Positions 1 through 64,000 of a stretch of 64,000 nucleotides of DNA are shown here, piece by piece (within the stretch, counting starts at the first letter, position 1; the number at the start of each line of letters is the position of its first letter). The position numbers were made by a program, and so were the translations under genes. The stretch lies in assembly GCF_021134715.1 (NCBI RefSeq), contig NC_060026.1, positions 434,001-498,000 of the forward strand. Direction: 5' to 3'. Origin of the DNA: Daphnia pulex. Taxonomy: Eukaryota; Arthropoda; Branchiopoda; Diplostraca; Daphniidae. The notes under the pieces were generated by a model. That model was given only the letters and a program-made list of their open reading frames with translations, was not told the DNA's origin and searched no databases.

Positions 1-655
1 AAACTGTTATCCGGCTCCGATTGAAATCAGACCTTCGCCTTCGAAAAGAAAAGGAAAACCGGCCGTTGGCAGACAGTCGCATCCAGACAGGTCCTAGAGG
101 CACATGTTGAATGTTCCCCGTGTTGGGGCGGGCATTCCATTCCTAACGGTCGTATTACATCCAATGCTTATCAAGGTCACAAAATCAATGTGTTGTCTCG
201 GCCGTAATAACCGGTCTCGTATCGGGTCGTCCTCAGGAGTTCACCTTTCCGACTTTTGTCTGGCCCCTTCAATACTTAACTATACACAATTCAAATGCTT
301 TGATTCTTTCGTATAATATATATACTTTATTATTTCAATCTTCGACTTTTATTTAAAAAAAAAAAGAAAATTTCTGTCCGGTGAACCCGTCTGACAATCC
401 TGTATACCTGTATTCTATAGTGCAGATATCGCTTTGGCTTTCATGTGTCAATCAAGGCGGAGAACATTTATTTACACAGATTCAAATCGTTCTACGTGGA
501 AACCCATGCACATCTGTAGACAGGTAGGCTTCGAGCCCTAATTAGACCGGAATTCTACACAGACTGTATAAATGCCTGAATTCCTAATACACTCTCGGCG
601 AAAGTAAAAACTATATAAAAGACTTTGGTTAGTCTGTATATGTCTAATGCCACCG
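1..655. other. Upstream part of a duplicated unit, no gene seen
   Basis: No convincing coding exon. The stretch at about 70-320 is a diverged copy of about 4240-4560 (shared runs such as AATAACCGGTCT and ACAATTCAAATGCT), so it is the 5' flank of the first of two tandem units that each carry a secreted-protein gene and the start of a snoRNA host gene. Confidence 0.6.
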
Positions 656-695
656 TATATAAGAACCGAACCTCTTTGTAACGTCTTCATCAGTC
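656..695 (+). promoter_or_regulatory. TATA box and initiator of secreted-protein gene 1
   Basis: TATATAAG at 656-663 is followed about 30 nt later by the arthropod-type initiator TCAGTC at 690-695. The same arrangement is kept in the second gene copy. The start codon lies 85 nt downstream. Confidence 0.6.
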
Positions 696-779
696 ACCAA
701 AGTCATTTTCACCCAAAGGGACTAGACGTGGTTTTGTCCCTTTTTCAAGTTCATTTGAAAGCACCGCAGAGAGAAAACA

Positions 780-2039
780 ATGTTTTCCAACATTTATTTT
801 GTTTTATGTAAAACACGCTTAACCCTTTATTTTATACCCAGCACATTCAATTTAATTCCATGGAAATTTCAACTGACCAGGTGTATTGGCGACTGAAGTG
901 AATAGCATTCCAAGTATTCAGCAATTTCGGTCGAAATCAGCAACTGCCGAACCGTTGCTTCGATTCCCGTTCGTCCACACGTTGGCCAATCCCTGCGGTT
1001 TCCAACTGGAACCTGCATCACCTAATAATCTGGTGACTGTTGATGCTGAGCGACAGAATCCGGCCAATCATGTCGACACTTTGGCTCGACACAGATTAGC
1101 GCTGGCGCCGTTAAGGGACGTCAGGGAAGACATTTCGCTGGACCAGCAGGTCCTCGATTTCCTCGGCCCGTTTCGGGAGCTCATCACATCGGTTAATCAG
1201 CACTCGTTGAACGAGACGAAGATGAATAAGGAGCAATCCCGTCAAGAGTTGCAGCTCGTCGTTTCACAAGCCTTGCTCTTAATCCGCCGCATTTACTCGC
1301 CATCGGTTAGTCAACTTGAATTTTATTCTTGTATGAAATTGCATATGTATAATGTTATTTTACTACACTATAAAGGGGCTACGTAAATGCAAAGGCTTCC
1401 AGTTGGAGTCACTATCACGCAATAATTTATCAGTCGTTTTCTCCCGCAAGGTGAAAATGATTTCATTTTCAGTTATTAGTTTCAATTTGTTATGACGCAT
1501 TATTCTTGGACGCAGGGTATTCAATTAGAAGAGCTCTATGGCACTCTGATGATTATTTCGGCTCATTTGCATGTTATGGTTCGGGATGTTCATGATTCGA
1601 CCAGATTTTGTCCATTAGAAAATTTTGCCAAACTTCAAATCCTGCGGCAGTGAGACAACAATTTCATCCATTTGCTGATAACAACATGGGTTTTAATTGA
1701 TTTACTTTTTGTAGATTGGCGGGTACATTGGAAACGACCATGTGCCTCATATTACATTCTGCCATTGTGACCGAAAAATACGAAAATTTGAATTATTTCA
1801 CAGTCACTCGGAATGTCCTTCAGTCGTACGTGCACCGTTATTACACCTGCTCCGCAAGGTATATCTTTTTCCTATTTCCTCAATTGAACACCTGAGATAC
1901 ACGTTCAGATCTGACTTTTGCTTTTAACAGGGAGATTCAAAGCTGTCTGGTGTTACGCAATGCGTGCAAAATATTTAAATTCATTAAAAGACACTTTCAG
2001 CGCACAAGGAAGGCGTCGTTCACCAGCAAGGTGGAATGA
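780..2039 (+). CDS. Secreted helical-bundle (cytokine-like) protein, tandem copy 1
   Basis: Six exons joined by GT-AG introns with matching phases: 780-807, 881-1305, 1376-1450, 1516-1649, 1715-1858 and 1931-2039, giving 304 aa. Exon 1 (MFSNIYFVLC) plus the start of exon 2 forms a signal peptide split by a phase-1 intron. The mature protein is predicted to be nearly all helical (segments such as VLDFLGPFRELITSVNQ, RQELQLVVSQALLLIRR, QLEELYGTLMIISAH and SCLVLRNACKIFKFIKRHF). It has one N-glycosylation sequon (NET) and about seven cysteines. No family is recognised with certainty. A short signal-peptide exon followed by a long helical bundle resembles class I helical cytokines of the IL-6/Unpaired type; this is inference. 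The stop TGA at 2037-2039 is earlier than in copy 2. Confidence 0.65.
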
Positions 2040-2554
2040 TGATTAGCTGATTTAAAACGAATTTTAAACAAATGGACTATATGTGTACATATTCATAAAC
2101 CTTATTATGTAAAACGAGTTATTCCCTGATATTTGGATCTTGTTTTGTTGTCGCAGAGCATTTTTTTAGATTTGTAGATGATTGTGATGGATGTATAAGA
2201 GTAATTAAAGTAAGCTAAAATTGTCGAAACCGTTAGTGTGAGACTGAAAAAGTCCCTACCCCTAGTGATTCATTTCTAGTCTGATATTTTTTGAAAATAT
2301 AAGGAACAATAGCTTAATCAGTAGCGTACTGAGCTAGTAATTTCTTAATATGTGGTCTTATGGTTCAAACCATGGCGATAACTATCGGAAAAAAAATTTA
2401 AAATCTATTTCCTGTCAACTAAATAGTGGATTCAATTCTTTCTTTTTTTCATCATTTTAAAATTTCTAATTCTCAATAAATGAATTAATTTAATCAATTC
2501 ATTCAGTATATTTATAATCAAATAAATTGCGATAAATTGGGCAATATTGCCGTT

Positions 2555-3500
2555 AGCTTGTTTCCGGAGGTTTGGAAACACGTCGGGACACTATACTCGA
2601 TGTCAGGGATTGTTGATCAACAATCCCAAATGCAATGTCGACAAGACGACATTGCAATCAGTTGATTATTATATTCGCAAGCAGTCGCTCGAGTGGCCCT
2701 GCAATAAGTTAATCCGTTTTGTTGTTGAATAATGATACATGAATTGATACATAGCCTATGTCGGGTATCGGTCGAGTAATAACACTATTTTAGTTTCAGG
2801 TTCTTCTTCCGCTTGCTGGTCCGTTGCCAGTCTTGCTACCGTCTAATGATCGTGATGCTGTGAGTAGGCCTAATATTGTTTCGGCTTCATGTGAAAGTTT
2901 AACATTTACAGCATTGGGTTCTGAAGTTCATTGATTATTGTTATTTCCGAGTATTTACACCAGGTAGCGATAGTGTCCATTAAATAGGCCTATCTGGTCT
3001 GAGGTCTATCTGTGTTTGTTTTTCTCGTTGTCTACTATAGGCTTCAGCGTGGCGTCCCATTTGGATTATTTGTTTCGTGGTCATATTCCGTGTTGTTGTG
3101 CACAGAGTTAGCCCTATTATGGAAGATTAATTGAATGACGTCTAAGTGAAGCCATTAGGCCTATTGTTTTACTTCTCATTGTTAAAACACGTATTCCATC
3201 GACTCAAGTTAACTTGATGAATGCTGTATATCAATAAATACGTAAATCACAATTTTTCCTTTCATTTCAGAGTTTGACATGGGCGTTTTCAACCATATAT
3301 TGTCACCCTTTGACATCGATTTTGTCACCCAACCACAAAGGCAGAAAGTGATTAGGGACAAGCTCGGCATCCACCGACAACAGGTGAGGGTTAGAGGTAA
3401 TAAAGGTGCTGGAAGCCGACACCGGGAAATAGCCTGGGACCAAGCAGCAGAATCTTTTCTTTTACATTTATGCTTATAGGGGTATAGTGCAGCAGCAGCA
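2555..3500 (+). pseudogene. Deleted and decayed copy of the snoRNA host gene (A1)
   Basis: A block at about 2560-2640 (TTTCCGGAGG, ACTCGATGTCAGGGAT) matches exon 1 of the intact host gene at 53.2 kb. It is followed directly by relics of exon 11 (about 2800-2861), of the exon-11/12 intron snoRNA (2886-2955, C box CATGTGA and D box CCGA both damaged) and of exon 12 (3041-3079). Exons 2-10 are missing. This is a collapsed tandem copy and is probably not functional. Confidence 0.6.
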
Positions 3501-4744
3501 GTTTCTAACAAACCTAATACATGTATATATGTTCTGAAACTCTATATATATACTCAATGTGTCTAGACGCTTCTCGTGACTGCTCTAATAATAACCAAGG
3601 AAAGGGTAATCAATGCGAAAATAAGTCAAAATGTTGACTAAGGTCACTCACCATAGCCGCATTGGGGTTGCGTTTCTATATGTTTATTACTATTATATTT
3701 ATTATTATTGTTATACTTAATTCGTGGCGTTTCGTGGTCGTTCTGTTTAGTGGCTGCGGGGTTTGAGTATACTGCCGCCAGCCTATAGTTTTTCTTCGCT
3801 TTATAAAGAATCCCCGAAGCTCCGAGTTACAACGACCGATAACGACTATATTTTTTTTTTTTTTTTTGTGTTTTTTAATATGGATATTATTCCGTCGGAA
3901 GGTAATCAATTCTAGATCTTTTCCGTGATTCCGCCCTCGGACAAAATAGATTCCACCGACTTTATGTCCCATTTGGCATCATTAATTGTATAGGCCCTAA
4001 CAATGTCCACATTGTCCACCATCTTGGGCTCTTTACAAGTCTATATTAATTTTTTTTTGTTTTCAGATGAAAAAAAAGGATAAATACGAATCGATTCCGA
4101 CTCATTATAATTATGTTCTCTATCAACAAATCAGTTGATCGGGACTTTTCCTTTCCATTAGTGTTATCCACAGCCCTGATTGTGGTCAAGTCCCCCCTCA
4201 TATAGACGTCCGCCTTCCACGCCGACAGCCGACTACTGCTGGTTAGTTTAGACTATATCAGACATCATGTCTAATTGTCTACGCGTGTTTTCAATGTTTT
4301 CCCGGCCGTGCGTCGCTCATCAGTTACGCTCTTGGCGGACGAATTTACATGTCTGCCCTTATCAGATCACAAAAACAAATTTATTGTTGAGGTTTCGGCC
4401 GCGTAATAACCGGTCTTTTATATCGAATTCTTCTCCCCAGGGGTTCACCTCGCTGACTGCCCCCTCCCCTTTTCCTAATGTACTTAACCGTATATGTATA
4501 CAATTCAAATGCTCTAATTGTTTCTCTCATATAGAATGTATGGCTATAGGCAGTTGACTTACAGCATCAAAGAAAAATGTGCCGTTCATAATTACTGCAC
4601 AATGCACTGCAGACAGGCCGGCATGCTACAAAGACAGTAGGTACATGCTTGCTGAATTTTCTTACTCTGCCGTGTGATTGGAGAAAGTAAAAAACAAAAA
4701 AAAATATTTGGTTTAGTCTGTTACGCCTCCGTTATAGGTATACG
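3500..4744. other. Intergenic, start of the second tandem unit
   Basis: No gene seen at 3500-4240; it is AT-rich with a T-tract near 3850-3867. From about 4240 the sequence resembles the 5' flank at 70-320, marking the start of duplicated unit 2. Confidence 0.5.
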
Positions 4745-4781
4745 TATATAAAGAACCCAACTCTTTGTTATGTTTTCAGTC
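4745..4781 (+). promoter_or_regulatory. TATA box and initiator of secreted-protein gene 2
   Basis: TATATAAAG at 4745-4753 and the initiator TCAGTC at 4776-4781 lie in the same positions relative to the start codon as in copy 1. Both copies therefore probably kept a core promoter. Confidence 0.6.
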
Positions 4782-4866
4782 GCGGTGTTCCAAGTCATTT
4801 TCACCCAAAGGACTATATATATACACGTATATAGTTTCGTCCCGTTTCAAGTCCATTTCAAAAACC

Positions 4867-6158
4867 ATGTTTTTCAGCATTTATCTCTTTTTAAGTAAGC
4901 GAAACTCTATATTTCATCCTCTTTAAACTTTGATTCCACGAAAATTTGATATTAATTATAGGTGTAGTGACCACTGAGGTTAATGAAATGACAAGTAGTA
5001 TTCAATTTCGGTCGAAATCAGCAACTGCCGAACCGTTGCTGCGATTCCCGTTCGTCCACACGTTGGCCAATCCCTGCGGTTTCCAACTGGAACCTGCATC
5101 ACCTAATAATCTGGTGACTGCTGATGCTGAGCGACAGAATCCGGCCAATCATGTCGACACTTTGGCTCGACACAGATTAGCGCTGGCGCCGTTAAGAGAC
5201 GTCAGGGAAGACATTTCGCTGGACCAGCAGGTCCTCGATTTCCTCGGCCCGTTTCGGGAGCTCATCACATCGGTTAATCAGCACTCGTTGAACGAGACGA
5301 AGATGAATAAGGAGCAATCCCGTCAAGAGTTGCAGCTCGTCGTTTCACAAGCCTTGCTATTAATCCGCCGCATTTATTCGCCATCGGTTAGTCAACTTGA
5401 ATTTTATTCTTGTATGAAATTGCATATGTATAATGTCATTTTACTACACTTTAAAGGCGCTACGTAAATGCAAAGGCTTCCAGCTGGAGTCACTATCACG
5501 AGATAATTTATCAGTCGTTTTCTCACGCAAGGTGAAAATGATTTCATTTTCAGTTATTAGTTTCAATTTGTTATATGACGCATTATTTTTGGACTCAGGG
5601 TATTCAATTGGAAGAGCTCTATCGCAGTCTGATGATTATTTCGGCTCATTCGCATGTCATGATTCGCGATGTTCATCATTCGACCACCCTATGTCCGACT
5701 GAAAGCTTTGCCAAACTTCAAATCCTGCGGCAGTGAGACAACAATGTCATCCATTTGATAACGACATGGGTTTTAATTGATTTACTTTTTGTAGATTGAC
5801 GGGGAAATTGGAAACGACGATGTGCCTCATATTACATTCTGCTATTGTGACCGAAAAATACGAAAATTTGAATTATTTCACAGTCACTCGGAATGTCCTT
5901 CAGTCGTACGTGCACCGTTATTACACCTGCTCCGCAAGGTATACCTTTTCCCTATTTCCTCAATTGAACATATCTGAGATTGACGTTGAGATCCAACTCA
6001 ATTCTGACAGGGAACTCCAAAGCTGTCTGGTGTTACGCAACGCTTACAAAATATTTAATCTCATTCAACGCCATTTCAGCGCTGAAGGGAAGTGTCGTTC
6101 ACCAAGGTGGGCAGACATGGGAAGATGGGATGGCGATGGCTTCTTTAATTCAAAATAA
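4867..6158 (+). CDS. Secreted helical-bundle (cytokine-like) protein, tandem copy 2
   Basis: Six exons with phases identical to copy 1: 4867-4894, 4962-5386, 5457-5531, 5599-5732, 5795-5938 and 6011-6158, giving 317 aa. The signal peptide MFFSIYLFLSVV is split by a phase-1 intron. Most of the central protein is nearly identical to copy 1. The differences cluster in exon 4 (for example RSLMIISAHSHVMIRDVHHS), at the start of exon 5 and in the longer C-terminus, where the frame continues past the copy-1 stop into a Trp/Gly/Asp-rich tail. Intron 5 (5939-6010) is also open in frame, so an intron-retaining form is possible. Function is not established; the helical cytokine-like reading is an inference from topology and exon layout. 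Confidence 0.65.
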
Positions 6159-7475
6159 ACAGATTGTTTGTAAATAATTCCTAATCTTCTATATAGTGTC
6201 CATGTGAACAAGCGGGGAATAATAAAGGCACTAGTATGCATCACGATCTCTTATTTCCGATCGTATAGTACTGACGGCAACGGCCTCAGTCGACTGGGCT
6301 AAAATTCTTCATTATAGGAGAAAACCGGAGACCAGTAGCCCGATAATACCTTGAGTGGGAAATGCGGAAGTAGGCTATAGGCCTATATATGATTTTAAAA
6401 TCATTTAGTGGTTTGTTGTTGTGTGGACTGATGTCCAATGTCCATTCCTTTTTGTTCGCCTTGCCACCCAACTCGAGCTGAAATTTCAATAATAATAAAA
6501 TCATAAAATGTTTCATGCATTTTACTGACTTTTCAGAATTTAAATTATTTTTTAATTTTTTTAAAGTCTCAAAAATGAAGTAGCTTAGTTAATTAATTGT
6601 ATTTTTTATTATTCTGTAATATAAATTGGACCATTTTGTAGTTCCGGAAAATTGACAAACACGCCGTGACCTACTCGACGTCAGTGACGACGACGACATT
6701 TTGGAATCAGTCGAACATTTGCCACTGCCGAATGAAGTAAGCTCATGTTTGAGGTAAACAAGAGTTGTGAAGATTATTGCTTTTTCACTCCATTTTGGCC
6801 TTTATTCTTGTTGAATTATGCTCCTTCCTCCTTGCTAAAACTATGTTCGTTTTCTGTGTTGTCGGATTCATGTTGCTGTTGTATGATGTTGCTCATGTAC
6901 TGCCATTCTGCCAACTCGTGCGTCCTTAACGTGGTGAGTAACTAGCTGGGTTTCTGTGCTGTCACAAACTTCATGATTATCATTAGTCTCGTTCGTATGC
7001 ATTTGAAAAATTTCAATCCTTCCTCTGTTATTTTGCAGAGGTAATCTGTGTTTTTGCTTAGATAATATATTTAGGTATGAGTGATATTGACAAAATGGAA
7101 TTAGCTTTGGTCCTTTGTCGAGGTGAGTTAAGGCCAACTTTTAATCGGTATTGCTCTTCTAATTGAGATATGACAGTCTAATTCATCCTTACCTACATTG
7201 TCTGGGGGTGTCCTTTTATTTTAAAGATGTTATGTGTTGTCTATTTATTGAATCTGATGCTTTATCTTTAGGTTGTGCAATTCGACTAGTGAGTTGGATA
7301 TGAGAAAATCACTTCAAAGATGAAACATCTGGTTGAATTTTATCATTGTTTATTTGTAAAAATTTTGTTGTAACACCATGCTTCTTTCTATAGGTTTACT
7401 GTGTGTTGGATCCCCGTTTTTTTTTGCTGTGACATCCTTCAGGTAATTCAACTTACTAGTATGAAGTCTGTTATG

Positions 7476-7556
7476 ATGTGAAATGATGAGTTGCTTATTG
7501 GTCCGTGTTTATGATTCAATGATTTCAATTAATTCAGTAAGCTCTGAGGAATTGCA
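7476..7556 (+). ncRNA. Box C/D snoRNA, 28S guide (copy 1)
   Basis: C box ATGATGA at 7483-7489, C'-like AATGATTT, D box CTGA at 7544-7547. The segment TTGGTCCGTGTTT before a D'-like ATGA is complementary over 13 nt to the conserved 28S sequence AAACACGGACCAA. Close copies occur at 12924 and at 51012 (minus). Confidence 0.7.
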
Positions 7557-8539
7557 ATGTTATACGCTAAATTGCTATCGGTCAATTAGTAACACAATTT
7601 GTGTTACAGGTTTGGATTCCGCTTGGTCCGTTTATAGTCTTGCTACCGTCTGTTGTTCGTGATGTGAGTTTCCCGATAGGGATTTATCGGCAAACGACCC
7701 TGTCCTCCCACCCCCCACCCCACCCCACCCGACCCCACTCTACCCACCTCCTACTCCGACTGTGCGACGACGTCTCTTTCTTCTACGGCTCGATAGCTGT
7801 TTTCGGAGTTTTTTACTCGATTTCTCTCTGGGAGGTGGCGCTGTTCCTCTCGGAGAGATAGGGAAACGATTTTCGTCTGGGGGGTTCCATTAATGTTTTA
7901 TACGATTTGCGGGGGTTTTCGTGACGGTATGCAAATCGCGACCGTCTTGTAGAGGAGATGTTATTACAAGGAGCCGTCGTGGTCCCGCTTGGATTAAAGG
8001 ATAGGGGTCGGCGTGAGATAAATCGAAGAAAGAATGACTTTTTTTAAGTTATTTTTTCTTCCGTCAGGTGGTTCTGACGCCAATCCATAATTCAAGGCCG
8101 ACGAACTCCAACGCGGCCATGGATTAAACTATAGGTGAATCATAACAATACCAGCTAACCTTGGATTGGAATTCAAAAACACAAAACAAGGCTGGCTGCT
8201 AATCAATCAGGGCAAGGGTAAAGAAAAATGTAGGCAAATTTTAAAGAATGTAGTATATAATCCTTTGATTGTAAATTATTTTCCCTACTACGTAAAGCTG
8301 GTACAATAGCCGTACGGTTTTTTATATACCGAAAAGCATTCATTCATCATGGAGTCCAGGTATAATTAAATTATGTTGGTCTCTTATTGAAATAAAATTG
8401 TCCTTACTTAACGAAATTTAACTTTGGATATATCAAAGGATGATTTACGATGTGATGGTAGAACATTGCTGGATTATCACCCTATAATTCTTGAAACTAC
8501 ATTAGTTTCCAATGCCAGTGAATCGGCAAGGCTGAGACT

Positions 8540-9560
8540 TGCAAACTCATCAACATCTGGAAAATGAAATTTGCAAATTCCTACGAAGATCCTATGCTTC
8601 AGGTGATACAATTTATTTATCTCAACTCTCTTTATTGACACGACAGCAACATTGGGTCTTGTATGTTGACATATTGATATAGCTGATGTGATATTTCCAC
8701 CAGTCCTGATGTATCAACACTGGTGCAGAGTCTACGACAAGCCATGGCCCTTGAAGCTAAATTCCAACCAAAGTTCAACTTCTGTCAACACTCAACAGCC
8801 AGCAATACAGGAGTAAGTATTCTGTAATGCTTCTTCTATTGAGAATACAAACTAATTTGTAATTTGTTGTTTGTGTTTTAAGAAAGCGGTGAAATTATGT
8901 GTGCAATGAGGGATGGAGCTGCTCATGTTCTTCGCTGCATGAAAGTCTGGTATGATCTTCCTTATGCAGTTCTTCTGGATGCTCTCAACATGATGGACTG
9001 GTTCATGAGCCGCATGAAAGCACTCCTAAACACCTCTCATGCATAGCAACCAGCTCCTTCCATCTAGCAGCTTGCCAATGGATGGAGACGATTAAACAGA
9101 ACAACATTGAGGTATCTTCCATTCAGAGTCCATTGTAGGTATGTTGACAGTTTTAATTGGCTAGTATTCAGGTTGTCTAATAAATTTTAATTAATAGATT
9201 GTTCCTGAACCTCAATATCTGGTAACGATATCTTAATGTAAATGTACCGCCGGAGACATCAACCGGATGGAAAAAATTGTCGAAGCCAAGTTAGCTTGTC
9301 TACCCCAAGAAGAACCGGTCACGACCTTAACATTCCTCAACCTGTATCACTCACTTCTCTCGACGACTTTACCTGCCACTCTTCAGCAAGACCTTCTTAT
9401 TCTTTCATGCAAGCAGGAGACCATTTGCTGTGACGCAAAATAATGCTGCCTTTCCCTCATCTCTTTTGGCTTTCGTCCTACTGTTTGTCGAAATGAAGTG
9501 TCACCAGCCGGCCATCGAGGTTATTATCAGAGACGTTTTACTAGAACTTCAGCGACTTGT
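8540..9560 (+). pseudogene. Cyclin-G-like pseudogene
   Basis: Frame pieces match the cyclin-box layout of the G/I cyclins. They include LVQSLRQAMALEAKFQPK (about 8715-8770), a stretch from about 8883 containing MRDGAAHVLRCMKVWYDLP and LDALNMMDWFMSRMK, then after a frameshift PKHLSCIATSSFHLAA. Further on are GDINRMEKIVEAKL (about 9250) and PAIEVIIRDVLLELQRLVQ (about 9505-9563). The frameshift after SRMK near 9028 and stops elsewhere show it is broken. Introns are partly present, so it is not a simple processed copy. It lies wholly within the TIR-bounded insertion. Confidence 0.6.
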
Positions 9561-10960
9561 TCAGGTATTTAGTGGTTGTGCTTGTTTGTTGATTCCAATT
9601 TTGTAAGCTGATATTTTACCTCTAGGTCAAAGATGACTAGTTGAAGGAGTGTATAAGAATGGCCACTTCGGCAATGGCACCTTACGATGGCTATGCCCAA
9701 AGCAATCCGTCTCATCGTCAACGACTTACCTGGAAGTTGTCCTTTTTCTACTATTTCTTTGCCTTCTAAACCATTTATAATAAGTTTTGCCTTTAGTAAA
9801 GCAAAATGCCTAGCTTTTTCTAGTCCTATACCACTTACTTGTTGAGCCTGTGTAAATTCGGGTCTCAGTGATATATGATTACCACTCTTAACAAGAAAAC
9901 TAGATATTTCTTTAGTCACTACATCAGAAGTTTCTCCAAGTGTGCGGTCGAAAATTTTAGTCAAAATTCCCTTCATAGATAAGAGAAATAGAGCCGTAAT
10001 TTCATCCTATAAACGTTCAATTAATCTATCAAAAATCTTATCTTGTTTAGGGTGGTTATTAACCTTATATGTTATTTATATAAATTTAAATACTATAAAT
10101 AATGGTTCGAAATTAACTGAAAAAAGCAACAAGACTTCTGTAATTTTACGTAATTTCGATGTTACGTCATGACGTCATACGTCGAGTATAACCACCCGAA
10201 TCAGTAAGTATCGGCTTTGACCTATTCATGAACTTATATAGCCCACAATTATAAAAGCAAAATCTCCTGTCCTATTTACAAGAAATGCTTGAATTGCCGC
10301 TTTATTTGCCGTTTCTTTTTTATACCAAAAGCACTTTAATTCAGACAAGGGGCGATGGTAAAGAAATTATATAGTCAACCTAGGTTACGAAGAGATAAGT
10401 AAAGGTGAACTCTTGGAAGATTTATATAATCGCTTAAATGTTATTTCTCTAAAAGTTCCATCTTTAAGAATATCATAGCTGATGTCTTACAACTGTCAAT
10501 TTTCCTAACAGCAGTAATCATTTTAATACCAGAAAAGCTGCAGCATTTTCATTTTGGTGTTGGAACTACTAGGAAATGGTTTCCAATCTGAAAGTGAAAA
10601 CTTAGTATTAGACTATTTATTTCAAATTTAAAGTTTTAACCTACAAAACCTTCATCAAAGTCAGTACACAAGGAATGTTCTCTGTGTTTAGTCTCTTGGT
10701 ATCATAAAGATCATCTGAGAGCTGCACATCAGGTTGATATCCGTCCATGGTTGCTATTTTGATAGATTGAATTTGTGTTGCAAAAAAAGAGCCGATTTCT
10801 CAGCCAATGACACTGCATCATAAGAGTTCCCTCCACATTCAAGAATCTATTTTAATGCCATTAAAATGTTTCATGAGAATTTGTTGATTGGTGGAAATAT
10901 CACATCAGCTATACCAATATGTCAACATACAAGACCCAACATTGCTGTCGTGTCAATAAA
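8631..10960. repeat. Inverted repeat, 70-bp arms
   Basis: The arm at 8631-8702 (includes TTGGGTCTTGTATGTTGACA) recurs inverted at 10890-10960 with few changes. The arms flank the cyclin-G relic and lie inside the larger insertion, suggesting fold-back rearrangement. Confidence 0.65.
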
Positions 10961-11219
10961 GAAAGTTGTCACACCCCATACTTTCGAGTCAAACTCGCGC
11001 GTAGGTTTTTAATTTTTTGGGCGGATTCATTTCGGTTAGCAATTTTTTTTCCCGTTCCTATTGTTATGAGGCTTTTTTTTATCCCTACAAAACGATTAAT
11101 CGAACAAAAACATCGAACCCAAAGCTAAAAAGACACAAACTCCGCAAAAAAAACCCTATCGGGAAACTCGCGCGCGAAGCAAGGGATCGGCATATTGTTT
11201 AGGCTTCTTATTTTTGGGA

Positions 11220-11291
11220 TTTTATGATGAAAGTGTAACATTTAGAGCATTGGGTTCTGAAGTTCAGTGATTATTGTTATTTCTGAGAGAT
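11220..11291 (+). ncRNA. Box C/D snoRNA, 18S guide (copy 1)
   Basis: C box ATGATGA (11224-11230), D' CTGA, C' GTGATTA, D box CTGA (11283-11286). The guide ATTGTTATTT before D is complementary to the conserved 18S run AAATAACAAT. A near-identical copy is at 50780-50850 (minus); decayed relatives are at 2886 and 13138. Confidence 0.75.
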
Positions 11292-11422
11292 TTTTGTTAT
11301 GTCAATTTTTCATCGTTTGGGCCGACGTTTTATAATTTTTCTTATTTACATTTAGGCTTCGGCGTTGCACTCCTTGCATTACTCGTTTCATGGTGAGTTG
11401 TTGTTTAAATTGAATGAGTAGG

Positions 11423-11492
11423 ATTGTCATGATGAAAAAAAACTTCAATGACTTCTGGATGAAGACAAGATCGTCTACAAATCTGATTCTAA
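11423..11492 (+). ncRNA. Box C/D snoRNA, target unassigned (copy 1)
   Basis: C box ATGATGA (11429-11435), D'-like CTGG, C'-like GGATGAA, D box CTGA (11483-11486). The guide upstream of D reads GATCGTCTACAAAT; I could not place it on rRNA. It is kept almost unchanged at 50585-50655 (minus). Confidence 0.6.
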
Positions 11493-11935
11493 CTGATTCA
11501 GTATAAATTATTCTTTAAAACTTGAGTCAACGTGTTCTTTTTTAATTTTCAGGTGGTGGTTAAATGGCTTAGTATGTTGACGGTTATGATTCACGGTGGC
11601 AGGAGGTTCGAATTTGTGTTGGTATTTTGTGCTAATATGCTGTTTTCTGTCTTCAGGTCTTCTGCGGTGGGGAGGTTAGTGTTTCTATTGTCAGCGGCGC
11701 ATCCCAAGGTAATTACAGCGTCTCGATACAAATTTTTGTTTGGGAAAGATGATTCCTTTTTACACTTCCCAAGTCTGATGGGCAGTGAAGATTTATTTGA
11801 TACACCATCATTTTCTAGATTTTTCAGATTCTTAATTTAGTTTTTCCGTACAGATTGCCTTGCATTTTACGGGTGGCATATTCACCTGCTTAGGTAATTG
11901 TAAAATATCTACATTTCTATTAGTCTTTATTTCTG

Positions 11936-12022
11936 CAATTGATGATAGCCAAGTACGATGCATCCGTTATACGCGATGGCTCTGCAACAAAAACATGAAA
12001 TCACTTGCCCTCACTGAATCTA
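11936..12022 (+). ncRNA. Box C/D snoRNA, 18S guide GAGGGCAAGT (copy 1)
   Basis: C box TTGATGA (11939-11945) and D box CTGA (12014-12017). The guide ACTTGCCCTC just before D is complementary over 10 nt to GAGGGCAAGT of 18S rRNA. The central segment CATCCGTTATACGCGATGGC is kept in all three copies (here, 13560, 52.0 kb). Confidence 0.7.
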
Positions 12023-12186
12023 ATAATTTAATAAATATTGTACCCATTTGTGTGGTTTGTTTTAAATAGTTCTGTTTTATTTCAGGTTGGTTGCTACCCT
12101 GAATCTCACTTACTCCTTTCCTCAAGTGATGGATGTGGACATTTTTGATGGTATGTCCATGAATATCGAATATGTAGCAGAATTAT

Positions 12187-12261
12187 TTAGAGCTCTGATG
12201 ATCACAAGCATATGCCTGATTAACCGCAAGGGGTTGATGTTTATAAGGATACTGAGCTCTT
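12187..12261 (+). ncRNA. SNORD27: U27-like box C/D snoRNA (copy 1)
   Basis: A terminal stem (AGAGCTC with GAGCTCT) encloses C box TGATGAT, D' CTGA, a C'-like TTGATGT and D box CTGA. The guide ACAAGCATATGC before D' pairs with GCATATGCTTGT of 18S; the fifth base upstream of D' faces A27, the site modified by vertebrate U27. Confidence 0.75.
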
Positions 12262-12379
12262 TTGTTGCATTTATTATTTGTTTTCGGCAACTTGCCATCC
12301 GTTTCTAAAGCTAATGTTTTTGTGTCTTAGGAGTCGGTGTGCAGTTTTCACGTTCCCTGTTGGACGTTTTCTAATGGTA

Positions 12380-12500
12380 ATTATGAGTATTCGTCATTTG
12401 GAATTGATCCCGATCGCCACGCCTCCTTCTTAATCGTGGGAAGGGAGGTGCCAAAATTACGAACGGGGAAATTAATGGTCACGTAGGAAGCAACTGAGAT
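12380..12500 (+). ncRNA. Conserved intronic block without C/D boxes (copy 1)
   Basis: About 100 nt of the exon-8/9 intron is almost unchanged between this copy and 51.5-51.6 kb (minus), unlike neighbouring intron sequence. It can fold a stem (CCTCCTTC with GAAGGGAGG) and has a hinge-like AAATTA and a 3' ACA, so an H/ACA RNA is possible. Low certainty. Confidence 0.35.
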
Positions 12501-12683
12501 CGACCTGGTCTACAGGTTGTGTCTTAAACGGAGATTACATTTGACTTGGGGTTTCGGCATTTCATTTTTCTGTTTTACTTAAAATATTTTTGTTTACAGA
12601 TTCCTGCCAAGCTGTAGGTCGCCCCGTTACCGAACTGTTTGCGTCAATCGGGTATTACATCTTTCTCTTCACATTGTTTTACC

Positions 12684-12745
12684 ACTTGATGTTTCAAATG
12701 ATTTTTCATCTTTCGGGTCTGAATGTATTTGGATGACACTTTATT
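12684..12745 (+). ncRNA. Box C/D snoRNA, 28S guide (ACCCGAAAGATG), copy 1
   Basis: C-like TTGATGT, D' CTGA (12719-12722), C' GGATGAC. The guide CATCTTTCGGGT before D' is complementary over 12 nt to ACCCGAAAGATG of 28S rRNA. The final D box is unclear here but present in the 51.2 kb copy. Confidence 0.55.
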
Positions 12746-12923
12746 ATTTGCTTTTGAAAGATGTGTTCGAATTTTTATCGTTTTCTGTTTTAAGAAAATA
12801 TCTAACGGAAATTTTTCTTTCTACAGGTTTCGCTGAGGTGCGTTGTGGATTTTTTTACTGGGCTGCTTCCCTAGGTAATGGAAACTTGCGTTTGATTTTA
12901 GTTTAAATTGAAAGTTTTATAAA

Positions 12924-13004
12924 TTGTGCAATGATGAGTTGCTTATTGGTTCGTGTTTATCATTAAGTGATATCAAATAATTCAGTAAGCTCTGAGAAAT
13001 TATT
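12924..13004 (+). ncRNA. Box C/D snoRNA, 28S guide (copy 2)
   Basis: C box ATGATGA (12931-12937), D box CTGA (12992-12995), terminal stem partly kept. One guide base differs from the 7476 copy (GGTTCG for GGTCCG), leaving a possible U-G pair with 28S. Confidence 0.6.
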
Positions 13005-13137
13005 ACATTTGAATTGTCGATAGTAACCTTGAATGTTTTTAGGAGGCTTCGTCCGCTTTACCCCCTTGAGACCAGTATTGCCACCGTTTGTTCGTAATGT
13101 GAGTATTGTTTAAGATAGACGTTTTGGGGTCAATAAG

Positions 13138-14100
13138 ATGAGAGTTTAACATTTAGAGCAATGGGTTTTGATTGCAGTGATTATTTTTATTTCTGATTAT
13201 ATTCGTTACGTCATTATTTTATATAAAGTCTTTTTTTTTTCGTTATTCAGTAGGGCTGAGTGTGCAGATTTCTTTGGCCTGTTTGCTTCATGTTGAGTGT
13301 CTGCTGTGTTAGAATGGGTTAAGGTTATATGGGAAGAAAAACTCCGAAAGTAAAAAAAAAAGTAGTAAATGATTTCTGGAAGGTGGAGATGATAAATTAA
13401 TTTCCATTAAATTATTTTAATTGTCCTTCTATTAGCCGTCACACGTTCTAACTTTTAATTCTTATTGCATATATTGCATAGTCTTCTATTTGCTGGGTGA
13501 TATTCCATCGCTGAACTTGTAATATAATTTTTGTTTCTAAGTAATCTGTAATTGATAGCTCAGTATGACGCATCCGTTATACACGATGGCTCTGCAATAG
13601 GAACATTACTCCATTTGCGCTCACTGAAAGCATTAGTTGACTAGATAGTAAGTTCTTTTGGGAGATCTTTAATATTCGACTTCTTTCAAGTTGTTTGTTT
13701 TCGAATTTCAGATCCCTACTGAGCAATACGTTTTCGTGATGCTGAATCGTTTACGTGGCTTTTAGGTAGTACATTTTTCTTTAGATATCGTTTTTACCAC
13801 TTGACGGTTTTAAAAGAGAAATTTATAGTTGTTACTTTTAGATATTATATTCATCTATTTTTTCTGCAGGTTTTGTTGCGGTGCGCTACGCTGCGGTTTT
13901 TTGCTGAGGCTATTTTTTTTAGGTAATTGGAACTTATTGTCTGGTTTAAAGTTTCAAATCTTATGCAGCATGGAATTAGTTTGGTTTAGTAGTTATATGT
14001 TAGAAAGGCTCAGATTTTCGCATGAAAGAAATTTGAATGACCTTAGGATGAAGACAAGAATGACAAGATCGTCTACAAATTTAATTCATTCTACTACATA
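13138..14100 (+). pseudogene. Decayed third run of snoRNA host exons and snoRNAs
   Basis: This tract contains a degraded 18S-guide snoRNA (13138-13198, C box AGATGAG), a degraded copy of the GAGGGCAAGT-guide snoRNA (about 13555-13630), exon-like blocks at about 13712-13764 and 13869-13921, and a relic of the last-intron snoRNA near 14035. The boxes are mostly lost. Confidence 0.5.
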
Positions 14101-14926
14101 AAATTCGATTTCCTTAAACCTTGGTTGACGTATTTTCCTCTAATAATTACCTAGTGTAATGCAGCAGCTACATTTTATCTTGCAGATTTTATTTATCGAA
14201 TAGGTATTTCACGAGGGTAAGTTCTTATATTTAGAAAATAATCCTGGCGTAACTCTGAAAAAGTTTTGACTTTTGTCTTTCAGGATAAGGAAGTTAACAA
14301 ATGACGTCACTCGCAATAGAGCAGCTGATTTCACATGGTTCAAGTAAAAGTATATTTAGATAAAACTAGTAAGAAAACTAGCTGCCTGGGGAGGTAGAAG
14401 AAATCATTGTCCACCTCTTCCTGGTAAATTGGCCTACTAGTATAAAATGGTGAGAATTGTGGAGAATGACATGTAAATTCTAAATATAGAAGTAAGTATG
14501 GCACATAAGGTTTATATTCTTTAATGAGAGGCGATATTATTCCAGGAATAACAAAATTTTCCAATTATTACAGCTAACTAAGACAGGCAATGTCCTTACA
14601 ATATCCACCTCCAACAATTCTTCCCCGTTCACCTTCACTCCGGAGTCGCTGCAGTTGGTTCTTGTACAAATGTGTGGCCGTCCCATCGCAATATCTCAGT
14701 CGTGTACTGTTCGTCGCTAAAGTAAGAATCTTGTTAACGCGATAGTCTCAGCACTCCCAATAATTTGGCTAATTTAACTCCTTGTCGCCTCACCTCTAAT
14801 TGTTCGGTTGCAATTCAATTTGCGTTTTCTTTTAAAATAAGATTTCTTTTAAAAGTTTATTTATTAATTTTATCCTTCAACAGTCGGACGTCGTCGGTAT
14901 CTTGACGTTTCTCTTGAAGACAGGAA
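14101..14926. other. Intergenic
   Basis: No supported gene. The 3' part carries the 5' flank of the first unknown intronless gene (CTTGACGTTTCTCTTGAAGA at about 14900), which is shared with its paralogues. Confidence 0.5.
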
Positions 14927-15862
14927 ATGTCAAGGGCGAATTGGTCTAATTTTGATTTAATTAACCATGTGGATGACTTTCCGTTTCCATGGCTTAGACT
15001 ACCTGAAGATTTGGATCGACAACTCGATCGCTATTTGATCGCCATCAACCAGAAGAGAGATGTCACCGGTCTTGTTTGCTTGGCGATCGCTTTGCAGCTG
15101 ATTGAGAATCAAGAAAAATTCTCTTCGCTTTCCATCCGGCCCGACTCACCTGCCCAACTGCAGTTCAATATTCCAGCTGTAGGCAATGCCCCGGAGATCA
15201 CAGTTGACTTTAATGCGTCCGCAATTGAAGAAATTCCAGCAGCTTATGGTGTGGCCCGGAAGCATTTCTATTCCTCGGTCTTGCAAGCCTATGCTGTCGC
15301 CTGGAAATGGATTGTCCAGCTGACGGCCTGCTCTCAAGTTCATCCTTTGCAGATCAAAGACGTGGCCAATTACTTCAACCAGTTTCCAGATTTCAAGAAA
15401 ATTACTTCGTTCAACGGCCATGAAGTGGATTGCAGCGCTGTTCTCCCGTACGTCAAATTTTCTGCGCCCGGAATCAAATGGCCGCAATCGGACCGGGCCC
15501 ACAAACTTGTGGCTAATGACGAAATCCGTGCCAACTTTCTGAGCGATTCTTTTTTTGTTAAACATCACACGACCTTCTCGCCGACTGCTGAAATTTGTCG
15601 TCAACTTATCGACGGGCTCGGGTGTCACGTTGGCGAGTTCGAAATCGACGCAGAAATGATTGAGGCTGTTGATCAATCGTTGGCCAACTATTGGGACCGG
15701 TCGTTTCACGCTAAAATTCCTGTCAAACTTCGAGCTATGGCAGCCGCTTACGCCGAGTTCCAAGGGAGGGACTATGCAAACTGGACAGAAGGGAAAATGG
15801 CCTTATCCGAAACTAATCCCATTTTGATCGATATCTGGAAAGATATGTTTAAAATTTATTAA
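14927..15862 (+). CDS. Uncharacterised intronless protein, paralogue 1 of 3
   Basis: Single exon, 311 aa, ATG to TAA. No signal peptide, membrane segment or known catalytic motif is visible. Conserved landmarks shared by the three tandem copies are DLDRQLDRYLI, TGLVCLAIALQLIEN, FNIPAVGNAPEITV, VAWKWIVQLTAC, KITSFNGHEV and KHHTTFS. The family is not recognised; it looks globular and mostly helical. The copies are spread over about 2 kb units that also share flanks, so recent tandem duplication explains the cluster. The three frames are all intact and differ at scattered residues, which suggests selection for protein function. Confidence 0.75.
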   Translation: MSRANWSNFDLINHVDDFPFPWLRLPEDLDRQLDRYLIAINQKRDVTGLVCLAIALQLIENQEKFSSLSIRPDSPAQLQFNIPAVGNAPEITVDFNASAIEEIPAAYGVARKHFYSSVLQAYAVAWKWIVQLTACSQVHPLQIKDVANYFNQFPDFKKITSFNGHEVDCSAVLPYVKFSAPGIKWPQSDRAHKLVANDEIRANFLSDSFFVKHHTTFSPTAEICRQLIDGLGCHVGEFEIDAEMIEAVDQSLANYWDRSFHAKIPVKLRAMAAAYAEFQGRDYANWTEGKMALSETNPILIDIWKDMFKIY

Positions 15863-16956
15863 AAATTTAAACTTTCCAGTGGGGAATTGTTGACCCTTAT
15901 TGTGTTAAGCTTTTCTTTCTCTATTTAAAGATTCGTCATCATTCCATTTCCATTCTCCACATCGTAATCTTTGAGTGTATTGTTAGACGGATTTTTTAGA
16001 ATCTGAAATGCAATTTTTCTAATGCTAATATTTGTATTAGTTTTATATAGTTTTCCTGAATTATTTGTTTAAGTTTAAGACGTAGTACTACAATTGAATT
16101 TTGAGAAAGTCTTACGTAACGTAACTGTGCTCACTAGATGGCCTGATGTTTACAATCGATTCAACTGAATTTTGAATCAGCCTATGTGGTATGTAGCAGC
16201 CAATGAGAAGTCTAAAGGGACTGTTTAGAGTAATAAGATGCTGGGCAAGAACGTTGCGCAAGAATGTAAGAACGTTGCGGAATCCTATCCTCATATTCCT
16301 CAATAGCTTTGGGGGGGGGGGGGGAGGTGGTTTCAATGGCATTGAGGATGTGAGCTGATTCCGACGCAGTTGTGTCGTGATGCCAACGCACTGCGGATGT
16401 CTGTTTGTTTGGTAGTTGTCGTTTTTGTTTGATGCTGTATGTATCAGAGCACATAGCGCTTATTGGCACTTTTCTATAGCGATCTAAATCTATTTCAGTT
16501 GAATTCCAAGTTGTTTGCTGTTCCTTAAGAAAGTCTTCTATCGTCGTTCGAGTGGTCGCTTTACAGCCCATTTTTCTGTAAGTCTTATTCACTTATTATT
16601 TATTGAGACGATGTTTTTTCCAGGAATAACTTACATTTCTGATTGCAAATGAGAAAGGGAGAGGTCACCCTGTAATGCCCTTGTAATACCTTCGTCAATA
16701 ACATTTTTCGTCATTCGTCTTTCTGGAGTCGCTTCAGCTGAAACTTTGATTTACTCGCTCTTCGCTCATTCTCTGGTAAATCCAATTGATTTGCTTGTTG
16801 CTTATTTAGATGAACAACATGTGTTATCATATTTACGTTTTTATTTTCTACGTTAAGTTTTGTTCTATTTTTTCCTTATTTTTCTCTAACATGACGCCAT
16901 CTCGACGTTTCTCACACATCATCAGATTGGAAGACTGAGACACTGGTAATTTCGGG
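15863..16956. other. Intergenic, duplicated flank
   Basis: No gene seen. Contains CACTAGATGGCCTG near 16132 and GGTCACCCTGTAATGCCC near 16660, both repeated after the next paralogue (about 18165 and 18645). A G-run (GGGGGGGGGGGG) lies near 16311. Confidence 0.55.
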
Positions 16957-17898
16957 ATGACTACCCTTCCCGATTTTTCCAAGATTCCTTTCTTGAACGT
17001 TGGCCATATTAATGCGGTCTTCCAGATACGACTACCTGAATTTCTGGATCGACAACTCGATCGCTACTTGATCACCATTAGACAGAAGACAGACGCCACC
17101 GGTCTTGTTTGCTTGGCGATCGCTTTGCAGCTAATTGAAAATCGAGAGAAATTGCCCGGACTTTCCATCCGGGCGGACTCACCTGATCAACCTCAGTTCA
17201 ATATTCCAGCTGTAGGAAATGCCCCGGAGATCACAGTCGAATTCAATGCGGCCGCAATCGAAGCTATTCCAGCAGCTTATGGTGAACACCAGAAGCTTTT
17301 CTATTCCTCGGTATTGCAAGCCTATCCTGTCGCCTGGAAGTGGATTGTCCAGCTGACGGCATGCTATCAAGTCCATCCTCTGCAGGTCAATGACGTGGCC
17401 AATTACTTCAAACAGTTTCGAGATTTTTTGAAAATCACGTCGTTCAACGGCCATGAAGTGAATGGCAAAGCTGTTCTCCCGTACGTCAAATTTGTTACGT
17501 CCACAATGAAATGGCCCCATTCAGATTTCAGTAAGAAAATTGTGGCTAACGACGAAATTCGTGCCACCCTTTTGAGCGATTCTTCCTATGTCAAACACCA
17601 CACGACCTTTTCGGCCACTGCTGGACTTTGCCGACAACTAATCGATGGGCTTGGGAGTCACGTCGTGAATTTCAAAATCACCGAACAAATGATTGAGGCT
17701 GTTGATCAATCGTTGGCCCACTATTGGGACCCAGAATTGAATGGAAAAATTCCGGTCCAACTCATAGCTATGGCAGCTGCTTACGCTCAGTTTCGCGGAA
17801 TGGACTACGGGAATTGGATTCAAGGGAAGAGGGCTTTGTCCCAGACCCGTCCCATTTTAGTCGGTGCATGGAAAAGAATGTTTGAAAGTTTGTTATAA
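16957..17898 (+). CDS. Uncharacterised intronless protein, paralogue 2 of 3
   Basis: Single exon, 313 aa. It aligns along its whole length with the copies at 14927 and 19308 (PEFLDRQLDRYLI, TGLVCLAIALQLIEN, KHHTTFSATAGLCRQLIDG, MDYGNWIQGKRALS). The N-terminus before FLDRQLDR is unrelated to paralogue 1, as expected for a fast-changing start. The start is placed at the first ATG, which gives a length close to paralogue 1. Function unknown. Confidence 0.75.
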   Translation: MTTLPDFSKIPFLNVGHINAVFQIRLPEFLDRQLDRYLITIRQKTDATGLVCLAIALQLIENREKLPGLSIRADSPDQPQFNIPAVGNAPEITVEFNAAAIEAIPAAYGEHQKLFYSSVLQAYPVAWKWIVQLTACYQVHPLQVNDVANYFKQFRDFLKITSFNGHEVNGKAVLPYVKFVTSTMKWPHSDFSKKIVANDEIRATLLSDSSYVKHHTTFSATAGLCRQLIDGLGSHVVNFKITEQMIEAVDQSLAHYWDPELNGKIPVQLIAMAAAYAQFRGMDYGNWIQGKRALSQTRPILVGAWKRMFESLL

Positions 17899-19307
17899 AC
17901 AAGTTTGTTAGAGTTGGTGTATTGGTAAACCCTGCTTGGACTTATACTCTACTGTTTTTGATTATCGATTGGTAAATAAATCAAACTTCGTACTAATTAA
18001 CTTGCTAACGACTCGGTATCATTCCATTATCATACCCCGGAATTGTTTCTTGAAATTTCAAAGATAATTTTCAAATGCAAATCTTTTAACCTAGTTCGTG
18101 AATTATTTGTTTAAAGTGATTTGTGATACGTGTTGTAATTGGAAACGTTCTACGTACTGTAATAGCGCTCATTAAATAGTCCGTTTTATTTATAACCGAT
18201 TCAAGTAGTAGAAGTGAATTTTGAATCGGCCGCTTCCTTTCAGACTAAGAGGCACGGTAAGAAAATGAATCCAAGATGGCCGCTGTCCGAACTTGCGAAA
18301 TCCTCCAGTTTTTTGGAGGAGGGGGTTTTCAATGGCAAACGTTGACTCCATGACGCATGAAAGGTCCAGTTTGCGCGTGATGCCAACGTACTGCGGATGT
18401 CTGGTTGATGGCTGCTGTTCTTACATGATGTTTGATGCTGCATTTACTTGGCATTTAGCACTTTTCTGAAGCCATCTATTCCAATTGAATTCCGAGTTGT
18501 TTTCTGTTCCCCAACTCTTCTGATATCGTCATTTGCAGCGGTCGATTTACAGCCCATTTTTCTGTAAAAGTCTTATTATTGAATTGAATGAAACAGTATT
18601 ATTTCCAAGAATAACAGCATTTCTGTTTGCAGATGAGAAAGGGAGTGGTCACCCTGTAATGCCCTTGTAATTGATTACCTTCGACAATTACATTTTCTCT
18701 CATTCGTCTTCTCCACGAGTCGGTTCAGCTGAAACTTTCATTTTCTCCTTCTTCGTTCACTCTCTGCTGGTAATAAATCCAAATGGTTGGCTTATTTCTT
18801 AATACTTATTGTGCTGATGTTTAATCATTACGTGTTTGTTTGCCACGTTATATCTAGTTTGTCTTTTTTTTCGTGATATATATCGAAGCTATCTCGACGT
18901 CCTTTACGACTTTAAATTTTTCTCTTATTACGTGACTACAGAACTTAACAGCTTGGCAAAAGGTCGGGTGTCTCCCTTTTCCCATGGGCTTTTAGTATAA
19001 TAATACGTCGTGATGAAACCAGAGATTCTGTATTACTCTGGCGTCATGCCGATATTCATTCCTGAAGTCGTTCCAACTTATTATGGCTTGTAGTTGTTGG
19101 AAGAATGTCTCAATTTCATGTCGTGGTTTCTCAACTTTCGTCACTTCCAACAATTTGTTTCATTGCGTTTTAGGAGTGGCTTCATTTCACTTGTTCTCCA
19201 CTTTCTGCTTGTTTCAATTTAATTGGAAATCAATTGTTACTATTATCCTTTTCAGTGGCATATTGGCACCATCACGACGTTTCTCTTCAAGATTCAACTC
19301 GCCAGAA
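17899..19307. other. Intergenic, duplicated flank
   Basis: No separate gene supported. Shares blocks with 15863-16956 (for example GGTCACCCTGTAATGCCC). An open frame reaches upstream of the next paralogue from 19083, but its extra 75 residues have no counterpart in the other copies. Confidence 0.5.
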
Positions 19308-20201
19308 ATGGATGATGCCTGGGATTTCATGCGTCCTAAACTTGAAGATCTGGATCGACAACTTGATCGATATTTGCTCACCATCAAGCAGAAGACGGAC
19401 GCCACCGGTCTTGTTTGCTTGGCGATCGCTCTGCAGCTGATTGAGAATCGAGACAAATTACGCACACTTCCTATCCGGTCGTACTCACCTGCCCAACCTC
19501 AGTTCAATATTCCAGCTGTGGGTCATGCTCCGGAGATCACAGTCCATTTCAATGCAGCCGCAATCGAAGCTATTCCAGCAATCTACGGTGTGGCCCGGAA
19601 GCATTTCTATTCCTCGGTCTTACAAGCCTATGCTGTCGCCTGGAAATGGATTGTCCAGCTGACGGCCTGCTCTCAAGTTCATCGTCTGCAGATCAAAGAC
19701 GTGGCCAATTACTTCAACCAGTTTCCAGAATTCAAGAAAATTACTTCGTTCAACGGCCATGAAGTGGATTGCACCGCTGTTCTTCCGTACGTCGAATTTA
19801 CTGCGTCCCAAATCAAATGGCCAAAACACCAAATACTTGTGGCTAACGACGAAATTCGTGCCGCCTTTCTAAGCGATTCTTCCTTTGTAAAACACCACAC
19901 GACCTTTTCGGCCACTGCTGGACTTTGCCGACAATTTATCGATGGGCTCGGCGGGAGTCACGCCAAAGAGTTACAAATCAACGAACAAATGATTGAAGCT
20001 GTTGATCGTTCATTGGCCAACTATTGGGACCCGGTGTTGAATAGAGAAATTCCGGTCCAACTCGTAGCTATGGCAGCGGTTTATGCTCAGGTTTGCGGAA
20101 GGGACTACGGGAATTGGATACAAGGGAAGAGGGCCTTATCTCGTACCGATCCTATAATTGTCGATGCATGGAAAAACATGTTTAAACATTGGTTAAAATG
20201 A
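19308..20201 (+). CDS. Uncharacterised intronless protein, paralogue 3 of 3
   Basis: Single exon, 297 aa from ATG 19308 (MDDAWDFMRPKLEDLDRQ). A longer start at 19083 would add 75 residues with a hydrophobic stretch, but the sequence just before 19308 (ACGTTTCTCTTCAAGA) aligns with the untranslated leader of paralogue 1, so the inner start is preferred. It shares the TGLVCLAIALQLIEN and KHHTTFSATAGLCRQ landmarks. Function unknown. The longer form could be a membrane-anchored variant and cannot be ruled out. Confidence 0.7.
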   Translation: MDDAWDFMRPKLEDLDRQLDRYLLTIKQKTDATGLVCLAIALQLIENRDKLRTLPIRSYSPAQPQFNIPAVGHAPEITVHFNAAAIEAIPAIYGVARKHFYSSVLQAYAVAWKWIVQLTACSQVHRLQIKDVANYFNQFPEFKKITSFNGHEVDCTAVLPYVEFTASQIKWPKHQILVANDEIRAAFLSDSSFVKHHTTFSATAGLCRQFIDGLGGSHAKELQINEQMIEAVDRSLANYWDPVLNREIPVQLVAMAAVYAQVCGRDYGNWIQGKRALSRTDPIIVDAWKNMFKHWLK

Positions 20202-20560
20202 AATTTCCTAATAGCTGATTTACTTTGGGAACCCTTGGTCTTTTCATTTTCTCAAAAAATCGTCATATTTTGAAGCTACGAAGCATTATCTGAAATTGTA
20301 AAACCATTACTTGATAATCTCAATAAAATGTTCATTCAGTTTGACATTTTTTCTTCGTTATTTTTAATTGTGATGATACGTAGTCTAGTTATTTTTAGTA
20401 ATTTTATTTCATTTTTTCCTCGAGGTAAATCCAAGATTTAAAAATTCAAAAGTACTATAACTCAACTACGCTCACTAGATGGCCTGTTGTTTATAATCGA
20501 TTTCTGTTTGTGAAAAAACAGCTGTGTGAAAGAGCACTCGTTGCCACTGAACGCACAAAA

Positions 20561-21843
20561 ATGAAGCACGCTGCTATCGAATGTCTGTCTTCATTCCAAA
20601 ATTCGTTGTCATTAAATCGCAGCAAACATTTACTCATTCTTGGCACTGGAATCGCTGGACTGTATCTTGTTGGACAGATTTACGTCTCTTACAAGAAAGC
20701 CCAACGCAGGTGAGCCATCAATTTTATCATTTTGAAATCGTTGTAAAACTCGACGGACATTTGCAGTTTTATTATTTTTACAGGAAGAAATGGGCTTCTG
20801 TGGAGAAGAACATGGTTATCCTTCATCAGTTTGAACGGGGAAAATTCACACCCAATGTTTCTCCGTTTCCACTGAAGTTGGAAACATACCTGAGAATGAC
20901 TGGCATTCCTTATGAGGTGAAAAAGTTGATCTTTCTCTTAAAGATTTAATATATTGACTTGAATTGTGGCACGATAGAATGAATTTGAGGAACCAATGGG
21001 TCCCAAAGGTAAAACTCCATGGATCACACTGAATGGTGACGAGATTGCTGACTCGCAGCTGTGCATGGAGCTGTTGGCCAGAAAGTTCCACAAAGATTGC
21101 AGTTCTCACCTGTCACCCGAAGAGCAAGCTATAGCAAGATCATTCCACATCATGGCTGAAGAGCATCTCTATTGGTAAGTTCACGTGTAGTGTTACAAGT
21201 CTTACTCGAGATGATTGAAATCAAGTTTTATTTAGGGGTTTGCTTCTGTGGCGCTGGGTGTACACCAAAGGAAGGACCCTCTGGCAGGTTCCAGTTCAAA
21301 CGACACTGATTTAGCTTCAGTATTTCAGTAATAACTTGTTTGACACAGGTTCAATGCAACCTTCCTAAAAGTCTCAGCCTGACGTTGCCTTTAGTTGTCA
21401 AGAAATTGAAAGGCCAAGCTCAAGGGCAAGGAATGGGTCTGCACACTGAAGCCGAAGTCATTGAAATGAGTGTTAAAGACTTGAGAGCCATCTCCAATTT
21501 CCTTGGTAAATTTTTATTTTCTTGTTGTTTTTCTTTCTTACAAGTTCTTTCAATTTCCCGTAAAGGTACCAAACAATTTCTGATGGGTGACAAAGCAATT
21601 GAAGCCGATTGTGCCGTGTTTGGAATTCTCAGCCAGTTGCTATGGAACTGCCCAGGCTCTCCGTTTGAACAACTCTTGAATGGTATTAATTCGAAAAATA
21701 ACCTTTTCCCTGCTTTAACTTAGTTTAATTAATAATCATTTCCGTCAACAGGCGAATTTAATAACTTGAAGTCTTACTGCGAACGCATGAAAGACACTTT
21801 TTGGCCTGATTGGGATCGTTGTCTCAATCCTGCTCACATTTAA
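20561..21843 (+). CDS. fax: Failed axon connections (FAX) homologue, membrane-anchored copy
   Basis: Seven exons: 20561-20709, 20784-20916, 20978-21174, 21236-21287, 21349-21505, 21566-21682 and 21752-21843, phases consistent, giving 288 aa. FAX proteins are glutathione-S-transferase-fold proteins linked to axon guidance through the Abl pathway in flies. The N-terminus has a hydrophobic segment (HLLILGTGIAGLYLVGQIYV). It is followed by the thioredoxin-like half (VILHQFERGKFTPNVSPF, KLETYLRM, MGPKGKTPWITLNG) and the helical half (GDKAIEADCAVFGILSQLLW), ending in a Trp-rich tail. The start is ATG 20561; the frame is open a little further upstream, but without ATG. Exon 4 needs the donor at 21288, because reading on reaches a stop. 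Confidence 0.88.
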
Positions 21844-22039
21844 ATAAGATTTATAAATGTTTTTTTCCTCCCTGAATGTGATGTCCACAATTTCCATGGA
21901 AATAACAAACTAAATTCAGTGTAAAATTTTATTTAGATGCAGAATAGAATTGCTTGAACGTGGTAGGTGAGTTGTTAATCTTCTTATCTCTTGTTATCTC
22001 GTGAAAATTTTGTTATTGTGAGTGAAAACAACAAGAAAA

Positions 22040-23006
22040 ATGGCCGCTGCTTCTGTGGGGAACGACTTGGTCGTCCTCCATCAGTTGAAAAGAGGAAAAT
22101 TGACTCCCTGCATCTCTCCATTCGCATTGAAATTGGAAACTTATTTGCGAATGGCCGGAATTCCTTACCAGGTAAATCTTTTGAAACAAACAAGTTATCT
22201 AAAATTTCCTAAATTAATAATTTAAAATTCAAATACATGCAGAATGACTTTGAGCATCCGATGGGACCCAAAGGTAAAACTCCATGGATCACGTTGAACG
22301 GTAAAAAGATTGGCGACTCTCAGCTGTGCCTCGAACTGCTGGCCGAAACGTTCCACAAGGATTTCAGTGGCCGTTTGTCTGTTGAAGAGAAGGCCGTGGC
22401 TAGAGCCTTTCAAATCATGGCGGAAGATCATCTTTACTGGGTCATGCTGGTCTGGCGATGGATTTATAATGGCGGAAGTTCCCTGCCGCTCATTCAAACG
22501 GATTTGCATTTTGCCGTCCGCTATTTACGGCCCGTCGTAGTGGGTAGGGTGAAATCCCAGGCGTCGGCTCAAGGTATTGGCCGTCACAGTCAGACTCAAG
22601 TCATGGAAATGGGACTGAAGGATCTGCGGGCCATCTCCCACTTTCTCGGTAACCTCCAGCATCATTAAATCATTGCCAAAGTTCTTTTATTCCTTTTTAT
22701 TTCTTTTTCAGGGCCGAAATTGTTTTTGATGGGGGACCAGCCGATTGAAGTCGATTGCGCCATCTTTGGTATGCTGGCCCAAATCTTGTGGAACAGTCCG
22801 GGCTCCCCTTACCAGCCGCTTTTCGACGGTACGTAGTTTAGTACAATTTCAGTTTATAATGAAGGCACTTGATTCAATTACTCGGTATCATTTGTCATCG
22901 ATCGACGACAGGCGAATGGATCAATTTGAAAATGTACTGCCATCGGATGAAGGAAACCTTTTGGCCCGATTGGAATCAATGCCTCAACCCTGCCCAGCCA
23001 AATTAA
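22040..23006 (+). CDS. fax: Failed axon connections (FAX) homologue, soluble copy
   Basis: Four exons: 22040-22171, 22243-22648, 22712-22828 and 22912-23006, giving 249 aa. It is a tandem duplicate of the upstream FAX gene: VVLHQLKRGKLTPCISPF, KLETYLRM, MGPKGKTPWITLNG, DQPIEVDCAIFGMLAQILW. It lacks the N-terminal hydrophobic segment and starts directly in the thioredoxin-like fold (MAAASVGND), so it is predicted to be cytosolic. It has lost two of the introns present in the neighbour (one 406-nt exon replaces three). It lies about 200 bp downstream of the first copy on the same strand. Confidence 0.88.
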
Positions 23007-24424
23007 TGAGATCTCTTATTTTGTGATCATATTACTCCCCCAAATTAAGGATCGGTAGGATTACACCGAGTCGATTTCTTATCATCTTCTTAATCGAAAA
23101 AAGAAAGTCCCACGAGATGTGGGAGACAAAAGAAATAAAGATGCGTGCAACTAGATCTGCTGACGTTTGTGTGTCTTTCTGTGTGTATAGGTCAGCGTCA
23201 CCATGGTAACGCCAACTTTTACCCAACTCATGGAAAAGGTGTACGCGCTGGTGCGCAATCGTCGTCGTCCAAATGATTTCGGCTTCTTCCCCCATCTCGA
23301 AAAACCCTCGGGGGGAGAGACAAAAATTGACGTGTCAGTAGGTCGTGTCCAACGCATCCAACTTGTAGTCCCGGACGCCGGTGGCGGATTAAAAGATTCT
23401 TGTGTGTGTGTGTGTGTCTGCTGGTTTGTTTTGGTTTTTTTTTTTTTCTAGGCCGTCCGGGAACAACAATTACAGCAGCCGGAATTTTGTGCGGACGTCC
23501 AAGGATCTGCGTCAGTGATGGTTGCGAAACAACATATCCGGTGAAACATTTCGGCCATCCATTTTGGAGGAAAAAATAATTTCCTGGATCGACTTCCGGT
23601 GAAACAGGAAATAATCCGAGTAAGTGGAAACGATCCATCTTTGAAGGAATTTCAGCCCTCGTGAAAGTAGTTTAAAGTTTAATCACTCAAATGGCGTGTG
23701 CGGTGCATAAGGAACGTGAAACAACGGACTGGGGGAAGAGGGGGTGGGGAAGCTATTACGCACGCGAATATTTTGTTGTTTTGATGATATTTTTCGAGTG
23801 AAAATAAAGGAGGAAGAGAATGGCGATTTACGACGTCGTGAAAAAGAAACGAAGAAGAGAATGCAATCATAAAAGTGGGGAGGTATGTAGTATGTAGGGT
23901 GGAAGGTGGGGGGGGGGTTTGCGGGAGTGGGGGATGTCTAAATATTGCCAACGACCCCCCCCCCAGTCCCGGTCCACTGTTCTGTGGCCAGGCCCAAAAG
24001 AAAAAGAAAACAAACAAACAATCAGATCGATGAATCGGTTTCAGTCACGCTGCGTTATGTTTTGTGTGTGTGTCACAGCCCAATCGGCGGTGCCGACCGC
24101 GGGACTTTTCCTTCAACCCGGAACGGGCCTCTTCCTCACGACTCGTGAATTTCGTCGCGAGTTTGTTGTTGCACAGTTGTTGTCTACGGCCAAAAGTCGG
24201 GACTCACGCGGGAAAACTATGCACGGCCAAATAAAAAAGGAAACTCTCTGAATATTATCGACCTCGTTTTACTCTTTATCGATCCGCCCCTATAGTTGTA
24301 GGAGCCCAGTACAAGGAATTGTTGTCCGCTCCTTGTTTGATTGTCCACTAATTCACCAGAGGGTCGGGGAGGGGTGGGTTTGCTATTCTTGTCCATTAGT
24401 AAAATTGGTTTGTTTGTTTTCCAG
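23007..24424. other. Intergenic with simple repeats; possible 5' UTR of inversin
   Basis: No coding exon is supported. Holds a GT microsatellite (about 23400-23418), T, G and C runs (23437, 23908, 23955) and GC-rich sequence. Non-coding leader exons of the inversin gene may lie here, since its first coding exon starts after an acceptor at 24424. Confidence 0.45.
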
Positions 24425-24438
24425 GACTCGGCACGACG

Positions 24439-27400
24439 ATGAACCCCATGAGCCGCATTAGTGCGCCTAGGCCGTCCAGGGCCTCGATGGAAGGTGTTTC
24501 GCCGTTGATGTACAGCTGCCAACAGGGCGACACCCAGCAAGTGCGCCATCTTATCCAGCGCAAGGTAAAATATTGACCGTTTCAAAAAATGGCGCCCCTT
24601 TTGTTTCATTTTGTTTTATCGAACTATCGACCCGTTTTTGATTTTGTTACTTTTTGTTTGTTTGGTTTGTATTTCCGATAGCCGATTTGCGTCAAGGAAT
24701 GCGACAGGACGGGCAAGACAGCGTTGCATTACTGCGCCGAAAACACGACGGCCGACGGTGCCCAGTTGCTGGTCAAAGCCAATCCGGCGCTAGTCAACCA
24801 ACCGGACGAGGAAGGATACACTCCGCTTCATTTGGCTGTCATCGCTGGAAATCGAACCATGTTGAGGTATTTGTTGGACCACGGAGCCGAAGTCAATCTG
24901 CTGGACAATGAGCGACACTCTGTCGTTCACTGGGCCACCGTTTGCGGCGAGTTGGAGGCCCTGGACGTGGTCCTGGACGCTGGAGCCGAGGCTTCCGTCG
25001 AAGACATTCACGGGGCCTATCCCATCCACTACGCTGCGCAAATGTGCGGCAACAACAAGAAAGCCATGGGACTGGGCAGCGGAGGCGGAAGTGGTGGTGG
25101 CCAGGGCCATTTGGGAGGAGGAGGAGGAACTGGAGGAGGTGGACCAGGCAGCAGCCAAAGGTACACGGGTCTGGCGGCTCTCAAGAAACTCATCAACCAT
25201 GGCGTGCCGGTGGACGTCATCGATCGAGACGGACGCCAACCTCTCCTCTGGGCAGCCAGTTCCGGTATGGAATTTTCCTTTTCTTTTTTTTTTGTATTCC
25301 CTTCCGGCTTCCGACTTTCCGCATTTACTTGGAAACTTTAGGTCGTAACTTTTTTTCTACGGTGTTCTTCTACTCCCTTCCGCATTATCATCACCTGTTG
25401 TTCTAAGACCAATCTCTTCTTTGTCTATTAAAATACCTTTTACCCAAATTGGAAAAAGAAAAAGAACCCAAAAAGTTGTTGGCCAAACTTTGTGTGTGTT
25501 TGGTTATTCCGGTTCTCCCCCCCCCCCCTGCTTGTTTTATGGATTAATCGATCCGGTTGTTGTTCTTATAAGTGCAGCCTGGGCCATTTAAGGGGTTGTA
25601 CTATACAATGTTTTTCCTTTTTGATTCTTCTTGTACACACAGGTAGTGCGGATGCCATTTTAGCCTTGTCCAATGCCGGCGCTTCCGTCATGGCCGCCGA
25701 TAAGGACGGACTTACCGGTAAGTTTGTTTTTTTCCCTTCCGGAATTTCACATCACCCCCTCTGCTGCTGTTTTTCTTCTTTCCTTTGGACTCGATCGTAA
25801 ACAAACGTCAACAACCAAAGAGAGTCGCTCAAATCAAAGGTTATAATCCTGTCACATTCAATCACGACGACCTTGGGGGGTAGTGGTTGGCTTGTGTTTT
25901 ATACGCGGTCGTAAAAACCAACACAGAGGAACATGATCCAGCAACTCGCTTCCGTCCCTCTTTAGAGCTGATAATAATATACTACCCGTCCCCACTGGGC
26001 GTATGTGTAGGATCGCGTTCCAGTGCCTCTCGTATCTGTCTTCACTGCACAACGGCTAGTTGTTATGTAACTCTCCGCCATCAAAATCTCAGCAGCGTAG
26101 CGGTTGCTTGCTGATGTATGTATGTACTTTGGCAAATGCCCTCCGGCCGCTGGGTGGAGTTGGTTGAGTCCGTCGGGGGTGTGTTTATTATAGCGGCACC
26201 TTTGCGTCAAGTCACGGCCCAGACTATTGTAGCACGGACGTCCTACAATAGTCACCGCGGGATTAAACCAGAAAAAATTCCTTGCGGAAAGACAAAAAAA
26301 ACATTTGAGAAAAATTGGAATTTGGTTGAATCCGGGCTGGATGGGAAAATAAGGGGAAATGTAAGTCGACCGAACTGTCTGTTTGGTTGACAATGTGAAA
26401 TGTCCGTGTGCTGTGCCAAACGTCATGTCGTCGTCCTTATTCACCATGTCGTAATAGGCCCCCGGGATATATAGGCTGATGGGGGAATCGGCGATCCTGT
26501 TTGCTCACGAATGTCCCTCATCTTGTTCATTTTTTCCGGTTTGTTTGGAACGGGACGGGACGTGGGTTTGCAGCTCTGCACTGCGCGGCCAGTCGTGGTC
26601 ACAGCGACTGCCTGGAAACTCTGGTGGCCCTGTGCGGAGCCGAAGTGGATCTGCTGGACGCCAACGGATGCACCGCCCTCTTTTACGCCGTCACGCTCGG
26701 TCACGCCGATTGCGCCCAACTTTTGCTCGACTGTGGAGCCAATCCCAATCACCAGGACAAAAAGGGACGCACGTACGTACATCCATCCCCATCCACAAAA
26801 TCAATTTCAATCATTTTTAACCTTCTTCTTCTTCTTTTGTTTAATGTCGATCCTGATTGGAAATCAGTCCGGCGTATTGCGGTGCCACCAAAGGGCAGAC
26901 GGAAACGTTGCGGCTGCTGGCCCAGCATCAAGCGGATCTCTGGCTGAGGAGCACCAAAGGAGACGTGCCACTGCACGAAGCCGTCGCCTGCGGCCGCAAG
27001 GATCTCGTCCTGTGGATCTTGCGGCAATGCCAGTCCCAGCAGCAGCAGCAATACGGCGAATCGGGCGGATCGGTGGTCAATGGCGGTGGCTCGGTCATCG
27101 GCGGGGCTCACGTGGTCAACAACGACGGCCGCAGTCCACTGCACATCGCCGCCATCAATAACAACGTGGAAATGTGCAAGGTAATACGGCTTAATTAGCT
27201 CCTCCTTCTACTCCCTCCCTGGACTTGAGCTTTATTAATAGCCTGGGCACCAGTCTCATTGGCCAGGCTGGTGATTGGAAAGAAAAGTTTGTGTGTGTTG
27301 GTCGTACGAGAATAGTTGCCCTGGTGGGGTTATGGCCAAAAGAAATGCGATCCCGGTGAGGTTAAACGGGTAGACACGCGATCCTTGCATATGGGGCGAT

Positions 27401-30054
27401 CATTAAAAAAGGGGCGTGTCTCATTATAGAAATCTATTCCAGCTGTTGTGTGTGTGTGTCATCCGTACATTATTGCACGTATGGCCTACATACATGTGTA
27501 TGTAAGCAGCAGGATCTAGTCGGTAGTCCGTAGAGTCAAATGGATTATTTGATTTCACCGCGAGTTTCCTTGTTTTCTTTGGATGAAACAATTGGACAAC
27601 ATGCAACTCTCTCTCTAGAGCAAAGTTTCCTCTACTGTGACGTGTACATTCTAATAGTGGTGGTAGTAGTGAGTTAGTAAATAGTCAATTTTTCTTTTTT
27701 TCAAATTTTTCCCGCCACTCGATTGGGTTACCATTGGTTGGTCGGTTTTGATTCACGTTCAATAAGATATTGATCGATCACGGAGCCGAGATCAATTGCA
27801 TCATGAGGACAGCCCGAGGGCAATTGATTACGCCGCTGGACGCGGCCCTGCGTCGGGGCAATCGGGGCTGCGCTAAATTCCTGCAACTTCACGGCGGATT
27901 GGCGGCCGCCAAACTCACCGACAGCCGGGCCTTGCAACGAGCCCTCAGCCAGTAAATTCAAGTTTCTTTCAAAATTTTGTTAAAGATGAATTCCATTTGA
28001 AAAATATTATGAAATGATTTTCTTGTTCCAAGGGCCTACACGGAGAACCAGCGACGGGTGTCGGTGGTGGTCCACAACAACGCCGAGATGATGGACTACC
28101 CGACCGACAGTCAAATGTCCGGCCGGTCGTCGATGGTTCAACTTCCGCATTTGGCCGGACACAAGAGCCGCACCGTCAGCCGACTGGAGGACAGCGCCAC
28201 TCAGACGCAAGTGGAAGAATCTTTCTTCAGCGAAAACAAGGACGGAGCAGAGGTTGTTCCATTTTAAAACAGAATTTGAATTTAAATTGATTGAATTAAC
28301 TTTTTTTTAATTATTATTATTAAAGATCCAGCTGTCGAGCGCTGGAGTGAGACTGGGCGAAACGGAGAGTGGATTGAGACGTAGGAGGATCAGACGTCGT
28401 GCCCAGCAGAGGCGATCCTTGACCGATCCTCGCCCACCGCCCAATGATGAAGAACTCCGCTGGAAGTCACGTCAGCGCTACTCTGACGATTCCGGATCGG
28501 AAAGCGACGATGAGCAGCACCTGCCTGGATCGCGTTATCACCAACAGCAGAGACCCAATTTGTCGCAGTACGTGTCGGACGGTGGCGCTCCTGGGACGGG
28601 CGGAAGCGGTGGCGACGGAAGCGGAAGACTCAACGGAAGCAGTCACGGCCTCAGCAACATCAACACGGTCCATTTGGAGCCGATCGTCAAATCCAGCCAA
28701 GTGGCCACCGATTTGGCCGTCAGATCCCAGTCGATCCTGTCCAATGTCGGGACGGAGAGTTCCGGCCAAAAGGATTCCGGATTCAGTGACCTGGTCGGTC
28801 GCTCCGAGGAGGACATTAATTCGTCTGCGCTGATCCGCCGGACCGATTCGGCCACTCTGCTGCTGCTGGATCACATCCGCTCGCCGTCGGAGCAGCAGAT
28901 GATGAACGGGCCGGACGGCGAGAATTTGAACCGATCGTCGAGTAGTTTGAACAACAGCAACGACAACAACAAAACGACGACCCACTCGCCGTTAATGGAC
29001 GACGTCGAGTCGAGCCGGAAGCGGACCTTCCTCTTGCGGCGGACCAAATCGGAGCGCCGCTCGGAACACGAAGGATCGTCTGCCCATCCGCCGACGGCGA
29101 CTCATCCGCACAGCGAGCGGATCAAGTACAAAGCGGAAATTCCCATTTCCGTCATCCGCGCCGCTCAAGCCAAAACCCGAAGGTGAAATAATCAAATAAT
29201 GATTTTAAATTGGAATTTTAAAATTGGATGGCGTTTAAAATTTGAAAATGGCAGGTACAATTTGGAGAGAAAGATCTTCCAGCAGCTGCTGGACTTGAAG
29301 CAAATGCAAATCCGGATCGGGCAGGCCAACGAGCAGGTGTTTGCCAAGCGGCTCATCGACGGATTCCGCAAAGACGCCGTCACCGTCGGACTCCGCCCCT
29401 ACGACGGATCCTATTCCTTCCAGCAACTCGAAGTCTACCTCTACAGTAAATGTCAAAACTTTCTTTCTTTCTTCAACTTTGGGTTTATTTTTATTTTTTA
29501 AACTTTCCCGCAACAGATCAGCTGAGGCTGGTGCAAGGTGGGCGGACATTGCTGCCACTGGTCGATTCGGCGACGGACCGCGAAGATGGCGCCACCACCA
29601 ACGGACTGACGTACGGTGACGTCATCGAGACCGAGTCCACCAATGGGACGAGCAGGACGACTACGACGACGACGATGCCGGTGGACAAGTGCACCCACAC
29701 GACCCAGCGTTGCCCGCACGCCATGTACGCTTACACGACGTTGCCGCCGGCCTGCTACACGGGCGTCCCCTGCGCTGCCTTCAGTAATTTCTCCATTTTG
29801 AATTAATGTTGACCCAATCGATTTCTATTCATTCGAGGGTTGTTGGTTTTTTGAATGATTCAGTTCCCTACCACAAACACCACCGGCCCGTCACTCAACA
29901 ACAACATCAACAGCAACAACCAACGAATCACCCGGGGACGGCCAAGTCGACAACGGAAAACGGGCGAATCATTCTGCCGAAATTGAATTTGAACAACAAC
30001 ATCAACGGCCATCAGAAGAGCAACACATCACCCGCTAACAAAGGCAGTCATTGA
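24439..30054 (+). CDS. INVS: Inversin (ankyrin-repeat ciliary/planar polarity protein)
   Basis: Eleven coding exons: 24439-24564, 24682-25264, 25643-25717, 26574-26772, 26868-27180, 27767-27951, 28033-28252, 28326-29182, 29255-29445, 29517-29783 and 29864-30054, giving 1068 aa (human inversin about 1065). Residues from about 20 to 530 form a long ankyrin array (repeats such as GYTPLHLAVIAGNRTMLRYL, TALHCAASRGHSDCLETLVA, GRSPLHIAAINNNVEMCK). The C-terminal half is low-complexity and basic, with a helical IQ-like segment (RKIFQQLLDLKQMQIRIGQ). Inversin anchors the proximal ciliary compartment and switches Wnt signalling to the planar polarity branch. Oddities: a Gly/Ser linker (about residues 158-188) interrupts one ankyrin repeat, and a Gly/Val/Gln stretch interrupts another. 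Polyadenylation motif AATAAA near 30297. Confidence 0.9.
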
Positions 30055-30835
30055 AAGTTATTGGCTAATCAAGAAAAATATCCAACTCTCGCTCATTCAT
30101 TTATTCAATTCGAAATCAAATTAAATTAACAAAAAAAAATTAAAAGAAATCAAGAAAATATTGATGATGTTACGAAACGATGTTGTTATTTCGATGGCCC
30201 GTGTAATTAAGTCAGCACGACGACACGGGAGGCGCACGTCGTTTATGTTTGTTTGTTTTTCTATTCACATGGATTGATCAAGTGTTGATGTTGATAAATA
30301 AATACTATATCTAACTAGAAATCATTGAGCTCTAAAAATATACCTGATTCCCCCCAATCTCCATTGTCCATTCATTAACCACTTGATGAATTTTGTGTTG
30401 CATTTCCAGCAACCTCGGAACAGCTCAGATATTGTACTTGCAGTCCGACTGATTTCTTGCAGGAAACGCCAGGTACTTTTAACTATAGCTGTCGAACATT
30501 TGTTTAATTTCCTCGTCAAAGTGTGCATTTGATTTCTTATCTCATTCCAGTTGGTTTCTGCGAATCGCCCCGTCAAGGTTTTATGGTTCCATCACCCGTT
30601 GCATCAAATGGGGGGGAAAAAGAATTTCAAGAAAAATGAAGATGCACACGCTGCCAGGAACGGGATCCGGATCGTCGGCCATCGACTATTTTGCCAGAAC
30701 AGTTTAAGCTTTGTGTGAGCATCTTTTTGAAATTGACAAATTCATCGCATTTTTTTACACGGCTCATGACAAGTTTACAACAGTACCGATTAACCATCGA
30801 TACACGCGTGTTTCATGTCTGGTGATGATCCGCTG
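30055..30835. other. Inversin 3' UTR and spacer
   Basis: AT-rich 3' UTR with AATAAA near 30297, then no gene seen. A short block (ATATACCTGATTCCC at about 30337) recurs at about 31678. Confidence 0.5.
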
Positions 30836-31200
30836 AAATTTTTAAAACCTTTTCTTTTTATATTAGTAGAAGGGGACGAGTGGGTGTATGGGATAAGGCG
30901 TCATTTAGGAGTAGGTGCAGTGGTGCACCTGGAGACCAGGGTTCGAACCCCCTGGTGAGCTTTGTTGGTTGGTCATACACCCGCTCTGGCGCCACTGTGG
31001 CGTCACATGGACCCCGTGACTTGCTGCTGGAGAGGGAACTCGGGAGGGTTGGCTGGGGGACGGTTTTCGTCGATATTGGGATCGGTCCAATATTCCTCAG
31101 CGCAAAAGGCAAATGAAATGTGGAATAATGGGAAATTGGCGCTGTATATCTGGCAGAGCAAAGGGCCCTTATTTGCGCAGTCATTGGGTTAATTGCCTTG
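30836..31200 (+). repeat. tRNA-derived SINE-like element
   Basis: A tRNA-like head spans about 30870-30960. It has a type-III B box GGTTCGAACCC (30940-30950) in a T-arm (CCAGGG with CCCTGG) and a preceding long variable-arm-like hairpin (GGTGCAGTGGTGCACC), as in Ser/Leu tRNAs. An unrelated body of about 240 nt follows. No intact anticodon arm, so it is not a working tRNA gene. Confidence 0.55.
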
Positions 31201-32119
31201 TTTCCGTCGTGTTGAATTGGGAATGTGTTGCATACAAGTGGGTGCTGGCTCTGTACGACTAGTCGAATAATCTCAGTGATCATATGCGCGTTGCTTCCGC
31301 ACGAATCCAACAATGTTGTCCTTGTCATACACCGCCCGGTGTATCATGTGGGCAACAACTTGTGAAATGCGTGTATGTGAGGGATTATTTGTGCTAGTTT
31401 CAGATCCGTATATCCAGCCTAGAGCCGGGCAGTTGCGTCCCCGGCCCCATCCACTATCATTGTTAAAATTGTTATGTCAATTATAGAATATTTGGTATCA
31501 ACAAGTAGTACACACACACAGCGGCGGATGTGCTCCTTCTCCTTGCTATTTAGTGGTCATATTTAAACTTTTTCTGTTCCTTTTCTGATTTTAAAATAAT
31601 TTTATTTCATTTTTAATTTATATCAATTTCAATTTTATTTTTCCGGGCTCTAAATATAGCTCTAAATATGAGCTCTAAATATACCTGATTCCCACAATCT
31701 CCATTCCTAACGAATTGTCTAATTTGACTAGTAACAACATTGTATCGATATTTAGTTCTCCATCGATTTGATAGTCGATTAATAATTGGTAAACATTGAA
31801 ATTTCGTCTGCTCTTTCAACAAGCGAATACTAAGAAGGAGAAAATCTACAACGTCATCAAGTGTCTTTGTCATTTCACCCGATTTGTGAGCGAGATGAAA
31901 CATCTGTTAGACTGTGACAGCTAAATGGTAATATTCTAGTTTGCGATAATATGTGCAATGCACCAGGATCTATAGCTGTTCGAGTGGGTGTCAGAAACTC
32001 AGAATGGACCTTAATTTTGAGATCATTGGCGTTTATAAAGGGAAATGAACCACTTGTTAAAACATCCATCACATTCATTCTATCTGAATTGCTTTTCCCA
32101 TTTTATATCTAATCCATAG
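31201..32119. other. Intergenic
   Basis: No gene supported. Has a short palindrome (CATACACCGCCCGGTGTATC, about 31326) and a duplicated block shared with 30337. Confidence 0.4.
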
Positions 32120-33129
32120 AACAGGAGGAGAAACAAAGCACCAGAAGACAATTTAGTAAGTTGTTCCCTTGAATCAACTTAAATTGTGATTTAATGATTT
32201 TACGAAATCTTTCTCTTCTCAGCTCAATTAAGTTCCTCTCAATGAGTTTGACTCCCCTGGAAGTCAGATCAATCCTGCCAAGCAAAATGGAGCCCGAGGA
32301 GGTTGATTCGACTCCACACAATTCTGGTAACTGAATAGGGAAGATAAAAGTTGCCTCTGCAGAGGCAATAGTAGAAATCAAATTCACCGAACGTGGACAT
32401 CATCAAATTGGTGTCAGGTGAATGGATAGTAATTGGTAGCCTCAAGCCCTCTCAACATTTTAATTTCGCAATGTTATTGCCCGTTTCGTCTTCTAGAAGA
32501 TCAAGACAATCTCGATACAGACACTGGTAACATTCGTCTCTGTTGGACATTTTTCATTTTTTATTAATTTTATTATTGAACTTATCTCTCAGATGTGATG
32601 GCCGAGTCTACCACAACGGCATTGAACCGTTGGCATCAGTCGAGTCCCATTCGTTCACCCTGGGACGTAGAGCAGCGATTGAGGTAAACGAACGAAACAT
32701 TCATCGCTTCATTAGGAATGCAGCAGTTTTTGACCTGATAATTCATCTAACAGACTATTGTGGCGCGAGTATTTCTCTCTGGTGGTTAGTGTGCAGCTAA
32801 ACAAAATGGGTGACGGCGGCGGAAACCGCTCTCAACAGCCAGTAGCGCCGGATTGCGGAGGCGATAACAACCATCGAGAACTCTTTATCGTCTCTGGGAT
32901 CTCGACCATTGTGGAAACTGGAATGTGTCACCAGTTTATCTTCCCCCTAACATCATGGAAGATGGATTATTCGAAAATGTCCATTAGAAAAAAACTAAGA
33001 AACCGTTGGGAGGAAATACCGATCCGGCGAACAGTGCTCCTCTTTCCCGTTGCCAGGCAACAATTTCTTCCACGCTGCTCGTCTACTGAAAAGGAGAATG
33101 CGTTGAATAGTAAATTGATGTGCGGATGA
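32120..33129 (+). CDS. Unrecognised multi-exon gene, 5' end not found
   Basis: Five exon candidates have GT-AG edges and matching phases: 32120-32155, 32223-32326, 32497-32526, 32593-32683 and 32754-33129. They spell about 210 residues, including SLTPLEVRSILPSKMEPEEV, EDQDNLDTDT, TALNRWHQSSPIRSPWDVEQ and LLWREYFSLVVSVQLNKMGD, then a less convincing C-terminal stretch to a stop. No start codon is identified, so upstream exons may exist or this may be a displaced fragment of a gene elsewhere. The acidic, Ser/Pro-rich composition gives no function. The last exon could end earlier at a donor before the basic tail. Confidence 0.4.
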
Positions 33130-34425
33130 AGACGATTTCGTGCTAGTCGGAGATGCAATAGATTTATCTAACCGAGTAACTGGAGTAAGTCATAATTCCG
33201 GTAATAATACTTTAGGAAAAAAAACTACTTATTCTGCGATAAGAGCGATGATATTTCCGAAGAACAGATCCAGTTTCAATCTCAAATGGCTCTTTTTCGT
33301 AGATTATCCTCGACCAAATTTTCATTTATAACCTGCTAAAATTGTTTTATTTTACCGATTTTGCATTCGCCTTTCGCCCTTTGGTCGCAATTTTTATGAT
33401 GTCGCAACGGTGCCCCTTCCCCTCCGTAGAGCCTTTCAAAATGGCGACGACGTTACAAATTGTGGATTGACGTGTCGCCTGTCGCCGTTCTCAACATATT
33501 TTAGGAGTTTTCGTTTTTTTCTACGAGGTAATAACTGACGATGGCGCAAATTTGTTCCCTTCTGGCCTAGGCTTAAACCCAAAGAATTAGTCAAATTACT
33601 ATTTGTCGCAATGTGATTGCTGTATTTTAATAGCAAATTTCCATGAACAAACTATTTGGGGACTGTTTTTAAGGACCTTCAAAAATAACTTCACTCTCGA
33701 GATAGCTGTGATTTTTCCTTTGATTGTCTTAAACACTACTGATGTTGCTAAAAGTTAAACCAGAAACTTGAAGAGACTTGAAGCTTGGATGTACACCAAC
33801 AGTGATTAACGATAGGGACTTGTTATTATGTGTCTATGATTTGTTGTAAACATCCTCGTAAAATTTGTTGAGCTGTGCTGTTTTGTTTTTAGATCAACTG
33901 TTTTTTTTTCTGTTATGATTGAAGACTACTAGAAATTGGAGTATGACACCATTAACGGTTTTTTTTGTTTCTAGATGGAGTGGATTTGGAGGAAGATCTG
34001 TATTTACCTGTTTTTAGTACTGTTGCAATGTGTGACAGATGGTTTTTCTTGACTAAATTTTTTCTTGAATTCAAGTTTGTACCAGTTAAATTTAATGGTG
34101 TAGACTGTTTTGATTTGTGTTAACTGGTGTAAGATATATTTTTGAAACCAAGTACTGGGTGAAACTGGTTTCAATATGGTTAATAAGAACATCAATCATT
34201 TTATAAATCAAGACTTCTAAACCTGTGGACCATCTCAACAATTACGCTAAATATAAGTAACTGAAATTTCAGCTAAGTGTGAAATATTTATTGTAATACC
34301 AATTGGAAATACAAGTACAACGTTGAATAACAAGATAAATTGGAATTGCTTTATTGTCCCACCTCCACCCACAATTCCACCACATTTTACAATCACACAC
34401 ATTATACATGCATACATACACTTAA
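33130..34425. other. Intergenic
   Basis: AT-rich; no exon with consistent splice sites found. Confidence 0.4.
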
Positions 34426-34766
34426 GTTAACCCGTTGGCTGCCACGCCATACAACCCGTAGGTTGTTTTCTACTTTCTACGTGCCACGTCTGAAGGATCC
34501 ATGACCAAGGTGGGACTTGCCATTGCTGACAAGTCCGGGCTGACACGGTGACAGGAGAAGATGGAATGCACAACCTCTAGAATCCATCACCGTATCGACG
34601 AGGGGGGAAGTCCCTATGGTGCATTGCCTAACAGGGCCTTTCGGCGAATCTTGGGCAGGTGCAGCTGTTCGATCCCAAGGCACATAAGACCAAGAGACCA
34701 AACAGTGCGGCCCGTGCTAAGGAGCTAACATGGGGGAAACAAAGGCGTGGCAGCCAACGGATTAAC
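34426..34766. mobile_element. MITE-like element, 23-bp terminal inverted repeats
   Basis: Left end GTTAACCCGTTGGCTGCCAC (continuing GCC) and right end its inverse (GGCGTGGCAGCCAACGGATT) enclose about 340 bp. No coding capacity recognised. The size and TIRs fit a miniature DNA transposon. It sits just downstream of the small gene at 34825-35319. Confidence 0.6.
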
Positions 34767-34824
34767 TAACAAAACACTCATACCAACAATAACAGTAGAT
34801 GATCCGCGTAGAACTTGTAGAATG

Positions 34825-35319
34825 TCACTGCACGTTTATGTCGTGGCTCGTAGAGATGCTGAAGTCTGATCCCGTCTGATGTTCACAGTCTATGGGCCGC
34901 ATCCTTTCGGTCATTATCAGAATGGCTAAATCAAGGAGAAAACAAAATTAATAACAACATTTGCATTCACTAACATGACAAATGAAGTTACATTGATAAC
35001 ACCAATCAGGTTTCCCAAGCTATCCAGAAGATGAAAGAGTCCAGTGGGGATGAAGACTAAATTACTCCAATAGCTTTGCCTATGACAGAACATTCAAATT
35101 ATTTAGTTAGTTATTTTAGAATTTTGTCAACTTTACAACATAAAATCTTAAATATTGAAAGAAACTAAAGGGGTTATGACACAAAAATATAACTTACAAT
35201 TGTCTGAAGAAAGACAGCAATATTCCTGCCTGTGACTGTAGGCAGCCGCAGCAGTGTTGAACATATGTTGGTAAGTGCCCTGCCCTGCATCTTTTCACGT
35301 GACTTCTAAGATTACTCAT
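34825..35319 (-). CDS. Small hypothetical protein with hydrophobic segment
   Basis: Three minus-strand exons with GT-AG edges and consistent phases: 35319-35198, 35079-35003 and 34925-34825, giving 99 aa. The N-terminus is Cys/His-rich (MSNLRSHVKRCRAGHLP, then CCGCLQ). A hydrophobic stretch (SNLVFIPTGLFHLLDSLGNL, then IAILIM) follows, with a polar tail ending DINVQ. A short open frame at 35671 (MERERKHQPSINPF) lies upstream and could be part of a leader exon. No family recognised. The in-phase joining of three exons is the main support. Confidence 0.45.
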
Positions 35320-35966
35320 GTCCTACATAATGTTTTCCATAGCTTTCCCTGTGACAGAAAATACAAATATGACATCAAATACAAGTTTTACATTTCTAAA
35401 AGATGAACAATACTTGTCTGTCAATGCAACATTTGTAGTAAAACATGTTCGGAATAAAACAATACATGTCCACGCTGGGATTAGTGACCTACCAAGATCA
35501 ATAGAAACTCAAGATAATTATGATGAATAATTGAATATTAACGAAATATGAGAACAGGTATTATAAAAATGCTATCATTGGTTTTTACCTGTATTAATTG
35601 GATGATGCATTCAGCAGAACGTCAATTATGAAAGGGTTGATCGAAGGCTGATGCTTCCTTTCGCGTTCCATCCTACAGGTTATAATGCGAAATATTAAAT
35701 GTGATCCAATACTCAACGGAATAATACATTAAACAAATTGCACAGAAATAAACTTGAATTTACTTATGAATTAATCGGTAATTTCGTGAAAAAATAGGAA
35801 CTTTTGACAACAACACAACAGCCATTACATGAAAAACGAGGACACTCGCCATCTATTGGGCACCTCTGAAACTCGGAAAAGTCCCAAGAACGTAATTAGT
35901 TTTGTGACACAACTTGAGCTAGAACAGCGCACATTTGATTAAATCTAGCTTGAAATCATGAGAGCA

Positions 35967-36370
35967 TTACAGGGAACAAAGCTCACTTGCTAGTTTTATG
36001 CAAATTTTCCGGAAGTGTACCGGAAGTAAGCGATTGCGCCTTAACTATTGAGCTACCGTCGAAATAAACCAAAGATTCGTGATCTCCATGAAATTTGGGG
36101 TCGATTAAGTGTAATTTAAACGAAATCCAATTTTTGGCCAAAATCGAGAATTTTCCTGAACTATAGTTCAGGATAATTCTCAAAACCGGAAGTACTCGTA
36201 CGTACAAATAAAAACATGAACTTTACCACAAATTCGACGAGGATCACGAATATGAGGTTATTTTGTGCGTCGAATGAATATTTACTGAACTACTGACTGA
36301 AACGAGAAAACCGGAAGTAGAAAAAAAAACACATTATTAAAAATCTAACAAGTGAGCTTTGTTGCTGTAA
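35967..36370. mobile_element. MITE-like element with ~27-bp inverted ends
   Basis: Ends TTACAGGGAACAAAGCTCAC at the left (35967 on) and the inverse at the right (GTGAGCTTTGTTGCTGTAAC) enclose about 400 bp, with inner CCGGAAGT repeats near both ends. No coding sequence. Confidence 0.55.
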
Positions 36371-37615
36371 CCGAAACGGACAGCCATCGCCCAAAATTTT
36401 TTTACAGTAGCATCGATAAATTTCTTGGGAGATGTGCAATGTTGTGAAAAGTAAATGTAAATAAACTGAGTGGAAAATGATCAAAGGCTATCGGTCTAGC
36501 GTCAGAAAAAAGAAAAAGATAAAACAGTTTAGGATTTCACATTTCTGAAAATGAGCTGCGTTTCCCAACTAATAATCGTTAATTAGAACGTGAAACTTAC
36601 TTTAAAATCCTCATCGGAAGTCAAAGGTTTTCCGACGAACTTTTCTGGTAAACTGGATGTGCTATGTTTCGGCAACATTTTTACAAGACACACTGAGCGT
36701 TATTTGTCGAAGTCACTTCTCCTATCAAAACCAATTTTCATATCCCTGACAATTTCAAGGGTTTCCAGATGAATAAATGAAATGAATACACTGAAAAAAC
36801 TTCACTGCGACAAATTGTCAAAGACTCTCCAATAGAACAAGTACTTTTACTCTACTAAAAAGATGTCGTCTGCTACCGCAAATTCATGCAAATAACTTAA
36901 CTGCAGCACTGTCGGATCTACTCGTCGCCAGAAGTAGCATCGGACGTAAACCTACCAACTAGCTTGATGACTAAAAAAATGTTATCGACAACGAAGCTCA
37001 CTTTCGAATGAGTGATCGTGGTCCAGACTCCAGACTTCTACGCTTGATTGGACTACGATCCCAAGTTAGCTAAAAACCAAATATAATTGCTATCGTAATT
37101 AAAACGTTTGAACCAAATTATTAGTGGTAAAAGAACGGAATGCAAAATGATAAATGACGATTTTGCCTGAATGTCTCTATGTAATTGTATTTTTGGGAAA
37201 AGATAAGCACGCGTTTCTTGCGACTTTCAGCGTTAGTGCAATATCAATTACAAATTGACAATAACACGTATATTATCAAATCAATAATACACTGAATGCT
37301 TCATGCCAGATAATGAATGAACTACTCCCCCCCCCTTTCTTAAAAAATTCTTCTGGAGTCATTAAGAATGAAATTTTAGGAAAAACATTTCAAAAGAAGA
37401 ATTATAATCAACTGGGCCTTTATGCAATGATATAAATATCCACGAAGCCAAAGGACCAAAAATAAGGTACATAATGAAACCCAAAAAGCAGCATAGATTC
37501 CGATATGCAAACAAAATTATAATTGGTAAAATGATGGGAGGTGAACCAGAAAAAAAAAAGACTTTAAAAAAAAAAAAGGAAACAAAAGGAAATTGTTTTA
37601 GGATTTATCTCCCGT
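36371..37615. other. Intergenic; 3' flank of the Ki-67-like gene
   Basis: No gene supported. Contains C-run (about 37326) and A-rich tracts. The 3' UTR of the minus-strand gene starts at 37615. Confidence 0.4.
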
Positions 37616-40600
37616 TTAGATGTTTCGGGTGCGTCGGGTACGACGAGGTGATGGGGCAGCGGGAGGTGGAGATGAGCTCTCCACTTTTGGTACATCAGAA
37701 TCGGTCGAGACTTTCTTACCACCGCGGGTCCGCTTCACAGCAGGTGCGGCCGGAGATTCTGTGTCCTCCTTTTCTTCAGCAACTACGGCAGCAGCTGCTG
37801 GCACCTTCTTCTGCCGTGGACGTTTGGTAGCAGTGGAGGTGGGTACCTTTTCTTCATCTTCGTTGGCTGGACCAACGGCAGCCAAAGTGTCAATGTCCGG
37901 ATCGCGTTCAAGTAGAATAGACACTGTCTTATCCGGGGGTGATGAAGCCGCTGTTGCTGCCGTTGTTTTCCTGGTGGAACGGGTGGATCTGACTGGTGAA
38001 GCCGCCGCACCAGCAACATCAAAATGGACTTTCAATGTTGCTTTTCTGCTGCGGATGGGTCGACCAGATGAAGTTGTTGCAGTGGATTCCTCGTTGGTTT
38101 CCTGCAATAGGTCATCCGGCATGTGATTCGCATGGATATCAGCAGCATGACCTTTGCCTTCGTGCAACATTTCGACATCATCTAAACCAGCAGCAGGTTT
38201 ACTGCCACCACGACGCCGTTTCTCTTCCGGCGCACCTTCCACTTTTTCGACAGTCTGTTTGGATGTGGCTCGACGAGTCGTCTTCTTGGCTGGTTTAACT
38301 TCGACTTGTTCCATTTCATCCGCAGAGGCAACGGGTTCCACAACGTCCGGAACAGGAGCTTCCACAGCTTTTCCTTTTTTCGGTACTGCTTTCTTAATTA
38401 GTTTTGGTCGACCACGTCCTCGTTTAGCTGGCGCCACTTCATCGTTGCTGGACGATGAAACTCTTTTGTTCACTTCTTTGTCCATTTCGTCTGAGGAAGT
38501 ACTCACACGTGTCTGTGGCACCTCGATCTGACAGAGACGGACGACAGGTGACAATGACAATTTTTCGTCATTAAACAGGTCATCTTTTCTTCTCCTGGAT
38601 CGCACCGGCCGAGTTTCGGCTTCCGCCTGGACACTGTCCGATTCTGACTGTTTTTTAACCCTTGTTGATCGAGTAGCCTTCGGCGTCTCAACTTTGGACG
38701 CTGGGACAGCGGCGGCTCGGCGACCTCGCTTAGGTGTGATGACACTCTTGACTGGAACTTCTTCTTCTTCCGCTTTGTGAGAAGTCTCTTCACTCGATGC
38801 TTCTTCTACGACGGCTGGCTCCTCCTTCTCGGTGGCAGGTAAGAGCGGAACTTCAACTGTGTCACTCACTTCAGGCTGGATCTCCGGTTCCGACTGGGGT
38901 GGCTTCCGTTTCGACCGACTAGCCGGTTTTGGAGTGTTGGTTTTCGGAGTAGGAACCGCTCTGCGGCTTCGTCTAGCAGGAATGACATCCTTTTCGGCTT
39001 CAGACTCTTTAGTTTGTTCCTCTTCGTTGGCCAGCTCATCAGTTGTTTCGGTCTTGTCCACTGGAGCAGCCTCAGTTGTTGTTTTCTCGACAGGATTCTT
39101 GGATGACTCTTCCGCAACTTCACTTTCCGATTCCACATTCTTGGATTGGGGGGTCTTCGTGAGTTGTTCAACGACTTTGACGTCGGTGCAATGGACTTTA
39201 GGAGTGTCGCGAGCAGCAGCAGAAGTTTTCAGAAGCTTCTCGATTGCTTTGACGTCCCTATAGTCAAATTTCGGTGTGCTTTTCTTAGCGGAAGCAGCTC
39301 TACGACCTCGTTTTGGAAGGGGGGCTTCTGGTTCTTCCTCTTTCATTTCTTCTTCTACGATCGGCTTTTCCTCTTTCATCTGCGAGGCAACATCAACGAC
39401 ATCACTGACGGGTTCTTCAATTGGTTCAGAAGTCTGAGCTTCGAGTGTGGATTCCACGACGAGTTTCTCGGGAACTGCTTCTTCTTCTTCTTCAACAATG
39501 GCCACATTCTTTTCTTCCTCTTCACTTTGTGGAACAGGATCTTTGGATTTAGGAGTCTTCATCAAAAGATCGACACCTTCCACGTCAGAATAGTCGGCTT
39601 TAGGGGTTGCTGGGCCAGCTTTGGGAGTTCTCAGAAGCCGTTTAACTCCACTGACATTTCTGTAATCTGCTTTGGGCGTGTCGACTTTAGCAGCAGCAGC
39701 TCTACGACCTCGTTTTGGAAGAGGAGCTTCTGGTTCTTCCTCTTTAATTTCTTCTTCTACGACCGGATTTTCCTCTTCCATCTGCGAGGCAACATCAACG
39801 ACATCACTGGCGGGTTCTTCAATTGGTTCAGAAGTCTGAGCTTTGGGTGTGGATTCCACGACGAGTTTCTCGGGTACTTCCTCTTCTTCTTCAATAACGA
39901 CCAGATTCTTTTCTTCTTCTTCAATCTGAGGAACAGGATCCTTTGAGTTAGGAGTCTTCATCAAAAGATCGACACCTTCCACGTCGGAATAGTCGGCTTT
40001 AGGTGTTCCGGGCATAGCTTTGGGAGTTTTTAAAAGCCGTTTAACTCTACTCACATTTCTGTAATCCGCTTTGGGTGTGTCTGGCTTGGTAGCAGCAGCT
40101 CTACGACCTCGTTTTGGAAGGGGGGCTTCTGGTTCTTCCTCTTTCATTTCTTCTTCTACGATCGGCTTTTCCTCTTTCATCTGCGAGGCAACATCAACGA
40201 CATCACTGACGGGTTCTTCAATTGGTTCAGAAGTCTGAGCTTCGAGTGTGGATTCCACGACGAGTTTCTCGGGAACTGCTTCTTCTTCTTCTTCAACAAT
40301 GGCCACATTCTTTTCTTCCTCTTCACTTTGTGGAACAGGATCTTTGGATTTAGGAGTCTTCATCAAAAGATCGACACCTTCCACGTCAGAATAGTCGGCT
40401 TTAGGGGTTCCTGGGCCAGCTTTGGGAGTTCTCAGAAGCCGTTTAACTCCACTGACATTTCTGTAATCTGCTTTGGGTGTGTTGACTTTAGCAGCAGCAG
40501 CTCTGCGACCTCGTTTGGGAGGATTGGTTTCTTTCTCCACAGGTTCTTCTTCTACGACAGGCTGGGCCATATCCATCTGTGGAGCAGTAGCAGCGACTTG

Positions 40601-43600
40601 TTCAACACTCTCAACGACATCACCGACGGGTTCTTCAGCAGTTTCAGAGGATTGTTGATCAGCTTCGGATGCGGTTTCCACCACGACTTTCGCAGGTACT
40701 TCTTCCTCAACAACGGCCAGATTCTTTTCTTCCTCTTCAATCTGAGGGACAGGATCTTTTGCCTTGGGTGTTTTCATTAAAAGTTCGACACCGTCCACGT
40801 CAGAGTAGTCGGCTTTGGGAGTTTTCAGAAGCCGCTTGACTCCACTGACATCTCTGTAATCAGCTTTAGGTGTGTTTGTTTTAGAAGCGGCGGCTCTACG
40901 CCCTCTCTTGGGAGCACTGGCGGCAACAGATTCCTCTTCTTCCACCTGCTGCTCGATTTCACTTGGTATTTTCGCGGATACTTCCGAATCGTCAACTGAA
41001 GTAACTTCGGCGAGTTCATCTGAAGGGCAGCTCTTTTTTTCTACCACAGATGATTCGTCCTTTTGTTCTTCTGGTTCGGATGGCGAAGCTGTTCGCTTCG
41101 ATGGTACATTGGGCGTTTTAGGTGTACGCGACACTCGCTGGCCTCGTCGTGGCTCAGTGACCTTCGTTTCAACTTCATCCTCCTCGAGCGGGATTTCTTC
41201 TTTTTCGCTAGTCAGGGACTGGCCTTCGTCAACCTTTGCATCGACAATGTCTTCAGTTGCATTGGCAATTTCAATCGGGGCTTCAGGTGTAGACTCTTCC
41301 AATATTTTCTCAGGCACCTCTTTCTCATCACTTTCCTTCACATGATCTTTTGCTTTGGGTGTCTTCATTAGGAGATCGACGCCTTCGACATCAGTATAGT
41401 CAGCTTTAGGAGTACCGGGCGTTGCTTTAGGAGTAGCCAAAAGTCGCTTGACACCTCTGACATCTCTATAGTCTGCTTTGGGCGTGTTTGGTGGAGGTTT
41501 AGGCGTCTGAAGCAGCTTCTTAATGCCACGGACGTCAGTGTAGTCAGCTTCAGGTGTTTTTCCAACGCCAGCGGCAGCAACGACAACGGATCGTGTCGTT
41601 TTAGGCGTCTCGAGAAGACGGGCAACTCCTTCCAGGTCGGTGCAGTTCAATTTAGAATCGTCAGACGGAGTCTTTGGCGTTTGATGCAACCTATCCACAT
41701 CTTCCAGGACGGATTCGTCGACTTTAGATGTTTCAGGTGCTTCAGCACCGAGGGTTTTAGAAAGCTCTCCCACATTTTCGAGTACTTTACTGTCGGCTGG
41801 AGGACTATTGGCAATCTCGGGACTCTTCATCTGAGGGGATGACTCGGGAGTTTCAATCAGTTTTTCGACACTAACACTACAAACAGCTTCGACTTTGGCC
41901 ACTGGTTCGAGTGCTGGAACGACATCCTTGGGCAGATCATCATTTACTTCAAGGGCAACTGGTTTCGGAGTTTTCTCAACATCGCTGTTGTTGACTTTGG
42001 GTGAATGAGGAGAAGTGACTGCATTCTTAGGAGTTTTCAGCAGCTGCTCGACTCCTTCTACATCGGTATAATCAGCTTTTGGGGTGGCTGGAACCGGTTT
42101 CGGTGTCTGCAGAAGCTGTTTAACTCCACGAACGTCAGTGTAATCCGCCTGAGGTGATAACGGAACACTATTGGATTCTACAGGAACCGATTCTTTTTCA
42201 GCCTCTTCTAATTGGGCAGCCGATTCAACGGTTGAGGTGTGACCATTTATCCCTTCAGACATGTCTTCCGGTGAGAGAGTGATACCTTCTTCTTCCTCTT
42301 CTCCCATATTTTCTACTAATGACGAGGTTGTAAATGATCTCAATAAAGTAGTGCCGTTGGTCAGATGAGGTGTCGTTATCTCCGGAACGGGAATCTCTGC
42401 TCCAATAAGATCATCATCAAATAATGAAGTGTCTTCTTGTTCAACAACTTCAAAATCGCCTTCTTCGACAGGTTCGTCGAGGAAAGAACAGCACTCAGAA
42501 GGAACGACAGCAATGTTTGAAACATCTGACATGGTCGACATGGCATCAATGGATGACATGTCCAAGTTGGCGCGAGCGGAAATTTCAAGAAATTCAGTCG
42601 CTTCAGCTAACGACGGACTGGTTTTGTCAAGGATAGAAGTTTCATCGACTGAAGTGACGCTGGAAACCGAGGCTTCGGCATCTTCTAGCGTTTCGTCTAC
42701 GCATTCCTTATCGTTCGCCACCAAATTCTCATCTGCTGGCGTTTCTAAACCGCCCTCCTAAATCATTACAAAAATTTTTGAATATACGGACGTAAAGTAT
42801 ACAATATTTTGTGTTAAGTACCTCCTCAATTAACGAATCGATAGGAGCTCGGATAAATTTTAATCCCGAATATCGCGTAGAACGACGAGGAGTTGCACCT
42901 TTCTTGATCGGCGTAGCAGGTGGCAATGTGTTGTCAAACTGCTCTGGACTGAGATAGGGCCCAAAGGAAACTCGCTTTAGTGATGGAGTAGAGGGCACTT
43001 CAGGCGCAATGTCTTCCTCTTTTTCAGCATTGCTGTCGACAACATCACCATTCTCTTCTAGATCAACAACTTCAGCACTGAAAGAATCTGTTGATTCTGC
43101 AACAGGTTTATCTAATAGAACAAAACATACTTTAGTTTGTAACATTAATGTAAGATGTGATGAATTACTTGATAGAGGTTTATAGTCAGGTGGTAGATAT
43201 TCGAATCGCAGTTTCCTTCCACCAACTAAAACAACATCCTTGTGGTTGAGCTTAATCAAGCTAACGGCTTCAAAATGTGTCCCATTGACTTCGGTTTCAT
43301 TTCCATGAATTTCTACTGAGGCCTCCCCAGAGACTTCATCAATCAGAAATTTGCAGTGTGTATCACTGACATCAGCAGAAGTTATACGAATATCAGACTT
43401 TAAACACCGGCCAACCACACAAGTTGTAGAGGTCAAAGGAAACCCATGGCCTAAAATACAAAAACCATAATTAAAAATATGTCACAGCAGGGAATGACAT
43501 GTTAACGGAAAGGATGAGCTGCACAAAGGTGTGACAATTACCTCTGGGCTCATCACCATTCTTTTGCAGCACCACAATTTGGCCATACTTTGGTTTCGGA

Positions 43601-43623
43601 AGCTTGACTGATATTTCAGCCAT
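37616..43623 (-). CDS. Ki-67-like FHA protein of mitotic chromosomes
   Basis: Four minus-strand exons: 43623-43542, 43450-43169, 43111-42822 and 42757-37616, phases consistent, giving 1931 aa. The N-terminus is an FHA domain (GFPLTSTTCVVGRCLKSDIR, SDTHCKF, NGTHFEAVSL, KDVVLVGG) with the same leading layout as Ki-67. Residues after it carry KRVSFGPYLSPEQFD and LPPATPIKKG, the RVSF PP1-docking block found in Ki-67 and Repo-Man. The large last exon holds about 16 copies of a short repeat, (T)PKADYxDVxGVxxLLxTPK, comparable to the DLAGFKELFQTP core of Ki-67 repeats, separated by acidic spacers and a basic motif (PKRGRRAA). The C-terminus is Lys/Arg-rich, as expected for chromatin binding. In vertebrates Ki-67 coats mitotic chromosomes and recruits PP1. 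The AT-hook-like GRGRPK segment is another chromatin feature. Confidence 0.82.
39290..40900 (-). repeat. Tandem ~400-bp repeats within the Ki-67-like last exon
   Basis: The motif CTACGACCTCG (start of PKRGRRAA on the minus strand) recurs at about 39300, 39702, 40101, with weaker copies near 40503 and 40890, a period of about 400 bp (133 codons). The units at about 39290-39690 and 40100-40490 are almost identical over their length, which indicates recent in-frame duplication or gene conversion. Confidence 0.8.
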
Positions 43624-44192
43624 GCCTAAATCTGGTTTCAACAGAATCAGATAAGTTCCCACATAATAAACAGTCAATGTATACACTTGTTGGACACTTG
43701 GATACCGCACACCAAGTGCACAAACCAACACCTACTCACCTTGGCGTCGTCGAGACCTCGCTACAGAATTGTAATAGATATCCCAATTTTCTTGGTTTGA
43801 CAAGTCACTCTGTAGCTAAAATCAACTACCACGAGAAAAACCAGACGCAAAGACTCCAAAACTGGGTAAACAATTGTATGAAACTGGCGGGGATCTTAAA
43901 TAGAAAGCTTGCAAGTTTATGCGTCTACGCGGTCAATGTGTATGTGTATCAAGAACCGTTTCCAAGTTGCAACCAACAATGGCGTGCAGAGAGTAGTAAG
44001 ACGATCAGCGCGCCAAATTTGAAACTCTTCACTTTCGCCATCTATCAATCGTATTTTGAAGCTCTGAACCTTTCTCAGAAACGGCTCAATAGATGGCGAG
44101 AGAATCAGTAGTGAGCTGTCAACACTTGAATGGCAGAAGCCGAAAAATGATTTCATGTTTACCACAATAATTTTCTTTGGTTGTTTAGTCAA
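43624..44192. promoter_or_regulatory. Shared spacer between divergent Ki-67-like and EDEM2 genes
   Basis: The two start codons are 569 bp apart on opposite strands, so this interval must hold both promoters and leaders. Inverted copies of CGCCATCTA..GA (about 44036 and 44093) lie in the middle. No TATA box is obvious. Confidence 0.4.
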
Positions 44193-46228
44193 ATGAGACA
44201 CTGGCTTACATTATGTTTCATCCTAGTCTGGAGGGACTCGGATATCGTCAGTGCACAAAGACCCATTATTCCAGAAAATTTTTACACACAAGAACACCTG
44301 TCGGAATTGAGAGCCGAAGTGAAAGAGCTTTTTTATCATGCATATAATGGTTACCTGAATTATGCTTATCCGCTTGACGAGCTACAGCCCTTAACCTGCA
44401 GAGGTGTCGACACTTGGGGAAGCTACTCCTTGACATTGATTGATGCTCTCTCAACGCTTGCAGTCTTAGGCAATCACACAGAGTTTAGACGTGTTGTTGA
44501 TGTTCTGAGTAAAAAGAGCTTTGATTCTGACATCAATGTATCTGTGTTTGAAACAAATATTCGAATTGTTGGAGGTAAATCAATTAAAAGATTCACTCTT
44601 CTGTCCTGCCATAACATCTTGCATTATCTTCTTTTATAGGACTTCTTAGTGCACATTTACTCAGCCACAAATCTGGGATAGAACTGGAACCAGGATGGCC
44701 TTGTAATGGTCCTCTTTTGAGGTTGGCAGAAGATGCTGCCAAGAGACTCTTGCCAGCATTCAACTCTTCCACTGGAATGTAACAGAAAATACAATTTTAC
44801 ATGAATATAAAACAAGTAATAATTCTTGCTTATTAAATATAGGCCGTACGGGACAGTCAATCTAAGGTGAATTTTTAATCAGTTATGACACAAAATTACA
44901 TGTACATAAACTTAGCTTCTTAAAGGTATGGAGTCCCTCCAGATGAAACTCCAGTAACGTGCACGGCCGGTGTTGGTACCTTCATAGTCGAATTCGGAGT
45001 GTTATCGAGGTTGACGCAGAATCCTGAATACGAAGCGGTAGCTATGAGAGCTTTGAAATCCTTGTGGGATCATCGTTCTAGCTTAGGTTTACTTGGTAAC
45101 CACATCAACGTCGAAACTGGCCAATGGGTAGCCACTGATTCTGGAATTGGAGCTGCTATAGACTCGTACTACGAATACCTCGTCAAAGGTTCAGCACTTT
45201 TAGGTCGACCAGAGCTAATGGAAATGTTTTGGCATCACCTCGTCGGCATTGAACGTTACATGCGCAAGGATGACTGGTATTTTTGGGTCACAATGACAAA
45301 AGGTACTGTTTCATTGCCAGTTTTCCAGAACCTGGAAGCCTATTGGCCCGGGGTTCTCAGCACAATAGGGAAAAATTCCGATGCAATGAAGTCTATCCTC
45401 AACTATCATCAAGTCCTGAAGCACATTGGCTTCGTTCCGGAGATGTACGACGTCCAACAACGTGAAGTCCGACCCAACAGGGAAGGTTATCCCCTCAGAC
45501 CGGAGTTGATCGAGTCCCTCATGTTCCTTTACCAAGGAACCAGGGATAAAAACTTACTGGCGATGGGAGAAGATGTTCTTCGAGCGATCCAACACAGCAC
45601 CAGGACTCCGTGTGGCTACGCAACTGTCAAAGACACTCGAGATCATCGATTAGAAGATCGCATGGAGTCCTTCTTTCTTGCAGAGACAACAAAGTATGTC
45701 ATGAGATTTGAAAACATTTAAAATGCATTTAAGAATTTCTATATTTCATTTTCAACTAGATACTTGTACCTGCTGTTTGACACGGAGAACTTTATCCATG
45801 GCCAAGGGATCTCGGGCAAACCTCATCGAGTGGCTTCCAGATCGTGCATGCTAGACACCGGAGCTTACATTTTCAACACTGAAGCCCACCCTATGGACGT
45901 TGGAGCGTTGGATTGCTGCCATGGACCAACTGAGCGAGATATTTGGCAAAAGGCTTGGTTTCCAAAACGGTCGTCTAAAAGAAACTCACCCGAATCTAGT
46001 GATGATAAATTATCGATAGTGTCTTCCTCTTCGATTGAAACTTGTAAAAAACCTCACTGGCAGTCATTTCTCTGGATCAAATCTCCTCCCACATGCTCGG
46101 CATCATCAGCTGCTTCTAAATCATGGACAGGAAAACGTAGAAGATCTTCACTTTACTCTTTGTTGACCTGCGAGGCTGCTCCGTTCATGCAGATGTTTTG
46201 CATCGGTGGTGAAGTTTGCGACATCTAA
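44193..46228 (+). CDS. EDEM2: ER degradation-enhancing alpha-mannosidase-like protein 2 (EDEM2)
   Basis: Five exons: 44193-44574, 44640-44778, 44843-44866, 44926-45693 and 45760-46228, giving 593 aa (human EDEM2 578). The N-terminal signal peptide ([11 protein letters not shown], cleaved near VSAQ) is followed by a glycosyl-hydrolase family 47 domain. Typical motifs are [50 protein letters not shown], the catalytic-region glutamates of RPELIESL and KYLYLLFD, and the tail signature [14 protein letters not shown] with DCCH. EDEM2 trims the first mannose from misfolded glycoproteins in the ER to start degradation. Exon 3 is only 24 nt. The start is ATG 44193, in frame with the signal peptide. 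AATAAA at 46291. Confidence 0.93.
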
Positions 46229-46500
46229 GTGTACAGTTTTTAAAAGAAAGTTATTTTGTACATTTTGTCCTGGACCAAAGATTGTTGAGAAATAAAGCAA
46301 GTTGATACTTTTCGATGAAAACCATAGAAATAATCTCCAGAATGTGTTTTATTTGAGATTCGTCAATAGGACGTTACAGGTAGATTTAAAAATGTAAAAA
46401 AGATAATCCTTCGAATGTCAGATAATTGTGAAGGCATGGTGGACGGATTCAGTAGGTGTGGAATGTAGCTACATCTCTCTCTAACAAACAGAATCTAAAA

Positions 46501-46704
46501 TTATACGGCAAATTCCTTTTCAGTGTGGACGCTATGGTCGTAAGCTACCATTTCCATGTCTTCGGTGGATTCGTACGCCCCAACAGCAGGCAAAGTGCTG
46601 TGTCTAGCGCCGCACCACTTGTCGGAGAAACGTAAAATCAACACAATTACACAAACAACAAACAAGGCAACAACTGCCAATGTAGGCCAATACACGTGAA
46701 ACAT
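46501..46704 (-). CDS. Small membrane protein, second cistron
   Basis: 67 aa from ATG 46704-46702. One strong membrane segment (PTLAVVALFVVCVIVLILRF) is near the N-terminus, followed by a polar tail with acidic and His residues (STEDMEMVAYDHSVHTEKEF). It lies wholly in the second exon of a minus-strand transcript whose first exon encodes another small membrane protein. After removal of the 67-nt intron (46721-46787) its ATG is about 19 nt after the first stop codon. No family recognised. Confidence 0.55.
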   Translation of the reverse strand: MFHVYWPTLAVVALFVVCVIVLILRFSDKWCGARHSTLPAVGAYESTEDMEMVAYDHSVHTEKEFAV

Positions 46705-46790
46705 TTTGAGGTACAGCTCTCTAAAGGAAAAAAGTAATTTTGGGTTTACTTTATTTAAAAAAAATATATTTCTGTTAAGTAGCTTACCAG

Positions 46791-47066
46791 TTAAACTGTT
46801 AGAGGTGGTTGGTATTTTGGTGATGTGACCCAAAGAGAGAGAATCCAACGATTGCCTGTGTGTGGATCCTGCCAGTAGCTCTTGTAACGTTCAGAACAGC
46901 AACAGATAATGTTCAAGATCAAGATAATGGCAAAGAACACTGTGCAGATTGCAATAGTGATGTAAAATGGGGTAAAGTCTCCCACTAGCCGTTGGGTGTT
47001 GTATGGGTTTTCAAAGGACTCTGTCTTGGGAAATCCAGGTCTGAATAATCCGTTATCCCACGACAT
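46791..47066 (-). CDS. Small membrane protein, first cistron
   Basis: 91 aa from ATG 47066-47064 to TAA 46793-46791. A hydrophobic segment (FYITIAICTVFFAIILILNI) is followed by a Cys cluster (CCCSERY) and an aromatic motif (YWQDPHTGNRWIL), ending in SPKYQPPLTV. The splice donor (46787) is only 3 nt after the stop, so the intron does not rescue the frame and the downstream membrane frame cannot be joined to it. Probably a type III/II small membrane protein of unknown role; the gene seems to be dicistronic. Confidence 0.6.
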   Translation of the reverse strand: MSWDNGLFRPGFPKTESFENPYNTQRLVGDFTPFYITIAICTVFFAIILILNIICCCSERYKSYWQDPHTGNRWILSLWVTSPKYQPPLTV

Positions 47067-48132
47067 TCCAATCTCCTTACCACCTTAAAATCTCATACTG
47101 AATGATAAAAGGAACAAAACAAAATACGAATTAACATTTGAGAGAAATGAATCGACGAGAATTAAGGAACGGTTATTTTGCCACGCCCCGTTAGGCACGT
47201 CACAAGACAGAACTTGAAAATATAGCACAAATTTAAAACTACTGAAATGCATGTGGGCAATTTATTTTCGTAATTAATATGAAACGAGAAAATCTATGAA
47301 TTTACCCTTCAAACACTCAAAATTAAGAGTCTAAACAAAACTAAACGTGGACGGCAGAAACCACTTGTTTGCACAAAAAATGCTTGAAGTAAAATTGAAA
47401 GTGGCTTGCTACGTTGCCACAACAGAAAAACTGATCTACAGGTGTATGATAAATTTATAACAGAAAATACCATTTTACATGAATATAAAAAACGTAATAA
47501 TTCTTGCCGATTAAACAAAATTAATTATTTAAAATTAAATGATATTTTTTTCCATTGATTCAATTTCAACAACCTTTTTTCCCGAATGGCACATTGGCAG
47601 TCGAGAAGGGCGCGAACTCAAAGAGATATTTCGTATGTAATTTTTCAATCAGATTGTCCTTTGTTACACGGATGTCGCGTCAATGCCCATCCACCCAGTC
47701 TGTAAAAAATTATTTCGTTAACATACAAAATAGACACTAATAGCACAAACAAGAAAAAAATTTCCAAACTTTGTTACCATATGTCAACTAGAAACAAATT
47801 GTTTCCAATGTCAAAACTGATCATCTCCCTAGAGCAATCTCAATTTATCAATATGAGACTCTTCCCCTACCAATGTTTACCCTTGAACTTGCATCGTCAC
47901 CTTGTCCAGCAAACGGGGAACTATGTGTAACACTCCCACGAGGATTGATAATGCTCTTCTTTTTTTGAAGGACAACAAAGGTGACTTAGTCACCTATACG
48001 TTTTAAAGATTCCATCAGAAGTCTTTCGGTCATTTATTCTTACGGTACTTTTAAGTCAAGCCTGCCAAAAAATTTGTCAAGGAACTTTGGTGTTGCGCGT
48101 ACTGCCTACACTCAATCGAAATTTCAGTTGAA
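47067..48132. other. Intergenic with a duplicated EDEM2 intron fragment
   Basis: No gene seen. Positions 47457-47517 repeat about 60 bp of EDEM2 intron 2 (44779-44840) with few changes (shared TTTTACATGAATATAAAA). Confidence 0.5.
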
Positions 48133-49818
48133 ATGCCGCGAGTTAAAAGTGTTAGGTCGCTGTCGAAAATCTGCGTTGATTTTATTTTGGACAATGAAAA
48201 TTACTTTCATAAAAAAGTCGGTATGGGCTCACCGGATTTAGAGGAAAACACGAGCAGTCCGTTTGAGCATTTGCGTAAGTTAGTCATTTTTGTTTTACCC
48301 TGTAAAGTGTTTGTTTTAATCCATCAATTTCAGCCACAGTTGTGTTGGAAGAACTAGCCAAAGAATTCAGAGAAACGAAATTAAACAAATACTATTTCAG
48401 CATTAACAAAGTAGAATTTGTCGAGCTTATGATAACTCCGCACCTACGAACATTGGACCTTAAATGTTGGAGAGGAAATATCAATGTGCTCCGATTAGCT
48501 GGATTAAAGATTCCGGTAAGAAACTAAGAAAATACACATCAATGTTTTAAGAAACGAGAATGATTCTTACGGTTTTTCAAAAATTTTAAGGACTTGAAGA
48601 CGTTAGTGCTTGGTTATTCCAGTGATAGCAAATACTATGGAGAATTTTTGAACTTCATTCCCAAGTTTTCAAAGCTTCAATTTTTGGAGCTGTCACTTTC
48701 TGGAGCTGGGGACGATTGCATGAAGCTTCTTGGAACCTACTGCACAGAATTGAGGTACTAAATTACTTCACCTTGAATTGCTTATTTTTCTAAAATAAAT
48801 TTTACTGTTAAGAAAACTATATGCCGGATACAGCGATGTGACAGATGATGGAATTCGGGGATTGTGCGTCGTTGGAAATTGCAAATCCATCTGTGCACTA
48901 GTTCTGGAGGGATCAAAAGTAACAACTAAAGGGATTCAATTGGCACTTTCAAATTTACCCGAGTTACAGGTATTGTATCACACATCCCTTCTCGAATGTC
49001 TCGCAGAAATAGCTCAAAAAGCTGTAGATGAAAAGCTGCTAAACATGCCCAAATATTCATTGTCATCACTATACATCCTTGAAAACACCATCTATAAAAG
49101 TCAAAGTCTGGAACTATCTGTCCTTCTGTGTCCTAACATAACAAAGGTTCACATTATATGGCGAGATGGAAGATTGACTGACGCTGATCTTCTGAGCCTA
49201 CGTTCACTAGAGAATCTAAACACACTTGAAATCAAACACAACGCATTCCTTCCAGGTCTTACATTCCATGGAGGTGTTGCTCCTCTTCTCCAGACTGTTG
49301 GAACTACACTGAAGAAATTGAATCTAAAAGGATTCTTTAATGATGTAGATATTCAGGCCATCATAGAGTCTTGTCCTAACTTGCAATCTCTGACTGTTTC
49401 AGTCCAACGATTAAAAACGACCTGGTCGAAAAGCGAAGAAATGCCAACAAGAAATCCTGTGAGTGATCAACTCGCGTTCCTGGATCTGTACGGATCGGTA
49501 ACTACCGAAAATCTAGTCGCCCTTTTGTCCTCACCTTCACTTGCCCATGTTCGTTTATCGAATTGTCCTGCTCTTACTGATGAAATCCTTCATGGAGCAG
49601 CCACCCAACACTCTTTCCGAAATCTCGAGTACTTTAAATTATATCACTGTCCATCTGTCTCTAAAAAAGGGATTGATATTCTATTTCGAGACACAAATCC
49701 CCTAAAAGAAATCCATTTAGCTTGGTGTGAAAGAATCAAACACAAAGACTGGATCACTTGGAAGGAATTACTGGATAAGCACAATTGGGATTTGTTATTG
49801 TCGCATCAGTTATTTTAG
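48133..49818 (+). CDS. Leucine-rich-repeat protein (F-box/ZYG11-type LRR)
   Basis: Four exons: 48133-48274, 48334-48515, 48591-48754 and 48813-49818, giving 497 aa. The N-terminus (VKSVRSLSKICVDFILDN, then TVVLEELAKEFRE) resembles the helical start of substrate adaptors of cullin ligases. The rest is a run of irregular leucine-rich repeats (HLRTLDLKCW, LKTLVLGYSS, LQFLELSLSG, VRLSNCPALTDEIL, LEYFKLYHCPSVS, IHLAWCERIK) of the cysteine-containing type. It ends with Trp-rich sequence (HKDWITWKELLDKHNW). A role as ubiquitin-ligase adaptor is inferred from the family resemblance only. No classical F-box is evident. Confidence 0.65.
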
Positions 49819-50424
49819 TGTGTCAAGTGAACAGGACTTTTTGCAGGCTGTACGATCATAATCGCGACTAAAATAGAACCAATACACTGCATTTCCGTGC
49901 AAACCATTATTGTTGTTATTGTTTCTCTTCAAAGTAATGAAATTAATGGATTGCCTAAACCCATTAGAAAAGGATTATTTTACCGTAAACGAATACAGGG
50001 TAAGCATAAGCAAACATCGTACAAGGCTTTCAATATCAAAGATGCTCCAGTTTGTTTTTTTAGAAATGGTTAACGAACAAAAGAAATTTCTTACCAATAC
50101 GAAGTTAATCAGCATGTTGAGGAATTACCTATTCTACATATCCGTCTCCAACACTCCTCACACGAAGGTAACTGACAATAATGAGAAAAAAAATTATTTC
50201 TTGGCAGGAAAAAGCCTAAGGATTTTGAATTGTAAAGTAGATTGCCAGAATGTGTTATTCTTGATCTTAAATTTACTGCTGTTAAACTCGAGCAGATTCA
50301 CAATTCTTAATTACACTTTGCTTCCGACGCGATAACCATTTCGAAAACAGAATACAAACTCTCGGTTTAAAATAATTTTACTCGTAATTAATATTTTTGC
50401 GAAATTAAGGACAGCACAGCAAAT
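49819..50424. other. Intergenic
   Basis: No supported gene. An AT-rich open frame at 49910-50335 has no recognisable family and unusual composition. Confidence 0.4.
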
Positions 50425-50584
50425 GATTTCTTAAAATTGTTTATTTGTATGAATCAATCAACATGACACCAATGCCCATGAGCTATGCCCATCAGTATCA
50501 AAAACCATTATATCTCCAACCTAAAAATAAAAAAAAAAACACATGTTAACTCAGTTTTAAAAAATATCTACTTTGTAGAACAGT

Positions 50585-50655
50585 GAGAATCAGATTTGTA
50601 GACGATCTTGTCTTCATCCAGAAGTCATTAAAGTTTTTTTCATCATGACAATCAT
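50585..50655 (-). ncRNA. Box C/D snoRNA, target unassigned (host intron 12)
   Basis: C box ATGATGA (50646-50640), C'-like GGATGAA, D box CTGA (50593-50590). The guide GATCGTCTACAAAT before D is not placed on rRNA by eye. Same RNA as 11423-11492. Confidence 0.6.
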
Positions 50656-50779
50656 ACTCATTAAAATAATTAAGAAACTCACCATGAATCAAGTAGTCCG
50701 AAGAGTGCAACGCGAAAACCTACAAAAATAAAAAAAATTAAAGCTCCAACTCTACCAATCACAAACTGACTTAACGAAA

Positions 50780-50850
50780 ATCTCTCAGAAATAACAATAA
50801 TCACTGAACTTCAGAACCCAATGCTCTAAATGTTAGACTTTCATCATAAA
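50780..50850 (-). ncRNA. Box C/D snoRNA, 18S guide AAATAACAAT (host intron 11)
   Basis: C box ATGATGA (50847-50841), D' CTGA, C' GTGATTA, D box CTGA (50888-equivalent TCAG at 50785-50788 on the plus strand). The guide ATTGTTATTT pairs with the universal 18S run AAATAACAAT. A second guide (AGCATTGGGTT before D') has no target assigned. Confidence 0.8.
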
Positions 50851-51011
50851 ACCCACAAAACATGAAGCCTAAACAATACTCACATCACAATAAACAAACG
50901 GACGAAACGGTAGCAAGAGCTCCAAGACTATAAACGGACCAAGAGGAATCCACACCTGAAACAATAACAAAAAAATGTTACTACTTGACCGATGGCAATT
51001 TGACGGTTAGC

Positions 51012-51093
51012 ATTGCAATTTCTCAGAGCTTACTGAATTATTTGAAATCATTGAATCATAAACACGGACCAATAAGCAACTCATCATTGCATA
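51012..51093 (-). ncRNA. Box C/D snoRNA, 28S guide AAACACGGACC (host intron 10)
   Basis: C box ATGATGA (51087-51081), D box CTGA (51026-51023), terminal stem TGCAA with TTGCA. The guide TTGGTCCGTGTTT before a D'-like ATGA is complementary over 13 nt to 28S AAACACGGACCAA. Confidence 0.82.
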
Positions 51094-51242
51094 TCATCGA
51101 ATACTTCATATTAAAAATCCAATTACCTGATAAAAAACCCCTACAAAACGCCAAGGACCCAACCGCAGTGAACCTGTAGAAAGTACCATTGCATTAAACA
51201 GACCTCTTAATATGAAAAACAATAATATCCAAACAGATGTTT

Positions 51243-51310
51243 CATCAGCAAATAAAAAGTTGTCATCCATATACATTCAGACCCGAAAGATGAAAAATCA
51301 TTTGAAACAT
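51243..51310 (-). ncRNA. Box C/D snoRNA, 28S guide ACCCGAAAGATG (host intron 9)
   Basis: C-like AATGATTT, D' CTGA (51280-51277), C' GGATGAC, D CTGA (51248-51245). The guide CATCTTTCGGGT directly before D' is complementary over 12 nt to the conserved 28S sequence. Confidence 0.72.
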
Positions 51311-51489
51311 AATGGTAAAATCAATGTAAAGAGAAGTATGTCATACCCGATTGACGCAAATAGTTCGGTAACGGGACAATCTACAGCTCAGCAGAAACCT
51401 GTAAACAAAAACAGTCTTAAGTTAATTCGAAAAACAATAAACCGAAATTCAAGCCAATTGTAGTCTCCGTTTAAGGCACAACCTGTAGA

Positions 51490-51615
51490 TCAATTCAATC
51501 TCGGTTGCTTCCTACGTGACCATTAATTTCCCCGTTCGTAATTTTGGCACCTCCCTTCCCATGGATTAAGAAGGAGGCGTGGCGATCGGGATAAAATTCA
51601 AATGACAAATACCCA
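51490..51615 (-). ncRNA. Conserved intron-8 block without C/D boxes
   Basis: Counterpart of 12380-12500, about 95% alike, with the same stem (CCTCCTTC/GAAGGGAGG) and a trailing CTACAG. Possible H/ACA-type RNA; not proven. Confidence 0.35.
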
Positions 51616-51734
51616 TAATTACCATTAGAAAACATCCAACAGGGAACATGAGAACTGCACACCAACACCTAAGACACAAAACGCTAGCTTTAGAAACAGA
51701 TGGAGAGCTGAAGAATTAAAATAAATGCAACAAA

Positions 51735-51809
51735 AGAGCTCAGTATCCTTGTAAACATCAACCCCTTGCGGTTCATCAGGCATATGCTTGTGATTATCAT
51801 CAGAGCTCT
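51735..51809 (-). ncRNA. SNORD27: U27-like box C/D snoRNA (host intron 7)
   Basis: A terminal stem (AGAGCTC/GAGCTCT) encloses C box TGATGAT, D' CTGA, C' TTGATGT and D CTGA. The guide ACAAGCATATGC before D' pairs with 18S GCATATGCTTGT; D'+5 faces A27. Confidence 0.85.
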
Positions 51810-51998
51810 AAAACATATTGCTACAATTTCATTCAGCTTTTGCTCAAATTCATTCATCGACATACCAGCAAAAATGTCCACGTCCATCACTTGAGGAAAG
51901 GAGTACGTGAGATTCAATCTTCCAAAAGGCAACCAACCTAAAATAAAACAGAATAATTAAGAAAAATCCACACCAATTGGTACAATATCTAGTAAGTT

Positions 51999-52084
51999 TA
52001 GATTCAGTGAGGGCAAGTGATGTCATGTTTTTGTTGCAGAGCCATCGCGTATAACGGATGCATCGTAGTTAGCTATCATCAATA
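51999..52084 (-). ncRNA. Box C/D snoRNA, 18S guide GAGGGCAAGT (host intron 6)
   Basis: C box TTGATGA (52083-52077 region), D box CTGA (52007-52004). The guide ACTTGCCCTC before D is complementary over 10 nt to 18S GAGGGCAAGT. The central segment is conserved in two plus-strand copies. Confidence 0.78.
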
Positions 52085-52254
52085 ACAGTAATAAAGACAA
52101 GAAATATAAATTTTACAATTACCTAACAGTGAATGATGAATGCAGAACCCATCAACATATTAGAATTCCTGTAAAAAAAACTATATTAGAATTTTAAAAA
52201 ATCACCTTAAAGTAACAAATAAGTAAAAATGTCATTGAAAATTAACCAATCAAC

Positions 52255-52320
52255 ACTGTCCTTCAGACTGGGGCGGTATATATAAATAATCATTCGTAGC
52301 ACATCATCCTAAATAACGTC
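52255..52320 (-). ncRNA. SNORD31: U31-like box C/D snoRNA (host intron 5)
   Basis: C-like GATGATG (about 52307-52301) and CTGA (52266-52263), preceded by the guide TACCGCCCCAGT. This is the same guide block that vertebrate U31 carries, complementary to 28S ACTGGGGCGGTA. A second half with its own D box is not clear. The plus-strand relative (about 11740-11800) has a mutated guide. Confidence 0.7.
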
Positions 52321-52454
52321 ACTAAAATTACCTAAACGGGACGCCCCACTGACAGAAGAAACACTCGCCTCCCCACCGAATAAGACCTGAAGAAGAAAAA
52401 CAACTTTAATACAAATTGGAATGGAATGAGACAAATGAATATTGATACTTTCAA

Positions 52455-52535
52455 TGTTCTCAGAATTTTTAAGTTACCATTGTTAAACTATCATCAAGAT
52501 TTTGTATGACAGGGATAACAAATCATCATAACATA
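52455..52535 (-). ncRNA. Box C/D snoRNA, probable 28S guide (host intron 4)
   Basis: C box ATGATGA (52528-52523 region), C' TTGATGA, D box CTGA (52463-52460). The segment GTTATCCCTGT after C is complementary over 11 nt to 28S ACAGGGATAAC; the D' box after it is degenerate. No counterpart seen in the plus-strand array. Confidence 0.65.
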
Positions 52536-52679
52536 AATTACAAAAAGGAATGTGAAAAGACCTATACACACCTTTCAAGTGAATTCTCCATAGTACACAA
52601 ATGGACTGGATGAACAACCTACGAGTAAAAAAATTATGAGACTCACGATGGAAGATAAAATGACTTTTAAATTAAGGGA

Positions 52680-52762
52680 TGCTTCAGAGAATGTAGGTAA
52701 GGATGAATTAGGTGATGCATCATTTCACCTCAGAGTGGATAAGTTGTTTCCATCACATTCAT
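52680..52762 (-). ncRNA. Box C/D snoRNA, 28S guide AATGTAGGTAAGG (host intron 3)
   Basis: C box GTGATGG (52756-52750), D' CTGA, C' ATGATGC, D box CTGA (52687-52684). The guide CCTTACCTACATT is complementary over 13 nt to 28S AATGTAGGTAAGG. The plus-strand relative near 7180 keeps the guide but has lost its D box. Confidence 0.82.
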
Positions 52763-52904
52763 GTAGAGGTTTAGAGTATGTAAGTAAATTTACCTCAACG
52801 TAAGACCAAATCTTGACGAGGAAAGTTTTTCACCACCCATGCTTGATCTATGAAAAACGATAAATTAGCTTTGCAAATGACTAAGATATATTTACTTTGT
52901 CAGT

Positions 52905-52992
52905 TTAAATCAGTGGTAGTTAAATTTTGGAATCAATAAATTGACCTAGTCAAATTCATACGAACGAGACTCAAATTATCATCATGAAAATA
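52905..52992 (-). ncRNA. Box C/D snoRNA candidate (host intron 2)
   Basis: C box ATGATGA (52985-52979) and CTGA (52913-52910). Guide AAATTTAACTACCA not placed on rRNA. A decayed copy is near 6970-7030. Confidence 0.5.
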
Positions 52993-53314
52993 TAACAGCA
53001 AAAACACAGCTAGCTACTCACCACGTTTAAGACCCATGAGAAAGCAGTACAGTAACGAAAATGAATCCGACTACATAGAAGACACAAATAGTTAAGCTTT
53101 CAGAAAACTTCAATATTCATCAACTCAACTTTAATAAGAATACAAAATTGTAAGAAAAACTCAGATTAAACAATACTTTACCATAGGTTGCAATGGATCT
53201 TCAGCGGCTGAATGCAAATGTTCAAGTGATTTTGAACGTGGTCGTCATCCCTGTCATCGAGTAGGTTCCCTCTCCCGGCGAGTTTCCGGTCCTCCGGAAA
53301 ACTAGATGATGCCC

Positions 53315-53322
53315 TATTTATA
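53315..53322 (-). promoter_or_regulatory. TATA box of the snoRNA host gene
   Basis: TATAAATA on the minus strand, about 20-30 nt upstream of the pyrimidine-rich start of exon 1. Confidence 0.5.
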
Positions 53323-53743
53323 ATATAGAATATTAATTTGACTAAGCTACTTTATATTTGAAGACTCCAATTTAGACAAAATATTATTAAAATTATTAAA
53401 AGCAGCAGAATGAACTATGAATTACATTTTATTTTTATTTACGTTTTAGCTCGAGTTGGGGTGGCAACGCGAAGTCGCGAACAACCGCGCGAGAAATTGA
53501 AATCACACAATGACACAACAAAGTAAAGAAAAATGAGATTACTTTTTCTTTTCGTTGAATCTCTACAGCAATCTGGATGAATGCAAAATTGTTGAATAGC
53601 TTTAAACCTTGATTAAAAACTGCACAATACTATTTAACCTGCATCTCATCAATGATGAAATTACAATTTCCCGCATTTTATCATCCCGTAATTCCCATTC
53701 ACGCATTTTACCCTAAAATTGTCAATAACAACAAGAGATAAGA

Positions 53744-54884
53744 ATGGCTGCCGTCAAACTGTCAAAAGATATTGTGCGATCTTTTGTCAATTCTTTCGAC
53801 ACGGTTCTCTTTGACTGTGATGGTAAAAAGCAAAATAGTTAGCACCGCAATAATTTCCTTAATAATTTGGTTCACTTATTTAGGCGTGCTATGGGCTGGA
53901 AGTAAAATTATAAATCGCGCAATTGAGACGGTCAATTATTTGAAAGAGTCCGGCAAACAAATATTTTACGTGACGAATAACAGCACCAAAACAAGATCTC
54001 AATATCTTGAAAAGTTGACAAAACTAGGATTTAATGCAGAAGAAGTAAACATTACTCAAACCAATTGATTCATGATAAACTGACCATTTTCCCATTATAG
54101 AATGAAATTGCTACATCGGGTTATCTAGTTGCATCATACCTACAATCTATTAACTTTAAGCAAACAGCCTATCTAATTGGTAGCAAAGGCTTTGCCGAAG
54201 AACTGGAAAACCATGGAATTAAACACACTCAGATTGGGGTGATAAAGCTTGTTTATAATTCACAAATACTTTTTATTCAAAATTTTTCCTCACAGCCAGA
54301 TGTTATGCCAACTGAGATGCAGTATTATGTCAATGGAAAAATTGAAATGGAAGAAGATGTTGGAGCTGTTGTGATAGGATTTGATGAACACTTAAGTTAC
54401 CCTAAAATACTCAAAGCAGCCAACCATCTAGCCAACCCAGACTGTCTCTTCCTAGCATCAAATGCAGATGAAACGTTTCCAATGGAAATTCCACTAGTTG
54501 TTCCTGGAACTGGGGTTATGGTTAGAGCCGTTGAAACAGCTTCACTACGAACTGCCAAAGTATTTGGGAAGCCATCAGTTGCAATGTTTGAGGCCATTTC
54601 AAAGAAGTGCAAGATTGACCCAAAGAGGACTTTGATGATTGGAGATCGGTAAATAGAGATAATATTAAGATAAACACTTCACATGACTCATAATGCAACT
54701 ATTTTACAGGTGCAATACAGACATAAGTTTTGGAAAGAACTGCCAACTGACAACTCTTCTGGTCTTAACTGGTGTTACAAGCCTGAAACAACTTGAACAG
54801 TACAAAAACAATGAACAACATATTCTGATACCAGATTTTTATACAGACTCATTAGGTGACTTGTTAGATTTATTAGAACAGTGA
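53744..54884 (+). CDS. PGP: Phosphoglycolate/glycerol-3-phosphate phosphatase (HAD family)
   Basis: Five exons: 53744-53822, 53884-54044, 54101-54238, 54296-54648 and 54710-54884, giving 301 aa (human PGP 321). HAD motifs are all present: motif I DTVLFDCDGVLW (nucleophile Asp and acid/base Asp), motif II VTNNSTK, motif III Lys in FGKPS, motif IV MIGDRCNTDISFG. The C2-type cap lies between motifs II and III (PDVMPTEMQYYV, CLFLASNADETFP). The enzyme hydrolyses 2-phosphoglycolate and glycerol-3-phosphate, a repair and carbon-balance role in the cytosol. The nucleophile motif is split by intron 1. The stop codon is 7 bp from the stop of the convergent COMMD gene. Confidence 0.9.
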
Positions 54885-54891
54885 TAGTAGA

Positions 54892-55174
54892 TCAATTGGA
54901 GACTTGATTTGTAGTTTTCGAAAGGGCTTCTTTAATCTTGCCAATTAAGTTGTCGAGGCCAAGGGAGTCCATTTCCACAGAACACGAGTCACTGTTTGTG
55001 TGTAATGTTAACTCGACGATCGGCGTATTAAGTGCGCTCACTTTGTTACTCTCCAATGCTAACTGTGTGTTGACAATAAAAAGTGAATAGGAGATGAATG
55101 TGTTGTGTTAATTATTAAACAAATACCTTGAGTTTCCAGTCAAAGTCTTTGAGATCCTTGTTTGATTCTGACAT
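54892..55174 (-). CDS. COMMD6: COMM-domain protein, COMMD6-like
   Basis: Two minus-strand exons (55174-55127 and 55062-54892) encode 72 aa. The start is MSESNKDLKDFDWKLKLALE, with the DFxWKL motif that opens the COMM domain. A beta-type stretch (NTPIVELTLHT) and a terminal helix (LDNLIGKIKEAL) follow. The very short length, with no N-terminal helical domain, is typical of COMMD6 (human form 85 aa). COMMD proteins form the Commander complex for endosomal recycling. A different COMMD truncated at the N-terminus is the alternative. Confidence 0.6.
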
Positions 55175-55566
55175 TTTCTTAGCCGGTCTGTTATCAAATT
55201 GTCGTATTTGTTATTGTGTCGACGATGCCATCTAGCGAGAGAAAATATATCTTTTTCACACACCATCTGGGAGAGAGTTCGAAAGTATCGGGGAATTAGA
55301 AAGTTGACATCCGAGCGGTTAATCAGTCAACACACATTTCGACTTAATCAAACGTTCTTCCTGCTTCTCGTATTGCAGGGTCAGCAAGAAACAGTAACCG
55401 ATGTAACTGCGACGTTTCAAATGGACTTTAGAATTCTATAGTTGTTGGTAAGCTTAGTCTTTTCCTTATTGTTGTTTGAGAATTTCTCGAGATCTCTGAA
55501 GCCAGAAAAAAGTTTACACTTGACTAATCAAGATGGTCCGACTTATTTTAGATATTTCACAGGAAA

Positions 55567-56169
55567 ATGGAACGAAGAATTGGGGTCGTGCTGCTGCTGC
55601 TGCACGTTGTGGCTATCTCAACAGGAGCTGTGAATGAAACTGTTTCCTCTACAATCATTCCTATGACAGAACTTTCTGTGCCAATAGAACCAACCCCAAA
55701 CACAACCATTTCGACTGAAAATATTGTTCCTCCCCTTCCCAAGATTGATACCTCATTGAATCTCCCTGGAAGTGGGACATCATTGCTGAATGTCACTTTA
55801 GATCACTTGAATCAACCTGCTCAGGGCGATGGTACCAAACGAAACAGTGTCCCCAAAAAAGGAATCAACAAGGAACCGGTCAAACCCAGAAAAGGAGCAG
55901 AACCTCCACCTGTAGAACATGTCAACATCACCAAAACGACCACAAATGCTACATTCAAATCCAAGCCGTTGGCTTCAGAAACTCAGAGCACTGAAGATGA
56001 AGTGTCATCACAACCAGACTACACAGCTCTGATTGTTGGCTTGTCCCTTGGTATAGCTATGGTACTCATTCTCGCTTCAGTGACATACTGGCGACTTCGG
56101 GACGTGTGGGAACGTCGTCAGTACAAGCGAGTTGACTTTTTAATTGACGGTCTGTACACAGATACCTAA
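55567..56169 (+). CDS. Small type I membrane protein, KCT2-like
   Basis: Single coding exon, 200 aa. A signal peptide (GVVLLLLHVVAISTGA) leads into a Ser/Thr/Pro-rich extracellular region with several N-glycosylation sequons (NET, NTT, NVT, NIT, NAT). A membrane span (YTALIVGLSLGIAMVLILAS) and a short cytoplasmic tail (RRQYKRVDFLIDGLYTDT) follow. The layout and the RVDFLIDG tail resemble keratinocyte-associated transmembrane protein 2 (C5orf15); this identification is from memory of the family and should be treated as tentative. An intron in the 5' leader (about 55444-55560) is possible. It converges on exportin-5, 144 bp between stop codons. Confidence 0.6.
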   Translation: MERRIGVVLLLLHVVAISTGAVNETVSSTIIPMTELSVPIEPTPNTTISTENIVPPLPKIDTSLNLPGSGTSLLNVTLDHLNQPAQGDGTKRNSVPKKGINKEPVKPRKGAEPPPVEHVNITKTTTNATFKSKPLASETQSTEDEVSSQPDYTALIVGLSLGIAMVLILASVTYWRLRDVWERRQYKRVDFLIDGLYTDT

Positions 56170-56313
56170 ACGTAACGAGTTCAACCTACTGTGTATAATG
56201 CAATAAGTCGTGCTTTCATTTGCCCTTTCTCTCTCAACTCACTTATTATACCCCAAATAAATAAAAAAATACATTTCAAAATATTATCATCAGTCCCCAA
56301 ACCTTTTTGTATT

Positions 56314-59300
56314 TCATTCCTGGATAAACAAATCAGCGAGTCCAACATCTGCTAAATCCACTGTATCTCGTTTAGGTTGAGGTTTTAGTGAACCCATTTT
56401 CGGAAGGTTGGGTAGTTGCACCGGTTTGCGGAATAAATCGGCCAAATGTTGTCCGACAATCTGCAATCAAGAGTTTACAAAATGTTAACACAACTGTCAA
56501 AATCTCATAAAATTTTAAATTACCTGGCTAGTCATTTTACGGAAAAGTTCCCGCTTGGATCGTTCCATCTTCTGGTTGATTTTTTGTCCACCGGCAGCGG
56601 CCAATGAAGCAGCTTTGTCCTGGTACTGATCCGCGTCCTCTCGACTGCATCCAGCATTCCGCATCATCAATTCCGACATGACGGCAGGATAAATGGGCAA
56701 GAAAGTGTCGTACATTAAGACTCCCAGATGGATCAAGGAGCTGAGATTCGAGTCGTGTTGCCCGAGCAGCTGGATTCCGTTGAGTAGATGAGACAGACAC
56801 AGGGAGGCCACTTCGCTATTAGGGAAAAGCGACGAATTCCTGGGTATAAGGCCAGCCCAGTATTTGACAATCGATTCCAAAATGTTGGTCGCTTTGAGTG
56901 AATTGCCCGAATCGGGCCACCACAAGGAGCTCAAAAGAAACTGCAGTAAATGACCGCACAAACTCGGTTCAGCTAAAACCATCTTGCCCAACTCGCTGAC
57001 GCTGGCCACCATTTGACCACCTGACGAAGGAACCTCGGCATCCATCATTTCTTCATTTTCTTCTCCTGGAAACTGACTGGAAATGGACAAAGTGACGGAT
57101 CTGAGTAATTCAATGTAGTCTCGAGTGGCCAGGCGGACAACCACGTCGCAAAGAATTTCTTGCAAGTTTGCCTGGTTCTCGTCGCGTTGCTGCTGCATCG
57201 TTTGCTGCCAGCGGCCGGACAGGCGCTGTAACATGGCCGGCAAAAAATAAGCTAAGAACGGCAGTAAGACTGGCTGGTAAAGGTGGGCTGGACAGGAGTT
57301 GATGAACGGTCGACAAAAGACTTTGACAACCGTGCGCAATCTACAGTCCGGAATGTATTCCATTCCCTGGCCGCAGGTAGTGCCGGCCACAGCGACAGCC
57401 AATCCCGGAGTAGCATAAAACTGTTCGCCGAGGGTCTCTCCAAACGATCCTAACATGATGAAGACGTTGTTGTGGATCTGGACGAGGAAGCTCTGCACCC
57501 GCTCCAACGGTGTCTGCTGTTTCTGAACGTTACCATTCAGCTGCGAAATGCAGGCCGGCATGCCCGACTGAGACATTCCTCCTTGAGCCAAGATGCTAAC
57601 TATTTCGCTTTCAAGCAAATCATAAGCTTTGGCGAAGCCGGGAGAAAGAAGCTTTTGTGCTTCCGGCTCCCAAAGTTGATGGAGAACTCTGGCCAGTCGG
57701 AAAGTGTGGAACAGAAGAGGCGCCAGGTGCTGGGCAGCGGGATGACCCTTCAATGGATCGGTCGATGTTTTGCAACGCTTGAGAACAGCCCAAAACACTG
57801 AAGCGCTGGCCAATAGCTCCGATCGATTGCGTCCATGGACATCGTCAGCTGACGGCTCCACTGGTGGTCGGTCTAGTCCGATAAAAGACATGAATTCTTG
57901 GGCGGAATTAAAAGCCGGACTCATGACAGTCCACTGCTCAACTGCCGGTCTAATAACTTCGCCAATCAAGTCGCACTGCATCTGGAAGTTGGTGAATTGG
58001 TTCGAGATGATGAGTAGAGCTTCCTGCAAGGTAACCACTTCCATCCGGCTCAGCTGAGAGTCGCCCTGGGTCTTACTGAGGCGCTCGACACTCGATTTGA
58101 CATAGTCAAACTGCTGGGCGAGAAGTCCGGGATGTTGCATACTGATTTTGACCATCAGAGAGCAGGCGTGTCGTCGAACGTTGCGGACAATCTTGGTACG
58201 ATTATCCTTGGACTGGCCAGGGCCGCTGAAGAGAACTGAAGAAAAGATGCGGTCAAGAACAGGTTGGAGCAGCCGTTGGGGGTCGTGGTGAACGTAAACA
58301 AAAAGGGCTGAGATGCAGGACAACAGTTCCGATAGAATAGCAGGATCGGTGGATTGATAGACTAGGCAGCGTTCCAGTAGTTGCGGGCCGGATGGCGCCT
58401 CTTTAGCCTTACAGGCCACTGCATCAAGAAACAAGGATAATGCTTCCCATTCAGAGAGAACTGAATTGGGGTTGTCTAGTTGACTGAGCAGCCATTGCTG
58501 GGCGTAGCAGAAGGTCACAGAAGGTGCCAAAACAGTGGCAAGGCGGACGGCCTCGACAAGATCGGCACGTAGACGTTGATGAAATGAAGTAAACTCTTCA
58601 TCCGAGTCAAAATCCATTCCATCGTAGGCACACGCGGGCGTTTTGACAAACTTGCGGGCTACAACTCCAATCCAGGGCTCAATAACGGCCAGTAATTCAG
58701 GCTGAGGATTCAAGCGTTCGTGTTTGAAGAGAGCGACCCACAAGGAAGCAGTTGTTTGGTTGATGCTCAAACTGGGATGACGCGTCAGAGCCAGGACAGC
58801 TTGGAGATACATGGCAAACGTTTCCGGTTTGGTCACATCGGGTTCCTTGCCGTACAGTCCGCATAACTGAGTTCCCATTCCGACCAAAACTTCAGTTAGT
58901 CGCTTCAGGAAATTGTAATTGGCTTCTGTCAAAGGCTGTGATGAAGCCAATTCGGCTGCCTCCAACATTGACGCTATAGCTCCGTGACTGAAAAGAATCA
59001 GTAAAGGAGTTCTCTCTTTAGCAGGACCTTTTCGACTGACGATCTGTTCAGTGAAAAAAGAGATAAATCAATTAAATCCAACCATAAAAATGTTTCATTT
59101 TCTCTTTACCTGGAGAAGACATTCAGCTGCCGACAAACGGAACTTTTCTTCGGAAAGCAAAGTGCAGAGTAAGACCAACAATTGTCCGTCATGTGCCATG
59201 ATGTGATTAATGGAAACCCATTCGACATGAGCTTGATAAACGGCAATAACGGATAGAGCCAGTCGACAATGAAATTGTGCTGCGGGGGCTCCAGATAACT

Positions 59301-60053
59301 TGAAATCGTGGTAGGCTGTGACTTGAGCTCGCAACAGTCGGGAAAGAAACTCAAACATATCCGACATGTTAGCCGTCAGTCCCTGTTGAAGATCTCTGCG
59401 TCGAACGGCATCTACTGACTGAAAAACGGCCACATCTTCTGCTAGGCGAAGAAGTACAAGAAGGACCAACTAAAAACAAAAACCATTTAAAAATCCTTTT
59501 TGATGAAAAATAAGTAATATAACAGTTGATTTACCTCTATTTGGTATTCTTTTCCAACTTGAGCCAAGTCTGTCAGCTCTTGAAGGAAGGTGGGCCACTG
59601 TTGAGGCCACTCTCGTTTTACCATTTCTACCACCAATCTTGCTATCCCGTCTTTGATGTAAGTAGGATCATTCATGTCAGTGCCACTTCCCATCAGATTC
59701 CACACAGCATTCTACAGAAAGAGAATAGTTAATGATTGACTCCTTGGAAAGCAAAATAATAATACTTTAATTGATAGTTTCTCCTGGGGATGCATATCTT
59801 TCCACCTAAATTTGATGCAGTGCTCAACAAGCTGCAAACCAAAATGTCTCACAGTTGGATTTTTTGTAGATCCAGCAAGTTGCACACCAACAGCTGCACA
59901 TAGTGGAGATTGTTCTTTAAATCTCTCGCAAAGATTGTATGCTTGATTTCTGGCATCAGCTGTGGCTGTTGGGGACAGAGCAACGTCCACTGCAAGAATC
60001 AATTGCTCAGCTTCAGCTGACAACTGTGGCGGAAGATTACCGTGTCCTTCCAT
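56314..60053 (-). CDS. XPO5: Exportin-5
   Basis: Five minus-strand exons: 60053-59766, 59711-59535, 59469-59110, 59043-56524 and 56460-56314, phases consistent, giving 1163 aa (human 1204). The N-terminus has the importin-beta type start (TVRHFGLQLVEHCIKFRW) and the exportin-5 signature (DGIARLVVEMVKREWPQQWP, LVLLVLLRLAEDVAVFQSVD, RRRDLQQGLTANM). The rest is HEAT-like helical repeats, ending LADVGLADLFIQE. Exportin-5 carries pre-microRNA hairpins from nucleus to cytoplasm with RanGTP. The fourth exon is 2520 nt without an intron. The start is the first ATG of the open frame. Confidence 0.95.
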
Positions 60054-60379
60054 TCTGAAAATGTCTTAAATATGCTCTACTCAGTAGTAAAATCAAAAAG
60101 TCTAGCTGTTATTTACAGAAGGTTGGGACAAACTATAAACACCTTCTTCTAAGGAATGAGAAAATGTTCGAGCAAGGAGCAATCGTCACATGTGTCCCTT
60201 TTCAAAACCGATTTTCAACAACGTCGTCTGCAGTACCGGAAAAACGAAATTCTTTGTAAAAACACTAGATGGCGGAACGGGAACGCTAGAAATTTAAATT
60301 ACAAGGCGCAAAAACTACATTTCTACTTTCTGTTTTATTTTTCCGCGAAACTTGAACGTAAACAACAACATTAAGCAAA
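60054..60379. other. Exportin-5 upstream region
   Basis: No separate gene seen; short spacer up to the HSP70 3' relic. Confidence 0.4.
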
Positions 60380-60770
60380 ATTGGAAAATTTATTTGTTAA
60401 TACCAAGTGTTAAAAACTAGAGATAAAACTGAAAAAACAAAATCAATCAATGAAAATTAGATCATTCCTGGGAAGTCGTGCTCCATTTGATGAGGCTGAT
60501 ACTGAATTTTGAATGAGGATTTGGGTCGGTAATGGCGGGTTGTTTTCGTACAGCACCAGCTTCATTTTATCGGCATCCAAAATTTTGCCTTCCATCACAC
60601 GATTAACTTATGGTAAACTTTTGACAAGAAAATCTTCTCTTTTTATTTCCCCATTTGCATCGGTAACCTCTTCGTTAGTTGTTACAGCTCTAAGCACGTG
60701 TACGAAATTTTTCTTTACAGACAAGTACACAATCACATTTTTTTACAAAAAAAAAAATGTTCTTTCCCTT
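60380..60770 (-). pseudogene. Partial duplicate of the HSP70-like 3' end
   Basis: Positions about 60380-60620 repeat 61110-61340, the last coding part and 3' UTR of the neighbouring HSP70-like gene. Shared segments include GCCTTCCATCACACGATTAA and TTTGTTAATACCAA. The minus strand spells VNRVMEGKI and DKMKLVLYENNPPLP, but it is cut off at a stop before the conserved domain. The 150 bp upstream is not HSP70. A truncated relic, not a gene. Confidence 0.65.
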
Positions 60771-61184
60771 GAAAATATTATCCAGCCCATTTAACAAATT
60801 TCACTTAATATTAGTTCCGAAACAAATCAGATTTTAAAAGGAAACATTGTTTCTGTATTTTACCAAAAATTGTTATTCTTAATTGACATCACAAAATATA
60901 CCATTTGAAAACCAGCACATAGTAATGCAATTAGTTTTCTTAACGCAACTGCTAAAAACTCAAAACACTTAAGTCAACAACTGACGGTTCGATTTCAACG
61001 TTGGACAAACACACTATAGAAAGCATAAATGTTACGGATAAAGGCAAGAAAGATGCAAAAACTGCATTAACATTTTGACTTTCAGTGACGTTAACATTCC
61101 GTTAATTAAAATTGGGAAATTTCTTTGTTAATACCAAATGTTCAAAACTAGAAAAAAAAAAACTAAAAAACAGATTTTAAAAAA

Positions 61185-63603
61185 TCAATCAATTAAAATG
61201 GGATCAGTCCTTGAAGCTCCAGTCGATGATGATGATGACTTTTGACTGAGGGTTTGAGTTGGCAATGGCGGGTGGTTTTCGCACAGGACCAGTTTCATTT
61301 TTCCGGCATCCGAAATTTTGCCTTCCATCACACGATTAACTCCACCATTAATTGATTGAGTTATTTTATTTTCACGGCCTTCAGTTGATTTATCAGAAGC
61401 TGTCACGGTTAACATACCGTTGGCGTCAATTTCGAAAGTAATTTCGATCCTTGGTAGACCACGTTTAGCAGGATAAATTCCAGATAAAATAAATTTTCCC
61501 AAAAGTATGTTATCACGTGTCATTGCCCCTTCTCCTTCGTACACCTGAATAAGAACGCTGGATTGGTTGTGAATTTTTGTAGTGAAAATCTTAGTTTGCT
61601 TCGCTGGAATCCTGCTGTTGCGTTCAATAAAAGTGGACATCACTCCCTCAACGATTTCAATCCCAAAAGAATGAGAGCTGGCTTCCAGTAGAAGGAAATC
61701 CTTTGCTGCTTCCAAACTATATCCAGAAAGAAGAGCAGCTTGAACTGTAGCTCCACAAGCGACAGCTTCGCCATGATGAAGGGATTTATTCAACTCCTTG
61801 CCGTCGAAGAATTGCTGCAACAGTTCCTGAATCTTAGGTATGCGCGTAGATCCGCCTACTAGAACAATTTCATTGATTTCTTTCTTGTCCATTTTTGCGT
61901 CAATGAGAGCCTTTTTGACAGGTTCCAAAGTTCGGTGAAAGAGATCAACACACAATTTTTCAAAATAGGATCTAGTAACGGGGGCGTAGAAATCGAAGCC
62001 TTCGCAGAGCGAGAGGATTTCAATGGTCGCTTCAGTCAAATGAGAAAGCGTCCGTTTAGCTCCCTCGCAGGCAGTTCGAAGTCGGCGCATTGCGTGTGGG
62101 TTAGACGATAAATTGCCTTGTTCCTTCTTGAGTTTTTTGGCAAGATCGTCAACCAACTGAATGTCAAAATCTTCGCCACCCAAATGAGAATCGTTGGCTG
62201 TCCCCTCTACCTGAAATATTCCACCTTTGATGGAGATGACTGAAACATCGAGGAAACCACCACCAAGGTCGTAGATCAACACATTTTTTACTTCCGCAAA
62301 TTTGTTCTCGAGACCTTAACAAAAAAATAAAAGAAGATCAATATTTATCTACACGTACTTCTAAACAAATAATATTTACCATATGCCATAGCTGCGGCTG
62401 ATGTTTCATTCTGGACTCGCAGGACATTCAGACCAGCAGAAATCCCCGCGTTCTTGATTGCTTGGCGTTGGAAGTCGGTGAAATGCGCAGGAACAGCAAT
62501 AACTGCATTCGTTACCTTTTCACCTAAGTAAGCTTCTGCAGTTTCTTTCATTTTTTCTAGTATTATGGTTGCGACGGTGCCAGGCGTGTACGTTGTGCAC
62601 GTGCCATTGAGGTCGAACTGTACATTTGCTTGACCTTCAGCACTCTGCACAACTTTAAACGGCCAGTACTTCTGATCATTAGGCAAGGTTGAATCGGAAA
62701 ACCGACGACCAATAAGGCGCTTTGCATCTAATATAATAAAATGAGAATTTTTGTAACAAATAAATAGAGATAGAAATTAATACCAAAAATTGTGCTTAAT
62801 GGATTTGTGTCCATAAGATTTTTTGCCACCTCCCCGACAAATTTCGCTCCATTATTGAAACTTAAGCAAGATGGAGTAATACGATTATTGTGCTCATTTG
62901 CAACTATTTCCACTTTTCCATTGTGGTATACTCCTACACATGAGAAGCTGGTGCCTAGGTCAATGCCAATACAGAGCTCTTGGTTTTCTTTTTCTACAAG
63001 TAAAAACAAATAATCAAAAAAATGTAGAAAGATTAGAAGTAACGATGAATGAAGTTTCTTTAACATTATTCAAAAAATATCACTCAAATAAAATTAAACT
63101 ACACATACTAAGTATAAAGTGTTTTTAATTCATAAATAAGATTGACTCAACTCACCATCAGCATTCAACAACTTAGGTCTCTTAGCATGAGGATTACCAC
63201 CAACAGCCGAAGGGAATTTACAAACAGGAATTGTTTTTTTCTTACTGGAATGGTTTCCCTCCGGTTCCACGATCTTCCTCGGTACCATACCTCCACAGCT
63301 TTTTCTTGCTGTTAGTTTAGGTACTCTTGGTTCCACAATCTTCCTTGGTGCCATACCTCCAGTGCTTCTTCTTGCTGTTTGTTTAGGTTCTCTTGGTTTG
63401 TAGGGTCGTCTTTTTAATGTGACCTTTGGAGTAGCAGAAGTGTTTTCAGCTTCGGCTTCATCCTCCTTATTCAAAATTTCTTCAAGGGCTGCATATTCTG
63501 TTGACTGCGGTCTAGTTGTTCTCACTCTAGTACTTTTCCTAACTTCACAATTTGGAGTTTCTTTCTGTTTTGCTTGTTCATCATTTTGCTGTAAGCCATC
63601 CAT
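61185..63603 (-). CDS. Histone-H3-tail-mimic / HSP70-like fusion protein
   Basis: Four minus-strand exons: 63603-63156, 62993-62784, 62727-62380 and 62314-61185, phases consistent, giving 711 aa. Residues 1-149 (exon 1) are basic and contain two 22-residue repeats. At 73-88 [16 protein letters not shown] and at 95-110 [16 protein letters not shown] match histone H3 residues 4-18, with K14 replaced by Met in both. Exon 2 then runs in frame into an HSP70 nucleotide-binding domain ([59 protein letters not shown]) and substrate-binding domain ([32 protein letters not shown]). The phosphate loop reads [10 protein letters not shown] instead of DLGGGTFDVS, NEPT is NETS, and the helical lid and EEVD tail are missing. 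The role is unknown; a chromatin-directed chaperone or decoy is inference. No in-frame ATG lies near the HSP70 start inside exon 2. Confidence 0.75.
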
Positions 63604-63743
63604 CTTTATTAAATCTTAAACACTGAAAGCTTGGATAAGAAATGTGGGTCAATTTAGGTATTGTGCTAAAAAGGATTATTACCTGTTTAATCCTAAAACC
63701 CAATATCTTCACGTTAAAATTTTACAACACAAAAAGCAGAAAA
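63604..63743. promoter_or_regulatory. Bidirectional promoter interval
   Basis: Only 140 bp separate the start codons of the minus-strand H3-mimic/HSP70 gene and the plus-strand small frame, so both promoters must overlap here. No TATA box is obvious. Confidence 0.35.
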
Positions 63744-63947
63744 ATGCCTTTTCAGTTTCTTACCAACGATCACATGAAATACTTGGAAGTGAGCAAAAAT
63801 CGAATTTCAATGGCTGCTGTAATTCGGCAATGTCAGGGTCTCCGGGATCACTATCATCAGCGCTCCCAGTGGTTGCTTAACATTCAAAATGGCGACTATT
63901 TCACGCATGTTGGTTTTTGCACAATTTTGCAAGACTCGTATTTGTAG
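63744..63947 (+). CDS. Small hypothetical protein
   Basis: 67-aa frame (MPFQFLTNDHMKYLEVSKNR, then HYHQRSQWLLNIQNGDYF) starting at the first ATG. No family recognised, no membrane segment. It could be the first exon of a longer gene that continues past the window edge, or a short uORF. Confidence 0.35.
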   Translation: MPFQFLTNDHMKYLEVSKNRISMAAVIRQCQGLRDHYHQRSQWLLNIQNGDYFTHVGFCTILQDSYL

Positions 63948-64000
63948 TCATGTGGTGTGTAAACTTTGAACTTTATACATGAAAATGTTCTTTTTCTTAT

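Follow-up and report, generated by a model that had tools for sequence, protein, structure and literature searches.

The gene under study lies on the minus strand near the end of a 64,000-nucleotide stretch of the Daphnia pulex genome (the window), which corresponds to positions 434,001 to 498,000 of contig C10 (C10:434001-498000; NC_060026.1). Genome searches covered 133,188,837 bases in 13 contigs. The gene was modeled with four exons (63603-63156, 62993-62784, 62727-62380, and 62314-61185, minus strand), which together give 711 codons and a stop without internal stop codons, and all three introns have GT-AG borders. The gene and its surroundings comprise the following features.

63156..63603, minus strand: exon 1; ATG, 149 residues plus 1 base; basic and Pro-rich; contains both H3-tail repeats
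63331..63396, minus strand: H3-tail repeat 1; residues 70-91 (22 residues); R79 at the K9 position, M84 at the K14 position
63265..63330, minus strand: H3-tail repeat 2; residues 92-113 (22 residues); K101 at the K9 position, M106 at the K14 position
62994..63155, minus strand: intron 1; GT-AG; 22% G+C and 49% T; in-frame ATG at 63066
62784..62993, minus strand: exon 2; the HSP70 ATPase domain begins
62380..62727, minus strand: exon 3; HSP70 ATPase domain; flanking introns as in the C2 HSC70 gene in position and phase
61185..62314, minus strand: exon 4; remaining ATPase domain, linker, beta-sandwich, and a divergent 51-residue end
60449..60607, minus strand (region 60607-60370): partial tandem copy of the 3′ end of the gene; 72% identity, query residues 1-50

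Downstream lies a gene with its ATG at 60053, presumably exportin-5-like as judged from its translation, and on the upstream side the long frame of the neighboring gene ends some 870 bases from the start codon. No AATAAA was present within 285 bases 3′ of the stop. The partial copy of the 3′ end, which starts about 580 bases past the stop, is probably the remnant of a second gene copy. It carries AATAAA where the complete gene has AAGAAA, and an AG (ccataag) stands just 5′ of the copied part; it might provide the gene with a poly(A) site or an alternative last exon. No perfect heat-shock element was present in the 872 upstream bases; the only one with a single mismatch lies 735 bases 5′ of the start codon, and heat-shock control from this element is not convincing.

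The preliminary description of this DNA had reported that exon 1 encodes two 22-residue copies of H3 residues 4-18, and recomputing the matches gave the same values, namely, 13/15 identical positions for repeat 1 and 11/15 for repeat 2. The repeats are exactly adjacent with a period of 22 residues, and 58/66 of their bases are identical. Since 20,000 shuffles of the exon 1 peptide never exceeded 9/15 against H3 4-18 (a value reached once), the H3 likeness is not due to chance. A sequence search of the PDB with exon 1 returned 129 distinct sequences at E<=10, the best 60 of which were all H3-family tails or Cse4; the best match (E 0.005) was 9uus_H, an H3 peptide with Met at position 14. No histone fold was recognized: exon 1 gave no Pfam match at E<=10, and no histone model was among the four Pfam families matched by the whole protein. 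In H3 numbering, K4, T6, A7, R8, S10, G12, G13, M14, P16, R17, and K18 are common to both repeats. They differ at Q5, K9, T11, and A15, where one of the two retains the H3 residue each time (repeat 1 has K9R; repeat 2 has T11C and A15V). If the H3 residue was ancestral at these positions, the original unit would have agreed with H3 4-18 at 14/15 positions, with Met in place of Lys14 as the sole exception. Farther 5′ in exon 1, residues 22-25 (63540-63529) form a short RKST (EVRKSTRV) that resembles H3 R8-T11 and could be a chance occurrence.

With a repeat as the query, 29 places in the genome were found at E<=10, a lower bound; one was the query itself, and 28 translated to H3 tails, representing 10 distinct DNA sequences. 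A less H3-like mimic elsewhere may have been missed by this search. At least 26 of the H3 genes found with the repeat lie on C10 between 1.77 and 4.32 Mb, and 24 of these form 12 neighboring pairs, minus then plus, 5.5 to 30.5 kb apart. Two further H3-tail exons, at C1:8127767 (APSTGG) and C1:4635040 (APATGG), have open frames of 45 and 43 residues and are apparently the first exons of intron-bearing genes that we take to be of the H3.3 type. Repeat 1 has 13 residues in common with each of the 10 H3 tails, and only 0-3 of the codons involved are identical, while 3.75 would be expected under even synonymous choice. For repeat 2, 11 residues are in common, with 0 to 3 identical codons, and dS between the repeats and the H3 tails was too high to compute. 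A recent origin of exon 1 from an H3 gene found in this genome was therefore rejected, as the codons differ nearly throughout. The repeats would instead go back to an old copy held at the protein level, to convergence, or to an unseen H3 gene; either of the first two would imply selection on the amino acids. Between the repeats themselves (NG86 and LWL85 methods), dN (0.130) is close to dS (0.140), which gives no sign of purifying selection since their duplication, and two repeats are too few to say that M14 was selected. Exon 1 as a whole matched its own genome at one place as protein (E<=0.001) and at one place as DNA (E<=1; very common words skipped). Among viral contigs, 8 stretches matched a pattern and none was confirmed as a relative of exon 1; the same held for 116 stretches from prokaryotic contigs, a result that says little about animals.

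Residues 158-660 match the HSP70 family (PF00012, E 9e-180). The assignment of an HSP70-type ATPase domain in the preliminary description was thus correct, but the protein is more precisely described as a diverged, shortened HSC70 paralogue without EEVD and with little of the lid. Identity to bovine Hsc70 is 59.2% over 502 aligned residues, and the core scores higher against Hsc70 (628 bits) than against BiP (532 bits). Of the catalytic residues of the ATPase domain, D10, T13, K71, E175, D199, and D206 are kept and T204 is changed to F; P176T, D366G, and G224N are further changes in this domain. The beta-sandwich is present, with 71/115 residues identical from 394 on. The alignment to bovine Hsc70 stops near its residue 508, beyond which most of the alpha-helical lid and EEVD are missing; the last 51 residues run from VNRVMEG to PILID, where the paralogue on contig C2 ends in EEVD.

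This C2 HSC70 gene, which is complete, is the nearest paralogue among the places listed for the genome (a lower bound). Its internal introns correspond to introns 2 and 3 of the gene studied here, at the same codon and in the same phase (F|DAKR and YG|L). A second full-length HSC70 gene ending in EEVD (C12:1926420-1928095) has its introns elsewhere and lacks the two introns that the other genes have in common. In 449 columns common to the three proteins (the first four coding exons of the C12 gene), the fusion protein agrees with the C2 protein at 265 and with the C12 protein at 251; in the 45 columns that distinguish C2 from C12, it has the C2 residue 19 times and the C12 residue 5 times. Because of the common introns and this agreement, the gene is best regarded, on comparative grounds, as an old HSC70 duplicate that arose at the DNA level within the C2 lineage and whose first exon is coding. 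For the HSP70 core against C2, dN is 0.28, dS is 1.6-2.7 (two methods), and dN/dS is 0.10-0.17, with dS near saturation and a constraint that may lie largely on the C2 branch. The core, as judged from these values, has not drifted freely.

The preliminary description had also joined exon 1 to the HSP70 part, and the intron structure in common with the C2 paralogue argues for this join. The donor at 63156 (ATG|GTGAGT) and the acceptor at 62993 (CTTGTAG|AAAAAG) are canonical and combine in phase 1, in frame as had been claimed. In the C2 gene, an acceptor-like site precedes the ATG by two bases and the Cys codon of CIGIDLG by 20 bases; the exon 2 acceptor studied here likewise stands 20 bases 5′ of the same Cys codon. 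In the C12 gene, an acceptor-like site is found six bases before the ATG and 24 bases before the aligned codon. These sites point to a 5′ UTR intron in HSC70 genes (donors were not located), and exon 1 would then stand at the place of a noncoding HSC70 first exon. The splice from 63156 to 62993 is likely, since the gene appears to be a C2-lineage duplicate in which the 5′ exon either turned into a coding exon or gave way to one. Exon 1 and its upstream region showed no blastn match (E<=0.1) to the DNA preceding either the C2 or the C12 HSC70 gene. In first-order Markov simulations, the given frame was open for 161 codons in 0/5000 cases. Codon usage, trained on 833 codons of the neighboring gene plus exon 4, gave no support for coding by exon 1: the gene frame scored -0.16 per codon, above the other sense frames (-0.41 and -1.04) but below the antisense frames (+0.20 to +0.42), which contain 2 to 9 stops. 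We consider this score uninformative for so biased a peptide.

The anatomy is thus that of an HSC70 core (ATPase domain and beta-sandwich) behind a 149-residue exon with two copies of H3 4-18 that have Met at position 14. The preliminary description had centered on K9 and the ARKS motif. Repeat 2 does keep ARKS, but the K9 position varies (R79 and K101), whereas M84 and M106 are constant; K14 is therefore the better center. It had further suggested that Lys-to-Met changes poison SET-domain methyltransferases. Met is indeed found at the K14 position of both repeats, but the SET-domain case (K9M and K27M) does not carry over directly, because H3K14 is chiefly an acetyltransferase site. With modest confidence, we therefore favor a decoy for K14 acetyltransferases over the K9/SET-domain reading; as the best explanation of the locus, we give it a probability of somewhat under two in five (about 0.38). 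The basic, probably disordered tail would act in the nucleus as a bivalent pseudosubstrate, presenting S-x-G-G-M-x-P-R-K to H3K14 acetyltransferases (MYST enzymes, e.g., MOZ/MORF/HBO1 with BRPF, or GCN5). As Met is not acetylatable, the protein would hold or compete for the enzyme, and H3K14 acetylation would be lowered or redirected, with the HSC70 core as a carrier or a stress-regulated partner. Each step beyond the anatomy is conditional, the naming of a particular enzyme being the least certain of them.

Several observations are consistent with this proposal. S10, G12, G13, M14, P16, R17, and K18 are identical in both repeats. GCN5 is reported to recognize G-K-X-P of H3 (PMC3344931); the corresponding residues are G-M-X-P in both repeats, and X is the position of the A15V change in repeat 2. 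The H3K14 acetyltransferase NuA3 was captured with a synthetic H3 K14M peptide, and the structure described shows an ordered H3 9-18, with residue 14 placed at the catalytic residues and contacts at Met14, Ala15, and Arg17 (PMC12789522). The entry 9uus probably belongs to this work, as its peptide suggests. By sequence, residues 9-18 of this H3 1-21 K14M peptide (9uus_H) match repeat 1 at 9/10 and repeat 2 at 8/10 positions, Met14 included. The peptide differs from the repeats in being synthetic, with a free N terminus and K4me3, while the repeats are internal to a natural protein. The K14M change served to capture the complex, and inhibition of an acetyltransferase by Met14 is thus only putative. 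Many H3 readers need a free N terminus, and its lack in the tail stands against the proposal. So do K9R in repeat 1, T11C and A15V in repeat 2, the near-equal dN and dS between the repeats, the codon usage of exon 1, and the missing AATAAA.

The closest parallel is EZHIP (CXorf67) of placental mammals, an H3-like peptide with Met for the modified lysine in a disordered protein, which is reported to inhibit PRC2 competitively in the manner of H3K27M (PMC6513997). An H3-like peptide with Met at the modified lysine is found here at the K14 position of both repeats. EZHIP is also described as lineage restricted, with disordered flanks, tandem repeats, and a putative nuclear localization signal (NLS) (PMC6513997 and PMC12713659). 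The fusion protein differs in that it mimics K14 and not K27, in two copies and with an HSC70-type core, and in that its putative target would be an acetyltransferase. From cytosolic HSC70/HSP70, with which it has the ATPase domain, the beta-sandwich, and two introns (as in the C2 HSC70 gene) in common, it is set apart by the 149-residue N-terminal exon, T204F and other substitutions, and the loss of most of the lid and EEVD. HSC70-type handling of H3 in the histone supply chain would be a plausible route to such a fusion. DNAJC9 is reported to draw HSP70-type enzymes to H3-H4 (PMC8221569), so that an H3 tail on an HSC70 is not implausible.

The alternative that survives best, although it is unlikely, is that K101 in TARKS is methylated by enzymes of the EHMT/SUV39 type and then recruits HP1-like readers, bringing the core to heterochromatin or titrating HP1. 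ARKS is described as the earliest recognized motif for methylation by EHMT1/2, with WIZ and LIG1 named among the proteins that mimic H3 in this way (PMC10611923); ORF8 of SARS-CoV-2 has been reported as an ARKS-type mimic, which is disputed (PMC10833455). Repeat 2 has K4 and T6-A7-R8-K9-S10 and hence the TARKS likeness to WIZ and LIG1, but the match to H3 extends over 15 positions here rather than 4. Repeat 1 reads ARRS, lacking the lysine, so methylation would be possible in only 1/2 repeats, and the Met at K14 in both repeats is left unexplained.

A role of the basic, H3-like tail in nuclear import or histone supply, in which histone importins or H3 chaperones would recognize it and the shortened HSC70 would accompany or compete with new H3, is distinctly unlikely. 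It would fit the action of HSC70/HSP70 on H3-H4 in the supply chain (PMC8221569). Exon 1 is also rich in basic residues (32 K+R versus 18 D+E) and has NLS-like runs such as AKRPKLL, but a plain NLS needs neither 13/15 H3 identities nor Met at 14. In yeast, importin contacts H3K14, and Met would weaken this contact. The available text on H3 import in PMC9560165 has no mention of NLS, nuclear localization, or K14. That an H3-like stretch without chromatin function was fused by accident to a decaying HSC70 duplicate is, in our view, quite improbable. The near equality of dN and dS between the repeats, the four ATPase domain changes, the truncated lid, and the missing AATAAA near the stop would agree with it, but 711 codons are open across 4 exons, and H3-like residues are retained while nearly all codons differ from those of the H3 genes. 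The dN/dS ratio of the HSP70 part also speaks against decay, though the constraint belongs partly to the C2 branch.

Contrary to what had been stated, the HSP70 part does have an in-frame ATG nearby, at 63066 in intron 1. Two separate products are very unlikely. The HSP70 part would then start at this ATG with a 24-residue hydrophobic leader (from 63069 onward the frame continues open into exon 2), and exon 1 would end a transcript of its own, its frame reading through to a stop at 63130 just past which ATTAAA begins. Against this, both splice sites are close to consensus and keep the phase, Leu and Phe are expected from the pyrimidine tract of so T-rich an intron, the acceptor-like AG of the C2 gene is as far from the codon for its CIG residues as the exon 2 acceptor is here, and the core is nearer to Hsc70 than to BiP.

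Known histone mimics usually reproduce only a handful of residues, as with the ARKS motif. The mimic peptide of EZHIP has twelve (PMC6513997). In the literature listings examined, no HSP70 fused to an H3-tail module came up. The architecture here would be new, with 15 positions copied twice and Met in place of an acetylated lysine, in a protein related to an H3-handling chaperone. It would open to direct test whether mimicry by Lys-to-Met replacement, as known for methyltransferases, extends to acetyltransferases in nature. More doubtful is the further idea that it is an acetylation counterpart of EZHIP, in which an HSC70 duplicate with bivalent pseudosubstrate tails would tie the state of the chaperone to chromatin acetylation in water fleas.
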